The notes under the pieces were generated by a model, which saw nothing but the letters and a program-made list of their open reading frames with translations, made no database searches and was not told the origin of the DNA. A stretch of 64,000 nucleotides of DNA, taken from positions 496,001-560,000 of the forward strand of contig NZ_CP016449.1 of NCBI RefSeq assembly GCF_001713375.1, written 5' to 3'. Positions 1 through 64,000 of the stretch are shown piece after piece. Position numbers and translations under genes: made by a program. This DNA is from Hydrogenophaga sp. RAC07 (GTDB lineage: Bacteria > Pseudomonadota > Gammaproteobacteria > Burkholderiales > Burkholderiaceae_C). Positions within the stretch are counted from its first letter, which is position 1; each line of letters begins with the position of its first letter.

Positions 1-74
1 AGCAGCATCAGGTACTCCTTGACGGAGACCGGCAGCTTGGCCGAACGCAGGGTGTAGAAGAAGTCGATCAGCAT
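1..74 (-). CDS. VWA (CoxE-like) domain protein, N-terminal fragment
   Basis: Only the first 24 codons are present; the gene runs off the left edge. The peptide starts MLIDFFYTLRSAKLPVS, which matches the usual N-terminus of the VWA/CoxE-type proteins paired with MoxR ATPases in Burkholderiales. In that family the VWA protein works with the ATPase as a metal-ion-dependent adhesion/chaperone partner. Here the MoxR gene lies 1.5 kb upstream on the same strand, with an acetyltransferase and vapBC between them. The identification rests on a short peptide plus context. Confidence 0.6.
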   Translation of the reverse strand, partial: MLIDFFYTLRSAKLPVSVKEYLML

Positions 75-96
75 GGGGGTTTCCTGTCAGCTCTGC

Positions 97-495
97 TCAG
101 AGCCAGTCCTCGACCTTGAGGCCGGGCACGCGCTGGAATTCCCGGACGTTGTGGGTGATGAGCGTGAGCTTGAGCGCGCGCGCGTGGGCCGCTATCCACA
201 GGTCGTTCGGGCCGATGGGTTGCCCCGCTGCGCGCAGCGCCGCCCGGATCTCGCCGTAGTGGATCGCAACCTCGGCACCGAGCGGCAGCACGTTCAGTGC
301 GCCAAGGATGCGATCGAACGTGTCGCGCAACTGGGCCTTCAGCGGTTTAAGGGCGGCCCCGTAGGCCAATTCCCCGCGGGTGACCACGGAAATCCCCGCT
401 TCGTCAGCACCCAGTTTGGTCGCCCGCTTGATCAAGGTCTCGCTTGAGCCCCGGATGAGGTGGCTGACGGTGTCGGTGTCCAACAGGTATTTCAT
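97..495 (-). CDS. vapC: VapC-type PIN-domain ribonuclease toxin
   Basis: A 132-residue PIN-domain protein, the normal VapC length. VapC toxins are Mg2+-dependent RNases that cleave tRNA or rRNA and are held inactive by VapB. The expected acidic residues are visible: Asp in LLDTDT near the N-terminus, Glu in TRGEL, and Asp in GPNDLWIAAHA, followed by the C-terminal THN segment. The ATG at 495 overlaps the end of vapB by 4 nt (ATGA), which implies translational coupling and supports this start. It is likely co-expressed from the vapB promoter. The cellular target cannot be read from sequence. Confidence 0.9.
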   Translation of the reverse strand: MKYLLDTDTVSHLIRGSSETLIKRATKLGADEAGISVVTRGELAYGAALKPLKAQLRDTFDRILGALNVLPLGAEVAIHYGEIRAALRAAGQPIGPNDLWIAAHARALKLTLITHNVREFQRVPGLKVEDWL

Positions 496-887
496 GACCG
501 GCGCTTCCCGGCCACTTTGGTGCTTGGGGATTTTTTGGCCGTCGCTGAGCGACGAGACGATGGGCGTGTTGGCGTTGGTTCGTCGCTGGACAGCCATGAC
601 CAATCGAGCTCCCGGAGCTCGCCCTGATCGGCGCGAACCTCGGCCATCACGGCGTCCCACTGGGCTGCTTCTTCCTTGCTGAGTGGCGGCAAGTCGGCCA
701 TGACCTCGCGCAGCGTGGGTCGGCGCGGGCGCAGAATCACTTCGTCTCCGCGACGCAGGATTTCCACCGTCTTGTCGTTGAAGCGAAATGCCTTGGGCAG
801 GCGCACTGCCTGGCTGTTGCCGGAGGTGAAAACGGTCGTGAACTGGCTGGGCATGGCCAATTGCTCAGCTTTCAGGGGTTTGTTCAT
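492..887 (-). CDS. vapB: VapB-type antitoxin, AbrB/MazE DNA-binding fold
   Basis: 131 residues. Residues about 15-55 form a SpoVT/AbrB swapped-hairpin domain (TSGNSQAVRLPKAF, then VEIL and DEVILRP), which binds DNA as a dimer. The rest should bind and neutralise VapC. A lysine/arginine/serine-rich tail of about 30 residues is longer than in many VapB proteins. GGAGG sits 6 nt upstream of the ATG at 887 and supports this start over an internal Met. The gene is coupled to vapC by an ATGA overlap. A palindrome just upstream is the probable autoregulatory operator. Confidence 0.88.
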   Translation of the reverse strand: MNKPLKAEQLAMPSQFTTVFTSGNSQAVRLPKAFRFNDKTVEILRRGDEVILRPRRPTLREVMADLPPLSKEEAAQWDAVMAEVRADQGELRELDWSWLSSDEPTPTRPSSRRSATAKKSPSTKVAGKRRS

Positions 888-907
888 TCAAGCCTCCAGT
901 GTAGTGC

Positions 908-950
908 TGTATATCCTGAAAGTATATACACAGGGAGCTATGCGTGTCGG
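908..950 (-). promoter_or_regulatory. vapBC promoter and operator palindrome
   Basis: TGTATAT and ATATACA (908-914 and 924-930) form a perfect 7-bp inverted repeat with a 9-nt spacer, 20 nt before the vapB start codon. On the minus strand it overlaps a good -10 hexamer, TATACT (926-921). An 18-nt spacer leads to a -35-like CCGACA (950-945) inside the 3' end of the upstream acetyltransferase gene. An operator covering the -10 fits the VapB autorepression known for this family. Binding itself is inferred. Confidence 0.6.
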
Positions 951-1531
951 TCGAGCAGGTACTGCAACTGCGCCTTCGCCTCCGGCCACTCACCCGCGCG
1001 CATGCTGTACATCACCGTGTCGCGGATGGTGCCGTCGCGGCGCAGGGCGTGGCCGCGGATGACGCCGTCTTTTTTCGCACCGAGCCGCTCAATGGCTTGT
1101 TGCGACGCGAAGTTGAAGTTGTCGGTGCGCCAGCCCACCACATGGCAGCCCAGGGTGTCGAAGGCGTGGCCCATCATGAGCAGCTTGCAGGTGGTGTTCA
1201 CATGGCTGCGCTGCGCGCTTTTGGCGTACCAGGTGTAGCCGATCTCCACGCGTTTCACCGCCGGCAGGATGTCGTGGAAGCTGGTGCTGCCGAGCACTTT
1301 GCCGGAGGCTTCTTCGGTCACGGCAAATGCGAAACGGTGGCCCTCTTCGCGCATCTTCAGCGCGGTCTCGATGTAGCTGCGTGTCTCCTGGGGCTCGGGC
1401 ACCGAGGTGATGCGCAGCTTCCACAACTCGCCGTCGGCGGCAGCCGCGCTGAGGCCTGGTTCGTGGTCCAGCGAGAGCGGGACCAGGGCAATGCCGTTGT
1501 TGCGCAGGGTGACGGGTTCGACGAAGGCCAT
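938..1531 (-). CDS. GNAT family N-acetyltransferase (RimJ/RimL type)
   Basis: 197 residues with the RimJ/RimL-like GNAT arrangement: an N-terminal loading segment, a central strand (GSTSFHDI, EIGYTWY), and the acetyl-CoA-binding helix region around SAQRSHVNTTCK. A C-terminal GAKKDGVIRGH segment is typical of the group acetylating protein N-termini or small amines. It starts 11 nt after the MoxR stop codon, so it is probably in the same operon. Its tail overlaps the presumed vapBC -35 region. Substrate unknown. Confidence 0.82.
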   Translation of the reverse strand: MAFVEPVTLRNNGIALVPLSLDHEPGLSAAAADGELWKLRITSVPEPQETRSYIETALKMREEGHRFAFAVTEEASGKVLGSTSFHDILPAVKRVEIGYTWYAKSAQRSHVNTTCKLLMMGHAFDTLGCHVVGWRTDNFNFASQQAIERLGAKKDGVIRGHALRRDGTIRDTVMYSMRAGEWPEAKAQLQYLLDRHA

Positions 1532-1542
1532 GGCGGTTGCGC

Positions 1543-2385
1543 TCAGCGGTTGCGCTGGTTCATGAACACCAGTTTTTCAAACAAAGTCGTGTCCTGCTCG
1601 TTCTTGAGCAAAGCGCCCACCAGCGGCGGGATGCTGACCTTGCTGTCGGCGCTTTGCAGGGCTTCGAGCGGGATGTCTTCGGCCATCAGCAGCTTGAGCC
1701 AGTCGAGCAGCTCGGAGGTGCTGGGTTTCTTCTTCAGGCCGGGCAGGTTGCGCACGTCGTAGAAGGTCTTCATGGCCGCAGCCAGCAGCTCTTTCTTGAG
1801 GCTGGGGAAGTGCACGTCCACGATGCGCTGCATGGTCTCGGCGTCGGGGAACTTGATGTAGTGGAAAAAGCAGCGGCGCAAAAACGCGTCGGGCAGCTCT
1901 TTCTCGTTGTTGGAGGTGATGAACACCAGCGGGCGGTGTTTGGCGCGCACCAGCTCGCGTGTCTCGTAGCAATAGAACTCCATGCGGTCGAGTTCGCGCA
2001 GCAGGTCGTTCGGGAATTCAATGTCGGCCTTGTCGATCTCGTCGATCAGCAGCGCCACCGGCTCATCGGCCGTGAAGGCCTGCCACAGCACGCCCTTGAG
2101 GATGTAGTTGTGGATGTCCTTGACCTTTTCCTCACCGAGCTGGCTGTCGCGCAGGCGGCTCACCGCGTCGTACTCGTACAGGCCTTGCTGCGCCTTGGTG
2201 GTGCTCTTGATGTGCCACTGCAGCAGCGGCAGCTTGAGTGCGGTGGACACCTCTTCGGCCAGCATGGTCTTGCCGGTGCCCGGCTCGCCCTTCACGAGCA
2301 GCGGACGCTTGAGCGTGATCGCGGCGTTGACAGCCAGCATCAGGTCTTGCGTGGCGACGTAGTTCTCGGAGCCTTGGAATTTCAT
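1543..2385 (-). CDS. MoxR family AAA+ ATPase
   Basis: 280 residues, a full-length MoxR-type ATPase. Walker A is GEPGTGKT at about residues 32-39, Walker B is LLIDEID at about 113, and sensor-1 is FITSNNEKELPDAFLRR. MoxR proteins act as chaperone-like ATPases with VWA-domain partners, often to mature or insert cofactors into enzymes. The start MKFQGSENYV is typical of this clade; an upstream in-frame extension to 2475 lacks family similarity. The partner VWA gene is present at the window's left edge but separated by three unrelated genes. Confidence 0.92.
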   Translation of the reverse strand: MKFQGSENYVATQDLMLAVNAAITLKRPLLVKGEPGTGKTMLAEEVSTALKLPLLQWHIKSTTKAQQGLYEYDAVSRLRDSQLGEEKVKDIHNYILKGVLWQAFTADEPVALLIDEIDKADIEFPNDLLRELDRMEFYCYETRELVRAKHRPLVFITSNNEKELPDAFLRRCFFHYIKFPDAETMQRIVDVHFPSLKKELLAAAMKTFYDVRNLPGLKKKPSTSELLDWLKLLMAEDIPLEALQSADSKVSIPPLVGALLKNEQDTTLFEKLVFMNQRNR

Positions 2386-2515
2386 GGGTTGTTCTGCTGG
2401 AAGGGTTGAACAAGTGGGGGAATCCTGGGCGATCCGGCACCCTGGCTGCTGGCAGCGGCCTGACAAGGCCCGCACCGCCGGGGGTTTTGAGGGGAGGGGC
2501 TCCTCGACCGGTCTA

Positions 2516-2521
2516 TATAAT
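2516..2521 (+). promoter_or_regulatory. candidate -10 hexamer upstream of cytochrome c4
   Basis: TATAAT lies 45 nt before the cytochrome c4 ATG in the 181-nt divergent region. No convincing -35 hexamer is seen at 16-18 nt, so this is a tentative promoter. No Shine-Dalgarno sequence is obvious before the ATG either. Confidence 0.3.
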
Positions 2522-2566
2522 CAGCGGTTGATTTTCCCCCGCTGACTCATTCATTGTGCTTGCAAA

Positions 2567-3235
2567 ATGACCTCACTGTTGTCCACGATCACCCGCACCC
2601 TTGTCGCCGCTGCGACGCTTTCCGCAGCCGCTTTTTCGGTTCACGCCCAGGGTGTCACCGGTGATGTGGCAGCCGGTCAGAAGAAGGCCGAGATGTGCAT
2701 CGGCTGCCATGGCATCAAGGGATACCAGAACAGCTTCCCCGAAATCCACAAGGTGCCCATGATCTCGGGCCAGTCGGGCGCGTACATCGTTTCCGCCCTC
2801 AATGCCTACAAAAAGGGCGACCGCAAGCACCCCACCATGCGCGGCATCGCGGGTTCGCTGAGCGAGCAGGACATGGCCGATCTGGCCGCCTACTACGCCT
2901 CGCACGCCGACAAGGCCGCCCCGGACGCACCACGCACCGCCAGCACCACCGCTGCCGCCCTGATCGAAAAGGGCGCCTGCGCCTCCTGCCACGGTGCCAA
3001 CTTCAGCAAGCCGATCGACCCCAGCTACCCCAAGCTGGCCGGCCAGCACCCCGACTACCTCTTCTTCGCGCTCAAGGCCTACACGGTCGAGGGCAACGCG
3101 GTGGTGGGTCGCTCCAACGGCATCATGGCCGGCATCGCCAAGCAGTACTCCACCAACGAGATGCGCGAGATTGCCAAATACCTGGGTTCGCTCGATGGCG
3201 AGATGAGCGTCGTGCCCCAGCCGCGCTTCAAGTAA
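2567..3235 (+). CDS. cytochrome c4, periplasmic dihaem electron carrier
   Basis: 222 residues with a signal peptide (hydrophobic stretch ending SVHAQG) and two tandem class I cytochrome c domains. The haem-binding CIGCH (about residue 44) and CASCH (about 138) mark the two domains, each followed by later Met ligand candidates. Cytochrome c4 shuttles electrons from the bc1 complex to terminal oxidases in the periplasm; the aa3 oxidase locus in this window is a plausible client. It is a single-gene unit followed by a strong terminator. The lower-domain spacing and length match the c4 family well. Confidence 0.93.
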   Translation: MTSLLSTITRTLVAAATLSAAAFSVHAQGVTGDVAAGQKKAEMCIGCHGIKGYQNSFPEIHKVPMISGQSGAYIVSALNAYKKGDRKHPTMRGIAGSLSEQDMADLAAYYASHADKAAPDAPRTASTTAAALIEKGACASCHGANFSKPIDPSYPKLAGQHPDYLFFALKAYTVEGNAVVGRSNGIMAGIAKQYSTNEMREIAKYLGSLDGEMSVVPQPRFK

Positions 3236-3250
3236 GCACCGACCGCTCCG

Positions 3251-3278
3251 AAAAAGCCGCTCATCGAGCGGCTTTTTT
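3251..3278. terminator. bidirectional rho-independent terminator
   Basis: A GCCGCTC/GAGCGGC stem with a 3-nt loop is flanked by five A residues and six T residues. It can end both the cytochrome c4 transcript and the converging DUF1841 transcript. Confidence 0.88.
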
Positions 3279-3288
3279 GTTTTCGGTG

Positions 3289-3723
3289 TCAGTCTTTCGT
3301 CGCCCGTCGGCGCACCTGGTCGATGTAGGCCTGACCGTCCGGTGGCCGCCCGGCGCGCTGGCTCTCCCACAGCATGGTGCCCAGGCACTCCATCACCTCG
3401 TGGTGCGCGCTGTGCAGGTCATCGCGGCGCGCGGTGAGCAACTCCACCGCTTGCCGGATGCCGGGAGGCTGGTCGATGCTGCATTGTTCGCTGATCGACA
3501 AGTGCATGGACAGATGCAGAAACGGGTTGTCCCGGTCGGTGTCGGGCTCGCCGATGCGCGCCAGCGCGGCCTCCACATCGCTCAGCTCGGCGTGGTACTC
3601 GGGGTGCTCGGCGATCCACTGGCTGGCCAGTGTTTCGATGGCCTCCATCGGCTGCTGCTGCAAGGTCTTGGCGTGCACCGCGCAGAAGAAGCGGCGCACG
3701 TCGGCTTGGGTCGGATTGAACAT
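3289..3723 (-). CDS. DUF1841 family protein
   Basis: 144 residues, the usual length of DUF1841 proteins, which are largely confined to Beta/Gammaproteobacteria and have no assigned function. Recognisable family features are the N-terminal MFNP start, HPEYH, the NPFLHLSMHL segment and the SIDQPPGIR motif. It is soluble and predicted helical. It is the last gene of a minus-strand group after the IclR regulator and the TRIC-like channel (26-nt gap), and ends at a shared terminator. Confidence 0.85.
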   Translation of the reverse strand: MFNPTQADVRRFFCAVHAKTLQQQPMEAIETLASQWIAEHPEYHAELSDVEAALARIGEPDTDRDNPFLHLSMHLSISEQCSIDQPPGIRQAVELLTARRDDLHSAHHEVMECLGTMLWESQRAGRPPDGQAYIDQVRRRATKD

Positions 3724-3749
3724 GGGGCGATTGTCCCGCAGCGCGGGTT

Positions 3750-4400
3750 TCAGAGCCGCCAGACGGGCAGTTGCCAGTTGCGCCACAGGGCCAGTCCGCG
3801 CAGCCCGGCGGTCACACCCACGCAGGCCAGCAGCGCCAGCCAGCCCGGCGCCTGCAGCTGCCACAGGCCTACATAGATCCAGCTGCCGGCGAACGCGCAC
3901 ACGGCGTAGGGCCGGTGGTCGTGGAAGGCGGTGGGGATCTCGTTGCACACCACATCGCGCAGCACGCCGCCGAACACGCCGGTGATCAGGCCCATCAGCA
4001 CGGCCACCAGCGCGGGCATGTCGAGCAGCAGCGCCTGGTGAACGCCGGTAGCGGCAAACAGGCCCAGGCCCAGGGCGTCGGGCCACTGCATGGCGCGTTC
4101 GGTGAGTGCAAAGTGGCGCGAGCGCAGGAACACCATGGCGAGCACGCACAGCGCGAACACGCCCCACAGCAGCTCCACGTGGCGCACCCAGAAGAAGGGC
4201 CGCTGGTCCAGCAGCAGGTCGCGCAGCGTGCCGCCGCCAAAAGCCGCGAGGAAGCCCACCACGCACACGCCCACGGCGTCGAGCTTCTTTCGCGCGCCGG
4301 CCATCACGCCCGAGAGCGCAAACGCGGCCGTGGCGCTGATCTCCACCAGCAGGCGCAGGCCTTCGCCCCAGAGGGCCACGTTGTTCAATGCCGGATTCAT
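3750..4400 (-). CDS. trimeric intracellular cation channel family protein (YadS/YicG type)
   Basis: 216 residues with about seven hydrophobic segments forming two repeats, each containing a glycine-rich motif: GGGTLRDLLLDQ and GVFGGVLRDVVCNEIP. That pair is the signature of the UPF0126/TRIC family of inner-membrane proteins; prokaryotic members conduct monovalent cations in vitro, and some have been linked to glycine uptake. The ATG overlaps the stop codon of the upstream IclR gene by 4 nt, so the two are translationally coupled. Confidence 0.88.
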   Translation of the reverse strand: MNPALNNVALWGEGLRLLVEISATAAFALSGVMAGARKKLDAVGVCVVGFLAAFGGGTLRDLLLDQRPFFWVRHVELLWGVFALCVLAMVFLRSRHFALTERAMQWPDALGLGLFAATGVHQALLLDMPALVAVLMGLITGVFGGVLRDVVCNEIPTAFHDHRPYAVCAFAGSWIYVGLWQLQAPGWLALLACVGVTAGLRGLALWRNWQLPVWRL

Positions 4401-5194
4401 GCGCTGCCTTTCACCGCGAGCAGGGCGGAAATCTGGCGGCTGGCTTCCAGCAGCGGGGGCAGCAGGGTGTCCTGCACGACCCTGGCGCTGGTGCGGTTGG
4501 CCTGCCCACTCAGGTTGAGCGCAGCTACGGTGCGGCCGCTGGCGTCCACCAGTGGCGCGGCCAGCGAGATCAGGCCTTCTTCGAGTTCCTGGTTCACCAG
4601 GCACCAACCCTGTTTGCGCGCCTGCTGCACGCGGGTGAGCACGGTGGCGGGGTCGGTCAGGGTGTGGCGGGTGAGCGGTTTGAGATCGGACGCTTCGAGC
4701 CGCGCGCGCACCTCGGCGTCGCTCAGGCCCGCCAGCAGCATGCGGCCCAGCGAGGTGCAGTGCGCCGGCAGGCGCGAGCCGATGCCCAGCGAGTTCTTCA
4801 TGATCTTGTGGGTGGGCACACGCATCACGTAGACGATGTCGGTGCCGTCGAGCACGGCGGCCGAGCTCGACTCCTTGACCGTTTCCACCAGCGCCTCGAC
4901 CACCGGCTCGGCCAGGTTCCAGATCGGCATGGACGAGAGGTAGGCAAAGCCCAGGTCGAGGATGCGCGCGGTGAGGCGGAAGTCGCGGCCATCGTTTTCC
5001 ACATAGCCCAGCGCCTGCAGCGTGAGCAGGATGCGGCGTGCGCCGGCGCGTGTGAGGCCGCTGCGCGCGGCCACTTCGCTCAGCGTCTGGCGCGGCGCCT
5101 GGGCGCTGAAGCTGCGGATCACTTCAAGCCCGCGTGCGAACGACTGCACATAGCTGTCGCCGGGGCGGGGTGGGGCGGATGGTGTGGGCGGCAT
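4397..5194 (-). CDS. IclR family transcriptional regulator, PcaR/PobR-like
   Basis: 265 residues. An N-terminal winged helix-turn-helix (about residues 15-80, with ARSGLTRAGARRILLTL as recognition helix region) is followed by an IclR effector-binding domain containing SSAAVLDGTDIVYVMRV and the HCTSLGRMLLAG motif. PcaR-type IclR regulators control 3-oxoadipate pathway genes with 3-oxoadipate or protocatechuate-like effectors. It is divergent from pcaIJF across a 103-nt region holding repeated half-sites, so control of those genes and of itself is the natural reading. It is coupled to the downstream channel gene. Confidence 0.9.
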   Translation of the reverse strand: MPPTPSAPPRPGDSYVQSFARGLEVIRSFSAQAPRQTLSEVAARSGLTRAGARRILLTLQALGYVENDGRDFRLTARILDLGFAYLSSMPIWNLAEPVVEALVETVKESSSAAVLDGTDIVYVMRVPTHKIMKNSLGIGSRLPAHCTSLGRMLLAGLSDAEVRARLEASDLKPLTRHTLTDPATVLTRVQQARKQGWCLVNQELEEGLISLAAPLVDASGRTVAALNLSGQANRTSARVVQDTLLPPLLEASRQISALLAVKGSA

Positions 5195-5233
5195 GGATGC
5201 TCTTGGAGAACGCCTGTTTATAATTCATTCCAC

Positions 5234-5257
5234 GAACATTTGTTCTTTAGACGAACA
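5234..5257. promoter_or_regulatory. candidate IclR/PcaR operator half-sites
   Basis: Three copies of the half-site GAACA/TGTTC lie between the IclR gene and pcaI: GAACA 5234-5238, TGTTC 5241-5245 and GAACA 5253-5257. The first two make a near-palindrome with a 2-nt centre; the second and third an inverted pair with a 7-nt spacer. A TATAAT hexamer (5219-5224) lies just before them. Such clustered half-sites suit an IclR tetramer; binding is inferred. Confidence 0.5.
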
Positions 5258-5297
5258 AATTTTCAGGGCGCGGCATTTGAACCGAATTGGAGACAAC

Positions 5298-5999
5298 GTG
5301 ATCAACAAGATTTCCCCGTCGATCGCCGACGCGCTGTCGGTGGTGCAAGACGGGCACACCGTGCTCGTCGGTGGCTTCGGCACCTCGGGCATTCCCGCCG
5401 AGCTGATCGACGGCCTGATCGAACACGGCGCGCGCGACCTCACGGTGGTGAACAACAACGCCGGCAACGGCGACACCGGGCTGGCCGCGCTGCTGGCCGC
5501 CGGGCATGTGCGCAAGATCATCTGCAGCTTTCCGCGCCAGGCCGACAGCCACGTCTTCGACGGCCTGTACCGCGCCGGCAAGATCGAACTGGAACTCGTG
5601 CCCCAGGGCAACCTGGCGGAGCGGCTGCGCGCCGCCGGTGCCGGCATCGGCGGCTTCTTCACGCCCACCGGCTATGGCACGGCGCTGGCCGAGGGCAAGG
5701 AAACGCGCGAGATCGACGGGCGTCACTACGTATTCGAGTCGCCGCTGGCCGGCGACGTGGCCCTGATCAAGGCCGAGCGCGGCGACCGCTGGGGCAACCT
5801 CACCTACCGCAAGGCAGCGCGCAACTTCGGCCCGGTGATGGCCATGGCCGCGCGCCACACCATCGCCACCGTGCACCACATCGACGAACTCGGTGAACTC
5901 GACCCCGAGACCATCGTCACGCCCGGCATCCACGTCGGGAAAATCGTTCGCATCGACCGCGTGGCCACACAAGCCGGCGGTTTCAAGGAGAAACCATGA
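5298..5999 (+). CDS. pcaI: 3-oxoadipate CoA-transferase subunit A
   Basis: 233 residues, a typical CoA-transferase family I alpha subunit with the glycine-rich GGFGTSGIP and NNNAGNGDTGLAALL segments and GGFFTPTGYGT. With subunit B it moves CoA from succinyl-CoA to 3-oxoadipate, the penultimate step of the beta-ketoadipate pathway. A GTG start at 5298 is preceded by GGAGA; earlier in-frame codons lie in the operator region. Divergence from an IclR gene and the downstream pcaJ and pcaF favour 3-oxoadipate over acetoacetate as the acceptor. Its stop overlaps pcaJ by 4 nt. Confidence 0.88.
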   Translation: MINKISPSIADALSVVQDGHTVLVGGFGTSGIPAELIDGLIEHGARDLTVVNNNAGNGDTGLAALLAAGHVRKIICSFPRQADSHVFDGLYRAGKIELELVPQGNLAERLRAAGAGIGGFFTPTGYGTALAEGKETREIDGRHYVFESPLAGDVALIKAERGDRWGNLTYRKAARNFGPVMAMAARHTIATVHHIDELGELDPETIVTPGIHVGKIVRIDRVATQAGGFKEKP

Positions 6000-6718
6000 G
6001 CCCCCACACTCCGCCGCTTCGCGGGTCGTTGCCCCCCGAGGGGGCTGATCCGGCTGGGGGCGGCCCGGCGCCGGATCGCCTCTACCATAAGCGCAGCAAG
6101 GCCGAACTCGCGCAGCGCGTGGCGCGCGACATCCACGACGGCGCATATGTGAACCTGGGCATCGGCATGCCCACCCAGGTGGCCAACCACCTCGCGCAAG
6201 GCATCGAGGTGGTGCTGCACAGCGAAAACGGCATCCTGGGCATGGGCCCGGCGCCGGCCGCGGGGGAAGAGGACTACGACCTCATCAACGCCGGTAAACA
6301 GCCGGTGACGCTGCTGCCCGGTGGCGCGTACTTCCACCACGCCGACAGCTTCGGCATGATGCGCGGCGGCCATCTCGACATCTGTGTGCTCGGCGCCTTC
6401 CAGGTCTCGGCCACCGGTGATCTGGCGAACTGGAGCACCGGCGAGCCCGGCGCCATTCCCGCCGTGGGCGGCGCGATGGACCTGGCCGTGGGCGCCAAAC
6501 AGACCTGGGTCATGATGGACCTGCTCGACAAACAAGGCCGCAGCAAGGTGGTGCCCAACTGCAGCTACCCGCTCACCGGTGTCGCCTGCGTGAAACGCAT
6601 CTACACCGATCTCGCCACACTCGCGTGCACGCTGCAGGGCCTGCAGCTCATCGACAAGGTCGATGGCCTGGAACACGCCGAACTCGAACGCCTGGTGGGC
6701 TTGCCCATCGCCGCCTGA
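5996..6718 (+). CDS. pcaJ: 3-oxoadipate CoA-transferase subunit B with a repeat-derived N-terminal extension
   Basis: 240 residues. The catalytic glutamate is Glu77 in SENGILGMGP, and the GAYVNLGIGMPT segment is typical of family I beta subunits. The enzyme domain begins only at KRSKAELAQRVARDI (about residue 33). Residues 2-26, rich in Pro and Gly, are encoded by a dispersed GC-rich repeat found elsewhere as non-coding DNA. AAGGAG lies 5 nt before the ATG, and no other ATG precedes the enzyme domain, so the extension is very likely translated. The gene is coupled to pcaI by ATGA and followed 22 nt later by pcaF. Confidence 0.9.
   Translation: MSPHTPPLRGSLPPEGADPAGGGPAPDRLYHKRSKAELAQRVARDIHDGAYVNLGIGMPTQVANHLAQGIEVVLHSENGILGMGPAPAAGEEDYDLINAGKQPVTLLPGGAYFHHADSFGMMRGGHLDICVLGAFQVSATGDLANWSTGEPGAIPAVGGAMDLAVGAKQTWVMMDLLDKQGRSKVVPNCSYPLTGVACVKRIYTDLATLACTLQGLQLIDKVDGLEHAELERLVGLPIAA
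6002..6077. repeat. dispersed GC-rich repeat, type 1 copy, inside pcaJ
   Basis: The first 76 nt after the pcaJ start carry the same core as the copy at 28933-29013: CCCCCAC-CTCCGC-CTTCG, then a CCCCCCGAGGGGG hairpin. The remainder is also Gly/Pro-coding and GC-rich. The copy length keeps the frame open into the enzyme domain. Repeats of this kind are, to my knowledge, common between genes in Comamonadaceae. Confidence 0.75.
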
Positions 6719-6740
6719 CCCCACCACAACGGAGACCTTC

Positions 6741-7943
<1,203 letters not shown>

Positions 7944-7960
7944 CGCGCGTTTTCCGGCGT

Positions 7961-7979
7961 GCGCAAAACTGATTTGCGC
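7961..7979. other. hairpin downstream of pcaF
   Basis: GCGCAAA and TTTGCGC form a perfect 7-bp stem with a 5-nt loop, 17 nt after the pcaF stop codon. There is no T-run on either side, so it may stabilise the pcaIJF mRNA end rather than terminate transcription. Confidence 0.4.
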
Positions 7980-8030
7980 GGCACCGGTTGAAGTGGCGCG
8001 GCAGGCCCGCGACACTGCCTGGAACGCCGG

Positions 8031-8050
8031 GGCGTGCACCGTCGCACGCC
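8031..8050. other. inverted repeat in the leader of the HIBADH-like gene
   Basis: GGCGTGC and GCACGCC form a perfect 7-bp inverted repeat with a 6-nt centre, 22 nt before the next start codon. It could be an operator or a leader hairpin. No terminator tract follows. Confidence 0.35.
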
Positions 8051-8072
8051 ACCGGCCACCAGGAGATATTTC

Positions 8073-8942
8073 ATGCGACTGCACTTCATCGGCGTGGGCA
8101 AGATGGGCCTGCCCATGGCCCTGCACCTTCGCGCCGGCAGCGCCGGACTCAGCGTGAGCGACCGGGACCCGGTGCGCCTCGCGCTCGCCGCCGACCAGGG
8201 CCTCACCGTCGCGGCCGACACCGCGTTGGCACTGCAACAGGCCGACGCCGTGTTCTCGTCCTTGCCACACGATGCAGCTCTTCTGACCGTGGCCGAACAG
8301 GTCGCTGCCCATGCGAAGCCCGGCACGTTCTGGGTCGACACCAGCACCGTCTCCCCCACGGCCTCCGCCACGGCCGCGCACATGTGCGCAGCAGCGGGCA
8401 TCGAACACGTGCGCACCACCGTCTCGGGCAACAACAAGATGGCCGAAGCCGCGCAGCTCACCGTGCTGGCCTCGGGCCCACGCAACACCTACGACCAGGT
8501 GCTGCCGCTGCTGCGCTGCTGGGGTCCGAACCAGTTTTACCTGGGCGAGGCCGAGCAGGCGCGCCTGATGAAGCTGGTGATCAACCTCATGATCGCGCAG
8601 ACCAGCGCCATGCTGGGCGAGGCGCTCACGCTGGGCCGCAAGGGCGGGCTCGACTGGCACGACATGTGGCGCGTGATGGGTGCGAGCGCCGTGGCCTCAC
8701 CCATCGTCAAGGCCAAATCGGCCCAGCTCTCGGAGCGCGATTTTTCCGCCACCTTCACCGTGAACCAGATGGTCAAGGACCTCGACCTCATCCTAGGCGC
8801 GGCCAGCGAACACCAGGTGCCGCTGCCCCAGACCGCCCTGACGCGCCAGCTCATGGACGCGGCGCGTGCGCACGGCGACGCGGAGGCCGACTACGCCGCC
8901 ATCATCAAGGCGGTCGAACGCAGCGCAGGGCTCTCCACATGA
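8073..8942 (+). CDS. NAD(P)-dependent oxidoreductase, 3-hydroxyisobutyrate dehydrogenase family
   Basis: 289 residues. An N-terminal Rossmann motif FIGVGKMGLPMALHL (GxGxxG) identifies the beta-hydroxyacid dehydrogenase family. The substrate-binding DTSTVSP segment and catalytic Lys in KLVINLM are recognisable; the usual GGxxGA-type motif reads VSGNNKMAEAA, so substrate use may differ from 3-hydroxyisobutyrate. AGGAGA precedes the ATG. Its stop overlaps the maleylacetate reductase start (ATGA), so it belongs to the hydroxyquinol operon; a role on a C4-C6 hydroxy or oxo acid is an inference. Confidence 0.82.
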   Translation: MRLHFIGVGKMGLPMALHLRAGSAGLSVSDRDPVRLALAADQGLTVAADTALALQQADAVFSSLPHDAALLTVAEQVAAHAKPGTFWVDTSTVSPTASATAAHMCAAAGIEHVRTTVSGNNKMAEAAQLTVLASGPRNTYDQVLPLLRCWGPNQFYLGEAEQARLMKLVINLMIAQTSAMLGEALTLGRKGGLDWHDMWRVMGASAVASPIVKAKSAQLSERDFSATFTVNQMVKDLDLILGAASEHQVPLPQTALTRQLMDAARAHGDAEADYAAIIKAVERSAGLST

Positions 8943-9997
8943 AACGCTTCACCTACCAGAGCCTGCCTTCGCGGGTCGTGTTTGGCCCCGGTTCGCTCGC
9001 CGAGTTGCCGCGGGAGATCGAAGCCATGGGCGCGCACCGCGCGCTGGTGCTGTGCACGCCTGAGCAGCGCGGCCTGGCCGAGCGCGTGGTGGCGCTGCTC
9101 GGTGATCGGGCGGCCGGCGTGTTCGACCGCGCCGTGATGCACGTGCCCATCGAGACCGCGCGCGAAGCCCGCGAGGTGGCCCGCCAGCTGGGTGCCGACT
9201 GCGCCGTGGCCATCGGCGGCGGCTCCACCACCGGCCTGGGCAAGGCCATTGCGCTCGACTCCGGCCTGCCCATCCTCGCCGTCCCCACCACCTACGCCGG
9301 CTCGGAGATGACGCCGATCTACGGCATCACCGAGGCGGGGCTGAAGAAAACCGGCAAGGACATCCGCGTGCTGCCGCGCACCGTGATCTACGACCCCGAA
9401 CTCAGCCTGGGCCTGCCCGTGGGCCTGAGCGTGACCAGCGGCATCAACGCCATCGCGCACGCGGCCGAAGGTCTGTATTCGGTGGACGCCAACCCGGTCA
9501 TCAGCCTCATGGCGCAGGAAGGCATCGCGGCCCTGGGCCGTGCGCTGCCCATGATCAAGGCCAACCCCGGCGACGTGACCGCGCGGTCCGACGCGCTCTA
9601 CGGCGCCTGGCTCTGCGGCACCGTGCTCGGCGCCGTGGGCATGGCCCTGCACCACAAGCTCTGCCACACCCTGGGCGGCAGCTTCAACCTGCCCCACGCC
9701 GAAACCCACACCATCGTGCTGCCCCACGCCCTGGCCTACAACGCCGCCGCCGTGCCCGAGGCCATGGCCCGCATCGTCACTGCGCTCGGCGGCACCAGTG
9801 CGGCACAAGCGGTGTTCGATCTGGCGCGGGACAACGGCGCGCCGGTGGCGCTCAAGGACATCGGCATGAAGGAAGCCGACCTGGACCGGGCCTGCGAGAT
9901 CGCCATGAGCAACCAGTACCCGAATCCGCGGCCACTGGAGGCGGGGGCGATCCGGCGGTTGTTGCAGGATGCGTTCGAGGGCCGCCGACCCGGTTGA
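8939..9997 (+). CDS. maleylacetate reductase
   Basis: 352 residues, iron-containing alcohol dehydrogenase fold, the usual length for maleylacetate reductases. The N-terminal FGPGSLAELPREI, the NAD-binding AIGGGSTTGLGKAIAL, PTTYAGSEMTPI and the HKLCHTLGG and PHAETH histidine motifs are characteristic. It reduces maleylacetate to 3-oxoadipate with NAD(P)H, joining hydroxyquinol ring cleavage (gene at 12429) to PcaIJ/PcaF. The ATG at 8939 overlaps the previous stop codon, indicating translational coupling. Confidence 0.92.
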   Translation: MKRFTYQSLPSRVVFGPGSLAELPREIEAMGAHRALVLCTPEQRGLAERVVALLGDRAAGVFDRAVMHVPIETAREAREVARQLGADCAVAIGGGSTTGLGKAIALDSGLPILAVPTTYAGSEMTPIYGITEAGLKKTGKDIRVLPRTVIYDPELSLGLPVGLSVTSGINAIAHAAEGLYSVDANPVISLMAQEGIAALGRALPMIKANPGDVTARSDALYGAWLCGTVLGAVGMALHHKLCHTLGGSFNLPHAETHTIVLPHALAYNAAAVPEAMARIVTALGGTSAAQAVFDLARDNGAPVALKDIGMKEADLDRACEIAMSNQYPNPRPLEAGAIRRLLQDAFEGRRPG

Positions 9998-10057
9998 ACG
10001 CGACCGGAGCCGGGCTCCTCTACAGTCGGACCTGTTGATCACACAGGGAAGACACAC

Positions 10058-11359
10058 ATGCCACAGCATCGCATCGTGATCGTGGGCGGAGGCGCCGGCG
10101 GCCTGGAGCTGGCTTGCAAGCTGGGGCGCCGCATGGGCGCCGAGCAGGTCACGCTGGTGGACCAGCAGCTCTTTCACATCTGGAAACCGTCGCTGCACGA
10201 GGTGGCCGCCGGCACGCTCGACATCCACCAGGAGGGTTTGTCGTACGAAATGCTGGCGCACGACAACGGCTTCACCTTCTGCCTCGGTGCCATGACCGGG
10301 CTGGACCTCGCGGGCAAGTGGCTGGGCGTGGCGCCCGTGGTGGACGAACAGGGTGAGGAGCTGGTGCCGGCGCGCCAGTTGCCGTTTGACCAACTGGTGT
10401 TTGCGGTGGGCAGCACGGCCAACCACTACAACGTGCCCGGGGCGGCGGAGTTCACGCTCTCGCTCAACCGCCCGGCCGATGCCGAGCACTTTCGCCTGCG
10501 CATGCTCAAGCTGCTCACCTCGGCCGATCTGCGCAAGAGTGCAGGTGGCGAGGGGCAGGTGCGCATCGTGATCATTGGCGGTGGCGCCACCGGCGTGGAG
10601 CTGGCGGCCGAGTTGCGCGAAGCCAGCGTGGTGCATTCGCGCTACGGCTTTCGCCGGATCGACCCGCGCCGCGACGTGCAGATCACCTTGCTCGAGGGTG
10701 CCGATCGCATCCTGGCGCCTTTGCCCGGGAAGGTGTCGGTCGCCGCGGCGCAATTGTTGAATGAGCGCCACGTGAACATCGAAGTGAACTGCAAGGTCGC
10801 GCGCATCACGCCGCAACAGGTGGAAGACGCTGCGGGTCGGGTGTTCGCTTCCGACCTGGTGGTGTGGGCCGCCGGCATCAAGGCGCCCGATGTGCTGGCC
10901 ACGCTGGGCCTGGCCACCAGCCGTTCAGGGCAGCTGCAGGTGAGCGACCGGCTGCTGGTGCAGGGCCAGTCCGACATCTACGCCCTGGGCGACTGTGCCG
11001 CCTGCCCCACGGCCGAAGGCGGCTGGGTGCCACCACGCGCCCAGGCTGCGCACCAGCAGGCCAGCTACCTGGTGGCGGCACTCACGCGGCGCGCCCAGGG
11101 CCAACCCGCGCCCGATCGACCTTACGTCTACAAAGACCACGGCTCGCTGGTGTCGCTGGGCACGCAATCGTCGGTGGGCAACCTCATGGGCAACCTGTTT
11201 CGCTCCACCTGGTTTGTGCAGGGCCTGCTGGCTCGCACGATGTATGTGAGCCTGCACCTGATGCACCACCAGGCTGTGCTCGGCACCCTGCGCACGGCGG
11301 TGCTGGCGCTGGCGCGTTTCCTGGTCAAACGGGCCACGCCGCTGGTGAAACTGCACTGA
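10058..11359 (+). CDS. NAD(P)/FAD-dependent oxidoreductase, type II NADH dehydrogenase-like
   Basis: 433 residues with two dinucleotide-binding motifs: VGGGAGGLELA near the N-terminus (FAD) and IIGGGATGVELA at about residue 170 (NADH). A second FAD contact is YALGDCAACP. This is the NDH-2 pattern: a membrane-associated flavoprotein passing electrons from NADH to quinone without proton pumping. It sits between maleylacetate reductase and the divergent regulator of the ring-cleavage gene. It could simply be the housekeeping NDH-2, or serve quinone redox chemistry during hydroxyquinol use. Confidence 0.85.
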   Translation: MPQHRIVIVGGGAGGLELACKLGRRMGAEQVTLVDQQLFHIWKPSLHEVAAGTLDIHQEGLSYEMLAHDNGFTFCLGAMTGLDLAGKWLGVAPVVDEQGEELVPARQLPFDQLVFAVGSTANHYNVPGAAEFTLSLNRPADAEHFRLRMLKLLTSADLRKSAGGEGQVRIVIIGGGATGVELAAELREASVVHSRYGFRRIDPRRDVQITLLEGADRILAPLPGKVSVAAAQLLNERHVNIEVNCKVARITPQQVEDAAGRVFASDLVVWAAGIKAPDVLATLGLATSRSGQLQVSDRLLVQGQSDIYALGDCAACPTAEGGWVPPRAQAAHQQASYLVAALTRRAQGQPAPDRPYVYKDHGSLVSLGTQSSVGNLMGNLFRSTWFVQGLLARTMYVSLHLMHHQAVLGTLRTAVLALARFLVKRATPLVKLH

Positions 11360-11372
11360 GCCGTCAACCGGT

Positions 11373-12302
11373 TCAATACACCGTGAACCGCCCCGTCCAC
11401 TTGCGCTCGTAGCCCATCTTCTCGAAGTGCTCGGCCATGAAGTCGATGAAGGTGCGCACCTTGGCGCTGAGGTGTTTGCGGCTGGGGTAAGCCAGGTTCA
11501 CCGTGATGCGGGGCAGGTCCCAGTCGTCGAGCACGGGCACGAGACGCCCGGCCACGATGTCGTCGTAGACGATGTAGCTCGGTTGCACCAGGATGCCCAG
11601 GCCGTCGAGTGCGGCGGCGCGCAGGATCTGGCCGTCGTTGGATTCCAGCAAGGCCTTCACCGCCACCGTCTGGGTCTCGTCGCCGCGCGTGAAGCGCAGT
11701 TCATACGGGTTGTTGGCGTGCACGTAGATCAGCAGGTGGTGGCGCTGCAGCTCGTCCAGCGTCTTGGGGAAGCCGTGTTTGGCGAGGTAGCGCGGTGAGG
11801 CTGTGAGCACGCGGCGGGTTTCGGCCAGGCGGCGGATGGTGATGTTGCTGTCGGGCTCGACCTCGCGGTTGCGGATCGCCACGTCGATGTTGTTGTCGAT
11901 GATGTCCAGGTAGCGGTTGGCGGCTTCCACGTGCACGGTCACGTTGGGGTAGCGCTCGGTGTACTCGCGCAGCAGCGGCGCGATGTGGTGCAGCGAAAAC
12001 GACAGCGAGGCGCTGATGCGCAGCGTGCCGGTGGGGTTGAGCGCGGCGGCGTTCACGGTGGACTCGGCGTCGCGCAGGTCGGCCAGGATGCTGCGGGCGC
12101 GCTGAAAGAACTCCTGCCCCGTGTCGGTGAGGTAGAGGCGGCGCGTGTTGCGCTCCACCAGGCGCACGCCCAGGCGCTCTTCCAGCGCGGCCAGCTGGCG
12201 GCTGGCGCTGGCGTTGGACATGTTCATCAACTCCGCCGCACGGCTCAGGCTGCCGCTCTCGGCCACGTGCACAAACAACTCCATCTCGGTCCAGCGATCC
12301 AT
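11373..12302 (-). CDS. LysR family transcriptional regulator
   Basis: 309 residues. The winged helix-turn-helix is at residues 1-60 (ELFVHVAESGSLSRAAELM, then the recognition helix with SASRQLAALEERLG), followed by a LysR substrate-binding domain. The clade resembles LTTRs with short, YLDIIDNNIDVAIR-type domains. It is divergent from hydroxyquinol 1,2-dioxygenase across 126 nt with 22-bp-spaced direct repeats, so it is probably the activator of the dioxygenase/TRAP operon. The start is the Met directly before DRWTEME. Confidence 0.9.
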   Translation of the reverse strand: MDRWTEMELFVHVAESGSLSRAAELMNMSNASASRQLAALEERLGVRLVERNTRRLYLTDTGQEFFQRARSILADLRDAESTVNAAALNPTGTLRISASLSFSLHHIAPLLREYTERYPNVTVHVEAANRYLDIIDNNIDVAIRNREVEPDSNITIRRLAETRRVLTASPRYLAKHGFPKTLDELQRHHLLIYVHANNPYELRFTRGDETQTVAVKALLESNDGQILRAAALDGLGILVQPSYIVYDDIVAGRLVPVLDDWDLPRITVNLAYPSRKHLSAKVRTFIDFMAEHFEKMGYERKWTGRFTVY

Positions 12303-12313
12303 GTTCACCCCGT

Positions 12314-12346
12314 ATTTGCAGCGCGCGGAAAAGTCATTTGCAGCGC
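12314..12346. promoter_or_regulatory. candidate LysR operator, direct repeats
   Basis: ATTTGCAGCGC occurs at 12314-12324 and again at 12336-12346, exactly 22 bp or two helical turns apart. A degenerate third element (ATTGTGCGCAG) starts at 12360. The site lies between the divergent LysR and dioxygenase genes. Two turns between repeats is what a tetrameric LysR protein bound to one DNA face would need. Confidence 0.5.
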
Positions 12347-12428
12347 CGCACTGGAAGTCATTGTGCGCAGCTTCTACAGTGCAACCTACAGAGAAAACCC
12401 CGCAGGAAGAACCAGAGGAGACAAGGCC

Positions 12429-13259
12429 GTGCGCAACCTCGACCAGTACAACATCACGCAGGCGGTGATCGCGCGCTTCGCGCAGACGCCCGATCCGCGC
12501 CTGAAGGAAATCATGACCAGCCTGGTGCAGCACCTGCACGCGTTTGCGCGCGAGGTGAAGCTGACCGAGGCCGAATGGATGCAGGGCATCGAGTTCCTCA
12601 CCGCGACCGGCCAGAAGTGCGACGACAAGCGCCAGGAGTTCATCCTGCTGTCCGACACGCTGGGCCTGTCGATGCTCACCGTGGCCATGAACAACGACAA
12701 GCCGGCGGGCTGCACCGAGGCCACGGTGTTCGGCCCGTTCCATGTGGAAGGGGCGCCGCACATCGAACTGGGTGGCGACGTGGCGCAGGGTGCGAAGGGC
12801 CAACCTTGCGAGGTGCGCGGCACGGTGCGCGGCCTGGATGGCGCACCGGTGCCCCATGCGCACATCGAGGTCTGGCAGGCCGACGCCGAAGGCAAGTACG
12901 ACGTGCAGCGCGCCGACTGCGACGCGGCGCAAGCGCGTGGCGTGTTGCAGGCCGACGCGCAGGGCCGTTACCACTTCAGTTCCATCCTGGCCGAGGCCTA
13001 CCCGATTCCCGACGACGGCCCGGTGGGCGACATGCTCAAGGCCACCAAACGCCACCCGTGGCGCCCGGCCCACCTGCATTTCCTGATCAAGGCGCCGGGT
13101 TACCAGACGCTGATCACCCACGTGTTCCGCAACGGTGACCAGTACCTGGATTCCGACGCGGTGTTCGGCGTGCGCGAATCGCTCATTGCCGACTGGCTGC
13201 CGCAGGCCGATGGCCGCTACCTCGTCGAGTTTGATTTCGTTCTCAATCCCGCCCGCTGA
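12429..13259 (+). CDS. hydroxyquinol 1,2-dioxygenase (intradiol)
   Basis: 276 residues. The non-haem Fe(III) ligands are visible with intradiol spacing: Tyr157 (EGKYD), Tyr191 (AYPIPDDGPVG), His215 and His217 (RPAHLHF). The YPIPDDGPVG segment favours hydroxyquinol over catechol dioxygenase. It opens 1,2,4-trihydroxybenzene to maleylacetate (3-hydroxy-cis,cis-muconate). The GTG start at 12429 has GAGGAG 8 nt upstream; an in-frame upstream extension would run through the operator. It heads an operon with a TRAP transporter, and maleylacetate reductase lies 2.4 kb upstream. Confidence 0.92.
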   Translation: MRNLDQYNITQAVIARFAQTPDPRLKEIMTSLVQHLHAFAREVKLTEAEWMQGIEFLTATGQKCDDKRQEFILLSDTLGLSMLTVAMNNDKPAGCTEATVFGPFHVEGAPHIELGGDVAQGAKGQPCEVRGTVRGLDGAPVPHAHIEVWQADAEGKYDVQRADCDAAQARGVLQADAQGRYHFSSILAEAYPIPDDGPVGDMLKATKRHPWRPAHLHFLIKAPGYQTLITHVFRNGDQYLDSDAVFGVRESLIADWLPQADGRYLVEFDFVLNPAR

Positions 13260-13296
13260 AGCATTCCCGACCACCCCACAACCAGGAGACAAGACC

Positions 13297-14388
13297 ATGA
13301 TGAAACGCGCCTTCCTCACCACCACGCTGGTGGCCGCCCTCACCGCCGCCGGACTGGGCACCGCCCACGCGCAGCAGACCTTCAAGCTCACCATCGCGTC
13401 GAGCCACCCGACCACGCTGCCCTGGGTCGGCCTGATGAGTTCGCTGTTCGTGCCCGAGGTCAACAAACGCGTGGCCGCGCTCAACAAGGGCTACAAGATC
13501 GAGTGGCGCGAAGCCTACGGCGGCCAGCTCTACAAGATGAATGCCACGCTGACCAGCGTGGAGCAGGGAATCACCGACATCGGGTGGGTCTTCCACAACC
13601 TCGAAGCCGCCAAGATGCCGCTCTCGCAGTTCGGCACCGTCACCCCGTTCACCACCGACGACGTGCGCATCATCCTGGACGTGGCCAACGAGATGAACGA
13701 GAAGGTGCCCGCGCTGCAGAAGGAATGGGAGAAGAACAACATGGTGTTCCTGGGCGCCACCGGTGTGGACACCTACCACCTGTTCACCAAGAACCCGATC
13801 GCGACCTACGCCGACCTCAAGGGCCGCAAGATCAGCGCGCCGGGCAGCATCGGCCTGTGGCTCAAGGGCTCTGGCGCGGTGCCGGTGGACGGCTCGCTCA
13901 CGAGCTACTACACCGACATCCAGACGGGGGTGAGCGAAGGAACGATCTCCATTGCCACCGGCATCCTGCCCAACAAGATCTACGAGGTGGCGCCCTACAT
14001 CACCACGGTGAACATCGGCGCGCTCTACATCGGCGGCATGGCCATGAACAAGGACAGCTACGCCGGCCTGCCGCCCGAGGTGCAGCAGATCGTGAAGGAC
14101 GTGGGCAAGGAGTATTCGAAAGCGCTGGGCGCCACGCTGATGCAGCGCTACGAAACCGCACTCAAGACCATGGAGACCAATGGCGCGAAGCAGACACCCT
14201 CGGTGCGCATCACCAACATGAGCTCGGGCGAGCGCGACAAGTGGGTCAAGACCATGCCCAACCTGGCGGCCGAGTGGGCCAAGACCAACGCGTCCAAGGG
14301 CCCGGCGAAAGAGATCGTGAAGACCTACATGGATGCGCTGCGCAAGCGCGGTGTGAAGCCCGCCAGGGACTGGGACAAAGAGCTCTGA
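13297..14388 (+). CDS. TRAP transporter substrate-binding protein, DctP/DctP-like
   Basis: 363 residues with a signal peptide (hydrophobic core to GTAHAQQ). The body is a DctP-family periplasmic binding protein: ASSHPTTLPWVG, the YGGQLYKMNAT segment, and the conserved LKGRKISAPG region that contacts the carboxylate of the ligand. It delivers substrate to the DctQM membrane pair encoded just downstream. The position directly after hydroxyquinol dioxygenase suggests an aromatic carboxylate or its ring-cleavage relative. AGGAGA precedes the ATG. Confidence 0.92.
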   Translation: MMKRAFLTTTLVAALTAAGLGTAHAQQTFKLTIASSHPTTLPWVGLMSSLFVPEVNKRVAALNKGYKIEWREAYGGQLYKMNATLTSVEQGITDIGWVFHNLEAAKMPLSQFGTVTPFTTDDVRIILDVANEMNEKVPALQKEWEKNNMVFLGATGVDTYHLFTKNPIATYADLKGRKISAPGSIGLWLKGSGAVPVDGSLTSYYTDIQTGVSEGTISIATGILPNKIYEVAPYITTVNIGALYIGGMAMNKDSYAGLPPEVQQIVKDVGKEYSKALGATLMQRYETALKTMETNGAKQTPSVRITNMSSGERDKWVKTMPNLAAEWAKTNASKGPAKEIVKTYMDALRKRGVKPARDWDKEL

Positions 14389-14389
14389 C

Positions 14390-14944
14390 ATGAGCTATGA
14401 AGCCAACACCGACCTGGAAGGCGGGCCGCCGCCAGCCGCCGCGCCCACCAGTGCGTTCGGGCGACTGATCGACAGCCTCAACGCCTTCGGCTCGGTCGTT
14501 ATCGGCCTGGTGATGGTGCTGATGGTGGTGGACGTGCTGATGCGCAACCTGCTCAACCACCCCATCGACGGCGTGGCCGAGCTGGTGGCCACGTCCATCG
14601 TGGTGATCGTGTTCCTGCAGCTGCCGGCCACGCTGCGCCACGGTCGCATGAGCCGGGCCGATCTGTTCATCGATCCCTACATCCTCAAACGCCCGCGCGC
14701 AGGCAAGCGCCTGCGAGCGGTGTTCTCGGTGGTGGGCATCTTCGCCTGCGGCGTCATCGCGTACGCCACCTGGCCGCTGCTCAGCCGCGCCTGGGGCAAC
14801 GACGAGTTCCTCGGGATCGAGGGCATCTTCACCTTCCCCACCTGGCCCATGCGGCTGGTGGTGCTGGGCGGTGCGGCGCTGGCCGCGATTCAATACGCCT
14901 TGCTGGCGGTACAAGACTTGCGCGAAGCCGGAGAGCACGCATGA
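14390..14944 (+). CDS. TRAP transporter small permease, DctQ type
   Basis: 184 residues with four hydrophobic segments typical of DctQ. The second repeat region carries the MSRADLFID motif (RxD-type) conserved in these small subunits. It forms a heteromeric inner-membrane carrier with DctM. It begins 1 nt after the binding-protein stop codon and overlaps dctM by 4 nt. Confidence 0.9.
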   Translation: MSYEANTDLEGGPPPAAAPTSAFGRLIDSLNAFGSVVIGLVMVLMVVDVLMRNLLNHPIDGVAELVATSIVVIVFLQLPATLRHGRMSRADLFIDPYILKRPRAGKRLRAVFSVVGIFACGVIAYATWPLLSRAWGNDEFLGIEGIFTFPTWPMRLVVLGGAALAAIQYALLAVQDLREAGEHA

Positions 14945-16260
14945 CCGAACTGCACATCGGCATCGCCGCCATCGTCTGCATGCTGGCCGGCATCTACTTC
15001 GGCATGCACATCGGCATCGCGCTGATCGCCACCTCGTTCGTGAGCGTGTGGTTGATCAAGAGTCCGGAAGTGGCGGCACGTTTTGTGGCGGCGTCCGCCA
15101 ACGACGCGATCCGCGACTATCTGTTCGGCGTCATTCCGCTCTTTGTGCTCATGGGCATGCTGGTGAGTGTGTCGGGCGTCGGACGGGATACGTTTGACGT
15201 GTTCCAGTGGCTCATGCGCCGCATCCGCGGCGGACTGGGCCTGGCCACGGTGGCGGCCAACGCGGTGTTCGCCGCCATCACCGGCATCTCCATTGCGTCG
15301 GCGTCGGTGTTCACCAAGGTGGCGGTGCCCGAGATGATCCGCCATGGCTACACGCCGCGGTTTTCGGTGGGCGTGGTGGCGGGCTCCTCGGTGCTGGGCA
15401 TGCTCATTCCGCCCAGCTTGCTGATGATCATCTACGGCGTGCTGGCCGAAGAATCCATCGGCCGCATGTTCATCGCCGGCATCATTCCCGGTGCCTTGCT
15501 GGCGCTGGGCTTTTGCGTGCTGATCGTGGGCATGGCCTGGCTGGTGCCGCACAAGGTCGGCACGCCAGAAGCACTGGCCGGCGTGGGTGCGGGCATCGAG
15601 GAAACAGCGCTGTCGGCGGCCATCAAGTTCGTGCCCATCCTGCTGCTCATCACTCTGGTGCTGGGTGGCCTGTACGCCGGCTTCTTCACGCCCACCGAAG
15701 CGGGCGCCGTGGGCGCCGCGGGGGCGCTGGTCATCGCGCTGGTGCGCGGTCGCCTCACCTGGCGCAAGCTGTGGCAGGTGCTGGTGGAGACCGGTTTTGT
15801 CTCGGTTTCGGTGCTCTTCCTCATCATCGCCGCCATGCTTTACAGCCGCATGCTCGCGCTCACCGGCATGCCCTCGGCCGTGACCGAAGGCATCACCAAC
15901 ATGGGCCTGGGGCCCTGGGGCTTCCTGTTCATGTACGTGATCATCGTGATCGCCCTGGGCTGCATCATCGATTCGGTGTCCATCATGCTGATCATGTTGC
16001 CCATCGTGCTGCCGATCGCGCGTGCCTTCGGCATGGACGTCGTGTGGTTCGGTGTCATCACCGTGGTGGCGGTGGAAATCGGCCTGCTCACGCCGCCCTT
16101 CGGCGTGTCGGTCTACACCGTGAAGTCGGCGTTGAACGATCCGCGCATCACCGTGCGCGACATCTTCGCTGGCAGCTTTCCCTTCGTGCTCATGATGGTT
16201 GTTGTGCTCGTCATCCTGGCCGCGTTCCCCAGCCTGTCCACCTGGCTGGCCTACCTCTGA
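14941..16260 (+). CDS. TRAP transporter large permease, DctM type
   Basis: 439 residues, about 12 membrane segments. DctM landmarks include PLFVLMGMLVS, ISIASASVFTKVAVPEM, the SSVLGMLIPPSLLMIIYG segment (IPPS motif) and EIGLLTPPFGVSVY near the C-terminus. It is the ion-coupled channel subunit of the TRAP system. Tight packing with dctQ before it and the YciI gene 10 nt after it suggests one transcript from the dioxygenase promoter. Confidence 0.93.
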   Translation: MTELHIGIAAIVCMLAGIYFGMHIGIALIATSFVSVWLIKSPEVAARFVAASANDAIRDYLFGVIPLFVLMGMLVSVSGVGRDTFDVFQWLMRRIRGGLGLATVAANAVFAAITGISIASASVFTKVAVPEMIRHGYTPRFSVGVVAGSSVLGMLIPPSLLMIIYGVLAEESIGRMFIAGIIPGALLALGFCVLIVGMAWLVPHKVGTPEALAGVGAGIEETALSAAIKFVPILLLITLVLGGLYAGFFTPTEAGAVGAAGALVIALVRGRLTWRKLWQVLVETGFVSVSVLFLIIAAMLYSRMLALTGMPSAVTEGITNMGLGPWGFLFMYVIIVIALGCIIDSVSIMLIMLPIVLPIARAFGMDVVWFGVITVVAVEIGLLTPPFGVSVYTVKSALNDPRITVRDIFAGSFPFVLMMVVVLVILAAFPSLSTWLAYL

Positions 16261-16270
16261 GACCTCTTCC

Positions 16271-16576
16271 ATGCTGTTCACCTTCATCCTCATAGACAAG
16301 CCCGATTCGGCGGCGCTGCGCACCGCCATACGATCGACCCACAAGGCGTATCTGGCGGCGGTGTCCGATCGCATTGCGTTTGCCGGCCCGTTCGTCCACG
16401 ACGACGGCAGCACCATGCTGGGCAGTCTGCTGGTGATCGACTTTCCCTCGCGCGACGCGGCCCATGCCTGGCTCGCTGACGAACCGTTCACGAAGGCGGG
16501 GCTGTACGGCAGCGTCTCGGTGCACGCGTTTGTCAACCTCTGGCCCCAGAAGGCCGGCTTTCCACCCACCGCCTGA
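16271..16576 (+). CDS. YciI family protein
   Basis: 101 residues with the dimeric ferredoxin-like alpha/beta fold of the YciI/YCII family: FTFILIDKPDS, RSTHKAYL, and the conserved GPFVHDDGSTMLGSLLVID. A YciI-like enzyme (TftG) acts on chlorohydroxyquinol in the 2,4,5-T pathway, so a role with hydroxyquinol or its quinone is plausible here. It lies 10 nt downstream of dctM in the presumed operon. The assignment to the family is firm; the activity is inferred. Confidence 0.85.
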   Translation: MLFTFILIDKPDSAALRTAIRSTHKAYLAAVSDRIAFAGPFVHDDGSTMLGSLLVIDFPSRDAAHAWLADEPFTKAGLYGSVSVHAFVNLWPQKAGFPPTA

Positions 16577-16581
16577 ACACC

Positions 16582-16881
16582 ATGGTCAAACACATCGTGA
16601 TGTGGAACATCCAGGGCGGGCCTGAGGAGGCCAAAGCGGTCGCGATCGACCGCGTCAAGGCTGGGTTCGAGGCCTTGCGCGGCAAGATCCCCGGCCTGCT
16701 CCACATCGAGATCGGCGTGGACCGCAGCGGTGTGGACTACGCCTGCGACGTGGTCCTGTACTCCGAATTCGAATCGCAGGCCGCGCTCGACGCCTACGCG
16801 GTGCACCCCGAGCATCTGCGGGTTCGCCAGGCCATTGAAGGCCTGCGCGTGGCGCGTCACCAGGTGGACTACGCCGCCTGA
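16582..16881 (+). CDS. Dabb family stress-responsive alpha/beta barrel protein
   Basis: 99 residues with the Dabb (dimeric A/B barrel) pattern: MVKHIVMWNI, a GLLHIEIGVD strand, FESQAALDAYAVHPEH, and a final short strand. The histidine-containing HPEH motif lines the barrel in family members. Proteins of this fold bind small aromatic ligands or catalyse simple rearrangements. It is the last gene of the hydroxyquinol/TRAP operon, 5 nt after yciI, followed by a terminator. Confidence 0.85.
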   Translation: MVKHIVMWNIQGGPEEAKAVAIDRVKAGFEALRGKIPGLLHIEIGVDRSGVDYACDVVLYSEFESQAALDAYAVHPEHLRVRQAIEGLRVARHQVDYAA

Positions 16882-16911
16882 TTCGCCGGCCGATAATCGG
16901 TCCACCCCAAC

Positions 16912-16942
16912 GAGCCCGCTCTGTGAAGCGGGCTCTTCTTTT
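16912..16942 (+). terminator. rho-independent terminator of the dioxygenase/TRAP operon
   Basis: GAGCCCGCT and AGCGGGCTC form a perfect 9-bp stem with a 6-nt loop followed by TTCTTTT. It ends 11 nt before the next gene's GTG start. Confidence 0.85.
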
Positions 16943-16953
16943 GTCTGCTGCCC

Positions 16954-17709
16954 GTGGCCCTGTCCCTCATCACCGATCCGTTTTTTTACGCCGTGGCGAT
17001 CCCCGCCGTGCTGTTGCTGGGTGTGAGCAAAAGCGGTTTCGGCGCCGGCTTCGGCTCGCTGGCCGTGCCCATGATGGCGCTGGCGGTCACGGTGCCGCAG
17101 GCCGCGGCGATTCTCATGCCGGTGCTGCTGCTCATGGACCTGCTGGGCATGGCGGCTTTCCGCAAGAACGTGGACCGGCGGCTGCTGATGTTCCTGCTGC
17201 CCTTCGGGCTGGCCGGCATCGTCATTGGCGCGCTGCTCTTCAAGCTGCTGGATGCACGCGTGGTGGCCGGCATCGTGGGTGTGTTCACGCTGCTGTTTCT
17301 GGCCCAGCGCCTGGTGTTCCCGCCCAAGCCGGACAGCGCACCCCCGCCCAAATGGGTGGGCGCCTTGCTCAGCGTCACCTCGGGTTTCACCAGCTTCATT
17401 GCGCACGCGGGTGGGCCACCGCTCAACGCCTATGTGATCCCGCTGCGCCTGTCGCCGCTGCTGTTCACCGGCACGCTGGCGTTCTTCTTTTTCTTCATCA
17501 ACCTGGCGAAGTGGATTCCCTACGCCTGGCTGGGCCTGCTCGACGTGCGCAACATGACGACCTCGCTGGCGCTGCTGCCGTTTGCGCCCATCGGCGTGTG
17601 GGTGGGCGTGCGCATCGCGCACCGCATCAAGCCGCTGCTGTTCTACCGGTTGGTCTACACCGGCATGTTCCTCACCGGCTGCAAACTCGTCTGGGACGCG
17701 CTCGCATAA
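16954..17709 (+). CDS. TauE/SafE family sulfite exporter-like permease
   Basis: 251 residues, about eight hydrophobic segments in two homologous halves. The N-terminal LLGVSKSGFGAGFGSLAVP and the middle TSGFTSFIAHAGGPPLN motifs define the TauE/SafE (DUF81) family. Members export sulfite, sulfoacetate or related organic anions. The GTG start follows the operon terminator directly with no clear ribosome binding site, so the exact start is uncertain. Substrate unknown. Confidence 0.88.
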   Translation: MALSLITDPFFYAVAIPAVLLLGVSKSGFGAGFGSLAVPMMALAVTVPQAAAILMPVLLLMDLLGMAAFRKNVDRRLLMFLLPFGLAGIVIGALLFKLLDARVVAGIVGVFTLLFLAQRLVFPPKPDSAPPPKWVGALLSVTSGFTSFIAHAGGPPLNAYVIPLRLSPLLFTGTLAFFFFFINLAKWIPYAWLGLLDVRNMTTSLALLPFAPIGVWVGVRIAHRIKPLLFYRLVYTGMFLTGCKLVWDALA

Positions 17710-17782
17710 CATAGGCGCTCGCCGTTCCAGCCCCGCCCCGCGCCCCAGCCGTGCGGGCCGTTCCCCAGCCAAGGAGCTCCAG

Positions 17783-18400
17783 ATGCCGATCGTGGTGGTT
17801 GCCAATCCCAAAGGAGGCGTGGGCAAGTCCACGCTGTCGACCAACGTCGCCGGCTACTTTGCCAGCCAGGGCCATGCGGTGATGCTGGGCGATGTGGACC
17901 GCCAGCAGTCGTCGGCCCTGTGGCTCAAATTGCGTCCGCCGGCCGCCAGGCCGATCCAGAACTGGGCCGTGTCGCACGACCTGATCGCCCGACCGCCCAA
18001 GGACACCACCCATGTGGTGCTGGACACGCCCGCCGGCCTGCACGGCTGGCGCTTCAAGGACGTGCTCAAGATTGCCGACAAGGTGCTGGTGCCGCTGCAG
18101 CCCAGCATCTTCGACATCTACGCCACCCGCGCATTTCTCGACGAACTCGCTGAAACCCGCCGCGCCGACAAGCTGCAGGTCGGCATCGTCGGCATGCGGG
18201 TCGACCCGCGCACCATCTCGGCCGACAAGCTCAACGAATTTGTGGCCAGCCTGGGCCTGCCGGTGCTGGGTACGCTGCGCGACACGCAAAACTACATCCA
18301 CCTCGCGGCGCGCGGGCTCACGCTGTTCGACGTGGCGCCCGGCCGGGTTGAAAAGGACTTGCAGCAGTGGCAGGCCATCTGCCGGTGGTTGGACGCCTGA
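17783..18400 (+). CDS. ParA family ATPase
   Basis: 205 residues, a small ParA/MinD-fold ATPase. The deviant Walker A motif NPKGGVGKSTLS is intact at residues 9-20, the A' region is GDVDRQQSS, and Walker B is VVLDTPAG. Such short ParA proteins position chromosomes, plasmids or cellular machines on the nucleoid or membrane. There is no ParB or parS-like partner nearby, so this is an orphan. AAGGAG 8 nt upstream supports the start. Confidence 0.88.
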   Translation: MPIVVVANPKGGVGKSTLSTNVAGYFASQGHAVMLGDVDRQQSSALWLKLRPPAARPIQNWAVSHDLIARPPKDTTHVVLDTPAGLHGWRFKDVLKIADKVLVPLQPSIFDIYATRAFLDELAETRRADKLQVGIVGMRVDPRTISADKLNEFVASLGLPVLGTLRDTQNYIHLAARGLTLFDVAPGRVEKDLQQWQAICRWLDA

Positions 18401-18461
18401 GGCGCCTTCGCTGTCCCGGTGCCGACATCACCCGGTGCCGGTCGGTCGTACAGTGGCCGGC

Positions 18462-18917
18462 ATGAAAACATTCCAAACTTTGGCCGAGGTAGCGGCCTGC
18501 GTGGGCCAGGAAGTGGCCGTGAGCGATTGGATCACGATCACCCAGGAGCAGGTCAACCGCTTTGCCGAAGCCACCGGCGACCACCAGTGGATTCATGTGG
18601 ACGTGGAACGTGCCAAGGCGGGACCGTTCGGTGCGCCGATCGCGCACGGCTTTCTGACACTGTCCCTGCTGCCGGTGTTTTTTGAATCGGCGCTGGACAT
18701 CAAGGGCTCCAGCATGGGGGTGAACTACGGCCTGAACCGCGTGCGCTTCACGTCGCCCGTGCCGGTGGGCAGCCGTGTGCGCGCGCGTCTGACGCTGCAG
18801 GCTTGCGAGTCCATCGAGCACGGCGGTCAACAAATGACCTGGGGCGTGGTGGTGGAGCGCGAAGGCGCGGACAAACCGGTGTGTTTCGCCGAATCGCTGG
18901 TCCGGCGCTATCCCTGA
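18462..18917 (+). CDS. MaoC family dehydratase (R-specific enoyl-CoA hydratase-like)
   Basis: 151 residues with a single hot-dog fold. The hydratase-2 motif is present: FAEATGDHQWIHVD (Asp and His of the catalytic pair) and GAPIAHGFLTLSL. Members hydrate trans-2-enoyl-CoA to (R)-3-hydroxyacyl-CoA, feeding polyhydroxyalkanoate synthesis or fatty-acid breakdown. It stands alone between the ParA gene and a converging minus-strand group. The pathway cannot be fixed from context. Confidence 0.88.
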   Translation: MKTFQTLAEVAACVGQEVAVSDWITITQEQVNRFAEATGDHQWIHVDVERAKAGPFGAPIAHGFLTLSLLPVFFESALDIKGSSMGVNYGLNRVRFTSPVPVGSRVRARLTLQACESIEHGGQQMTWGVVVEREGADKPVCFAESLVRRYP

Positions 18918-18926
18918 AACAGGGTC

Positions 18927-19250
18927 CTACTTGATGCGCACGAGCTGCTTGGGCTCGAGCCAGCCTTCAAAGATCTGGATCAGCGCGTTGATGCGCTCGG
19001 CCGCCACCGACTGGTTGTGCTGCTGCGAGATGAGCTGAAAGGCGTCGTTGCGCAGCATCCACAGTTCTTGCGGGGTGCGTGCCGACTCGATCTTCTGGCG
19101 CAGGCGCAAGGCCTGCTGGTCCAGACAGTCTTCAATCGCTTGCAGCAGGTGGTTGCGGATGCCCGCCAGGTCTTTGAGGGAAGCCTTGTGCGAACTGCGC
19201 TTGCGGGGCGCGGTGCCCACGCCGAACCAGCGTGCAATGGAAGTGATCAT
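18927..19250 (-). CDS. conserved hypothetical protein
   Basis: 107 residues starting MITSIARWFG, with a basic stretch (PRKRSSHK) then a mostly helical body with LRQKIESARTPQELW and LEPKQLVRIK at the end. No catalytic motif or membrane segment is seen. The longer reading to 19355 adds a Pro/His-rich region that looks untranslated. It is last in a minus-strand group after comF and trmL, 141 nt from trmL. I do not recognise a characterised family. Confidence 0.65.
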   Translation of the reverse strand: MITSIARWFGVGTAPRKRSSHKASLKDLAGIRNHLLQAIEDCLDQQALRLRQKIESARTPQELWMLRNDAFQLISQQHNQSVAAERINALIQIFEGWLEPKQLVRIK

Positions 19251-19391
19251 TCGGTGCTCCAGGCGAACGGCGCTGCCAGGGTGCTGGTCTGGGCCGTCAC
19301 GGCGAGGGTCGGGATGCGGGTGTGCATGGGAAATTATCGGGCTTGTGTCGAACAAGTTGACACAGCTGGGGGGCGCGGCGCGTGATCTGCG

Positions 19392-19865
19392 TCACGAAAC
19401 CGCCCCGGCGAAGGCCTGCTGACGCCAGGCTTCGAACACCGTCACCGCCACCGAATTGGACAGATTCAAGCTGCGCTGGCCCGCCAGCATGGGCAGGCGC
19501 AGGCGCTGAGCGGTGGGGATGGACTCGCGCAGCGCTTCCGGCAGGCCGCTGGTTTCGGACCCGAACACCAGCCAGTCGCCGGGCAGAAAGGCGGTGGAGA
19601 ACGCGCTGTGGCTGCCGCGCTTGGTGAAGGCGAACAGGCGGGCGGGATCGGGCTGTTCGGCCTGCAGGAAGGTGGCCCAGTCGGCGTGCCGGCGCAGCGG
19701 GGAGTACTCGTGGTAGTCGAGCCCGGCGCGCTTCATGTGTTTGTCGTCCATGGAAAACCCCAGCGGCTCGATCAGGTGCAGCGCGCAGCCCGTGTTGGCG
19801 CTCAGGCGGATCACGTTGCCGGTGTTGGGCGGAATTTCGGGACTGACGAGAACGATGTTGAACAT
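19392..19865 (-). CDS. trmL: tRNA (cytidine(34)-2'-O)-methyltransferase
   Basis: 157 residues, the length of TrmL. It is a SPOUT (trefoil-knot) enzyme: PEIPPNTGNVIRLSANTG at the N-terminus, LVFGSETSGLP in the knot, and LRLPML-RSLNLSNSVAV at the SAM site. It 2'-O-methylates the wobble nucleotide of tRNA-Leu(CmAA) and (cmnm5UmAA). A tRNA-Leu with anticodon CAA, its expected substrate, is encoded at 35918-36002. It begins 11 nt after comF and is probably co-transcribed. Confidence 0.93.
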   Translation of the reverse strand: MFNIVLVSPEIPPNTGNVIRLSANTGCALHLIEPLGFSMDDKHMKRAGLDYHEYSPLRRHADWATFLQAEQPDPARLFAFTKRGSHSAFSTAFLPGDWLVFGSETSGLPEALRESIPTAQRLRLPMLAGQRSLNLSNSVAVTVFEAWRQQAFAGAVS

Positions 19866-19876
19866 GGGCGCCGAGC

Positions 19877-20602
19877 TTAGCGGCTCGGCGCGGTGCGCGC
19901 GAACACCAGTGCGCTGACCCGAGCGGCCCCCGCCTGCCGCAAGGCCTGCGCAGCGGTGTGCAGCGTGGCGCCGGTGGTGGTCACGTCGTCCACCAGCAGC
20001 ACGTGCCGGCCCACGAGCCCATGGGCGTGCAGCGGGTGGGCGGCGAACACGCCGCGCAGGTTGCGCAGCCGCGCCTCGCGGCCCAGGCTGTGCTGGTCGG
20101 GCGTTTCGCCCAGGCGCACCAGGGCGGTGGCCATCCCGCAGCCTGTCGCGCACGGGGCCAGGCGGCGCAGGCCCTTGATGAGTTCCCATGCCTGGTTGTA
20201 GCCGCGCTCGCCCAACCGCTGCGCGGTCAGCGGCACGGGCACCACCAGTTCGCAGCTTTGCAGCAAGGGCAGGGCGCCCGGCACCTGCAACATCCGCTGC
20301 GCAAACGGCTTGGCCCAACCCGGCTCCGAACGAAACTTGAAGCGCGCGATCAGGTGGTCCCAGGGGTAGTCGTAGTCCACCGCCGCGAGGCACTGCGCCA
20401 GCGGCGGCGCCTCGGGCAAGGTCTGGCAAGTACCGCACAGGTCCAGGTCGCCCGGCAGCACGGCGGCACAGGCCCGGCAGCGGAACCGCGGCGCCGCGAA
20501 ACGCTGGACGCAGGCCTCGCACACCGGTTGCGCGGGCCACGCAGCGCAGACCTGGCAGGTGGCCGGCAGGGACTCCAGCAAGGCGTATCGGGCGGCGGGC
20601 AT
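19877..20602 (-). CDS. ComF family protein (phosphoribosyltransferase fold)
   Basis: 241 residues. The N-terminus carries zinc-ribbon-like cysteines (CQVC, CEAC, CRAC, CGTC), followed by a type I phosphoribosyltransferase domain with the PRPP-binding VLLVDDVTTTGATL motif. ComF proteins function in DNA uptake and competence in several bacteria; many proteobacterial members are uncharacterised. The gene diverges from a methyltransferase-like gene at about 20664. The start at 20602 gives the normal ComF N-terminus. Confidence 0.9.
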   Translation of the reverse strand: MPAARYALLESLPATCQVCAAWPAQPVCEACVQRFAAPRFRCRACAAVLPGDLDLCGTCQTLPEAPPLAQCLAAVDYDYPWDHLIARFKFRSEPGWAKPFAQRMLQVPGALPLLQSCELVVPVPLTAQRLGERGYNQAWELIKGLRRLAPCATGCGMATALVRLGETPDQHSLGREARLRNLRGVFAAHPLHAHGLVGRHVLLVDDVTTTGATLHTAAQALRQAGAARVSALVFARTAPSR

Positions 20603-20663
20603 CGGGCCAATATACTGGCCCGCTCCCGCCGATACCCCATGGGCCCTTGGTCCGCCTTGCAGC

Positions 20664-21572
20664 TTGAACACGCCCACCGCTCCCGAGAATCCCGTGCCCG
20701 GACTGGACCCCGTGGCCGCGCAGCGCTGGCTGCAGCACGCGACCTCGACCAGCCCCTGGCTGCACGAGGAGGTGGGCTCGCGCATGGCCGATCGCCTGCC
20801 GTGGTTCCGCGAACAACCGACCAGCTGGCTGCACTGGGAGCCGGTGCAAGGCGGGCTGGAGGTACACCGCAAGCTGCGCGGCATGTTGCCCGATGCGGCG
20901 TGCCACGTGACGGCCCGGCGCCTGCCCGAGGCGCTTGAAGCCACACGTGAAACCACCGCCCGCTCATGGAACCCGTTGCAATGGGGCCGCACGACGGGCC
21001 CGGCAGCCGCCACGGCCGAGACCCGCGTACGCATGCTGTGGGCCAACATGGCACTGCACATGGAGCCCCGGCCGCAGACCTTGCTGGCCCGCTGGCACCA
21101 GCAGATCGAAACCGACGGTTTCCTCATGTTTTCCTGCCTGGGGCCCGACAGCCTGAAGGAGTTGCGCGCTCTCCACGCCGCGCAAGGCTGGCCGCTGCCG
21201 GCCCACGCCTTCACCGACATGCACGACTGGGGCGACATGCTGGTGCACGCTGGCTTCGCCGAACCGGTGATGGACATGGAGCGCATCACCTTGTCGTACA
21301 GCAGTGCGGCGTCCCTGCTGGCCGAGCTGCGCGGCCTGGGCCGCAACCTCAGCGATCAGCGCTTCAGCGCCTGCCGGTCGCGCGCCTGGCACGACAGGCT
21401 GTGCGCCGCCATCGAGTCGGCATTTCCCCGCTCGGACGACGGCCGGCTGGTGCTGACTTTCGAGATCATTTACGGCCACGCTTTCAAGCCGGTTCCCCGG
21501 GTTCCACTGGCCTCCAGCACGACGCTCGCGGTGGACGACATGCGCGCGATGCTGCGCGCCGGCCGTCGCTGA
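20664..21572 (+). CDS. BioC-like methyltransferase-fold protein, degenerate SAM site
   Basis: About 302 residues from the TTG at 20664; the reading frame is open from 20559, so the start is uncertain. The N-terminal LDPVAAQRWLQ and WLHEEVGSRMADRL match the BioC-like proteins found next to comF in Comamonadaceae, and the C-terminal half retains MLWANMALHM, GFLMFSCLGPDSLKELR and FTDMHDWGDMLV. The glycine-rich SAM motif expected near residues 50-70 is not visible. It may be a non-canonical malonyl-ACP methyltransferase or a non-enzymatic relative. Confidence 0.7.
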   Translation: MNTPTAPENPVPGLDPVAAQRWLQHATSTSPWLHEEVGSRMADRLPWFREQPTSWLHWEPVQGGLEVHRKLRGMLPDAACHVTARRLPEALEATRETTARSWNPLQWGRTTGPAAATAETRVRMLWANMALHMEPRPQTLLARWHQQIETDGFLMFSCLGPDSLKELRALHAAQGWPLPAHAFTDMHDWGDMLVHAGFAEPVMDMERITLSYSSAASLLAELRGLGRNLSDQRFSACRSRAWHDRLCAAIESAFPRSDDGRLVLTFEIIYGHAFKPVPRVPLASSTTLAVDDMRAMLRAGRR

Positions 21573-21741
21573 GAGGCCTGCGCCCGGCGGCAAGCCACCA
21601 TGTCCCACTCGGGAGTGGCGCCTTTGTCAGGGGAGTCCTGGTTTCGCGCCGCTACAATCTGCGCTGGCCAAATTTTCAAGGGCATCTTCCCTTTGCCAAC
21701 GCACCGTCTTTCAAGACGGTCGCGACCAGTACCGGTGGTGG

Positions 21742-22227
21742 GTGGTGAACCAGGCAAACAGCGCTTTCCGATTTGCGACCGTGTCCGAACAGGGCATGGA
21801 GTGGTCGTTGAAACGCAACTGTTCGGTCACCCCGGCTCAATTGGGCTACCTCTACGCTTCGATGTGCATCCTTTCGATGGGTGTGGCGGGGTTTTTCTGG
21901 TCGCAAGGTGCGACTTTGGTGTTGCCCTTTGCGGTGTTGGAGTTGGTGGCGGTGGGCGTGGCGTTCCTGGTGTACGCGCGGCACGCCACCGACAACGAAC
22001 GCATCAGGTTGCTGGAAGGTCGGTTGGTGGTGGAGTGGGAAACAGCAGGGCGCTCGTCGCGTTGTGAGTTCGCCCGCGAGTGGGTTCGTGTGGAACCCCG
22101 GCCCGATGCCGGTCAGTTGATCGAGGTTCGAGGCGGTGGTCGATCGGTTCGGGTGGGGCGGTTTCTGCGCTCCGACCAGCGGCCGCTGCTGGCCCGGGAA
22201 ATTCGCCTGGCCCTGCGTGGGGCCTGA
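21742..22227 (+). CDS. DUF2244 domain membrane protein
   Basis: 161 residues with two adjacent membrane segments (about residues 36-80) and a soluble C-terminal domain. The WSLKRNCSVTPAQLG start and the pattern of strands after the membrane hairpin match DUF2244. In Burkholderiales this family commonly precedes the aa3 oxidase genes, as here (108 nt before coxB), but its function is unknown. Two adjacent GTG codons (21742 and 21745) are possible starts; no strong ribosome binding site separates them. Confidence 0.78.
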   Translation: MVNQANSAFRFATVSEQGMEWSLKRNCSVTPAQLGYLYASMCILSMGVAGFFWSQGATLVLPFAVLELVAVGVAFLVYARHATDNERIRLLEGRLVVEWETAGRSSRCEFAREWVRVEPRPDAGQLIEVRGGGRSVRVGRFLRSDQRPLLAREIRLALRGA

Positions 22228-22298
22228 CGGATGTTCGGGACGGGATGGATCGTTGTGGGGTGGCTGGGTGGCGCCCTGGAAATTTGTTCTAATCTGCA

Positions 22299-22312
22299 TT
22301 GATATAAATCAA
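22299..22312. promoter_or_regulatory. perfect FNR/ANR-type box upstream of coxB
   Basis: TTGATATAAATCAA is an exact match to the FNR consensus TTGAT-N4-ATCAA. It lies 23 nt before the coxB start codon and overlaps a TATAAA hexamer, so an FNR-type protein bound here would more likely block than activate transcription. Confidence 0.72.
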
Positions 22313-22335
22313 TACTTATATTTGAGGCGCAAAAA

Positions 22336-23541
22336 GTGAGTACGACGAAGAAAACGGTGCATTCCCCACGGAACCCCTGGGCCAGGCTCTGCGCTGCCGC
22401 CACCACGCTGACGCTCGGTCTCGGCGCCTGGACCACGGTCGCGGCCCAAAAGGTGAACGATCTGCCGGGTGGCCCTGCCGTCAACCAGCTCAACTTTGCG
22501 CCCCCGGTCACCCGCATCGCCGAAGAGCAGCACTGGCTGCACTGGTTCATGATGGCCCTGTGCGCCGTCATCTTCCTGATTGTCTTCGGCGTGATGTTCT
22601 ATTCCATCCTGAAGCACCGCAAGTCGGTTGGCCACAAGTCGCAAGTGCTGGCCGAGCCCATCTGGGTTGAACTGGGCTGGACCATTGTTCCCCTGCTGAT
22701 CGTCATCGGCATGGCGCTGCCCGCCACCAAGGTGCTGGTCGCCCAGAAAGACACCACCAACAGCGACCTGACCATCAAGGCCACGGGCATGCAGTGGAAG
22801 TGGGGTTACGACTACATCAAGGGCGAAGGCGAGGGCATCGGATTCCTTTCCACCCTGGACAACAACCACCGTGTGATGTCCAACAGCGGCAAGCCCGAAG
22901 CCACCGACAACTACCTGCTCAAGGTCGACAACCCGCTGGTGGTGCCCGTGGGCAAGAAGGTGCGCATCATCACCACCGCCAACGACGTGATCCACGCGTG
23001 GATGGTGCCGGCCTTCGGCGTCAAGCAGGACGCGATCCCCGGCTTCGTGCGCGACACGTGGTTCCGCGCCGAGAAGACCGGCGACTTCTATGGCCAGTGC
23101 GCCGAGCTGTGCGGCAAGGAGCACGCTTACATGCCCATCCACGTGAAGGTGGTGACGGCCGAGGAATACAGCGCGTGGGTCGGTGAAAAGCAGAAGGCCA
23201 TGGCCGCTGCCGCAGACGATCCCTCCAAGGTCTGGGTGCTGGCCGATCTGGTCAAGCGCGGCGAGTCCGTGTACGCCGCCAACTGCGCCGCCTGCCACCA
23301 GGCCAGCGGCAAAGGCGCCGGTCCGATCAAGCCACTGGATGGCTCGGCCTTGGTGGTCGATGCCGACAAGGGCAAGATCATCAACGTGCTGCTCAATGGC
23401 CAGAACAACGGCGCCATGCCTGCTTGGAAACAGCTCAGCGACACCGAGCTGGCCGCGGTCATGACCTACGCCAAGAACACCTGGTCGAACCAGACCCAGC
23501 AGATCGTGCAGCCGGCCGACGTGCAAGCCGCCCGCCAGTGA
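22336..23541 (+). CDS. coxB: cytochrome c oxidase subunit II with C-terminal cytochrome c domain
   Basis: 401 residues. A signal sequence or first membrane segment (about 15-40) is followed by two transmembrane helices, a periplasmic cupredoxin domain and a cytochrome c domain. The CuA ligands are in CAELCGKEH (Cys about 255 and 259, plus His), and the haem site is CAACH (about 317). It accepts electrons from cytochrome c and passes them through CuA to subunit I. The c-type domain makes this a caa3-like subunit II. The GTG start at 22336 follows the FNR-type box. Confidence 0.95.
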   Translation: MSTTKKTVHSPRNPWARLCAAATTLTLGLGAWTTVAAQKVNDLPGGPAVNQLNFAPPVTRIAEEQHWLHWFMMALCAVIFLIVFGVMFYSILKHRKSVGHKSQVLAEPIWVELGWTIVPLLIVIGMALPATKVLVAQKDTTNSDLTIKATGMQWKWGYDYIKGEGEGIGFLSTLDNNHRVMSNSGKPEATDNYLLKVDNPLVVPVGKKVRIITTANDVIHAWMVPAFGVKQDAIPGFVRDTWFRAEKTGDFYGQCAELCGKEHAYMPIHVKVVTAEEYSAWVGEKQKAMAAAADDPSKVWVLADLVKRGESVYAANCAACHQASGKGAGPIKPLDGSALVVDADKGKIINVLLNGQNNGAMPAWKQLSDTELAAVMTYAKNTWSNQTQQIVQPADVQAARQ

Positions 23542-23583
23542 TCGCGTTGACGAACAAACATTGAGCTTCCAAGGAAACCGACC

Positions 23584-25203
23584 ATGAGTGCTGTTCTCGA
23601 CCACCACGACGCCCACGGCCACGACCACGATCACCACGCCCCCACGGGCTGGCGCCGCTGGGTCTACGCGACCAACCACAAAGACATCGGCACGTTGTAC
23701 CTGCTGTTCGCCTTCACCATGCTCATGGTGGGCGGCGTGCTGGCCCTGCTGATCCGCGCCGAGCTGTTCCAGCCCGGCCTGCAGCTGGTGAACCCCGGGC
23801 TGTTCAACCAACTCACCACCATGCACGGTCTGATCATGGTGTTCGGCGCCATCATGCCGGCCTTCGTGGGCTTCGCGAACTGGATGATCCCGCTGCAGAT
23901 CGGCGCGTCCGACATGGCCTTCGCCCGCATGAACAACTTCAGCTTCTGGCTGATGATTCCCGCCGCGCTGATGCTGGTGGGTTCGTTCTTCATGCCCGGT
24001 GGTGCTCCGGCGGCCGGCTGGACGCTGTACGCGCCGTTGACCCTGCAGATGGGCCCCTCGATGGACGCCGGTATCTTTGCCATGCACATCCTGGGTGCGT
24101 CGTCGATCATGGGTTCGATCAACATCATCGTCACCATCCTGAACATGCGCGCGCCCGGCATGACGCTGATGAAGATGCCCATGTTCTGCTGGACCTGGCT
24201 CATCACCGCCTACCTGCTGATCGCCGTGATGCCCGTGCTCGCCGGTGCCATCACCATGACGCTGACCGACCGCCACTTCGGCACCAGCTTCTTCAACCCC
24301 GCCGGCGGCGGTGACCCGGTGATGTACCAGCACATCTTCTGGTTCTTCGGCCACCCCGAGGTCTACATCATGATCCTGCCTGCTTTCGGCATCGTGAGCC
24401 AGGTCGTGCCGGCGTTCTCGCGCAAGAAGCTGTTTGGCTACGCTTCCATGGTGTACGCCACCGGCTCCATTGCCATCCTGTCCTTCGTCGTGTGGGCGCA
24501 CCACATGTTCACCACCGGCATGCCGGTCACGGGTCAGCTGTTCTTCATGTACTCCACGATGTTGATCGCCGTGCCCACGGGCGTGAAGATCTTCAACTGG
24601 ATCGCGACCATGTGGAAGGGCTCGATGACCTTCGAGACCCCGATGCTGTGGGCCGTGGGCTTCATCTTCGTGTTCACCATCGGTGGCTTCACCGGTCTGA
24701 TCCTGTCGGTCGCGCCGATCGACATCCAGATGCAGGACACCTACTACGTGGTGGCCCACTTCCACTACGTGCTGGTGGCCGGTTCGTTGTTCGCCATGTT
24801 CGCCGGCATCTACTACTGGCTGCCCAAGTGGACCGGCGTGATGTACAGCGAGACGCGCGGCAAGATCCATTTCTGGTGGTCGATGATCTCCTTCAACATC
24901 ACCTTCTTCCCGATGCACTTCCTGGGTCTGGCCGGCATGCCCCGCCGCTATGCCGACTATCCGATGCAGTTCGCCGACTTCAACGCCATCGCTTCGGTGG
25001 GCGCCTTCGGTTTCGGCATCGCACAGGTGTATTTCTTCGTGGCCGTGATCCTGCCCGCCATGGCCGGCAAGGGTGAAAAAGCCTCGCAGAAGCCTTGGGA
25101 AGGCGCCGAAGGTCTGGAGTGGGAAGTGCCATCGCCCGCACCGTTCCACACCTTCGAGAACCCACCCAAGCTCGACGCCACCGCCACCAAGGTGATCGGC
25201 TGA
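23584..25203 (+). CDS. coxA: cytochrome c oxidase subunit I
   Basis: 539 residues with 12 membrane helices. Landmarks are the haem a His in MHGLIMVFGA, HPEVYIMILPAFG (CuB ligand and cross-linked Tyr region), WAHHMFTTGM (CuB His pair) and the haem ligands in AHFHYVLVAG. It holds the haem a/a3-CuB centre that reduces O2 and pumps protons. Its N-terminus has a His/Asp-rich stretch (HHDAHGHDHDHH) that could bind metal. Start at 23584 after AAGGAA. Confidence 0.96.
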   Translation: MSAVLDHHDAHGHDHDHHAPTGWRRWVYATNHKDIGTLYLLFAFTMLMVGGVLALLIRAELFQPGLQLVNPGLFNQLTTMHGLIMVFGAIMPAFVGFANWMIPLQIGASDMAFARMNNFSFWLMIPAALMLVGSFFMPGGAPAAGWTLYAPLTLQMGPSMDAGIFAMHILGASSIMGSINIIVTILNMRAPGMTLMKMPMFCWTWLITAYLLIAVMPVLAGAITMTLTDRHFGTSFFNPAGGGDPVMYQHIFWFFGHPEVYIMILPAFGIVSQVVPAFSRKKLFGYASMVYATGSIAILSFVVWAHHMFTTGMPVTGQLFFMYSTMLIAVPTGVKIFNWIATMWKGSMTFETPMLWAVGFIFVFTIGGFTGLILSVAPIDIQMQDTYYVVAHFHYVLVAGSLFAMFAGIYYWLPKWTGVMYSETRGKIHFWWSMISFNITFFPMHFLGLAGMPRRYADYPMQFADFNAIASVGAFGFGIAQVYFFVAVILPAMAGKGEKASQKPWEGAEGLEWEVPSPAPFHTFENPPKLDATATKVIG

Positions 25204-25210
25204 TCCGACC

Positions 25211-25333
25211 ATGGCCCGCAACTTGACGCCCGAACAGAAGAAGCACAACCAGCGCCTGGGCCTGATCCTGGGCTCGATCGCGCTGGTGTTCTTCATGGGT
25301 TTTGTCGGCAAGATGGTGTTTCTGGGCGGCTGA
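25211..25333 (+). CDS. cytochrome oxidase small assembly protein
   Basis: A 40-residue protein starting MARNLTPEQKKHN, with one membrane helix (GSIALVFFMGFVGKM) and ending FLGG. It fits the small assembly protein annotated between coxA and ctaG in Burkholderiales. The start is 7 nt after the coxA stop and the stop is 32 nt before ctaG, so it is translated within the oxidase operon. It presumably stabilises subunit I during CuB insertion; that role is inferred from position. Confidence 0.78.
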   Translation: MARNLTPEQKKHNQRLGLILGSIALVFFMGFVGKMVFLGG

Positions 25334-25365
25334 CGCCCGACACCACCGAACACTGGAACCAGACC

Positions 25366-25974
25366 GTGGGAAAGCGCCGCGAAAACTTCAAGATGGTGGG
25401 CAAGCTCGGCGTGATCACGCTGGGCATGTTTGCCTTCGGCTATGCGCTGGTGCCCATCTACAACGCGATCTGCGAAGCGACCGGCATCAACATCCTGTCG
25501 CTGTCCGACCGGCAGATCCCGGGCGCCACGTCCAAGGCGGCGGCCAACACCCAGGTCGACACCAGCCGCACCATCACGGTGGAGTTCGACGTGAACAGCC
25601 GCGGGCCCTGGCACTTCAAGCCGGCCGTGCGGTCGCTGCAGGTGCACCCGGGCGAGCTGACCACGGTGATGTACGAGTTCCAGAACATCCAGAACCGCAC
25701 GATGGCCGCCCAGGCCATTCCCAGCTATGCGCCCAAGCAGGCCATGGCCCACTTCAACAAGCTCGAGTGTTTCTGCTTCACGCAGTACACCCTGCAGGCG
25801 GGTGAGAAAAAGGAATGGCCGGTGGCCTTTGTGATCGACCCGCGCCTGCCCAGGGACGTGACCACGATCACCTTGTCCTACACCTTCTTTGAAGTGGGTG
25901 GCAAGGTGCCTGCGGCTCCGGCCGATGTGGCCTTTGAACCCGCGACTGCGGTGAAGCCTGCGGGTGCCGTATGA
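25366..25974 (+). CDS. ctaG: cytochrome c oxidase assembly protein CtaG (Cox11 family)
   Basis: 202 residues with one N-terminal membrane anchor (VGKLGVITLGMFAFGYALVP) and a periplasmic copper-binding domain. The Cox11 signature LECFCFTQYTL with its conserved cysteine pair is intact, and VDTSRTITVEFD and YTFFEV strands match. CtaG delivers copper to the CuB site of subunit I. It starts with GTG at 25366. Its stop overlaps the DUF2970 start by 4 nt. Confidence 0.93.
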   Translation: MGKRRENFKMVGKLGVITLGMFAFGYALVPIYNAICEATGINILSLSDRQIPGATSKAAANTQVDTSRTITVEFDVNSRGPWHFKPAVRSLQVHPGELTTVMYEFQNIQNRTMAAQAIPSYAPKQAMAHFNKLECFCFTQYTLQAGEKKEWPVAFVIDPRLPRDVTTITLSYTFFEVGGKVPAAPADVAFEPATAVKPAGAV

Positions 25975-26177
25975 ACGAACCGCTGCACAAGCGCAAAGGT
26001 TCTTTTGTCGGCACGGTCAAGGCCGTGCTCTGGGGTTTTCTGGGTGTGCGCCGCAACGCCGACTACCAGAACGACATTGCCAAACTCAACCCGCTGCACC
26101 TGGTGGCGGTGGGCATCGGCATGGCGTTTCTGTTCGTGCTGGCCCTGATCCTGTTGGTGAACTGGGTGGCGGGCTGA
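25971..26177 (+). CDS. DUF2970 domain protein
   Basis: 68 residues: a short basic N-terminus, the VLWGFLGVRRNADYQ segment, and one membrane helix (VAVGIGMAFLFVLALILLVNW). The family is small, single-spanning and tied to cytochrome oxidase loci in Betaproteobacteria; function unknown. Coupled to ctaG through ATGA. Confidence 0.85.
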   Translation: MNEPLHKRKGSFVGTVKAVLWGFLGVRRNADYQNDIAKLNPLHLVAVGIGMAFLFVLALILLVNWVAG

Positions 26178-26237
26178 AGCCGCCGTTCACCTCGAACGTT
26201 TTTCATCATTCAAACAAGCGACAACACTGGAGTGAGC

Positions 26238-27119
26238 ATGTCAGCAGCATCCCACGGCACAACGCCTTACTACTACGTTCCCGGCCCCTCGCGGCACCCG
26301 GTGATGGCGTCGATCGGTCTGTTCTTCGTCATCCTCGGCGCAGGCCAGTGGATCAACGGTGCGGGTTGGGGCGCGTACTCGCTCGCGTTCGGCATGGCCT
26401 TCTGGCTGTTCGTGCTGTTCCAGTGGTTCAGCGAATCGGTGCGCGAGAGTGAGAGCGGCATGTACGGTCGCAAGATCGACCTGTCGTTCCGCTGGAGCAT
26501 GAGCTGGTTCATCTTCTCGGAAGTCATGTTCTTCGGTGCGTTCTTCACCGCTCTCTGGTGGGCGCGTGTGCACTCGGTGCCGGCTTTGGGTGGCTTCGAG
26601 AACTCACTGATCTGGCCCGACTTCTCGGCCGTGTGGCCCAGCGTTCAGGCTGGCGCCACGGCGTCGCCCGGTGGCATTGTCGAGCCCTTCCAGACCATGG
26701 GCCCGTTCTGGCTGCCCACGATCAACACTGCGCTGCTGCTGACTTCGGGTGTCACGCTCACCATCGCGCACCACGCGCTGCAGGTGGGCAACCGCGGCAA
26801 GACCATCGCCTTCATGTGGATGACGGTGCTGCTGGGCATCGTGTTCTTGATCGTGCAGGGCTATGAGTACTACCACGCCTACACCGATCTGAACCTCAAG
26901 CTCAGCTCCGGCATCTTCGGCTCCACCTTCTTCATGCTGACCGGTTTCCACGGCTTCCACGTGTTCGTGGGCATGCTGATGCTGCTGTTCATCACCCTGC
27001 GCCTGCAGAAGGGGCACTTCACCAAAGACCGCCACTTCGGCTTCGAAGGCGCGGCCTGGTACTGGCACTTCGTGGACGTGGTGTGGCTGGGTCTCTACAT
27101 CCTGGTCTATTGGCTGTGA
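26238..27119 (+). CDS. coxC: cytochrome c oxidase subunit III
   Basis: 293 residues with seven membrane helices. The SEVMFFGAFFTALWW segment, TSGVTLTIAHHAL, TGFHGFHVFVGM and the terminal WYWHFVDVVWLGLYILVYW are the canonical subunit III motifs. It stabilises subunit I and supports proton uptake. GGAG lies 5 nt upstream of ATG 26238, which favours it over the GTG at 26232 that overlaps the GGAG. Confidence 0.95.
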   Translation: MSAASHGTTPYYYVPGPSRHPVMASIGLFFVILGAGQWINGAGWGAYSLAFGMAFWLFVLFQWFSESVRESESGMYGRKIDLSFRWSMSWFIFSEVMFFGAFFTALWWARVHSVPALGGFENSLIWPDFSAVWPSVQAGATASPGGIVEPFQTMGPFWLPTINTALLLTSGVTLTIAHHALQVGNRGKTIAFMWMTVLLGIVFLIVQGYEYYHAYTDLNLKLSSGIFGSTFFMLTGFHGFHVFVGMLMLLFITLRLQKGHFTKDRHFGFEGAAWYWHFVDVVWLGLYILVYWL

Positions 27120-27154
27120 GCGTTCTCCGGGTTGCTCGGCAACCCCGGGTGGCT

Positions 27155-27188
27155 CAACAAAAAAGCGCCATCGGGCGCTTTTTTGTTG
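27155..27188. terminator. bidirectional terminator after coxC
   Basis: A near-perfect 15-bp stem (GCGCC/GGCGC core extended by A-run/T-run and CAAC/GTTG) with an ATCG loop. The flanking six A and six T residues let it act for coxC and for the converging DUF2909 gene. Confidence 0.9.
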
Positions 27189-27215
27189 CTGCAGCAGAAA
27201 CGGGTGGTGGGTTGA

Positions 27216-27458
27216 TCAGCGTTGCAGTGGCAGGCCGGTGGGCTGGATCCAGCCCATCAGGTAGCTGATGAGCACGACCACGAACAGCAGAATGGAAAAG
27301 CCGACACGAAACGCCAGCGCCCTGGCCATGTGGTTCCTGCGGGGCGGGCTGCCTTCGGCGCCGCTGTCGTCGGACTGGCCGCCGCGCATCATGAACACCA
27401 ATGCCGCTCCCAGGCTTCCGAGGATGGCAATGAATGCCGCGATGACCAGGTATTTCAT
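27216..27458 (-). CDS. twin transmembrane protein (DUF2909-like)
   Basis: 80 residues with two hydrophobic helices: residues 2-24 (YLVIAAFIAILGSLGAALVFMM) split by a Gly/Asp/Ser loop and RNHMARALAFRVG, then a second helix (SILLFVVVLISYLMG). It matches the small 'twin transmembrane' family located in the opposite orientation inside Burkholderiales oxidase loci. It diverges from the SURF1 gene by 72 nt. Function unknown; an oxidase-related role is inferred from conserved position. Confidence 0.75.
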   Translation of the reverse strand: MKYLVIAAFIAILGSLGAALVFMMRGGQSDDSGAEGSPPRRNHMARALAFRVGFSILLFVVVLISYLMGWIQPTGLPLQR

Positions 27459-27530
27459 GGCTCGAATTATCGGGGGAGCCGGTCTGCCCGGTGTCGCGAT
27501 GGGTTTCGCTCCAAAGCCGGGAGCAGGGTC

Positions 27531-28271
27531 ATGATGTCGGCCCGGGCCCGCTTCGCTGTGGTCACTGTGGCCACCGTGTTCACCATGGCGGTCACCGCAT
27601 CGCTGGGTTTCTGGCAACTCGACCGCGCCGGCCAGAAGATCGCCTTGCAAGCGCAGATCGACCAGCGCGCGAAGCTCCCTGCGTGGCAAATAGCGGATCT
27701 CCTGGGGGCCGCCGACCCGATGCAAGGCGTGCACCGGCCGGTGCAGCTGCGGGGTCAGTGGGTGAGCGACGCCTCCGTGTTTCTGGACAACCGGCAGATG
27801 AGCGCCCGCAACGGTTTCATTCTGGTCACGCCGCTCAGACTCACGGGCAGTCCACAAACGGTGCTGGTGCAGCGCGGATGGGTGCCGCGCGATTTCACCG
27901 ACCGCAGCCGCGTGCCCACCATCGACACGCCCTCGGGCGAGGTGCTGGTGGAGGGGCGCTTGGCCCCGCCACCGGGCAAGCTATACGAGCTGGGCGAGGC
28001 GGGGACGGGTGCGATCCGGCAAAATATCGACCTTGGCTCTTTTGCCCAGGAGACGGGTCTGATCTTGCTGGCCGTGTCCGTGCAACAGACCGGCGCCTCC
28101 CCCGAAGGACTTTTGCGTGAGTGGCCGCGCGCGGCGGTCGGGGTCGACAAGCACCACGGTTATGCCTTCCAGTGGTTTGGCTTGTGCGCGCTGGCAGGCC
28201 TGCTCTATCTCTGGTTTCAAATCATCTCCCCCCGCCGAAAGCGCATTTCCCATGGCACAGACGCCCGATGA
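27531..28271 (+). CDS. SURF1 family protein
   Basis: 246 residues with an N-terminal helix (VVTVATVFTMAVTASLGFWQL) and a C-terminal helix (FGLCALAGLLYLWF) flanking a periplasmic domain, the SURF1 topology. Family motifs are LGFWQLDR, the RPVQLRGQW region, VLVQRGWVPRDF and HHGYAFQWF. SURF1 helps place haem a in subunit I. Two adjacent ATG codons exist (27531 and 27534). The 3' end overlaps the next gene by 20 nt. Confidence 0.9.
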   Translation: MMSARARFAVVTVATVFTMAVTASLGFWQLDRAGQKIALQAQIDQRAKLPAWQIADLLGAADPMQGVHRPVQLRGQWVSDASVFLDNRQMSARNGFILVTPLRLTGSPQTVLVQRGWVPRDFTDRSRVPTIDTPSGEVLVEGRLAPPPGKLYELGEAGTGAIRQNIDLGSFAQETGLILLAVSVQQTGASPEGLLREWPRAAVGVDKHHGYAFQWFGLCALAGLLYLWFQIISPRRKRISHGTDAR

Positions 28272-28929
28272 ACCCCTGACCCTCACCGTGCACAGCCTGC
28301 CTCCGCTCGACCAGGCGGGCGCCGGCGCCGTGGTGAATGCCCGTTCCGGACGTTGGAAGCTGTTGGGCCTTGCGCTGGTGTGTGTGGCGCCGGTGGTGGC
28401 CTCTTACCTCACTTACTACGTGATCCGCCCCGAGGGCCGGCGCAACTACGGCGAGTTGATCGACCCGCAGCGTCCGCTGCCTGCCATCACCGCCGTCAAT
28501 GCCCAGGGCCAGACGGTGCCACTGGCGACGCTCAAGGACCAGTGGCTGCTGATCAGCGTGGCCGACAGCGCCTGCGTCGAGGCTTGCCAGGAACACTTGC
28601 TGCTGCAGCGCCAGTTGCGGGAAACACTGGGTCGTGAAAAGGATCGGCTGGACTGGGTCTGGCTGCGCACCGGCGACACGCCCCTGACCGAACCCTTGAA
28701 GCAGGCAACGTCTGCCGCCCAGGTGTTGCAGATCGAAACGCAGGCGCTGGCCGCGTGGCTGCGACCTGCGGCCGGCCAGAAGATCGAAGACCACCTCTAC
28801 GTGGTCGATCCGCTGGGCAACTGGATGATGCGTTTCCCCGCCAACATCGATCCCAAAAAGGCCAAGGGAGACCTGGATCGCCTGCTGCGAGCCTCCGCCT
28901 TCTGGGACAAAGCCGGCCGGATGCCATGA
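28252..28929 (+). CDS. SCO-like membrane-anchored thioredoxin-fold protein
   Basis: 225 residues: a cytoplasmic N-terminus, one membrane helix (LLGLALVCVAPVVASYLTYY) and a periplasmic domain with a thioredoxin-like layout (TVPLATLKDQWLLISV, then CVEAC, and VVDPLGNWMMRFP near the end). CVEAC has the CxxxC spacing of the SCO copper site, but the SCO-typical distal His is not evident. Set between SURF1 and cox15, it probably reduces or carries copper for oxidase assembly. It overlaps the SURF1 gene by 20 nt, indicating coupling. Confidence 0.75.
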   Translation: MAQTPDEPLTLTVHSLPPLDQAGAGAVVNARSGRWKLLGLALVCVAPVVASYLTYYVIRPEGRRNYGELIDPQRPLPAITAVNAQGQTVPLATLKDQWLLISVADSACVEACQEHLLLQRQLRETLGREKDRLDWVWLRTGDTPLTEPLKQATSAAQVLQIETQALAAWLRPAAGQKIEDHLYVVDPLGNWMMRFPANIDPKKAKGDLDRLLRASAFWDKAGRMP

Positions 28930-28932
28930 TGA

Positions 28933-29013
28933 ACCCCCACGCTCCGCACTTCGTGTCGTCGCTGCCCCCCGAGGGGGCGCAGGCCCGCCTTGAGGCGGCT
29001 CGGCGGAGGACCT
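28933..29013. repeat. dispersed GC-rich repeat, type 1 copy, before cox15
   Basis: About 80 nt filling the gap between the SCO-like gene and cox15. It shares the CCCCCAC-CTCCGC core and the CCCCCCGAGGGGGC hairpin with the copy inside pcaJ, then continues with GCAGGCCCGCCTTGAGGCGG, itself a small hairpin. Here it is non-coding. Confidence 0.75.
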
Positions 29014-29016
29014 GAC

Positions 29017-30183
29017 ATGGACACCCAACCCCTCTACGACCTCGCCCCCATTGCCCGCATCATGTTGCTGGGTGTGGTGATCGCGCTCGGCCCGCTGGCC
29101 TGGGTTTGGGTGCGCAACCGCCATGCACCGCCCGCGCAGCGCCTGCGGGTGCTCACGCTGGTCACCTTGTTCCTCACCTTCGATCTGGTGCTCTTTGGCG
29201 CCTTCACGCGCCTGACCGATTCGGGTCTGGGTTGCCCCGACTGGCCGGGCTGTTACGGCAGCGTGAGCCCTGTGGGTGCGAGTGCCGCCATTGCCGCTGC
29301 GCAGGAAGCCATGCCCACCGGCCCGGTGACCTTCTCCAAGGCCTGGATCGAAATGATCCACCGGTACCTCGCCACCGCGGTGGGCGTGTTGATCCTCGTG
29401 CTCGCGCTGGTGAGCTGGCTGGAGCGCAAGCGCCTGTCGGTGTCGTGTGTGTGGCCGCTGGTCACGCTGGTGTGGGTCTGCGTGCAGGGCGCGTTCGGCG
29501 CGCTCACCGTCACCATGAAATTGTTCCCGGCCATCGTCACCCTGCACCTGCTGGGTGGACTGGGGCTCCTGGCGCTGCTGCGCGCCCAGTCGGTGGCCTA
29601 CCAGCTGGCCAGGCCCGGTGACCGTGGGCCGTTGCCGTTGCCGGCGCGCCTGCGCACCGCGCTGGTGGCGGTCACTGTGTTGCTGTGGCTGCAAATCGCG
29701 CTGGGTGGCTGGGTCAGCACCAACTACGCCGTGCTGGCCTGCAGCGAATTTCCCACCTGCCAGGGCAGCTGGTGGCCGAGCATGGACTTTCGCGAGGGCT
29801 TCACCTTGTGGCGCCACCTCGGCTTGAACAGTGCAGGCGAAGCCATTGCGTTCCCGGCCCTCACCGCCATCCACTATGTGCACCGCCTCATGGCCTTTGT
29901 GGTGCTGGGCGCCATGGTGTGGCTGGGCTGGCGCCTGTGGCGTGTGCCCGGCATGGGCCGCACCGCGCGTGCCTTGCTGCTGCTGGCCCTCTGGCAGTTT
30001 GTCAGCGGCCTGACCAATGTGGTCCTCGACTGGCCGTTGTTGGCCGCCGTGGGCCACACGGCCGGTGCCGCCGCGCTGGTGATCGTCTTCACTGGCGCAC
30101 TCAGCGGCACGCGCAGTGCCGCAACCCGCCGCGCCGAAGTCCCTGGCGCTGGCGCCCTGAACATGTTCCGATCGATCCCATGA
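29017..30183 (+). CDS. ctaA: haem A synthase, COX15/CtaA family
   Basis: 388 residues with eight membrane helices in two homologous halves. The family cysteine pair is in [11 protein letters not shown] and a second pair in [11 protein letters not shown]; haem-ligand histidines are in [23 protein letters not shown] and GHTAGAA. It oxidises haem O to haem A for the aa3 oxidase. The ATG at 29017 follows the repeat, with GGAGGA 8 nt upstream. It overlaps ctaB by 4 nt. Confidence 0.93.
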
Positions 30184-31085
30184 GCGCCGCATCCTCTCCT
30201 TCTGTGGCCGTGGCCTTGCCCTCGGTCTGGCGCCAGTACCACGCGCTGACCAAGCCGCGTGTGATCCAGCTCATCGTGTTCTGTGCGCTGATCGGCATGG
30301 TGCTGGCGGTGCCCGGAGTGCCCACCTGGGCGCAGGTGCAGCTCGCGGCCATCGCGTGTTTCGGCATCTGGCTCGTGGCCGGTGCCGCCGCCGCCTTCAA
30401 CTGCGTGGTCGAGCAACACATCGACGCCAAGATGAAACGCACCGCCTGGCGCCCCACCGCCAAAGGGCAGCTCACCAACGGCAAGACGCTGTCGTTTTCG
30501 GCCGTGCTCTGTGGTGCCGGTTCGGCGGTGCTGTACTTCGCGGTCAACCCGCTGACCATGTGGCTGACCTTCGCCACCTTCGTGGGCTACGCGGTGGTCT
30601 ACACCGTGATCCTCAAGCCACTCACCCCGCAGAACATCGTGATCGGCGGTGCGTCGGGCGCCATGCCCCCGGTGCTGGGCTGGGCCGCCATGACCGGCGT
30701 GGTCTCGCCCGAAGCGCTGATCCTGTTCCTCATCATCTTCCTCTGGACCCCGCCGCACTTCTGGGCGCTGGCGCTCTACCGTGTGGAGGACTACCGCAAG
30801 TCGGGCCTGCCCATGCTGCCGGTCACGCACGGGTCCGAGTTCACGCGCCTGCAGATCCTGCTCTACACCTTCGTGCTGTTCGCAGCCTGCCTCATGCCTT
30901 TCATGATGCGCATGAGCGGATGGTTCTACCTGGCCAGCGCCATCGCCCTGAGCATCGGCTTCTGCGGCTATGCGTGGGCCCTGTGGCGCAACTACTCCGA
31001 CGCGCTCGCGCGCAAGACCTTCCGCTTCTCGTTGATCCACCTGTCACTGCTGTTCGCCGCGCTGTTGATCGACCACTACCTGTGA
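30180..31085 (+). CDS. ctaB: protohaem IX farnesyltransferase (haem O synthase)
   Basis: 301 residues, about nine membrane helices, UbiA superfamily. The polyprenyl-diphosphate site is in [19 protein letters not shown], and a second Asp-containing loop in [18 protein letters not shown]. It attaches a farnesyl group to haem B, giving haem O for CtaA. Coupled to ctaA by an ATGA overlap; the SCO gene follows 5 nt later. Confidence 0.95.
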
Positions 31086-31090
31086 CCACT

Positions 31091-31699
31091 ATGTCTTCCC
31101 GCACCGCACTCACCCGCCGTCATCTCTTGGGCGCCACGCTCGGCGCCACCGGCCTGTTCATCGCCGGTTGCAGCGAACAGGCCGCCAGTTTCTCCGGCAT
31201 CGACATCACCGGCGCTGACTACGCCACCGGCTTTTCGTTGACCGACCACAACGGCCAGGCGCGCACGCTGGCCGACTTCAAGGGCAAGGCCGTGGTGCTG
31301 TTCTTCGGCTTCACGCAGTGCCCCGACGTGTGCCCGACCACCATGACCGAACTGGCCGAGGCCAGGCGCTTGTTGGGTGCCGATGGTGAGCGGGTGCAGG
31401 GCCTGTTCGTGAGCATCGACCCCGAGCGCGACACGCCGGAGATCATGAAGCAGTACATGGCCAGTTTTGACCCCAGCTTTCTTGCGCTGTACGCCGCGCC
31501 CGATCAGCTGGCTGCGCTCGCCAAGAGCTACAAGATGTACTACAAGAAAGTCGATGGCCCCACCCCCACCAGCTACACGATGGACCACTCGGCCGGCAGC
31601 TACGTGTACGACCCGCAAGGCCGCATCCGGCTGTACCACCGTTACGGCAGCGGCGCGCCTGCCCTGGCTGCCGATCTGAAGAAGCTCTTGGCCGGTTGA
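31091..31699 (+). CDS. SCO family copper chaperone lipoprotein
   Basis: 202 residues. The N-terminus SRTALTRRHLLGATLG has a twin-arginine motif followed by a lipobox-like GLFIAGC, so it is probably a Tat- or Sec-exported lipoprotein. The SCO fold shows GFTQCPDVCPTTM (CxxxC copper site) and the distal His in YTMDHSAGSYVYD. SCO proteins load or reduce the CuA centre of subunit II. It ends the oxidase assembly operon before a strong terminator. Confidence 0.93.
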   Translation: MSSRTALTRRHLLGATLGATGLFIAGCSEQAASFSGIDITGADYATGFSLTDHNGQARTLADFKGKAVVLFFGFTQCPDVCPTTMTELAEARRLLGADGERVQGLFVSIDPERDTPEIMKQYMASFDPSFLALYAAPDQLAALAKSYKMYYKKVDGPTPTSYTMDHSAGSYVYDPQGRIRLYHRYGSGAPALAADLKKLLAG

Positions 31700-31710
31700 C
31701 AGTCCGTTCG

Positions 31711-31752
31711 CTCCAACAAAAACAGCGCCCAAGGGCGCTGTTTTTGTTGGAG
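31711..31752. terminator. strong bidirectional terminator at the end of the oxidase locus
   Basis: A perfect 20-bp stem with a nominal 2-nt loop, GC-rich at the top (CAGCGCCC) with A5/T5 tracts lower down. Its lower stem (CAACAAAAA) resembles that of the terminator after coxC. It serves the SCO gene and the converging Bug-protein gene. Confidence 0.92.
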
Positions 31753-31762
31753 CCCGTTGCGC

Positions 31763-32740
31763 TCAGTCGACCTTGGCGCCGCTGAGCTTGACCAGGCGTT
31801 CGTACTTGACGCGTTCGCGGTTCATGAACTCGCCGAACTGCTCGGGTGAGTTGGGAGCGGGCTCGGCCAGCAGCAGACCAAAGCGGGTCTTCACCTCGGG
31901 CGACTTGAGGGCGTCGGTGAAGGCGGTGTTGAGCTTGCGCACCGTCTCGGCTGGCGTGCCGGCCGGCGCCACCAGGCCCCACCAGGTGTCGATCTCGAAG
32001 CCGGGCAGGGTGGCCGCCACGGTGGGCACGTCGGGCAGCACGTTGCTGCGCTGCAGGGTGGTCACGGCCAGGGCCTTGAGGCGGCCCGAACGGATGTTGG
32101 GTGCGGCGGTGGCGAGGTTGTCAAAGTTGAAGTCGACCTGCCCCGAGAGCAGGCCGATCTGGGCCGGGTTGCCGCCGTTGTAGGGAATGTGCACCGCAAA
32201 GATGCCGGCCTGGTTCTTGAACAGCTCACCCGCCAAGTGGCCCGCGCTGCCGTTGCCGCCCGAGCCGTAGTTGAGCTTGCCCGGGTTGGCCTTGCCGTAG
32301 GCGATGAGGTCGGCCAGGCTGTTGATGTTCAGGCGCGTGGCGGCTTCGGCGTTCATCACCAGCACGTTGGGCACACGCAGCATCTGGGTGATGGGCGCGA
32401 AGTCCTTCGCCGGGTCGTAGGGCAGTTTGCTGAACAGCCAGGGGTTGATGCCGTGCGACGCCGTGGTGGCAATGCCCAGCGTGAGGCCATCGGGCGCCGC
32501 CTTGGCCGCTGCGCTCACACCGATATTGCCGCCCGCGCCGGCCCGGTTGTCCACGATCACCGTGCCCAGCGATCCCTTGACCGCTTCGGCCAGCACGCGC
32601 GCTGTCACATCGATCGGGCCACCCGCTGCGAAGGGCACGATGATGCGCGTGGTGGGCGTCTGCGCCAGCGCAAAGCCAGGCAGGGCCAGGGTGGCCGAGG
32701 CCAGCGCTGCGTGGGTGATCAGATGGCGGCGGTTCAGCAT
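31763..32740 (-). CDS. tripartite tricarboxylate transporter (Bug/TctC) substrate-binding protein
   Basis: 325 residues with a signal peptide ending ALAQTP. The Bug family motifs are present: IIVPFAAGGPIDVTAR, VIVDNRAGAGGNIG and NYGSGGNGSAGHLAGELF. These periplasmic proteins bind carboxylates for TctAB carriers, but Burkholderiales carry many copies without an adjacent permease, as here. The ligand cannot be read from sequence. The gene is isolated, ending at the bidirectional terminator. Confidence 0.9.
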   Translation of the reverse strand: MLNRRHLITHAALASATLALPGFALAQTPTTRIIVPFAAGGPIDVTARVLAEAVKGSLGTVIVDNRAGAGGNIGVSAAAKAAPDGLTLGIATTASHGINPWLFSKLPYDPAKDFAPITQMLRVPNVLVMNAEAATRLNINSLADLIAYGKANPGKLNYGSGGNGSAGHLAGELFKNQAGIFAVHIPYNGGNPAQIGLLSGQVDFNFDNLATAAPNIRSGRLKALAVTTLQRSNVLPDVPTVAATLPGFEIDTWWGLVAPAGTPAETVRKLNTAFTDALKSPEVKTRFGLLLAEPAPNSPEQFGEFMNRERVKYERLVKLSGAKVD

Positions 32741-32769
32741 GAGAGGTCTCCTGTCGTTGTTGAGAAAGC

Positions 32770-33804
32770 TCAGGCCACTTTGTCCGCAGCGCTGGTGAAG
32801 GAATCGGCGAAGAAAGCTTCTTCCGGCAAACCGGCTTTGCCCACGTAGTCGCGCTTGGCCGACTCGATCACGATGGGCGCGCCGCAGGCATAGACCTCAT
32901 GACCCGAGAGGTCGGGCAGGTCCTGCAAAACCGCTTCGTGCACCAAGCCGGTGCGGCCGGTCCATTCGTCGTCGGGCAGGGCATTGGACACCACCGGCAC
33001 ATAACGCAGGTTCGGCATTTCGGCCAACCGCGCTTCGATCCAGGCGCTCTGGTACAGGTCGGCCGGACGCCGGCCACCCCAGTACAGCGTGGCTTCGCGC
33101 GTGATGCCCTTGAACTGCATGTGCTCGATGACCGCCTTGATGGGTGCGAAGCCCGTGCCCGAGGCCAGCAGCACCATGGGCTTGTCGCTGTCTTCGCGCA
33201 GGAAAAAGCTGCCGTACGGCCCTTCGATGCGCAGGATGTCTTTCTCTTTCATGGGGCCGAACACGTGGTCGGTGAACTTGCCACCCGGCATGTGGCGCAC
33301 ATGCAGTTCGAGCGAAGGCGCAGCGGTTTGTGTGTGGGGCGCGTTGGCCATCGAATAGCTGCGACGGTCGCCGTCGCGCAGCAGAAATTCCACGTACTGG
33401 CCCGCGTGGTACTGGAAGGTGTCGCTCGCGGGCAGCTGCAGGCGCAGCACCATCACATCGTGCGAGGCGCGCTCCAGGGCGCTCACGCGCACCGGCATCT
33501 TCTTGATCGGGAAAGCCCCCGCCTCGGTGACCTGGCGCGATTCGATCACCACGTCGCTGTGCGCCACGCCGCAGCACGTCAACACATAACCAGCCGCCTC
33601 CTCGTCGGCGCTCAGGGCCTTGGGCTGGTGCGGGCCGTGCACCACCGTGCCGGAGATCAGCTTGCATTTGCAGGAGCCGCAAGCCCCGTCCTTGCAGCCG
33701 TACGGCAGACCAATGCCTTGCCGGATGCCGGCGGCCAGCATGGCCTCGTCGGGCTCGGCGGTGAAGAGGCGCCCACTGGGCTCGACGGTGATGGTGAATG
33801 TCAT
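32770..33804 (-). CDS. 2Fe-2S ferredoxin/FNR-type flavoprotein reductase (annotated class: CDP-6-deoxy-delta-3,4-glucoseen reductase-like)
   Basis: 344 residues. A plant-type ferredoxin domain (residues 1-90) holds the 2Fe-2S cysteines in GCKDGACGSCKCK and TCCG. An FAD domain (RSYSMANAP) and an NAD domain (LLASGTGFAPIKAVIEHM, VYACGAP) follow. It carries electrons from NADH through FAD to the Fe-S centre. The common annotation as a sugar-dehydration reductase is by homology only; no sugar genes are near, and a partner oxygenase is not visible. It diverges from the epimerase gene by 84 nt. Confidence 0.88.
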   Translation of the reverse strand: MTFTITVEPSGRLFTAEPDEAMLAAGIRQGIGLPYGCKDGACGSCKCKLISGTVVHGPHQPKALSADEEAAGYVLTCCGVAHSDVVIESRQVTEAGAFPIKKMPVRVSALERASHDVMVLRLQLPASDTFQYHAGQYVEFLLRDGDRRSYSMANAPHTQTAAPSLELHVRHMPGGKFTDHVFGPMKEKDILRIEGPYGSFFLREDSDKPMVLLASGTGFAPIKAVIEHMQFKGITREATLYWGGRRPADLYQSAWIEARLAEMPNLRYVPVVSNALPDDEWTGRTGLVHEAVLQDLPDLSGHEVYACGAPIVIESAKRDYVGKAGLPEEAFFADSFTSAADKVA

Positions 33805-33888
33805 ACTGGCACTGGATGAGTGGAGAGGCCCGACAGCACCGATGGCGCCTGTGCGGCAACCGGTCATTGTCTCAAATTCGGAACTTGC

Positions 33889-34809
33889 ATGAGCCTGCTT
33901 GGCGCTTTGCCCGCACGCTTCCGGCGTGAACGGGTGTTGATCATTGGTTGTGGGGATGTGGGCCAGCGCGCTGCGGGTGTGCTGGGGGGATCGTCGCGCG
34001 TGCGCCTGATGGCGCTCACGTCCAGCCCCTCGCGCCAGCCCGCCCTGCGTGCACAGGGCATCACGCCCTTGTTGGGCAACCTCGACGACCCCCACAGCCT
34101 GCGCCGCCTGGCCGGCCTGGCCACGCGTGTGCTGCACCTCGCACCACCGCCATCAGGTGAACTGGCCGACTGGCGTCTCGACCCACGCACGCGCGCGCTC
34201 ACCCGCGCGCTGGTCCAGCGCTCGTTGCCCTCTGCGCTGGTCTACGGCTCCACCTCGGGCGTGTACGGCGACTGCCAGGGCCGCTGGGTGGACGAGGCCA
34301 CGCCGGCACGGCCGCTCACGCCGCGCGCCTGGCGGCGGGTGGACGCCGAAGCCGCCGTGCACTGGCTGGGTCGCGCCACCGGTGTGCGCACCACCGTGCT
34401 GCGCATCCCCGGCATCTACGCGCCCGACCGCGACGGTGGCACGCCGCGCGAACGCCTGTTGCGTGGCACGCCGGTCTTGCGTACCCAGGACGACGTGTAC
34501 ACCAACCACATCCACGCCGACGATCTCGCGCGCGCTTGCGTGCTGGCCTTGTGGCGCGGACGGCCGCAGCGCAACGTGAACGTGGTGGACGACAGCGAGC
34601 TGAAGATGGGCGATTATTTCGACCTCGCGGCCGACCTGTACGGCTTGCCGCGCCCACCGCGCGTGGCGCGCGACGCGGCTGGTGATCAACTGCCCTTGAT
34701 GCTGCTGAGTTTCATGAGCGAATCGCGCCGCTTGCACAACCGCCGCATGCAGCATGAGCTGGGTCTGCGACTGCGCTATCCCACCGTGGCCGAGGGCCTG
34801 AAGGGCTGA
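33889..34809 (+). CDS. NAD-dependent epimerase/dehydratase family (extended SDR) protein
   Basis: 306 residues. The N-terminal VLIIGCGDVGQRAA is a GxGxxG Rossmann motif, and YGSTSGVYGDCQG supplies the active-site Ser/Tyr region typical of atypical extended SDRs (YeeZ type). The VLRIPGIYAPDR segment is the sugar-nucleotide-binding pattern, weakly conserved. Substrate unknown. It converges on the antiporter gene. The ATG at 33889 is preferred to an upstream in-frame codon because the added residues do not match the family. Confidence 0.82.
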   Translation: MSLLGALPARFRRERVLIIGCGDVGQRAAGVLGGSSRVRLMALTSSPSRQPALRAQGITPLLGNLDDPHSLRRLAGLATRVLHLAPPPSGELADWRLDPRTRALTRALVQRSLPSALVYGSTSGVYGDCQGRWVDEATPARPLTPRAWRRVDAEAAVHWLGRATGVRTTVLRIPGIYAPDRDGGTPRERLLRGTPVLRTQDDVYTNHIHADDLARACVLALWRGRPQRNVNVVDDSELKMGDYFDLAADLYGLPRPPRVARDAAGDQLPLMLLSFMSESRRLHNRRMQHELGLRLRYPTVAEGLKG

Positions 34810-34818
34810 GCAGTTGCG

Positions 34819-35796
34819 TCAGGCTGCGGGCGCCATGGTGGTGAGCAGGTAACCTGTGTAGCCGGCGTACGCCGCCAGCAGCGCCAGGGCCTCCAGCCGG
34901 TTGATGCGGCCCTGCCGCTTGCGAAAACCCCACCCCATCAAGAAGAGCACGACCGTCAAGCCCAGCATCACGGGGTAGTCGCGTGTCAACACCTCGGCAT
35001 CCACCTTCATGGGCGCAATGACGCCCGCAATGCCCACCACCGCCAACGAGTTGAACAGGTTGGAGCCCAACACGTTGCCCAGGGCGATGTCGTGCTCACC
35101 CTTGCGAGCGGCAGCCACACACGAAGCCAGTTCCGGCAGCGAGGTGCCCACCGCCACCACGGTCAGGCCGATGACCAGGTCGCTCACACCCAGCGACTGC
35201 GCAATCTGCACCGCGCCCCACACCAGCAACTGGGAACTGCCCACCAGCACCACCAGGCCCACGCCCACCCACATCAGCGAACGCGACAGCGGCATGGCGT
35301 GGGCTTGCAGTTCGGCGGCGGTTTCGGTGGCCAGCGCGTCGCTGCCCCCGCGCATGCCCTCAAAGATCGACCACCCCACCAGCACCGCGAACACACCCAG
35401 CAGCACCCAGGCGTCGGCCCGGCTGAGCCCGCCGTCCCACACCAGGTAACCGGCCAGCAGCGTCACGGCGGTCAGGATGGGCAGTTCCTTGCGCAGGATC
35501 ATCGACTGCACCAGGATGGGAGCGACCAGCGCCGTCACGCCCAGGATGAGCGCGATGTTGACGATGTTCGAGCCCCAGGCGTTGCCCAGCGCCAGGCCCG
35601 GGTTGCCTTGTGAAGCCGCCAGCGTGGAGACCACCATCTCGGGGGCCGAGGTGCCGAAGCCCACGATCACCATGCCCACCAGCAGCGGCGGCACGCTGAA
35701 GTGGCCTGCGGTGGTGGACGCGCCTGCCACAAAACGGTCGGCACTCCAGACCAGCAGGATCAGGCCGGCGAGAACAGCGAGGATGGGCATCAGCAT
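34819..35796 (-). CDS. calcium/sodium antiporter (CaCA family, YrbG-like)
   Basis: 325 residues, about ten membrane helices in two inverted repeats. The alpha-repeat motifs are VGFGTSAPEMVVS with GNAWGSNIVNIALILG, and VAVGTSLPELASC with GNVLGSNLFNSLAVVG. These acidic/serine motifs form the ion-exchange site. It exports Ca2+ or another cation in exchange for Na+ at the inner membrane. Two Met starts six bases apart are possible. Confidence 0.92.
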   Translation of the reverse strand: MLMPILAVLAGLILLVWSADRFVAGASTTAGHFSVPPLLVGMVIVGFGTSAPEMVVSTLAASQGNPGLALGNAWGSNIVNIALILGVTALVAPILVQSMILRKELPILTAVTLLAGYLVWDGGLSRADAWVLLGVFAVLVGWSIFEGMRGGSDALATETAAELQAHAMPLSRSLMWVGVGLVVLVGSSQLLVWGAVQIAQSLGVSDLVIGLTVVAVGTSLPELASCVAAARKGEHDIALGNVLGSNLFNSLAVVGIAGVIAPMKVDAEVLTRDYPVMLGLTVVLFLMGWGFRKRQGRINRLEALALLAAYAGYTGYLLTTMAPAA

Positions 35797-35879
35797 GGCG
35801 GGTGTCACTCCGAGGGGGGTCAAACAAGCGTGCCCGCATTGTCCATGTGCAGCCGATCCGCCAGGGAGCGAGCGGCCAC

Positions 35880-35912
35880 AAAAAAGCCGCACAGCGAATG
35901 CTGTGCGGCTTT
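35880..35912 (-). terminator. terminator downstream of tRNA-Leu
   Basis: GCCGCACAGC and GCTGTGCGGC form a perfect 10-bp stem with a GAAT/ATTC loop. On the minus strand a run of T residues follows. It starts 6 nt after the tRNA CCA end. Confidence 0.9.
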
Positions 35913-35917
35913 ACATG

Positions 35918-36002
35918 TGGTGCCCGGGGCCGGAATCGAACCGGCACGCCTTGCGGCGGGGGATTTTGAGTCCCCTGCGTCTACCAATTTCACCACCCGG
36001 GC
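35918..36002 (-). tRNA. tRNA-Leu (anticodon CAA)
   Basis: 85 nt read on the minus strand. The 7-bp acceptor stem GCCCGGG/CCCGGGC closes, the D-loop contains GAAATTGGTAGAC, the anticodon loop is CTCAAAA (anticodon CAA), a long class II variable arm follows, the T-loop is GGTTCGATTCC, and CCA is encoded. It reads UUG leucine codons. TrmL, whose gene is at 19392, is expected to modify its wobble base. A CATAAT element (36027-36022) lies upstream within the cysM leader. Confidence 0.96.
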
Positions 36003-36041
36003 GTCCTGAAAGGGGTTGCAAATTATGGCACAGTGCAATCG

Positions 36042-36944
36042 ATGAACTACCCCACCATTGAAGACGCGATTGGCAACACCCCGCTGGTGGCACTGCAGCG
36101 CATCGGTGCCGCGGGCAACGCGCAACGAGGCAATGTGGTGCTCGGCAAGCTTGAAGGCAACAACCCGGCCGGTTCCGTGAAAGACCGGCCCGCCGTTTCG
36201 ATGATCCGGCGCGCGGAAGAGCGTGGGGAGATCAAGCCCGGCGACACCCTCATCGAAGCCACGTCGGGGAACACCGGCATCGCACTGGCCATGGCCGCGG
36301 CCATCAAGGGCTACCGCATGGTGCTGATCATGCCGGAGGACCTCTCGATTGAACGCGCGCAGACCATGAAGGCGTTTGGTGCCGAGCTCATCCTCACCTC
36401 CAAGAGCGGCGGCATGGAGTCGGCCCGCGATCTGGCCGACAAGATGCAGGCCGAAGGCAAGGGCCGCGTGCTCGACCAGTTTGCCAACGCCGACAACCCG
36501 CGCGTGCATTACGAGACCACCGGGCCCGAAATCTGGCAGCAGACGGCGGGTCGCATCACGCACTTTGTGAGCGCCATGGGCACCACCGGCACCATCACCG
36601 GCGTTTCGCGCTTTCTGAAGGAAAAAGACCCGGCCATCCGCATCATCGGCGCCCAGCCCAGCGAAGGCTCGCGCATTCCCGGCATCCGCAAGTGGCCCAC
36701 CGAATACCTGCCCAAGATTTACGACCCGAGCACGGTCGACGAACTGGTCTACGTGAGCCAGTCCGATGCCGAGGCCATGTGCCGGCAGTTGGCGCGTGAA
36801 GAAGGCATTTTTGCGGGCATCTCGGCGGCCGGCGCCTGCTGGGTGGCGCAGCAGATCGCGGCCCGGGTGGAAAACGCCACCGTCGTGTTCATCGTTTGCG
36901 ATCGGGGTGACCGTTACCTCTCCACCGGCGTGTTCCCCGCGTGA
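36042..36944 (+). CDS. cysM: cysteine synthase B (O-acetylserine sulfhydrylase)
   Basis: 300 residues, fold type II PLP enzyme. The PLP lysine is in EGNNPAGSVKDRPA, the substrate loop is EATSGNTGIALA, and the phosphate-binding loop is GTTGTITG. The first residues NYPTIEDAIGNTPLV and a length near 300 fit CysM rather than CysK, so it may use thiosulfate or sulfide with O-acetylserine. The ATG at 36042 is preferred over a GTG at 36033. The Nudix gene overlaps its stop. Confidence 0.93.
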   Translation: MNYPTIEDAIGNTPLVALQRIGAAGNAQRGNVVLGKLEGNNPAGSVKDRPAVSMIRRAEERGEIKPGDTLIEATSGNTGIALAMAAAIKGYRMVLIMPEDLSIERAQTMKAFGAELILTSKSGGMESARDLADKMQAEGKGRVLDQFANADNPRVHYETTGPEIWQQTAGRITHFVSAMGTTGTITGVSRFLKEKDPAIRIIGAQPSEGSRIPGIRKWPTEYLPKIYDPSTVDELVYVSQSDAEAMCRQLAREEGIFAGISAAGACWVAQQIAARVENATVVFIVCDRGDRYLSTGVFPA

Positions 36945-37501
36945 CGCACGCCATGGCCCCCAGCGCGTTCCGCTACTGCCCCCAGTGCGCCACGGCGCTG
37001 GCGCTCATCACGCAGGCCGAGGACGGCGGCGACAAACAGCGCCTGCGCTGCGCGGCCTGCGGCTTCACCCACTGGAACAACCCCACGCCGGTGCTGGCCG
37101 CCATCGTGGAGGTGGACGGTCGCGTCCTGCTGGCGCGCAACGCGGCCTGGTCGGGCCGCATGTTCGGCCTCATCACCGGCTTCATGGAAGCGGGGGAGTC
37201 GCCCGAAGAGGGCATCCGTCGCGAAATAGCCGAAGAAACCTCGCTGGACGTGACGGAACTCACGTTGGTGGGGGTCCATGATTTCCAGCGCATGAATCAG
37301 GTGATCGTGACCTACCACGCGGTCGCGCACGGCGAGGTGAAGCTCTCGCCCGAGCTGGTCGAATACAAGCTCATGGATCCTGCCCACATCCGCTGCTGGC
37401 GCGCCGGCACTGGCTTTGCGCTGGCCGACTGGTTGCGCAGCCAAGGCTTGGAGCCCGTGTTCATGGAAGACGTTCAGCGGCCTGCAGACCCCGTTTCCTG
37501 A
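36941..37501 (+). CDS. Nudix hydrolase with N-terminal zinc ribbon
   Basis: About 186 residues. Two CxxC pairs (CPQC and CAAC) form a zinc ribbon as in NudC-type enzymes, followed by a Nudix domain with the box GFMEAGESPEEGIRREIAEE (the final Gly of the consensus is replaced, EET). It likely hydrolyses a nucleotide diphosphate derivative such as NADH or a related compound. The GTG at 36941 overlaps the cysM stop; an ATG at 36953 is an alternative. Co-transcription with cysM is likely. Confidence 0.85.
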   Translation: MTHAMAPSAFRYCPQCATALALITQAEDGGDKQRLRCAACGFTHWNNPTPVLAAIVEVDGRVLLARNAAWSGRMFGLITGFMEAGESPEEGIRREIAEETSLDVTELTLVGVHDFQRMNQVIVTYHAVAHGEVKLSPELVEYKLMDPAHIRCWRAGTGFALADWLRSQGLEPVFMEDVQRPADPVS

Positions 37502-37576
37502 AGCAACCGCGCATTGCGTCACGGTACGGGGGCCAGGGTGTGCGGCTTAGAATGCGCTGATTCCAAGGAAAGTCCC

Positions 37577-37804
37577 ATGCACGCCGACAAAGAACTCGAT
37601 GCCCGCGGTTTGAACTGCCCGCTGCCCATCCTGAAAGCCAAAAAAGCGCTGGCCGACATGCACAGCGGCCAGACCCTCAAAGTGATTTCCACCGACGCGG
37701 GTTCGGTGCGCGACTTCCAGGCCTTCGCCAAACAAACCGGGAACCTGCTGGTCGAACAGCAGACGGTGGGCGACGACCACATCACGCTGCTCAAACGCCG
37801 CTGA
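37577..37804 (+). CDS. TusA family sulfur carrier protein
   Basis: 75 residues with the TusA core ELDARGLNCPLPILKAKKAL, including the persulfide-forming Cys in the CPxP motif. It relays sulfur for 2-thiouridine synthesis in tRNA or for other sulfur-transfer pathways. AAGGAA precedes the start. It lies near cysM, giving a small sulfur-related neighbourhood. Confidence 0.9.
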   Translation: MHADKELDARGLNCPLPILKAKKALADMHSGQTLKVISTDAGSVRDFQAFAKQTGNLLVEQQTVGDDHITLLKRR

Positions 37805-37827
37805 AGCCGGCTCCAGGGCGTTCGATC

Positions 37828-38868
37828 ATGGAAGTCCTTCTCGTTGATCCGCTCGTGCCCGAGGCCCTGTCCTGGTTGCAGGAGCGGCATGAGGTCACCT
37901 ACCGCCCGGAGCTCGGGGACGACCCGGTCGAGTTGCGCAAGGCCACCTACAAGACACGCGCCATCGTGCTGCCGCCCCACGTGGTGGTCTCGGAGGAGTT
38001 TCTCAATTTTTCGCCCAAGCTCGAGATCGTGGCGCGCATGCAGATCTCCAGCGACAACACCGATCTGGACGCCTGCGCCCGGCGCCATGTGCGCGTATTG
38101 CAGGCGCGCAGTGCCACGGTGCGCTCGAACGCCGAGTACCTCCTGTACGGCCTGCTGATGCTCTACCGCCGCGGGATGATCAGCGCGCTGCTGGGCCGCA
38201 AGATCGCGCAGGTGCGCATGGGCCGTGAGCTCTCGGGCAGCACCGTGGGTCTGCTGGGCCTGGCGCCGGTGGCGCACACGCTTGCGCCCATGCTCAAGAG
38301 CCTGGGTGTGCGGCTGCTGGGTTACGACCCGGCGGTGCACCACGCCGCAGCCATCTGGAACAAGCTGGGCGTGGAGCCCGTGACGCTGCAGGACATGCTC
38401 TCGCGCTCGGACGCGATCTCGCTGCAAATGGTTTACGCCTCGCGTTTTCGCGGTTGGATCAACGAGCGCCTGCTCAACCACTGCAAACCCGGCCAGTTGT
38501 GGGTGGGGGTGAGCCGCAGCACCTTGTTCGATCCCGACGCGCTGGCGTTGGCGCTGTGCGACGGGCGCATCGACGCCTGTTTGATGGACGGTGCCAACCC
38601 GCAGTTTGCCGCCGAGGGCACGCCCCTGCACGGCATTCCCAACCTGCACCTCACGCCGCGGCTGGGTTCACACACGCGCGAAGCCAAGCTGCGCGCAAGC
38701 TGGTACGTGGCGCACCGAATCCATGAAACCCTGTCGCCCCACGCGGTGGGGCACGATGGCAGCGCGAGCGACTTCACCGTGCTCGACAGCCTCGAATACC
38801 ACGAGCCCGAAGACCCGCAGGCGGTCACGCCGTCGCAGTGGGGCTCGATCGCTTTGCATCGCGGGTAA
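37828..38868 (+). CDS. D-2-hydroxyacid dehydrogenase-fold protein lacking key catalytic residues
   Basis: 346 residues aligning over its length with the D-isomer-specific 2-hydroxyacid dehydrogenases. The catalytic Arg survives (VGVSRSTLFD), but the usual Glu position reads MDGANPQF and the catalytic His of the TPH motif is Arg (LTPRLGSH). The dinucleotide motif GLGxxG reads GLAPVA. It may therefore be inactive as a dehydrogenase and act as a binding or regulatory protein, or use altered chemistry. It follows tusA by 23 nt. The frame is intact with no sign of decay. Confidence 0.78.
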   Translation: MEVLLVDPLVPEALSWLQERHEVTYRPELGDDPVELRKATYKTRAIVLPPHVVVSEEFLNFSPKLEIVARMQISSDNTDLDACARRHVRVLQARSATVRSNAEYLLYGLLMLYRRGMISALLGRKIAQVRMGRELSGSTVGLLGLAPVAHTLAPMLKSLGVRLLGYDPAVHHAAAIWNKLGVEPVTLQDMLSRSDAISLQMVYASRFRGWINERLLNHCKPGQLWVGVSRSTLFDPDALALALCDGRIDACLMDGANPQFAAEGTPLHGIPNLHLTPRLGSHTREAKLRASWYVAHRIHETLSPHAVGHDGSASDFTVLDSLEYHEPEDPQAVTPSQWGSIALHRG

Positions 38869-38892
38869 CCCCCCGCCGCGCAGGACAGGAAC

Positions 38893-38970
38893 ACCCCCCC
38901 CGCCGCGCTGCGCGCGACCCCCCTTGAAAGGGGGGCAATGCCTGCGGTCTGGCAAAGCCAGTCCCGCGGC
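38893..38970. repeat. dispersed GC-rich repeat, type 2 copy
   Basis: About 78 nt matching the copy at 45437-45510: CCCCCGCCGCGCT-CGCGCGACCCCC, a C-run/G-run hairpin with a TTGAAA-type loop, then CCTGCGG-CTGGC-AAGCCAGT-CCGCG. It is in the 169-nt gap between the dehydrogenase-like gene and valS, and it ends about 68 nt from the valS stop. Confidence 0.75.
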
Positions 38971-39037
38971 ATTCTTGGTGAAGGCATCTCTCCCCGGGTA
39001 GAGGGTTGGCGGGATTTCTCCCCCCCCTCTTACGTTC

Positions 39038-41941
39038 TCAGGCGCCGAGGCGCGCCAGCTGCTCGCGCATCTTCTCCAGCGTCGCCGTGAAGTCGGCCAC
39101 GCGTTTTCTTTCCTGATCGATCACCGCAGGCGGCGCCTTGGCCACGAAGGCTTCGTTGGACAGCTTGGCGGTGGCCTTGGTGATCTCGCCTTCGAGGCGC
39201 GTGGCTTCCTTGCCCAGACGCAGCTTCTCGGCGGCCAGGTCGATTTCCATGAACAGGCACAGGCGGGCTTCACCAACCACGGCCACGGGAGCGGCTTGCG
39301 CGGCTGCGGCCCACGCGGCTTCGTCGGTGAACACCTTCACTTCGTTCAACTTGGCCAGGCCCTGCAGCACCGGGCCCATGGCCTGCATGTACGCGGTGTC
39401 GCCCAGCACATACAGCGGCAGGCGCGTGGCGGGCGACACGTTCATCTCGCCGCGCAGGTTGCGGCAGGCGTCCACCAGCGCCTTGAGCTTGGTGACGTGG
39501 GCAATCGACGCTTCGTCGATCTTGTTCAACTGGGCTTGCGGGTAACGCGCGATGCTGACCGACTCACCCGGCAGGCCGGCCACGGGTGCGACCTTCTGCC
39601 ACAGCTCTTCGGTGATGAAGGGGATCACCGGGTGCGCCAGGCGCAGGATGGCCTCCAGTGTGCGGATCAGCGTGCGGCGCGTGGCGCGCTGCTGTGATGC
39701 ATCGCCGGTCTGGATCTGCACCTTGGCGATCTCCAGGTACCAGTCGCAGAACTCGTTCCAGACGAAGTCGTAGATGGTGTTCGCCACGTTGTCCAGCCGG
39801 TACTCGGCGAAGCCCTTGGCCACCTCGGCCTCGGTCTTCTGCAGCAGCGAGCTGATCCAGCGGTCGGCCTGGCTGAAGCTGAGGTAACCGTGGAAGGGCT
39901 GGCCCACCGCGCACTCGGCCTTGGTGTGGTCTTCCAGGCCGCAATCCTGGCCTTCGCAGTTCATGAGCGTGAAGCGCGTGGCGTTCCAGAGTTTGTTGCA
40001 GAAGTTGCGGTAGCCCTCGCAGCGTTTGCTGTCGAAGTTGATGCTGCGGCCCAGCGAGGCCAGCGCGGCGAAGGTGAAGCGCAGCGCGTCCGCGCCGTAG
40101 GCTGGAATGCCGTCGGGGAATTCCTTTTCGGTCTGCTTGCGCACCTTGGGCGCGGTCTCGGGCTTGCGCAGGCCGGTGGTGCGTTTCTCCAGCAAGGGCG
40201 CCAGCGAGATGCCGTCGATCAGGTCCACCGGGTCGAGCACGTTGCCTTCGCTCTTGCTCATCTTGTGGCCCTGGGCGTCGCGCACCAGTCCGTGGATGTA
40301 GACGTGTTTGAACGGCACACGGCCGGTGAAGTGCGTCGTCATCATGATCATCCTGGCCACCCAGAAGAAGATGATGTCGTAACCGGTGACAAGCACGGTG
40401 CTGGGCAGGTAGAGGTTGTAGTCCTCGGTCGCGCCTTCCTTCTGGTTCGGCCAGCCCATGGTGCTGAACGGCACCAGGGCCGACGAGTACCAGGTGTCGA
40501 GCACGTCGGGGTCGCGCACGAGCGTCTGGCCCGGGGCTTTCGCCTGTGCTTCGGCTTCGTTGCGCGCCACGATCACGTTGCCCGCTTCGTCGTACCAGGC
40601 GGGGATCTGGTGGCCCCACCAGAGCTGGCGGCTGATGCACCAGTCCTGGATGTTGTTCATCCACTGGTTGTAGGTGTTGACCCAGTTCTCGGGCACGAAC
40701 TTCACTTCGCCCGACTGCACCGCCCCAATGGCCTTGTCGGCGATCGACGTGCCGCTGGTGTTCTTCTCGTTGCCTTTGGACTGCATGGCCACGAACCACT
40801 GGTCGGTGAGCATGGGTTCGATCACCTGGCCGGTGCGCGCGCAGCGCGGCACCATGAGCTTGTGCTTCTTGGTCTCCACCAGCAGGCCGGCGGCTTCCAG
40901 ATCGGCCACCACGGCCTTGCGCGCCACGAAGCGGTCCAGGCCCTGGTACCTGGCAGGCGCGTTCTCGTTGATGGTGGCTTGCAGTGTGAGCACGCCGATG
41001 ATGGGCAGGCTGTGGCGCTGGCCCACGGCGTAGTCGTTGGTGTCGTGCGCGGGCGTGACCTTGACCACGCCGGTACCGAACGCGCGGTCCACGTAGTCGT
41101 CGGCGATCACCGGGATGTCGCGGTCGCACAGCGGCAGCTTCACGGTCTTGCCGATCAGGTGCGTGTAGCGCTCGTCTTCGGGGTGCACCATCACCGCCAC
41201 GTCGCCCAGCAGGGTCTCGGGCCGGGTGGTGGCCACGGTGAGCGAGCCCGAGCCGTCGCTCAGCGGGTAGGCGATGTGCCAGAGGAAGCCGTCTTCCTCT
41301 TCGCTCTCCACCTCCAGGTCGGACACGGCCGACATCAGCACCGGGTCCCAGTTCACCAGGCGCTTGCCACGGTAGATCAGACCCTGTTCGTAGAGCTGTA
41401 CAAAGGTTTCGGTGACCACGGTCGAGAGCTTCGGGTCCATGGTGAAGTACTCGCGGCTCCAGTCCACGCTGTCGCCCATGCGGCGCATCTGCGTGGTGAT
41501 GGTGTTGCCGCTTTCTTCCTTCCACTCCCAGACCTTGGCCACGAAGTTCTTGCGCGCTTCGGCGGGCGTGGGGCCCATGTCGTGGCGGCTGATGCCCTGG
41601 GCTTGCAGTTGGCGCTCCACCACGATCTGCGTGGCGATACCGGCGTGGTCGGTGCCCGGCACCCAGACCGTGTTGGAGCCGGACATGCGGTGGTAGCGCG
41701 TGAGCGAGTCCATGATGGTCTGGTTGAACGCGTGGCCCATGTGCAGGGTGCCGGTCACGTTGGGCGGTGGCAGCTGGATCGCGAACGACGGCGCATCCGC
41801 CTGGGGCTCGCCCGTGCCGCGAAAGCCCGCCACGCCGTAGCCGCGCTGTTCCCATTCGGGGCCCCAGCGGGCTTCGAGGGGAGCGGGTTCGAACGATTTG
41901 GCCAGGGATTGCAGGCCGGGTTGGTTCAGGGTATCGGTCAT
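39038..41941 (-). CDS. valS: valine--tRNA ligase
   Basis: 967 residues, class Ia synthetase of normal ValRS length. The HIGH-type motif is [14 protein letters not shown] and the KMSKS motif is [10 protein letters not shown]; between them lies the CP1 editing domain. The C-terminal helical coiled coil ([21 protein letters not shown]) contacts the tRNA. The start MTDTLNQPG is favoured over an upstream in-frame Met-Pro-Phe start at 41968. It charges tRNA-Val and removes mischarged Thr. Confidence 0.96.
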
Positions 41942-41961
41942 GGGGCGAGCCAAAAATGGAA

Positions 41962-41983
41962 ACGGCATCCCGCAGGATGCCGT
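41962..41983 (-). terminator. terminator between the DUF2783 gene and valS
   Basis: ACGGCATCC and GGATGCCGT make a perfect 9-bp stem with a CGCA loop. On the minus strand it is followed by an interrupted T-tract (TTTCCATTTTT), placing it 44 nt after the DUF2783 stop codon and 21 nt before valS. Confidence 0.7.
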
Positions 41984-42026
41984 CAGGGGAAATGGGATTG
42001 CCCGCCGATTTTATTCGACAGCTCCC

Positions 42027-42224
42027 TCAGACCGGGGTGGTCGGTAGTTCCCGTGCGGCGGCCACGCACGCCTGGAGCACGGCGCTGTCCCCGATCTGGT
42101 TGGCCAGCAGCAGGATCAGGCGCGCGTTGAGCAGTTCCGATTCATCGCGGCTGAGGTCCGCGTGGGCGTCGAGCAGTTGTTCGTAGAACGCATCTGCGTC
42201 CTGCAAGTGGGGGTTGGTGTTCAT
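42027..42224 (-). CDS. DUF2783 domain protein
   Basis: 65 residues, mainly helical (FYEQLLDAHADLSRDESELLNARLILLLA region). The family is small and repeatedly found directly behind FAD-dependent aromatic hydroxylase genes; function unknown. Its ATG overlaps the hydroxylase stop by 4 nt, so it is translationally coupled and probably a partner or stabiliser of that enzyme. Confidence 0.82.
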   Translation of the reverse strand: MNTNPHLQDADAFYEQLLDAHADLSRDESELLNARLILLLANQIGDSAVLQACVAAARELPTTPV

Positions 42225-43951
42225 GCTGGTTCTCCGCGCAGGCCCAGCGAGCGCTCGATGGCGCGCACCAGCTGGGTGTTGATGGTCTCTCCGGTGGCGG
42301 CCAGGTAGCCGTCGGGGCGCACCAGGGCCCAGGCGTGGCCAAACACATGGCAAGCGCCCTTCAAATGGCCCTGGGGGTCGCGCACATGTTCCAACGCCTG
42401 CGCAGCGCCGCTCGCGCCGAGCACCTGCACGCTGCGCACTGGCGAGTCCAGGCACAGGCGACGCAGCCGTTGCAGGGCTGCGGCAGGCAGGTCGCCGAAC
42501 ACCAGCACCAGCAGGTCGCCATGAGCCCAGTTGAGCAGGTCGTTCACGTCCCCTCGGGTCCCGTCGGCCCATTCAAATCCGACGTTCTGCACCGACTGGC
42601 CCGCAGCGCTGGCGGGCGCGTAGGTGCAGGCGCGCGAGCGGGCGTAGGGGTTGGCCACGGCCATGCGGCCGGTGTTGATGAGGGCCCGCGCGAACGGGTG
42701 TTGTTTGGCCAAGCCGATGGCGGCCTGGCGGAACAGGCGTTCGGTGCCGTCGGTCGGGCGCAGGAAACGCGCGGTGCGGTTGGTCACGCAGACGTTTTGC
42801 TGTGCGGCGTCGAGGCGTTCGTCGTTGTAGCTGTCCAGCAGCGCGCTGTCGGCTTTGCCGCTGAGCACGGCGGCCAACTTCCAGGCCAGGTTGTCGGCAT
42901 CGGCCACGCCGGTGTTGCCACCGCGCGCGCCAAACGGGCTGACCACCTTGGCCGAGTCACCCATGAGGTACACCCGGCCGTGGCGCATGGCATGCACACA
43001 CTCGCTGCGGTACGCGTACGGTCCGACCCAGACGATCTCCACTTCAACGTCGGGCCCGAACTGACGCGCCAGGCGTTCGCGCACCACGTCTTCGCGGCTC
43101 ACGTATTCGGGGTCGGCGTTGGGCGCCATCTGGTAGTCGATGCGCCAGACGTCGTCGGCCATGAGGTGCTGCCAGACCGCGCGGTTTTCGTTGAAGGGCG
43201 CTTCGATCCAGGTGTGGCGCTCTTGTGGCGGGTGGGTGGTGAAGCGCACGTCGGCGATGCACCAGCGGTCGTCGCCGCGTTTGCTGTCGAACGGCACGTT
43301 GAGCCATTTGCGCAGCGGGCTGTGTGAGCCGGTGGCGTCGATCACGTGCTCGGCTTCCAGCCGGTAGGTGCCCGCGGGCGTTTCGACGGTGAGGGTGGCG
43401 AAGTCGGCGTTTTGCTCGAACCCGGTCAGGCGGTTCTGCCAGCGCAGTTCGACCACGCCGAGTTCCTGCGTGCGCTCGACCAGGAAACCTTCAATGTAGA
43501 ACTGCTGGATGTTGATGAAAGGTGGCTGGCTGGAGAGATGGAAGTTGCCCTGCTGGCGCAAATCAAAGCTGTACACCTCGTCGTCGCCCGCGAAGGTGCG
43601 GCCCACGCTCCACTGCACGCCCTTGGCCGCGATGCGTTCAAAAATGCCCAACCGCTCGAAGATCTCCAGCGATTTCTGCGTGTAGCAGATGCCGCGCGAT
43701 GAGGCACCCTTCACGCCGACGGTGTTGTCCTCGTCGATCAACACCGCCCGCACGCCCAGGCGGGCCAGCGAGCAGGCCAGGGTGAGACCGGTGATGCCAC
43801 CTCCCACGATGACCACGGAGTGGCGCACCGGGGTGGTGGCGTGCAGTTCGGGCGGTTCGACAAACGGGTACTCGGGCAGTTCGTAGCCCCCGCCGCCGGT
43901 GAACTCATAGTTGTTGGTGAGTGCCGCTTCGCGGTACGTGGTGATCGACAT
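42221..43951 (-). CDS. FAD-dependent aromatic monooxygenase (MhpA/PheA-type flavoprotein hydroxylase)
   Basis: 576 residues. The GxGxxG FAD motif is VIVGGGITGLTLACSLA near residue 50, preceded by an extra 45 residues. The second FAD motif is VYLMGDSAKVVSPFGARGG, where the common GD-x-A-H reads GDSAK. A C-terminal thioredoxin-like domain completes the class A phenol hydroxylase layout. It likely hydroxylates a phenolic compound with NAD(P)H and O2. With the VOC protein upstream and DUF2783 downstream it makes a small catabolic operon whose substrate is unknown. Confidence 0.85.
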   Translation of the reverse strand: MSITTYREAALTNNYEFTGGGGYELPEYPFVEPPELHATTPVRHSVVIVGGGITGLTLACSLARLGVRAVLIDEDNTVGVKGASSRGICYTQKSLEIFERLGIFERIAAKGVQWSVGRTFAGDDEVYSFDLRQQGNFHLSSQPPFINIQQFYIEGFLVERTQELGVVELRWQNRLTGFEQNADFATLTVETPAGTYRLEAEHVIDATGSHSPLRKWLNVPFDSKRGDDRWCIADVRFTTHPPQERHTWIEAPFNENRAVWQHLMADDVWRIDYQMAPNADPEYVSREDVVRERLARQFGPDVEVEIVWVGPYAYRSECVHAMRHGRVYLMGDSAKVVSPFGARGGNTGVADADNLAWKLAAVLSGKADSALLDSYNDERLDAAQQNVCVTNRTARFLRPTDGTERLFRQAAIGLAKQHPFARALINTGRMAVANPYARSRACTYAPASAAGQSVQNVGFEWADGTRGDVNDLLNWAHGDLLVLVFGDLPAAALQRLRRLCLDSPVRSVQVLGASGAAQALEHVRDPQGHLKGACHVFGHAWALVRPDGYLAATGETINTQLVRAIERSLGLRGEPA

Positions 43952-44129
43952 GCATCGCTCCTATGGTTTGTCTTCGTCGTGTTGTGTGCGCAGACCTCGC
44001 GGGGCGCATGGGTGCGCGGCGCTCAGCTCCGCGAATGTCCCCGGCGGCTGGTGCCGCCGCCTCCTGCAGTTCGCTGCGCAGAACGCCATGCACCCTTGCG
44101 CCAGTGGCGCCACGCCAGTGCCAAGGACC

Positions 44130-44741
44130 TCAGGCCTGAGCCTTCCCCACCACCTCAGGCCGATCGTTCTGCTGCGGCTTCAGCGGCGCCGCCGATTTGC
44201 CCTCGGCGCGTTCACGGCGCCACTGTTCCTTGCGTGCGTTCCACTCGGCCAGACGCGCGTGAGCCGTCTTGCTTTCTTCCAGCATTTCGAACTCGTCGGC
44301 CAACTGCGCCGTGAGCTCCAGGCGAATGCCGTTGGGATCGAAAAAGTAGATGCTCTTGAAGATGTGGTGGTCCGTCACGCCCAGCACCTCGATGCCGCTG
44401 GCCTCCAGCCGCGCCTTGGTGTTCTCAAGCTCCTGCTCGGTGTTCACACGAAAGCTGATGTGGTTCACCCACTTCGGCGTGTTCGGGCTCGGCAACGCCG
44501 CCTCGTCGTCGCCAAGATCAAAGAATGCAATGAACGAGCCGTCTTGCAGGCGGAAGAAGAAATGGGTGTACGGGCAGTATTCGCCCGTGCTGGGCACATG
44601 GTCGCTCTGGATGATGTGGTAGAGCGGCAGGCCCAGGATGTCCTCGTAGAAACGGCGTGTTTCTTCGGCATCTTTCGCGCGGTAGGCGTAGTGGTGCAAC
44701 TGCTGGATGGGTGCCGGGGCGGGCAACTTCGATGGGTTCAT
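44130..44741 (-). CDS. VOC family protein, extradiol dioxygenase-like
   Basis: 203 residues with a vicinal-oxygen-chelate fold. The expected metal ligands can be placed: His in LHHYAYRAKD, His in WVNHISFRVN and Glu in GIRLELTAQ, the 2-His-1-carboxylate set of type I extradiol dioxygenases. The C-terminal 45 residues are charged and lysine/arginine-rich. It could cleave the catechol made by the neighbouring hydroxylase, or be a glyoxalase relative. The gap to the hydroxylase is 178 nt. Confidence 0.82.
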   Translation of the reverse strand: MNPSKLPAPAPIQQLHHYAYRAKDAEETRRFYEDILGLPLYHIIQSDHVPSTGEYCPYTHFFFRLQDGSFIAFFDLGDDEAALPSPNTPKWVNHISFRVNTEQELENTKARLEASGIEVLGVTDHHIFKSIYFFDPNGIRLELTAQLADEFEMLEESKTAHARLAEWNARKEQWRRERAEGKSAAPLKPQQNDRPEVVGKAQA

Positions 44742-44773
44742 GGATGTCTCCTCTGAGTCGGCTAAGATTCAAC

Positions 44774-44809
44774 ATTATGCAACGCATTTCCCTTATCGTA
44801 ATGAAATGC
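44774..44809 (-). promoter_or_regulatory. candidate promoter and operator of the VOC/monooxygenase genes
   Basis: GCATTTC (44784-44790) and GAAATGC (44803-44809) are a perfect 7-bp inverted repeat with 12 nt between. On the minus strand it covers a -35-like TTACGA (44801-44796), 16 nt from a -10-like CATAAT (44779-44774). An operator over the -35 suggests repression or class II activation. No regulator gene is adjacent. The other 200 nt up to the rubrerythrin gene show no clear element. Confidence 0.45.
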
Positions 44810-45007
44810 CCTGCAAATGAGTTCAGTTTGTGGCTTTCCCCGTGGCTTGTCACCGGGTCTGGGCCGATAGTCCGGATCGATTCGACACATAGGCCGGAAC
44901 TATTAGACCGAGTGTTGCTGCCGGGGGTATGGTTTGGCGGTCTCTGCGGTTGCAGGCCACTTTCTGCGACGGCTGAGCGCTTCTTCAACCCACGCAAGGA
45001 GATGAAC

Positions 45008-45430
45008 ATGCCCGCATTGAAAGGCTCGAAGACCGAGCAATGCCTCAAGGACGCCTTCGCCGGCGAATCCCAGGCCAACCGCCGCTACCTGTACTTCGCG
45101 AACAAGGCCGATGTGGAAGGCCAGAACGACGTGGCGGCGCTGTTCCGCTCCACCGCCGAAGGCGAGACCGGCCATGCGCACGGCCACCTCGAATTCCTGG
45201 AGCAGTCCGGTGACCCCGCCACCGGCATGCCCATCGGCTCCACCCGCGACAACCTCGCTTCCGCCGTGGCCGGTGAAACCCACGAGTACACCGACATGTA
45301 CCCCGGCATGGCCAAGACCGCGCGCGAAGAAGGCTTTGACGAAGTGGCCGACTGGTTCGAGACCCTGGCCAAGGCCGAGCGTTCGCACGCCAACCGCTAC
45401 CAGAAGGCCCTGAACGAACTGGTGGACTGA
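45008..45430 (+). CDS. rubrerythrin family protein, diiron domain only
   Basis: 140 residues with the four-helix ferritin-like diiron domain: [12 protein letters not shown] and [10 protein letters not shown] carry the ExxH ligand motifs. The C-terminal rubredoxin domain of classical rubrerythrin is absent. It likely detoxifies peroxide or stores/handles iron, taking electrons from a separate donor. AAGGAG at 44996-45001 sits 6 nt before ATG 45008; the ATG at 45002 directly abuts it and is unlikely. It precedes the Fe-S protein and DUF3501 genes, a conserved trio in Burkholderiales. Confidence 0.9.
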
Positions 45431-45436
45431 ACTGAC

Positions 45437-45510
45437 CCACCCCCGCCGCGCTTCGCGCGACCCCCTCAAGGGGGCGACACCTGCGGCCTGGCGGAGCCAG
45501 TTCCGCGTGT
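45437..45510. repeat. dispersed GC-rich repeat, type 2 copy, after the rubrerythrin gene
   Basis: About 74 nt, matching the 38893 copy through CCCCCGCCGCGCTTCGCGCG, the CCCCCTCAAGGGGG hairpin, and CCTGCGGCCTGGCGGAGCCAG-TCCGCG. It begins 6 nt after the rubrerythrin stop codon, and is followed at once by two further hairpins. Confidence 0.78.
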
Positions 45511-45516
45511 CCTGGA

Positions 45517-45573
45517 AGCTGCGCTCACTTGAGCGCAGCGTTTCCGTCAGGGCTCAACGAGCCCTGACGGAAA
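45517..45573 (+). other. two abutting perfect hairpins before the Fe-S protein gene
   Basis: The first hairpin is GCTGCGCTC/GAGCGCAGC (45517-45525 and 45530-45538, 4-nt loop). The second abuts it: a perfect 16-bp stem (45539-45554 and 45558-45573) with the loop AAC. Neither is followed by a T-run. They lie 33 nt before the Fe-S protein start, between two genes thought to work together, and could attenuate or process the transcript. Confidence 0.65.
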
Positions 45574-45606
45574 CCTTGTGAAGTCATTTCTTTCGACGAG
45601 GATCCC

Positions 45607-46956
<1,350 letters not shown>

Positions 46957-46965
46957 AGAGGCAAC

Positions 46966-47556
46966 ATGCAACTCACCGGACACATCACCGCCGATTCGCT
47001 CATGAGCCTTGAGGCCTACACCAAGTGGCGCAAGCTGCACAAGCCCGAGATCATTGCGCACCGCAAGTTGCGCAGCGTGCGACTGGGGGAGCACATCAAC
47101 CTGCAGTTCGAGAGCGAGACCACCATCCGTTACCAGATCCAGGAAATGCTGCGCATCGAGAAGGTGTTCGAGGAAGAGGGCATCCAGCAGGAGATCGAGG
47201 CCTATGCGCCGCTGGTGCCCGACGGCCACAACTGGAAGGCCACGATGATGATCGAGTACCCCGACGTCAACGAGCGCAAGCGTGAACTGGCGCGCCTGAT
47301 CGGCGTGGAGGACCGCCTCTTCGTCGAGGTTGAAGGTCATGCCCGCGTGTACTCCATCGCCGATGAGGACCTGGACCGCGAGAACGAGGTCAAGACCTCG
47401 GCCGTGCACTTCGTGCGTTTCGAATTCACGCCGCCGATGCGCGCGGCGATCCAGGCGGGAGCTGCTGTCAAGATCGGCTGCGACCACACCCACTACCCCT
47501 CGCATGTGCAGGTGTCCCCGGAAGCACTGGCGTCTCTCGCGGGCGACCTGAAGTAA
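46966..47556 (+). CDS. DUF3501 family protein
   Basis: 196 residues, the usual length of the family. MSLEAYTKWRK, LRSVRLGEHINLQFES and the C-terminal KIGCDHTHYPSHVQVSPEALASL are recognisable. The gene follows rubrerythrin and Fe-S oxidoreductase genes, a repeatedly seen set, so it is likely part of the same peroxide/iron response. No catalytic motif is evident beyond the terminal Cys-Asp-His cluster. A terminator follows 21 nt later. Confidence 0.85.
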   Translation: MQLTGHITADSLMSLEAYTKWRKLHKPEIIAHRKLRSVRLGEHINLQFESETTIRYQIQEMLRIEKVFEEEGIQQEIEAYAPLVPDGHNWKATMMIEYPDVNERKRELARLIGVEDRLFVEVEGHARVYSIADEDLDRENEVKTSAVHFVRFEFTPPMRAAIQAGAAVKIGCDHTHYPSHVQVSPEALASLAGDLK

Positions 47557-47577
47557 CCCGGTGCGGTGGCGATAATC

Positions 47578-47602
47578 AAGGCTTCCCTCGGGAAGCCTTT
47601 TT
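47578..47602 (+). terminator. rho-independent terminator after the DUF3501 gene
   Basis: AAGGCTTCC and GGAAGCCTT form a 9-bp stem with a CTCG loop, followed by TTT. It separates the rubrerythrin-associated genes from yaaA. Confidence 0.85.
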
Positions 47603-47649
47603 CTTGCCCAGCCCGCCCACCCGCGACGCCGCCTCGCACCGCTTGCCAC

Positions 47650-48426
47650 ATGCTGTTCCTCATCTCCCCCGCCAAGGCGCTCGACTACGAGACCCCACCC
47701 CATGTGGCCACCCACACCCAGCCGCTTTTTGTGAAGCAGGCCGCCGAGCTCATTGGTGTGCTGCGCGACCAGTCGCCGCAGCAGATTGCAGAGCTCATGA
47801 AGCTGTCGGACACGCTCTCGGGTTTGAACGTGGCGCGTTACCAGGCCTGGGCACCCCGCTTCACCGCGAAAAACTCCAAGCAGGCCGTGCTGGCCTTTGA
47901 CGGCGACGTGTACGGCGGGCTGGACGCGAAAACGCTTGCCGAGCCCGATCTGGACTGGCTGCAGCAGCACCTGTGCATCCTGAGCGGCCTCTACGGCGTG
48001 CTGCGCCCGCTCGACCGGATGCAGCCTTACCGGCTGGAGATGGGCACGCGCCTGGCGACCGGCCGGGGCAAGAACCTCTACGCGTTCTGGGGCCGCCAGA
48101 TCGCAGACCACCTGAACGAACGCGCCCAGGCCGACGTGAGCCCGGTGGTGATCAACCTCGCCAGCGAAGAGTATTTCAAGGTGGTCGACCGCAAGGTGTT
48201 GCTGCCGCGCGTGGTCACCTGCGTGTTTGAGGAGCGCAAGGCCGATGGCTACAAGGTGATCAGTTTCATGGCCAAGCGCGCGCGCGGGCTCATGGTGCGC
48301 TACGCTGTGCAGCACCGTGCCAGCACGCCCGAGCAGCTCAAACACTTTGACCTGGAGGGCTACCGCTTCAACAGCGCCGCCTCCGGACCCGACCGACTCG
48401 TGTTCCGCCGCGAGGCCAAGTTCTGA
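47650..48426 (+). CDS. yaaA: peroxide stress protein YaaA (DUF328)
   Basis: 258 residues starting [16 protein letters not shown], the hallmark of YaaA. Other family blocks are [43 protein letters not shown] and [14 protein letters not shown] with its helix-hairpin-helix-like DNA-binding surface. YaaA lowers free iron and protects DNA during hydrogen-peroxide stress. It sits just after the rubrerythrin group. The start is set by the conserved N-terminus. Confidence 0.94.
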
Positions 48427-48436
48427 GGACACTGCC

Positions 48437-49294
48437 ATGAACCAGTCCGTCACCATCGAGTTGCGCCAGTGGATCGTGGAGCAGGCCGCGGCCGGGTTTT
48501 CGCGCGAGGCGGTGATGGCGTCCATGGTGGCCTCGGGATGGCAGGAAGCGGTGGCGCTCAAGGCGCTGAAGGCCACCTGGAAAGAGCCCGCGGCGGTGGC
48601 GCCGCAGCCCACACCGGTGGTGCGCCGCGAAGGCGCGAAGCACCTGCCCGACCTGGACCTGAGCCAGTCACCGCGCCAGATCGACGTGGGCGATCGCATG
48701 GTCGACGTGATCGCCTCGCTCAACCAGCCGCGCGTGGTGGTGCTTGGCAACCTGCTGAGTGCCGAAGAGTGCGACGCACTGATCGAATCGGCCCGCCCGC
48801 AACTCGCGCGTTCGCTCACCGTGGCCACCAAAACCGGTGGTGAGGAACTCAACCCCGACCGCACCAGCAGTGGCACCTTCTTCGCGCGCGGGCAGACGCC
48901 CGAGGTCACGCGCATCGAGGCGCGCATTGCCCGCCTGCTGAACTGGCCCATTGAAAACGGCGAAGGCCTGCAGGTGCTGCACTACCGCCCGGGCGCCGAG
49001 TACAAGCCGCACTACGACTACTTCGACCCCGACGAGCCCGGCACGCCCAACATCCTCAAGCGCGGCGGGCAACGGCTGGCCACGCTGGTCATGTACCTGA
49101 GCGAGCCCGCGCGCGGCGGCGGCACCACCTTCCCCGACGCGGGGCTGGAGGTGGCGCCCGTGCGCGGCAACGCGGTGTTCTTCAACTACGACCGTCCCCA
49201 CCCGTCCACCCGCACGCTGCACGGCGGTGCACCGGTGATCGAGGGCGAGAAATGGGTTGCCACCAAGTGGCTGCGCGAACGCGAGTTCGTCTGA
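48437..49294 (+). CDS. 2-oxoglutarate/Fe(II)-dependent oxygenase (prolyl 4-hydroxylase-like)
   Basis: 285 residues. The N-terminal 60 residues form a small helical region (LRQWIVEQAAAGFSREAVM). The catalytic double-stranded beta-helix has the Fe ligands HxD in YKPHYDYFD and the distal His in RTLHGGAPV, and the 2-oxoglutarate Lys in EKWVATKW. It probably hydroxylates a proline or related residue in a protein or small molecule. GGAC precedes the ATG. It starts 10 nt after the yaaA stop. Confidence 0.9.
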   Translation: MNQSVTIELRQWIVEQAAAGFSREAVMASMVASGWQEAVALKALKATWKEPAAVAPQPTPVVRREGAKHLPDLDLSQSPRQIDVGDRMVDVIASLNQPRVVVLGNLLSAEECDALIESARPQLARSLTVATKTGGEELNPDRTSSGTFFARGQTPEVTRIEARIARLLNWPIENGEGLQVLHYRPGAEYKPHYDYFDPDEPGTPNILKRGGQRLATLVMYLSEPARGGGTTFPDAGLEVAPVRGNAVFFNYDRPHPSTRTLHGGAPVIEGEKWVATKWLREREFV

Positions 49295-49304
49295 CGTACC
49301 CGGC

Positions 49305-50225
49305 ATGAACATCACCCACAACGGCCTGCGCATCGAGTTCGAGAGCGACGGCGACGAACATGCTCCCGCCGTGGTGCTCACCATGGGCCTGGGCATGCAG
49401 CTCACCGCCTGGCCCACATCGCTGGTGCAGGCCCTCGTGCAGGCCGGCCACCGCGTGATCCGCTTCGACAACCGCGACGTCGGCCTCTCCAGCCAGCTGG
49501 ACCACCTCGGCGTGCCCAACGTCGGCTGGCAGCTCGTGCGATCCCGCCTGGGCTTGGCCGTCCGCTCGCCCTACAGCCTGCAAGACATGGCCCAGGACAC
49601 CATCGGCCTGCTCGACGCGCTGGGCGTGCAGCGGGCCCATCTGGTGGGTGTGTCCATGGGCGGCATGATCTCGCAGCGCGTGGCCGCCACCGTGCCGCAG
49701 CGCGTGCTCAGCCTGACCAGCGTCATGAGTTCCAGCGGTGCGCCCGGCCTGCCCGGCCCACGTCCGCAGGTGAGCCGCGCCCTGCTCAAGCGCCCGCGCA
49801 CCCAGCGCCCCGAACACGTGGCCGCCCACGCCCTCCACATGTTCCGCCTCATCGGCAGCCCCGCCTTCCCGCAAGACATGCCTGCCTTCGAGCAGCGCGT
49901 GCTGGCCGACGCGGTGCGCAGCCGCAACCCCGATGGCGTGGCGCGCCAGTTGCTCGCTGTGGCGTCCGACACAGGACGCCATGCCGTGCTGAAAGGCATC
50001 GCCTGCCCCACGCTCGTGGTGCACGGCACCGCCGACCCGCTGGTGCCGCTGGCCTGTGGGCAGGACACCGCCGCGCGCATCGCCGGCTCGCGGTTCGAAG
50101 CCATCGAGGGCATGGGCCACGACTGGCCACCCGGCGTGGCCGCGCTTCTGGCCAGCCACATCGTTCCCCACATTCAGGCCGCACAGAGTTTCGCCAACAG
50201 CGCCTCAAACACCGCCCCGACATGA
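49305..50225 (+). CDS. alpha/beta hydrolase
   Basis: 306 residues. The nucleophile elbow is GVSMGGMI, the oxyanion loop follows [12 protein letters not shown], the acid is likely the Asp in [10 protein letters not shown] and the catalytic His is in GMGHDWP. The family resembles small esterases or meta-cleavage-type C-C hydrolases (RutD/CatD-like). Substrate unknown. It overlaps queF by 4 nt. Confidence 0.88.
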
Positions 50226-51073
50226 CCCAGAACACCCCCGAACAATCGCAACTCGGCCAGGCCTCGGCCTACGTGGACCAGTACGATGCCGGCCTGCTGT
50301 TTCCCCTGCCGCGCGAGACCAAACGGCGCGAGATCGGCATCACCGGCAGCGTGCCGTTTCTGGGTGCCGACCTGTGGACCGCGTTCGAGCTCAGCTGGCT
50401 CAACCCGCGCGGCAAACCGCAGGTGGCCCTGGCCCACATCACCGTGCCTTGCGAGAGCACGCACATCGTCGAGAGCAAGTCGTTCAAGCTCTACCTCAAC
50501 AGCTTCAACAACACGGCGTTTGCCAGCGCGGACGCGGTGCGCGACCGCATCCGCGCCGATGTGAGCACCGCCATCTGGCACGGCGGCCCGATGCAGTCCA
50601 GCGCCGGCGTGAAGCTCTTGCTGCCCGAGCAGCTGGAGCGCGAGAAGGTGCAGGAGCTCGCCGGCCTGTCGATCGACCGGCTCGACGTGGAATGCACGCG
50701 CTACCAGCCCGCGCCGGAGCTGCTCACCGCCGCGTTCGATGAAAAGCCGGTGGACGAAATCCTGGTGAGCCATCTTCTCAAGAGCAACTGCCTGGTGACC
50801 GGCCAGCCCGACTGGGGCAGCGTGCAGATCAGCTACAGCGGCCCGCAGATCGACCAGGCGGGGCTGTTGCAGTACATCGTGAGTTTTCGCAACCACAACG
50901 AATTCCACGAGCAGTGCGTGGAGCGCATCTACATGGACGTGCTGGCGCGCTGCAAGCCCACCAAGCTGGCGGTGTACGCGCGCTACACGCGCCGCGGCGG
51001 TCTGGACATCAACCCCTGGCGCACCAGCCATCCGCAGTCGCCACCGGCGAACGTGCGCACGGCGCGGCAGTAG
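50222..51073 (+). CDS. queF: NADPH-dependent 7-cyano-7-deazaguanine reductase
   Basis: 283 residues, the long bimodular type II QueF. The QueF signature [12 protein letters not shown] is intact, with the catalytic cysteine in the C-terminal module near [14 protein letters not shown] and the NADPH-related loop [15 protein letters not shown]. It reduces preQ0 to preQ1 in queuosine biosynthesis. Other queuosine genes are not in this window. Coupled to the hydrolase by an ATGA overlap. Confidence 0.95.
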
Positions 51074-51089
51074 AGCCTGCCGGCGCCGT

Positions 51090-51869
51090 TCAGATCATCT
51101 TCTGGATCAGCGCACCCTTGAACAGCACCGGTCCGGTCGGGCCGCGTTCGCTCGGCACACCGCCTTTGGGCTCCAGGCTGACGGCCAGGGCGGGCACTTC
51201 GCGCACATCGGCTTCGCCCGCGGCGAGTTGGAGCAGCCGCTCCTGCGTCAAGACACCCAGGGAGCGCGGACCGCCTGAAGGCGGCAGGGCCCAGAGCTGC
51301 AGCGACTTGTCGCTGGCTTCCTGAAAGCCGCCCACGCGTTGCAGCGTGAGCTTGCCGTTTTTCGGATCGAAGGTCACCAGCATGGAGGCGCTGGCCTGGT
51401 CGTCGTTGAGCACGGCCACGTATTCGATCTGCGGTGTGGCCGAGAGCTTGGCCTGCAGTTCGTTGATCTGCGCGCCCAGGTTGTCGCGCAAGCCCACGGC
51501 GGTGACGAGCGCGAACACGGTGGCGAGTGCACCGGCGGCGGTGGCGCCGCGCCACAGCGCCAGGCTGCGCAGCCAGCCGCTGGCTTGTGGCTTCGTGGCC
51601 TGTGCGCGCGCTGCGGCCATGGCCTGCTGCTGGCTCTCGCCCTGCACCAGGTTTTCAATGCGGGTCCACACGGCGGGTGCGGGTTGTTGTGCGGTCTGCA
51701 GTTCGTTCATGCTGGCCACGCGGCTTTGCCACACCAGGGCGGCGGCGCGCACCGGCGCTTGTTCGCGCGCCATGGCTTCAAAGCGGCGACGGGCGCCACC
51801 ACGCAGGGTGCCCAGCGCGTGGGCGGCGGCCAGTCTGTCGAGCAGTTCGGGGTGTTGGATCAGGTTCAT
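51090..51869 (-). CDS. anti-sigma factor (RskA-type C-terminal domain)
   Basis: 259 residues: an N-terminal helical anti-sigma domain (LLDRLAAAHALGTLRGGARRRFE), a proline/alanine linker, one membrane helix (about 110-130) and a periplasmic RskA-type domain (WALPPSGGPRSLGVL, GGVPSERGPTGPVLFKG, ending IQKMI). It holds the ECF sigma factor encoded just upstream at the membrane until a signal arrives. No zinc-binding His/Cys set is seen, so release is more likely by proteolysis or conformational change. It is last in the ECF operon, 10 nt after the sigma gene. Confidence 0.88.
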   Translation of the reverse strand: MNLIQHPELLDRLAAAHALGTLRGGARRRFEAMAREQAPVRAAALVWQSRVASMNELQTAQQPAPAVWTRIENLVQGESQQQAMAAARAQATKPQASGWLRSLALWRGATAAGALATVFALVTAVGLRDNLGAQINELQAKLSATPQIEYVAVLNDDQASASMLVTFDPKNGKLTLQRVGGFQEASDKSLQLWALPPSGGPRSLGVLTQERLLQLAAGEADVREVPALAVSLEPKGGVPSERGPTGPVLFKGALIQKMI

Positions 51870-51879
51870 GACAGTCTCT

Positions 51880-52452
51880 TCACGCAAAGCGCGCCATGCA
51901 GGTACGCAACTGGTCCAGCCCGCGCCGGATCCAGGTCTTGACGGTGCCCAGGGGGAGGCTGAGCTGCTCGGCCAGTTCGCTGTGGCTGAGGTCGCGCAGG
52001 TACGCCAGGCTCACCACCTCGCGTTGGCGGTTCTCCAGCTTGGCCAGGCACTGGTGCAGCGCCCAGGCCTGCTGGCTGGCCAGGGTGGTGTCCATCGGGT
52101 TGGGCGAATCGCCTTCCAGGGTGTCGGACATCGCGTCGTCGATCTCGTCGGTGAGGTGGGTGCGCTCGGCACTGCGCCGGCGCAGGTAGTCGAGCGAGCG
52201 GCTGCGCACGATCAAACCCAGCCAGGCCATGGGCGGGCTGAGCGAGGCGCGGTAGTCGCCCGCGCTGCGCCAGATCTGCAAAAAGGTTTCCTGCAAGACG
52301 TCTTCGGCCCATTCGGCCTTGCCCACCACACGCATGGACAGGCCATACAGCTTGGACGAGGTCAGGTCGTACAGGGCTTTGAGGGCGACCTCGTCGCGCC
52401 GGGCGACGCGGTCGATCAGGTCCATCAGCAGGTCATCGGGTTGTGCGCTCAT
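51880..52452 (-). CDS. ECF RNA polymerase sigma factor
   Basis: 190 residues. Sigma region 2 includes EDVLQETFLQIWRSA and the linker follows WLGLIVRSRSLDYLRRR; region 4 contains EVVSLAYLRDLSHSELAEQLSLPLGTVKTWIRR. It directs RNA polymerase to genes of an extracytoplasmic response. It is fourth in a minus-strand operon of exported metalloproteins and precedes its anti-sigma gene. The mirrored TGAATCC/CGTATCC elements at 54671-54775 are the proposed targets, including its own operon. Start chosen at MSAQPDD; an alternative lies at 52524. Confidence 0.93.
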   Translation of the reverse strand: MSAQPDDLLMDLIDRVARRDEVALKALYDLTSSKLYGLSMRVVGKAEWAEDVLQETFLQIWRSAGDYRASLSPPMAWLGLIVRSRSLDYLRRRSAERTHLTDEIDDAMSDTLEGDSPNPMDTTLASQQAWALHQCLAKLENRQREVVSLAYLRDLSHSELAEQLSLPLGTVKTWIRRGLDQLRTCMARFA

Positions 52453-52520
52453 GCATTCATTGTGCGGTACCGGCTGGCCCCATGCCCGTGGCGGGACTTG
52501 GAAGTAGGCGGGCAAGGTGC

Positions 52521-53180
52521 TCACGGCCGGCGCCGACGGGGTTGGACCTGCGTGGGCAGGCTCAGCGCCGTCACCGGCGTGATGTTGGCCGCCACGGGCG
52601 GCGCCTCGAGAATCTGGTCGGCGTGCACCACACGCACCTGGGCCGCACCTTCGGGAACACCTTGCAGGGTGGCCACGCCGTTGGCGTCGGTCTGCACCGT
52701 CCAGGGGGAGTCCGCCACAAAGATGAAGCCCCGCATGGAGCCGTGCAGGTGGCAGCCGAGCTGCATGGCGCCCGCTTTGGTCAAGGTCACTTCCGAACGG
52801 GACGGCTCCCTGCCTTCGCCCTTGCCGTCGAGCCGCAGTTCAAAGCCCGACGCCGGTCCGGCATTCAACGACGCCAGCCCGGCGGGGGTGGCGCGCACGT
52901 GGTGCTCCCAGCTGTCGAGGTTGGTGAACGTGACTTTGGAGCCCACGGGCAACACGCTCGTGCCGGGCACGAACTGCATCTTCTGCTGGTGGATGGTGGC
53001 AGAGACCGGGGTGGGCGCGGCAGGCTTGGGACCCGTGGTGGGTTCGATCACCACCACCGCGTCGGCCAGGGGCTTGCCGTCGCGACCGAGCACGGTCACC
53101 TGCACCGTGGCGGCCTGTGCGGCGAGCGGAAACAGCGTGGCGGCGGCGATCAGCCAGGCGGTGGTGTTCGGGTGTTTCAT
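52521..53180 (-). CDS. exported cupredoxin-like protein (methylamine utilisation type)
   Basis: 219 residues with a signal peptide (to LAAQAATV). A plastocyanin-like domain has copper-ligand candidates in FTNLDSWEHHVRA and LGCHLHGSM (His, Cys, His, Met), preceded by a short beta-domain and followed by a C-terminal carboxypeptidase-regulatory-like region (TDANGVATLQGVPEG). It likely carries electrons or copper in the periplasm. It lies between the truncated hemoglobin and sigma genes in the ECF operon. Confidence 0.82.
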   Translation of the reverse strand: MKHPNTTAWLIAAATLFPLAAQAATVQVTVLGRDGKPLADAVVVIEPTTGPKPAAPTPVSATIHQQKMQFVPGTSVLPVGSKVTFTNLDSWEHHVRATPAGLASLNAGPASGFELRLDGKGEGREPSRSEVTLTKAGAMQLGCHLHGSMRGFIFVADSPWTVQTDANGVATLQGVPEGAAQVRVVHADQILEAPPVAANITPVTALSLPTQVQPRRRRP

Positions 53181-53200
53181 GGTCGGGACCGGTCGGTGGT

Positions 53201-53677
53201 TCAGCGAACGGTGATCACGTCGCGGTGCATCGGGGCCAGCAGGGCCAGCATCTGGTTCTGGCGGGTGAACGGAATGCCGCGCGCGTCCATGGATTGCTGC
53301 AGCACCTCCACCAGCGCGTTGAACTGGGCGCGGGTGGTGTCCCGGTCGGCGTGTGCGGTCTTCATGTCGGGGCCCTTGTAGACGCAGGGGCCACCGGAGA
53401 GCTGGCAGAGCTGGTCGCTCAGCGACTTGGCAAGGTTGTTCAGGTTGGTGTCCGTGAACTGGTCACCAATGCGCGGATCGGCCTTGAGGCGAACCACGAA
53501 GTCGTCCATGAGGCTGCGGATGCCGGCTTCTTCGCCAAAGGCCTGGTACAGACCAGCGGCGGGTGCCACCGGATAGGCACTGGCGGCAGACGGCGCGGGT
53601 TTCATGGACTGGGCGAGCGTGGCGCCGCTGGCCAGGGCGAACAGGGTGAGGGCGGTGGCGGTGATGAGGTGTTTCAT
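53201..53677 (-). CDS. exported group I truncated hemoglobin
   Basis: 158 residues: a signal peptide (LITATALTLFALASGATLAQS) and a truncated globin domain (LYQAFGEEAGIRSLMDDFV, proximal His in MKTAHADRD). Most truncated hemoglobins are cytoplasmic; this one is predicted to be exported. It may bind O2, NO or peroxide in the periplasm. It is second in the ECF operon, 23 nt after the DUF3034 gene. Confidence 0.88.
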   Translation of the reverse strand: MKHLITATALTLFALASGATLAQSMKPAPSAASAYPVAPAAGLYQAFGEEAGIRSLMDDFVVRLKADPRIGDQFTDTNLNNLAKSLSDQLCQLSGGPCVYKGPDMKTAHADRDTTRAQFNALVEVLQQSMDARGIPFTRQNQMLALLAPMHRDVITVR

Positions 53678-53700
53678 GGTGAGACTCGAAAGTGAAGGGT

Positions 53701-54636
53701 TCAGAACGCGATCTGGGCCGAGACGTACACGCCGGTCTGTTTGCGCCCGCTGGTGGTGGCCGGCACGATGCGGCCCAGGTCCACGTAGGCGGCGGTGATG
53801 GACACGTTCTTGCTCGGCGCATACGCGATGAAGATGTCCTTCCAGTCGTCGGCGCGCAGGCCGTCGCCCAGACCGGCGGCCTGGCCGGCGCGCTGCAACT
53901 TGTTGGGCATGGCGCGGTATTCAACACCCACAGCGAGCTTGCTGTTGATCAGGTACGCCACCGAAATTTCCGGCTGCAGTTCGTAGCCGTTGTCCGCGCC
54001 GCCCAGCGTGGCGCCGAAGCCGAGCAGGCCGCCCTGGTTGGCTTTCGTGGCGCGCAGCGTGCCGTTGACCAGGATGCCCTGGGCGAGAAACAGCTTGGTG
54101 GCGCTCACGTACAGGTCGGCGCCGTTGCGCTTGGCGCCCAGGGCGCCGAGCGTGCCGTCCAGGCCGCTGGACTGCAGGTGCTTGAACTGGACACCCACGG
54201 CGATCTGCGGCATCAGGCTGTCGCTGTCGAGCACGGCGTCGCCGGCCACGCGCAGCTTGGCGCCCACGATGTCCTGCTTCAGGTGCAGGCCCGGCAGCCC
54301 CAGGCCTGTGCCGGTGACGCCGGTGCTGAAATCTTGCCGGCCCACCGAGAGCTCAAGGCGGTCGTGGATGCCCACAGCCACGCCATACGCATTGAGACCG
54401 TAGTCGCGCGTCCTGGCTCGACTGACGTAGGCCGACACGCCCACTTCGCCTTCGGTGGCCTGGCTGCCGATCACGGCCCAGGGCGAAATGCCGCCGCCGG
54501 CTGCGCCTTCGACGCTGCTGACGCCACCGGTGAGCAGCAGTTTGCCCGTGTCTGCGTGGGCAGGCGCTGCGGTCAGCAGCGCAGCGGCTGCAGCCAGGGG
54601 CAGGAATCGGACGGGGAGGGCGTTGTGAAGGGACAT
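53701..54636 (-). CDS. DUF3034 family outer-membrane-type protein
   Basis: 311 residues with a signal peptide (ending AAPAHADTG) and alternating strands typical of a beta-barrel (GVGVQFKHLQ, ISVAYLINSKLAVGVEYRAM), finishing with GVYVSAQIAF, an aromatic C-terminus expected of outer-membrane proteins. DUF3034 has no assigned function. It is the first gene of the ECF operon, with the start at 54636 about 28 nt after the predicted transcription start. Confidence 0.82.
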   Translation of the reverse strand: MSLHNALPVRFLPLAAAAALLTAAPAHADTGKLLLTGGVSSVEGAAGGGISPWAVIGSQATEGEVGVSAYVSRARTRDYGLNAYGVAVGIHDRLELSVGRQDFSTGVTGTGLGLPGLHLKQDIVGAKLRVAGDAVLDSDSLMPQIAVGVQFKHLQSSGLDGTLGALGAKRNGADLYVSATKLFLAQGILVNGTLRATKANQGGLLGFGATLGGADNGYELQPEISVAYLINSKLAVGVEYRAMPNKLQRAGQAAGLGDGLRADDWKDIFIAYAPSKNVSITAAYVDLGRIVPATTSGRKQTGVYVSAQIAF

Positions 54637-54670
54637 GGTGAGCGGGTCGTGGGTTGTTGTCGGACCATCT

Positions 54671-54700
54671 GGATACGCAATGGCCGGCGGAGTGGATTCA
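54671..54700 (-). promoter_or_regulatory. candidate ECF promoter of the DUF3034-hemoglobin-cupredoxin-sigma operon
   Basis: Read on the minus strand: TGAATCC (54700-54694), a 16-nt spacer, CGTATCC (54677-54671). It mirrors the plus-strand element at 54745. The -10 lies about 34 nt before the DUF3034 start codon. The pair is the shared signal in this divergent region, and ECF -10 elements often contain CGT. Confidence 0.7.
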
Positions 54701-54744
54701 AGCGACCTCAAACCGCAGTGGCCCGCAGCGATGAAGGGGCTTTT

Positions 54745-54775
54745 TGAATCCACCGGCGGTGGGGGCTGCGTATCC
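54745..54775 (+). promoter_or_regulatory. candidate ECF promoter of the ferritin-like gene
   Basis: TGAATCC (54745-54751), a 17-nt spacer, CGTATCC (54769-54775), the same two blocks as the minus-strand copy. The match extends to TTGAATCCAC and TGCGTATCC in both. It is about 69 nt before the ferritin-like ATG. Confidence 0.7.
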
Positions 54776-54844
54776 AACGTGACGGTTGTCACTACGCCCC
54801 GTGCCGGTGGACAACCGATCGCCCCACCCAACCAAGGACACCTC

Positions 54845-55444
54845 ATGAACAAGATCCAGACCCCCGATTCCCTGATCTCCCCCGCCTCCCGCCGTGGCTT
54901 CATGCGCAGCGGTGGTGTGCTCTCCGCCGCCGCCGTGGCCCTGCTCGCCGGCAACGACGTGATGGCCGCCGCCCACGCGCAGAAGATGGACATGTCCAAG
55001 GACGTGGGCATCCTCAACGTGGCACTCGGCCTGGAACACGAAGCCATCAACGCCTACCAGCTCGGTGCCGGCAGCGGTTTGCTGCAAAAGCCCGTGCTTG
55101 ATGTCGCCGTGCAGTTCCAGGGCCACCACAAGACCCACCGCGACGCGCTGATCGCCACCATCCAGAAGCTCGGCGGCAAGCCGGTTGCCGAGATGAAGCT
55201 GGAGGACTACGCCAAGTCGCTCAACGCCGCATCGCTCAAGAGCCAGGCCGACGTGCTGGACCTCGCCGCCCGCCTGGAACTGGGTGCGACCAACGCCTAC
55301 CTGAGCGTGATCCCGGCCCTGGGCGACCGCGAGCTGGCCAAGGTGGCCGCGCGCCTGGCGGCCGACGAGACCATGCACTACACCGTGCTCACCAGCGCCC
55401 TGGGTCGTCCCCTGCCTCCTGGTGCCTTGTCGTTCGGCGCCTGA
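54845..55444 (+). CDS. Tat-exported ferritin-like domain protein
   Basis: 199 residues. The N-terminus has a twin-arginine motif (SRRGFM) and a hydrophobic stretch (GVLSAAAVALLAGNDVMAA), so it is probably exported folded. A ferritin-like (Ferritin_2) four-helix domain follows with Glu/His ligand motifs LEHEAINAY, HHKTHRDAL, ELGATNAYL and ADETMHYTVL. It may store or oxidise iron, or scavenge peroxide, in the periplasm. It is divergent from the ECF operon and has its own copy of the presumed ECF promoter. Confidence 0.85.
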   Translation: MNKIQTPDSLISPASRRGFMRSGGVLSAAAVALLAGNDVMAAAHAQKMDMSKDVGILNVALGLEHEAINAYQLGAGSGLLQKPVLDVAVQFQGHHKTHRDALIATIQKLGGKPVAEMKLEDYAKSLNAASLKSQADVLDLAARLELGATNAYLSVIPALGDRELAKVAARLAADETMHYTVLTSALGRPLPPGALSFGA

Positions 55445-56506
55445 TCAAGCGGCCTGCTGGAAACCTTCCAGCAGGTTCACTGCGTTGGTGCCCACGGCGT
55501 CCACCGCGTAGCCGCCTTCAAACGTGAACACCGTGGGCAGCCTGGCGCTGGCCAGAGCCTCGCCCACGGTGAAGTAGTCGGCACTCTTCAAGGTGAAGCC
55601 CGAGATCGGGTCGCCTTCGAAGGTGTCCAGCCCCATGGGCACCACCAAGGCCGTCGCGCCAAAACGCTGCACCGCTTCCACAGCGGTGGCCAGTGCCGCG
55701 CGCCAGGTGCCGAAGCCGGTGCCACGCGGCAGCGGCAGGTTCAGGTTGAAGCCTTCACCCGCGCCCGCGCCGCGCTCGTCCGCATGGCCCAGGAAAAACG
55801 GGTACTCGGTGGCCGGATCGCCGTGGATGGAGACGGTCAACACATCCGCCCGCTCGTAAAAGATGGTCTGCGTGCCGTTGCCGTGGTGGTAGTCCACGTC
55901 GAGCACCGCCACCTTCGTGTGACCGGCATCGCGCAGCGCCTGGGCCGCAATGGCCGCGTTGTTCAAAAAACAGTAGCCCCCCAGAAAATCGGGTCCTGCG
56001 TGGTGCCCCGGCGGGCGCGAGAGCGCAAACGCGCTGCGCTCACCCGCCGCCACGTCCAGCGCCGCCGCCAGCGCACAAGCCGCACCGCCGCGCGCTGCCG
56101 CCCAGGTGCCCGCCGTGAGCGGTGAACCCGAATCAAAGCTGAACAGGCCCAGCCGCGCCGCAAAGTTGGTGGGCAGCACATCGTTGCGAAAACCGTGCCG
56201 GTTGGGCAGCGGCCACACCGACGGCAAGGCGTCGCGTTCGGCATTGCCCGGGTCCATGGCCACCCACTCGGCCCAGGCGCCGCACAGGAAGTCCAGGTAC
56301 CGGGCGCTGTGCACGCGGCCAATGGCGGCGTCCAGCAGGGTGTCATCCACCTCGGGCGTCTGCAGCGTCCCCAGCGGGCGGCGCTGCAACTCGGCCAGCA
56401 CAAAGTCCAGCCGCGCGGGCACCTCGTGGCAGGGCACCATGCGGCCGCGGAACATCTCTTGCTGGCCTGCGTGGGCAGCGTGGTGGGGGTTGTGGAAGGT
56501 TTTCAT
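55445..56506 (-). CDS. histone deacetylase family protein
   Basis: 353 residues with the arginase/deacetylase fold. The zinc and active-site motifs are intact: SRPPGHHAGPDFLGG, DVDYHHGNGTQ, VPMGLDTFEGDP and the catalytic Tyr in FTFEGGYAVD. Bacterial class II members deacetylate acetylpolyamines, acetoin-related compounds or protein lysines. The stop codon abuts that of the converging ferritin-like gene. It stands alone; the substrate is unknown. Confidence 0.9.
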   Translation of the reverse strand: MKTFHNPHHAAHAGQQEMFRGRMVPCHEVPARLDFVLAELQRRPLGTLQTPEVDDTLLDAAIGRVHSARYLDFLCGAWAEWVAMDPGNAERDALPSVWPLPNRHGFRNDVLPTNFAARLGLFSFDSGSPLTAGTWAAARGGAACALAAALDVAAGERSAFALSRPPGHHAGPDFLGGYCFLNNAAIAAQALRDAGHTKVAVLDVDYHHGNGTQTIFYERADVLTVSIHGDPATEYPFFLGHADERGAGAGEGFNLNLPLPRGTGFGTWRAALATAVEAVQRFGATALVVPMGLDTFEGDPISGFTLKSADYFTVGEALASARLPTVFTFEGGYAVDAVGTNAVNLLEGFQQAA

Positions 56507-56686
56507 GGGAGGAGATGGAACTTCGGATGAGCTGAGTGCACGTTTGTACCGTCGAACAGAAAGCTCCCTCCAACGGTGGTTGTTGGCGAGAAGGAAACCA
56601 GCATGCAGAATGATCCGGGGTCCGCCATGCAGGAGTGTGTCCCCACCCGACTCACTGGTTGAGTATCTGCCTGCCTCATTGCACAC

Positions 56687-57085
56687 ATGACCCTTCTTCC
56701 CATTCGCCTGCTCCCCGGCACCGACCTTCGGCGCGCCCTGGAAGCACTCCCGCTCAGCCATGGCACGGACTCCGCCTTCGTGGTGGCCGGCATCGGCAGC
56801 CTGGTGCAGGTCAGCCTTCGGTACGCGGACGCAACCGAAACCACCCTGCTGGCCGGGCCGCTGGAGATGTTGAGTTTGTCCGGGAGTCTGAGTACGGCGG
56901 GTGCCCACCTGCACGCGTCGGTGTCCGACGCGGCGGGCCGTGTGTCCGGTGGGCATCTGGGTCAGGGCAGCACAGTCAGGACCACGGCCGAGGTCTTGCT
57001 GGCGCTGCTGCCGAAGGGCACGCTCACGCGCGAGCACGATGCAGCAACCGGCTTCGGCGAGCTGGTGGTCCGGTCCGCGCCGTGA
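56687..57085 (+). CDS. PPC (DUF296) domain protein
   Basis: 132 residues with the AF0104/ALDC-like PPC fold: LRLLPGTDLRRAL, a VAGIGSLVQVSLRYA strand pair, and the His-containing AGAHLHASVSDAAGRVSGGHL loop. Family members form trimers and occur as DNA-binding domains or stand-alone proteins of unclear function. It overlaps the following GNAT gene region and is likely co-transcribed with it. Confidence 0.85.
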   Translation: MTLLPIRLLPGTDLRRALEALPLSHGTDSAFVVAGIGSLVQVSLRYADATETTLLAGPLEMLSLSGSLSTAGAHLHASVSDAAGRVSGGHLGQGSTVRTTAEVLLALLPKGTLTREHDAATGFGELVVRSAP

Positions 57086-57090
57086 CTGTC

Positions 57091-57576
57091 ATGAACATCC
57101 ACGCGGGTTACATCCCCGGTTGCATTGGTCGTGTGGTGGAGATGCATGCAAGCTTCTATGCCCGCACGGTCGGGTTCGGTGCGGCGTTCGAGGCCAAGGT
57201 GGCGACCGAGTTGTCCGCGTTTTGCCTGCGCTTCGAACCCGAACGCGACGGCCTGTGGCTGGCGCAGGGCGCAACCGGGATTCAAGGCTCGGTGGTGATC
57301 GATGGCTCGCACCATGAGGAGGCTGGCGCCCATCTGCGGTGGTTCATCGCCTCGGATGCGTCGCGCGGCCAGGGAGTGGGCGCCCAATTGCTGGAGGCCG
57401 CCATGGCGTTTTGCCGTGCGCGCGGCTACCGCAAGGTGTACCTGTGGACGTTCGACGAGCTTCACGCAGCACGCCACCTGTACGAGAAGCATGGCTTTGT
57501 GCTGGCCCGCACGCAACGGGGAGCGCAGTGGGGCAAGGAAGTCAACGAACAACTCTTCACCTTCGACGCACCGTAA
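57091..57576 (+). CDS. GNAT family N-acetyltransferase
   Basis: 161 residues; GNAT motif A is SDASRGQGVGAQLLEAAMAF, with the following YLWTFDELHAARHLYEKHGF strand-helix. The ATG at 57091 is used; a GTG at 57082 overlapping the previous stop is possible. It acetylates a small amine or protein, substrate unknown. It follows the PPC gene directly. Confidence 0.88.
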   Translation: MNIHAGYIPGCIGRVVEMHASFYARTVGFGAAFEAKVATELSAFCLRFEPERDGLWLAQGATGIQGSVVIDGSHHEEAGAHLRWFIASDASRGQGVGAQLLEAAMAFCRARGYRKVYLWTFDELHAARHLYEKHGFVLARTQRGAQWGKEVNEQLFTFDAP

Positions 57577-57610
57577 AACCCATGGCGCCGTTTCAACAGA
57601 AAGAACACCC

Positions 57611-58291
57611 ATGACCTTGCCAGGCCAGGCCGCCATGCTGCTCACCTTCGACATCGTCGAAGAAGCCATCGCCGAACACGACGACTGGCACACCCACGAG
57701 CACCTGCCCGAGCGCCTGTCGATCCCGGGTTTTCTCCGGGGCACACGCTGGGTCGCCACCTCGGGGGCGCCGAGGTACCTGGTGCTCTACGAGGTGGAAC
57801 GTCTGGAAACGCTGGCTTCGCCCGGCTATCTGGAGCGGCTCAACAACCCGTCGCCGTGGACGCAAAAAATGATGCCGCACTACCGGGGCATGACGCGGGG
57901 TCTGTGCTCGGTGGTCAGCAGCCACGGGCATGGCATGGGGCACTTTGCGGGGTTGCTTCGCTTCAAGCCGGCGCCGGGCCAAGAGGCGTCGCTGGAATCG
58001 TGGCTGAGCCAGGACCTGTTGCCCGGGTTGCCCGAGCAGCGGGGGCTGAGCAGCGTTCACCTGCTGCGCAGCGGTCTCACGCCCGAGATGACGGCCGAGC
58101 AACGCATCCGCGGTGCCGACACCGGGGTGGATTGGGCCATGCTGGTGACGGGCTATGAGCGCGCTGCCGTTGCCGGGTTGACGCAAGCAGAGCTGAGCGC
58201 CGAGGCGCTGGAGCGGCAGGGCGCCACCGAGGTGGTCAGCGCTGGCTACGAGGCTGTGCATGCGCTCACCGCCGCCGACATGCGCGCCTGA
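57611..58291 (+). CDS. conserved hypothetical, two ferredoxin-like barrel repeats
   Basis: 226 residues with two similar halves, each starting with a strand (LLTFDIVEE, GLLRFKPAP) and containing a His/Glu segment (HDDWHTHEHLPERLS in the first). This resembles a dimeric alpha/beta barrel (EthD/DUF-type) duplicated in one chain. No catalytic motif is certain. It follows the GNAT gene by 34 nt. I do not recognise a characterised family. Confidence 0.65.
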   Translation: MTLPGQAAMLLTFDIVEEAIAEHDDWHTHEHLPERLSIPGFLRGTRWVATSGAPRYLVLYEVERLETLASPGYLERLNNPSPWTQKMMPHYRGMTRGLCSVVSSHGHGMGHFAGLLRFKPAPGQEASLESWLSQDLLPGLPEQRGLSSVHLLRSGLTPEMTAEQRIRGADTGVDWAMLVTGYERAAVAGLTQAELSAEALERQGATEVVSAGYEAVHALTAADMRA

Positions 58292-58336
58292 TACGCTGTG
58301 CAGATCGCCGAAACGCAACCGTTGCACGCCCATCCC

Positions 58337-58876
58337 ATGACCACCGCATTGCTCATCATCGACGTTCAACAAGGCTTGTGTGAAGGCGAGGGCCGGGCCT
58401 TCGAGTCCGACGAGGTGATCGCGCGCATCAACGGCGTGTCCGCCCAGGTTCGCGGCGCCGGCTGGCCAGTGGTGTTCATCCAGCACGAGTCCAGAGCCGG
58501 GTACCTGGCGCACGGCAGCCGCGAATGGCAGCTGGCCGATGGCTTGCAAGCGGCGGCGGAAGATCTGCGGGTGCGCAAGACCACGCCGGACGCCTTTCAG
58601 GGCACCGACCTCGACGCCCTGCTCAAGGCGCGCGGCGTCCGTGAACTGATTGTTTGCGGCATGCACACGGAGTTTTGTGTGGACACCACGATCCGCCGTG
58701 CACTGGCCAAGGGGTACCCGGTGACGCTGGTGGCGGATGCGCACACCTCGGCGGGCAACGCGGTGCTCACGCCACGCCTGGTGATCGAGCACCACAACGC
58801 CACCCTGACCAACATCTCCAGCTTCGGGCCGCGCGTGCTGGCGGTGGCCAGCGCCGACCTGCAGATTGGCGTTTGA
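58337..58876 (+). CDS. cysteine hydrolase, isochorismatase family
   Basis: 179 residues. The catalytic triad is in place: Asp in LLIIDVQQG, Lys in RVRKTTPDAF and Cys in GMHTEFCVDTTIR, with the cis-peptide stretch before it. Members hydrolyse isochorismate, nicotinamide or similar ureide/amide compounds. The start ATG 58337 gives the normal family N-terminus. It converges on the enoyl-CoA hydratase-like gene. Confidence 0.9.
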   Translation: MTTALLIIDVQQGLCEGEGRAFESDEVIARINGVSAQVRGAGWPVVFIQHESRAGYLAHGSREWQLADGLQAAAEDLRVRKTTPDAFQGTDLDALLKARGVRELIVCGMHTEFCVDTTIRRALAKGYPVTLVADAHTSAGNAVLTPRLVIEHHNATLTNISSFGPRVLAVASADLQIGV

Positions 58877-58885
58877 AGCGAGCGC

Positions 58886-59728
58886 TCAGCCCAGCGACTT
58901 GAACGTCTGCAGCGCCGACAGCGGCGTGAAATCGCCCGCGCGCTTCTCCTTGATCGCGGTGATCGCTTCGCGCACATGCGCGTTGCTCCACACCGCGCCC
59001 TGCAACCAGCCCATCTGGCGCAGGCTGTCTTCCACCGAGTGGTCGCGTGCGTAGTTCACCGCCTGTTTGGTGCCCCAGATGGCCACCGGCGGTTTGGATG
59101 CAATCTCGCGGGCGCATTGCAGCGCGGCAGCCACCGTGGCCTCGTGCGTGTCGAACACCTCGTTGACCAGGCCGTAGCCCATGGCCTTGCTGGCTGGCAA
59201 GCGGCGGCCGGTGTAGGCCAGCTCTTTCACCACCGCCAGCGGGATCAGCTTGGGCAGGCGCTGCAGCGTGCCCACGTCGGCCACCATGCCGATGTTGATT
59301 TCCTGGATGCAGAAGAAGGCGTCGGCACTTGCGTAGCGCATGCAGGCGGCCGTGACCATGTCGACCGCGCCGCCGATGCAGCCGCCCTGGATGGCGCAGA
59401 TCACCGGCATGCGCAGGTTCTCCAGCTTGGTGAAGGTGGCCTGCATGTCGGTGAGCAGGTCGAAGATGGCGGCGCGGCCTTCGGGGCTGTTGTCGTCCAT
59501 GCTGATGGCGCCGGCGAAGGTCTCCAGCGACATGCCGGCGCTGAAGTGTTTGCCGGTGCTGCTGATGACGAGCGCGCGCGCCGTGCCTTCGGCGTGGACC
59601 TGGGTCAACACCTCGTCGAGCTCGCGCCAGAAGGTGGGGTTCATGGTGTTGAGCTCGGCCGGGCGGCTCATCACCAGGTGGGCGACGTTAGCCGTCGAGC
59701 TCAGGGAAAAGCAGGTCGTTGCGGTCAT
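58886..59728 (-). CDS. enoyl-CoA hydratase/isomerase family protein
   Basis: 280 residues, crotonase fold. The oxyanion-hole segment is GKHFSAGMSLETF, the active-site region is AIQGGCIGGAVDMVTAACMRYASADA, then FFCIQEINIGMVADVG; the Asp in MVADVG matches delta(3,5)-delta(2,4)-dienoyl-CoA isomerase better than a simple hydratase. It is probably a beta-oxidation isomerase. Its 5' end overlaps the dinB 3' end by 41 nt on the same strand. Confidence 0.88.
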   Translation of the reverse strand: MTATTCFSLSSTANVAHLVMSRPAELNTMNPTFWRELDEVLTQVHAEGTARALVISSTGKHFSAGMSLETFAGAISMDDNSPEGRAAIFDLLTDMQATFTKLENLRMPVICAIQGGCIGGAVDMVTAACMRYASADAFFCIQEINIGMVADVGTLQRLPKLIPLAVVKELAYTGRRLPASKAMGYGLVNEVFDTHEATVAAALQCAREIASKPPVAIWGTKQAVNYARDHSVEDSLRQMGWLQGAVWSNAHVREAITAIKEKRAGDFTPLSALQTFKSLG

Positions 59729-60992
59729 GGCGGGTCTTGTCTCGTGGTGGGGGTGAAGCGGATTCACTGTAGACCTGCGGCACGCTGCCGTCTGTCCCGG
59801 GCTTGACGAGTTTGCCCACGCGCACGCCCAGCAGCCGGATGCGCCGCGAGAGGTCCACCCGCTTGAGGCACAGGCCGGCCTGGCGGCGGATGGTGGCGGG
59901 GTCGGCGGTGAAGTGGTCCAGGGTCACGTCGCGCGTGACGCTCTGGAAGTTGTCGTAGCGCAGCTTGATGCCGATGGTCTTGCCCAGGTAGCCCTTGTTG
60001 CTCAAGTCGGTGGCCACCTGCTCGCACAACCGCGTGAAGATGGCGCCGAGTTCGACACGGTCGCGCACGGCGTGCAGGTCGCGCTCGAAGGTGGTCTCGC
60101 GGCTCATGCTCACCGGCTCGCTCTCGGTCTGCACCGGGCGCTCGTCCCGGCCCCACGACACTTCGTGCAGCCACGCGCCGTAGCTCTTGCCGAAGGTGTT
60201 GATCAACCACCCGCGCTCCCGTTGCGCCAGGTCGCCGATGGTGTGGATGCCGTGGCCCTGCAGCTTTTCGTCGGCCTTGGGGCCCACGCCGTTGATCTTG
60301 CGGCAGGGCAGCGGCCAGATCAGTGTTTGCAGGTCATCGGTCTGCACGACGCTGATGCCGTTGGGCTTCTTGAACTCGCTCGCCATCTTGGCAATCAGCT
60401 TGTTGGGCGCCACGCCGATGGAACAGGTGAGCCCGGTGGCCTGGAAGATGCTCTTCTGGATCAGGCGCGCCAGCACGCGCCCGCCTTCGCGCTGACCACC
60501 GGGCACGTGGGTGAAGTCGATGTACACCTCATCCACACCGCGGTCTTCCACCACCGGTGCAATCTCGCGGATGGTGCTTTTGAACAGGCGCGAGATGCGG
60601 CGCACCTCGTCAAAGTCCACCGGCAGCAGGATCGCCTGCGGACACAGCTTGGCCGCCTTCATCAGGCCCATGGCCGAGCCCACGCCGAACTGGCGCGCCG
60701 CGTAGGTGGCGGTGGTGGCCACGCCGCGCCCGGTGTAGCCGGCCAGGCGTGGAAAGAAATCGACCGGGATGTGGTCCAGGCTGTCGGTGGCCCATTCGCG
60801 GTCGGGGTAGGTCTCCCGCAGGCGCTGCAGCAGGTCGTCTTCGCGCCGCCGGCCACCACCAATCACCACCGGCAGGCCCTTGAGTTGCGGGTAACGCAGC
60901 AACTCCACCGACGCAAAAAACGCGTCCATGTCCAAGTGCGCAATGCGCCGCGGCAGGGTCGGATCGGATGGTGCTTGCACGCGCCTGAGCAT
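59688..60992 (-). CDS. dinB: DNA polymerase IV (Y-family)
   Basis: 434 residues. The palm carboxylates are in HLDMDAFFASVE and DRGVDEVYIDFT; SIGVAPNKLIAKMASEFKKP and the HhH region (INGVGPKADEKLQGHGI) are typical. There is an insertion of about 30 residues (around DLLQRLRETYPDREW) after the VVIGGG segment, relative to E. coli Pol IV. The C-terminal little-finger ends with the beta-clamp-like LLFPEL. It performs translesion synthesis. The 3' end overlaps the hydratase-like gene. Confidence 0.93.
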   Translation of the reverse strand: MLRRVQAPSDPTLPRRIAHLDMDAFFASVELLRYPQLKGLPVVIGGGRRREDDLLQRLRETYPDREWATDSLDHIPVDFFPRLAGYTGRGVATTATYAARQFGVGSAMGLMKAAKLCPQAILLPVDFDEVRRISRLFKSTIREIAPVVEDRGVDEVYIDFTHVPGGQREGGRVLARLIQKSIFQATGLTCSIGVAPNKLIAKMASEFKKPNGISVVQTDDLQTLIWPLPCRKINGVGPKADEKLQGHGIHTIGDLAQRERGWLINTFGKSYGAWLHEVSWGRDERPVQTESEPVSMSRETTFERDLHAVRDRVELGAIFTRLCEQVATDLSNKGYLGKTIGIKLRYDNFQSVTRDVTLDHFTADPATIRRQAGLCLKRVDLSRRIRLLGVRVGKLVKPGTDGSVPQVYSESASPPPRDKTRHDRNDLLFPELDG

Positions 60993-61056
60993 AGCGGGAT
61001 TACCATGGCGCGAGACGCTGGCCACCGGTCGGCAAACCGCTTCTGGAGGACTGTTC

Positions 61057-61782
61057 ATGAACACGATCGCCCGTCTCGTCACCGCGCTGTTGATCGCCGT
61101 CGGCATCGCCGTGGCCGGCTTCGCCGTGAGCCAGGGTCTGGAGCGTTTTCGCATGTCGGACCGCTCGGTCACGGTCAAGGGACTGGCCGAGAAGGATGTG
61201 GAGAGTGACTTCGCCGTGTGGACGCTGTCGTTCCGCCGCGCCGGCAACGACTTCGGTGGTGTGCAGCAGGCCCTGGCCGGCGACCGCGACAAGGTGGCGG
61301 CCTTCCTGAGGCAGCGCGGTTTCACCGATGCCGAGGTGGAGGCCAAGCCGCTGCAGGTGCAGGACCTCTTCACCCGCGAGTACGCGCAGGGCAACCAGCC
61401 GTTCCGCTTCAACGGCACCGGTCAGGTGCTGGTGAAGTCGGCCCGCGTGGCCGAGGTGGAGGGCGCCGCCCGTGCGGTGGACCCGCTGATCCAGGCGGGC
61501 GTGCAGTTGGGCGGTGAAAACGAAGGGGGTCGCAGCGGCCCGCGTTTTCAGCTGCGCGGCTTCAACGACATCAAGGCGCCCTTGCTGGCCGAAGCCACGC
61601 GCAACGCCCGCGAGCAAGCCGACAAGTTTGCCGCCGAAGCCGGCGCCGAACTCGGTCCGTTGAAGAACGCCAACCAGGGGGTGATCCGCATCACTGGTGA
61701 CGACGGCAACGACTTCGACGACGGCAGCTCGCGCATGAAGCGGCTGCGGGTGGTGAGCACCTTCGAATACGAGCTGAAGTGA
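61057..61782 (+). CDS. SIMPL (DUF541) domain protein
   Basis: 241 residues: an N-terminal membrane anchor or signal (LVTALLIAVGIAVAGFAVSQG) and the SIMPL domain, with VTVKGLAEKDVESDFAVW at its start and FNGTGQVLVKS in the middle. Such periplasmic proteins are linked to oxidative or membrane stress, function unclear. GGAGGA precedes the ATG. It converges on the anti-sigma-domain gene. Confidence 0.88.
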   Translation: MNTIARLVTALLIAVGIAVAGFAVSQGLERFRMSDRSVTVKGLAEKDVESDFAVWTLSFRRAGNDFGGVQQALAGDRDKVAAFLRQRGFTDAEVEAKPLQVQDLFTREYAQGNQPFRFNGTGQVLVKSARVAEVEGAARAVDPLIQAGVQLGGENEGGRSGPRFQLRGFNDIKAPLLAEATRNAREQADKFAAEAGAELGPLKNANQGVIRITGDDGNDFDDGSSRMKRLRVVSTFEYELK

Positions 61783-61789
61783 GCTGGCG

Positions 61790-62302
61790 TCAGATCGCCT
61801 TCTGGATCAACCAGCCCTGGAACAGATAGGGCAGGCGAGGCCCCACGGCCTCGGGCACGCCGCCCTTGTTCTCCACGCTGATCGCCAGCTTGGTCGCACC
61901 GGTCAGGTGGGCTTCTTTTGCGGGCAGTTGCAGCGTCTTGAACTTGCTCTGGATCACACCCAGCGAGCGCGGCGGTTGGTTGGCGGAGAGCGCCCACAGC
62001 TGCATGCTGTCCTCGCGCCCCTCTTTCACTTCGTTGAGCCGCTGCAGCTGCAACACGCCGGCCTGCGGGTCCATGGTCACCAGCAGGGCGGGCAGTTCCT
62101 GGGCGTCCAGCAGCACCGACACGTAACGCACCTGCGGGGTGACCAGCAGGCGTTCCTGCAGGTGCACGATCTGCGCCTTGAGCTGTTCAACCATGCTGGC
62201 CGTGGTGGCTGCGCCCAGCAGCAGCACCAGCGCCAGCACCACGCTGATGCCCAGCCACAACTTCGAGGTGCGCGGCCGTGCCGGCGGCTCAAGCGGGGTC
62301 AT
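61790..62302 (-). CDS. orphan RskA-type anti-sigma C-terminal domain protein
   Basis: 170 residues: a proline-rich cytoplasmic N-terminus of 15 residues, one membrane helix (LWLGISVVLALVLLLGAAT) and a periplasmic domain closely like that of the anti-sigma at 51090: LLVTMDPQAGVLQLQRL, QLWALSANQPPRSLGVIQ, NKGGVPEAVGP and ending LIQKAI. The sigma-binding domain is missing and no sigma gene is near. It is coupled (ATGA) to the 2-hydroxyacid oxidase gene upstream. It may sense the same periplasmic signal without controlling a sigma factor. Confidence 0.8.
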   Translation of the reverse strand: MTPLEPPARPRTSKLWLGISVVLALVLLLGAATTASMVEQLKAQIVHLQERLLVTPQVRYVSVLLDAQELPALLVTMDPQAGVLQLQRLNEVKEGREDSMQLWALSANQPPRSLGVIQSKFKTLQLPAKEAHLTGATKLAISVENKGGVPEAVGPRLPYLFQGWLIQKAI

Positions 62303-63453
62303 GGTGTGGGAAAGGTGCCGGGCAGCAGGATGCTCTTGTCCACCGTCTCGATGTTGGTGTGGCCGCAGAAGGCCATGGTGAGGTCGAGTTCGCGGTGGAT
62401 GATCTGCAGGCACTTGGACACGCCTGCTTCGCCCATGGCGCCCAGGCCGTAGAGCATGGGGCGGCCGATGTAAACACCGCGCGCGCCCAGGGCACGCGCC
62501 TTCAAGACGTCCTGCCCGCTGCGGATGCCGCCGTCCATGTGCACCTCGATCTGGCTGCCCACGGTATCCACGATGGCCGGCAGCGCCTCGATGCTGCTCT
62601 GCGCCCCGTCGAGCTGGCGCCCGCCGTGGTTGCTCACGATCAGCGCGTCCGCGCCCGAGGCCACCGACAAGCGTGCGTCTTCCACGTCCTGGATGCCTTT
62701 GAGGATCAGCTTGCCACCCCAGCGCTTCTTGATCCACTCCACGTCGCCCCAGTTCAGCGCCGGGTCGAACTGCTTGGCGGTCCATTCGCTGAGGCTGCCC
62801 ATGTTTTCCACGCCGCTCACATGGCCGACGATGTTGCCGAACTGCTTGCGTTTGGTGCCCAGCATGCCCATCGCCCAGCGCGGTTTGGTGGCGATGTTGA
62901 TCATGTTGGCGATGGTCAGCTTGGGCGGGGCCGACAGGCCGTTTTTCAGATCCTTGTGGCGCTGGCCCAGGATCTGCAGATCGAGCGTGAGCACCAGTGC
63001 CGCGCAGTTGGCGGCCTTGGCGCGGTCGATCAGGCGCTCGATGAACGCGCGGTCTTTCATCACATACAGCTGGAACCAGAAACCTTCACCGGCGTGCTGT
63101 GCCACGTCCTCGATGGAGCAGATGCTCATGGTGGAGAGCGTGAACGGAATACCCATCTTTTTCGCCGCGCGCGCGGCCAGGATTTCACCGTCGGCGTGCT
63201 GCATGCCGGTCAGGCCCGTGGGCGCAATCGCCACCGGCATCGCCACCTCCTGGCCCACCATGGTGCTGCGGGTGCTGCGGTTTTCCATGTTGACCGCCAC
63301 GCGCTGGCGCAGCTTGATCTTCTGGAAGTCCTCGCTGTTGGCGCGGTAGGTGCCTTCGGTCCAGGAGCCGCTGTCGGCGTAGTCGTAGAACATCCGCGGC
63401 ACGCGCTTCTGGGCGAGCACGCGCAGGTCTTCGACGGTGGTGATGACGGTCAT
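62299..63453 (-). CDS. FMN-dependent alpha-hydroxy-acid oxidising protein
   Basis: 384 residues, TIM-barrel flavoprotein of the L-lactate/glycolate/mandelate dehydrogenase family. The FMN site is AIAPTGLTGMQHADGEI, the catalytic His is in SNHGGRQLDGAQSS, and the Arg-rich VHMDGGIRSGQDVLKARALGARGVYIGRP phosphate site follows. It oxidises a 2-hydroxy acid, most likely lactate-like, passing electrons to O2 or quinone. It diverges from a LysR gene (142 nt). Confidence 0.92.
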   Translation of the reverse strand: MTVITTVEDLRVLAQKRVPRMFYDYADSGSWTEGTYRANSEDFQKIKLRQRVAVNMENRSTRSTMVGQEVAMPVAIAPTGLTGMQHADGEILAARAAKKMGIPFTLSTMSICSIEDVAQHAGEGFWFQLYVMKDRAFIERLIDRAKAANCAALVLTLDLQILGQRHKDLKNGLSAPPKLTIANMINIATKPRWAMGMLGTKRKQFGNIVGHVSGVENMGSLSEWTAKQFDPALNWGDVEWIKKRWGGKLILKGIQDVEDARLSVASGADALIVSNHGGRQLDGAQSSIEALPAIVDTVGSQIEVHMDGGIRSGQDVLKARALGARGVYIGRPMLYGLGAMGEAGVSKCLQIIHRELDLTMAFCGHTNIETVDKSILLPGTFPTP

Positions 63454-63595
63454 GAAGTCTCCAGGGGTTGTTGTTCGAATGGGTGGCCGGGCGGTGCACA
63501 CGGCGGCCGTGGCACGCATGTTAGCGGTGTGTTTCGCCGAGCGCTTGTGAAAGCTGCATCGGGCGGATTGAAATTTCTTGAGACCCCGTGCCATC

Positions 63596-64000
63596 ATGCA
63601 AGGCTTCCTCGCCCAACACCTGCCAACCGTCCACCCCGTGTCCGAACCGTTTGACCTGATCACCCTGCGCGTCGTTGTGGCGGTGGCCGAGTGCGGCTCC
63701 ATCAGCGCGGGCAGCGATCGGGTGCACCTGGCGCTGGGCGCGGCCAGCGCACGCATCTCGGCACTTGAAGCCACGCTGGGCGTGCGCATCTTCGAACGGT
63801 CTTCGCGCGGCGTGCGTGCCACACCCACCGGGCACCTGCTGGTGCAACGAGGGCGCGAATTGCTGGCCGATGCCGACCGCCTGGCGCTCGATCTGATCGA
63901 CGTGGGGCAGGGTTTGCAGGGCAGTGTGCGGGTGATGGCGAACACTTCGGCCTTGCTGGAGGTGCTGCCCCAGGGGCTGGATGCGTTTGCCAGGCGCTTC
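63596..64000 (+). CDS. LysR family transcriptional regulator, N-terminal part
   Basis: Open to the right edge (135 codons). The winged helix-turn-helix is visible: FDLITLRVVVAVAECGSISAG, AASARISALEATLGVRIFERSSRG and TPTGHLLVQRGRELL. The ATG at 63596 or the GTG at 63638 could be the start; most LysR proteins begin close to the FDL segment, which favours the GTG. It diverges from the 2-hydroxyacid oxidase gene and probably controls it. The effector domain is outside the window. Confidence 0.85.
   Translation, partial: MQGFLAQHLPTVHPVSEPFDLITLRVVVAVAECGSISAGSDRVHLALGAASARISALEATLGVRIFERSSRGVRATPTGHLLVQRGRELLADADRLALDLIDVGQGLQGSVRVMANTSALLEVLPQGLDAFARRF

Follow-up and report, generated by a model that had tools for sequence, protein, structure and literature searches.

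Predicted promoters and a small putative regulon of a SigK-like ECF sigma factor in Hydrogenophaga

In Hydrogenophaga sp. RAC07, an operon that encodes an ECF sigma factor and a ferritin-like gene point away from each other, and two copies of a two-block motif lie between them. This arrangement raises the question of whether the blocks are the -35 and -10 elements of two promoters and, if so, which sigma factor reads them. We addressed this question in a window of 64,000 nucleotides (contig NZ_CP016449.1, positions 496,001 to 560,000; positions below are counted within this window), in the complete genome of the strain (4.67 Mb, single contig) and in related genomes. A sequence-only reading of the window had described TGAATCC-N16-CGTATCC on the minus strand and TGAATCC-N17-CGTATCC on the plus strand, and both are present exactly and back to back (Table 1). 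The outer and inner blocks form the claimed inverted repeats: GGATACGCA (54671-54679) pairs with TGCGTATCC (54767-54775), and GTGGATTCAA (54692-54701) with TTGAATCCAC (54744-54753). The coordinates also bear out the distances to the start codons, which are 34 nt from the minus-strand -10 element to the start codon of the DUF3034 gene (54636-54634) and 69 nt from the plus-strand -10 element to the ATG of the ferritin-like gene (54845). The symmetry that had been called a mirror image is real, but it has no special meaning, as any promoter present on both strands looks like this.

Table 1. Features of the divergent region and of the genes on both sides (window positions).
Feature	Position	Strand	Details
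Predicted promoter of the DUF3034-globin-cupredoxin-ECF-anti-sigma operon	54671..54700	minus	-35 TGAATCC 54700-54694, N16, -10 CGTATCC 54677-54671
Predicted promoter of the ferritin-like gene	54745..54775	plus	-35 TGAATCC 54745-54751, N17, -10 CGTATCC 54769-54775
44-nt gap separating the two -35 elements	54701..54744	no strand	upstream region common to both predicted promoters
Inverted repeat GTGAC-GGTT-GTCAC	54779..54792	no strand	just 3' of the ferritin-side -10 element
DUF3034 protein (PF11231), operon gene 1	53701..54636	minus	Pfam
Bacterial-like globin (PF01152)	53201..53677	minus	Pfam; signal-peptide-like start by eye
Cupredoxin-like protein	52521..53180	minus	weak Copper-bind match (PF00127), barely above its cut-off
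ECF sigma factor, SigK-like	51880..52524	minus	Sigma70_r2, Sigma70_r4_2; Cys159 and Cys209 conserved
RskA-like anti-sigma factor	51090..51887	minus	RskA_C (PF10099)
Ferritin-like protein (PF13668)	54845..55444	plus	Pfam; SRRGFM Tat-type start by eye

The ECF gene had been placed at the end of the minus-strand operon. It does belong to this operon, but it is the fourth of five genes, and the gene for the RskA-like anti-sigma factor comes last. The ECF reading frame begins at a GTG (52524); the true start may be an internal ATG (52452), because the alignment to many relatives begins only at about residue 19-30. A second ECF-like copy, for which no anti-sigma gene was matched, was seen in the Hydrogenophaga MAG that also contains locus L008 (L016, 6001-6570). 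Another genome of the genus (G041) likewise has a second copy, with one internal stop, and this is probably the same decaying gene.

The number of motifs was then compared with chance. Base composition alone would give 0.0004 exact motifs in the window and 0.033 in the genome, where four were found; the reversed pattern had no exact match in the genome. With up to two mismatches, the genome contains 16 sites with N16 and 15 with N17, compared to 3 and 5 for the reversed pattern; since the reversed pattern also gives such matches, lone sites with two mismatches are unreliable. The genome-wide search that had been proposed as a check thus yielded four exact sites and three with one mismatch. The earlier statement that the pair does not occur elsewhere holds for the window, in which no third match was found with up to one mismatch and spacings of 15-18, but not for the genome, which has two more exact sites and the three with one mismatch.

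If the neighboring ECF sigma factor reads these promoters, motif and ECF gene should occur together. Across 67 genomes of the same genus, TGAATCC-N16/17-CGTATYC was found at 64 sites in 34 genomes, and the reversed pattern was found in none. With ECF orthologs defined by E-values up to 1e-40, the motif is present in 34 of the 48 genomes that have an ortholog and in none of the 19 that lack one (Fisher 3e-8, not corrected for shared descent). The other 14 ECF-bearing genomes have no match to the strict pattern. Some of the 19 genomes without the ECF gene are incomplete; six of them (G015, G029, G035, G053, G064 and G066) are 99-100% complete. A sample of 299 genomes of the family, four of which are also in the genus set, gave 33 of 78 with the ECF gene versus 8 of 221 without it (again uncorrected for shared descent), and one match to the reversed pattern. 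The eight genomes with the motif alone are G082, G106, G128, G191, G204, G284, G316 and G356. Judging from this co-occurrence, both divergent promoters are very probably read by the neighboring ECF sigma factor, which supports the original assignment of the blocks as its -35 and -10 elements. The further suggestion that one sigma factor controls both sides and itself agrees with the sequence data, but the predicted regulon is larger than the two flanking units.

Conservation at orthologous loci was assessed in 52 sequences, i.e., the window and loci L007-L057. Orthologous regions lacking either block had been named as the observation that would speak against promoters. At the ferritin side, the blocks are kept: all 28 loci have the promoter within three mismatches, 26 with N17 and 2 with N16. 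At the DUF3034 side, this is the case for 30 of 32 loci (N16 in 26, N17 in 4), with weaker sites in L029 and L037, but many orthologs have retained TGAATCC and CGTA and lost the final bases of the -10 element. Among 61 distinct exact sites in the genus, the spacing is N17 at all 17 ferritin sites, and N16 at all 6 DUF3034 and all 8 glutathione peroxidase sites. Spacing is therefore gene-specific across loci, indicating that the asymmetry of 16 and 17 is a conserved property of each target gene. When no DUF3034 gene precedes the ECF gene, the motif is often located directly upstream of the ECF gene itself; four loci without a DUF3034 match (L014, L015, L017 and L031) have an exact motif 25-89 nt upstream of the extrapolated start of the ECF gene. 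For the distant ECF genes (L058-L068), the best upstream matches are mostly chance-like. In two of these loci (L064 and L065, 34% identical), the match at 6001 is preceded by a TGCATCC-N16-CGT-like site, a hint that this type of promoter may predate the ECF group described here.

In addition to the two flanking units, the exact sites in the genome precede genes for a DUF4148 protein (61 nt) and a glutathione peroxidase (297 nt). The three sites with one mismatch belong to a second DUF3034-globin-cupredoxin operon (62 nt), a second DUF4148 protein and a fasciclin protein (39 nt). One site with two mismatches, 5 nt before the start of an esterase-like gene, was accepted solely on the grounds that exact sites stand at this distance in three relatives; all remaining sites with two mismatches were excluded from the regulon. 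In this strain (L155, 1408-2373) and in these relatives (L071, L090 and L119), only 5 nt separate the end of the motif from the ATG of a Tat-type, esterase-like gene, and the recurrence of this distance in four genomes suggests that the transcript is leaderless or that the gene truly starts elsewhere. The genes of the second DUF3034 operon (L153, 5302-7495; G000:C1, about 3.495 Mb) are 95, 99 and 84% identical to those of the first, and no ECF gene was matched within the 16-kb stretch around it. Transposase-like ORFs, recognized by eye, follow immediately after this operon.

The sites of the other genomes lead to similar genes. For 58 of the 61 distinct exact sites in the genus, a member of a target family of our strain or the ECF gene lies within 1,500 nt downstream; of the other three, L103 and L125 precede DUF3455 proteins, and L079 is near a transporter-like gene. 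The fasciclin genes (PF02469) were compared in 30 of 76 matches, one per genome: a site with at most one mismatch precedes 10 of 11 orthologs, and all 19 paralogs examined have at least four mismatches. A search of titles and abstracts, which covers few subscription journals, yielded no description of this regulon.

As is typical of ECF (group IV) sigma factors, this short protein matches PF04542, PF08281 and PF04545 only, that is, regions 2 and 4 without region 3, and scores 93.7 bits with the sigma70-ECF model TIGR02937 (cut-off 42.9). By sequence, the closest solved structure is SigK of Mycobacterium tuberculosis (4nqw, 3.5e-23), followed by RpoE of Rhodobacter sphaeroides (2q1z, 2.4e-17). 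We call it SigK-like and not SigK because its score of 134 bits with the NCBI SigK model NF007228 is below the cut-off of 226. Like SigK, with cysteines 133 and 183, it has two region-4 cysteines that are 50 residues apart (Cys159 and Cys209). Cys159 was found in 60 of 62 loci and Cys209 in 59, the other three being unaligned there, and both are present in all 51 loci with at least 60% identity. The redox state of the SigK cysteines is described as affecting SigK-RskA binding in the available text of PMC7509140. The anti-sigma factor contains the RskA_C domain (PF10099, 5.8e-24); it scores 75 with the NCBIfam anti-sigma model (cut-off 100), matched no solved structure by sequence, and has a first helix that resembles AS19-1 by eye only.

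In M. tuberculosis and Yersinia, SigK-RskA (ECF18/ECF19) controls the fasciclin proteins MPT83/MPT70, according to the same available text (PMC7509140). As in that system, an RskA_C anti-sigma gene is adjacent here and a fasciclin gene bears a predicted promoter. In contrast, the fasciclin gene of our strain is unlinked, there is no mpt83-sigK-rskA cassette, and the predicted targets include DUF3034, globin, cupredoxin, ferritin-like, DUF4148 and glutathione peroxidase genes. By sequence, the pair thus appears to be SigK-RskA-like. The nearest other ECF sigma factor of the genome is only 36% identical. A second ECF gene with its own RskA-like anti-sigma gene (L158, G000:C1:296897-297415) was also noticed, the two products being 37% and 29% identical to those described here. 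No motif match with up to two mismatches was listed near this second ECF gene, which therefore probably uses another promoter code.

The predicted glutathione peroxidase promoter is located inside, and antisense to, a gene for a MerR-B12 regulator of the LitR/CarH type (PF13411, PF02607 and PF02310, all above their cut-offs, i.e., a MerR HTH and B12-binding domains), and a photolyase-related gene adjoins. Genes for the glutathione peroxidase, an amine oxidase, a DUF1365 protein and a cyclopropane synthase-type enzyme (cfa) lie downstream. With its MerR-B12 regulator gene and a photolyase-related gene next to genes of the amine oxidase, DUF1365 and cfa types, the region resembles known light-regulated LitR/CarH clusters. 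The difference is the predicted ECF-type promoter within the regulator gene; no such antisense promoter is described in the available part of PMC9758184. LitR-type proteins usually repress (PMC9758184, available part), and the protein may be a repressor here as well, in which case the antisense RNA may matter. Of the 67 genomes, 32 gave a match to the MerR-B12 gene, and 30 loci were examined, one per genome, leaving out fragments of G010 and G039; an in-frame stop was present in two of the 30 genes. Seven genomes have the ECF gene and no litR site (G017, G033, G065, G056, G002, G027 and G004), and in the first three of these a degraded site is still in place.

The internal position of this site in a coding sequence, together with the relatedness of the loci, could mean that protein coding or recent common descent, not promoter function, preserves the motif here and, by extension, elsewhere. 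A litR site with up to two mismatches was found in 16 of 23 genomes with the ECF gene versus 1 of 7 without it (Fisher 0.025), a limited contrast, and the sole exception, G064, retains a site with one mismatch although no ECF ortholog was detected. The litR genes of the other six ECF-less genomes, however, have 5-6 mismatches at this site. Furthermore, the site is found at an offset of 254, 260 or 263, moving by 6 or 9 nt with indels and yet holding N16, while the spacer is variable; the comparison of motif and spacer columns is partly circular, as its 16 sites had been preselected at up to two mismatches. Codon constraint was judged an unlikely cause for these reasons, and at the other targets the sites are intergenic with diverged spacers, leaving coding or descent as a quite improbable explanation of the motif overall. 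Even less probable, and in our view hardly credible, is that the inverted repeats in the window form a palindromic operator of a DNA-binding regulator. The repeats are exact and a further one follows at 54779-54792, but the distance between the two -35 blocks varies from 24 to 47 nt among orthologs with both promoters while each copy keeps its internal spacing. This reading was rejected because unlinked genes are preceded by just one copy, without an inverted partner, in the same arrangement of two blocks. The additional repeat sits approximately at the expected transcription start of the ferritin-like gene; a perfect form with 4-bp arms is shared by 13 of the 28 ferritin promoters, in which arm positions change in pairs (T-A to C-G). 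The repeat might act as an operator or form a hairpin in the leader.

A different ECF sigma factor might also be the main reader of both promoters, above all one of the ECF11 (RpoE-ChrR) type, the photo-oxidative system of Rhodobacter, Shewanella, V. cholerae and P. syringae. In the portions of the sources available, the Shewanella RpoE2-ChrR system uses the promoter TGATCC-N16-CGTATT, and its targets include a glutathione peroxidase of the periplasm and a phrB-cfa operon (PMC4336711), the V. cholerae motif is TGATC-N18-CGTAT, with a MerR-type light regulator with phr taking part (PMC5241685), and the P. syringae motif (PSPTO_1043) is TGATCC-N16-CGTA (PMC5507510). The near-identical promoter and the shared targets, a secreted-type glutathione peroxidase and the cfa operon, speak for such a reader, as does the presence of other ECF sigma factors in the genome. 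The -35 element here, however, is TGAATCC, with one A more than TGATCC, and does not match TGATCC-N16-CGTA. The anti-sigma factor is of the RskA_C type with no ChrR cupin partner, and the sigma factor is nearer to SigK than to R. sphaeroides RpoE. All 27 Sigma70_r4_2 matches of our strain lie more than 50 kb from both of its Cupin_7 loci, and Cupin_7 (ChrR-type) matches are entirely absent from 8 of the 34 genomes with the motif. The motif is missing from all 19 genus genomes without the SigK-like ECF gene and precedes the SigK-like ECF's own gene, which makes another main reader unlikely. The likeness of motif and targets to the ECF11 system could reflect convergence, a take-over or a shared ancestry in promoter recognition.

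Taken together, it is highly likely that the two blocks are the -35 and -10 elements of divergent promoters read by the SigK-like ECF sigma factor, which would switch on its own operon, the divergent ferritin-like gene and some six loci elsewhere in the genome. RNA polymerase with this sigma factor would read both promoters, turning on the RskA-like anti-sigma gene along with the rest of its operon as well as the ferritin-like gene. The unlinked targets would be the two DUF4148 genes, the fasciclin and esterase-like genes, the second DUF3034 operon and the glutathione peroxidase-amine oxidase-DUF1365-cfa operon. Both the recognition of the motif by the SigK-like factor and positive autoregulation are strongly suggested by the sequence comparisons.

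The signal is a more delicate matter, and that of SigK-RskA is still unknown according to the available text of PMC7509140. In Mycobacterium kansasii, SigK-type fasciclin genes are induced by light (PMC9861118, available part). This induction, together with the glutathione peroxidase and the light-cluster operon in the predicted regulon, suggests photo-oxidative or peroxide damage of the envelope as a candidate signal. The membrane-type anti-sigma factor might hold the sigma factor until an envelope oxidative or photo-oxidative signal releases it, although target content and the M. kansasii result point only weakly to such gating; the regulon products would then protect the periplasm and the membrane lipids. 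More tentatively still, and with considerable doubt, a membrane-gated SigK/RskA-type sigma factor of Hydrogenophaga may have taken over part of the photo-oxidative regulon that belongs to ECF11/ChrR in other bacteria, and it may bypass the light repressor through the antisense promoter within litR. The transcript would then cross the start of litR in reverse and continue into the glutathione peroxidase-amine oxidase-DUF1365-cfa operon, and a single event would thereby give the protective enzymes and antisense RNA to their likely repressor.

For a sigma factor that may be gated by an RskA-like protein, these comparisons provide a sharply delimited promoter code together with a limited number of predicted targets, and in related bacteria the same motif stands upstream of a few antioxidant and cell-surface genes. 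The promoter inside litR, if true, would illustrate in concrete form how an antisense start lets one stress circuit override another.
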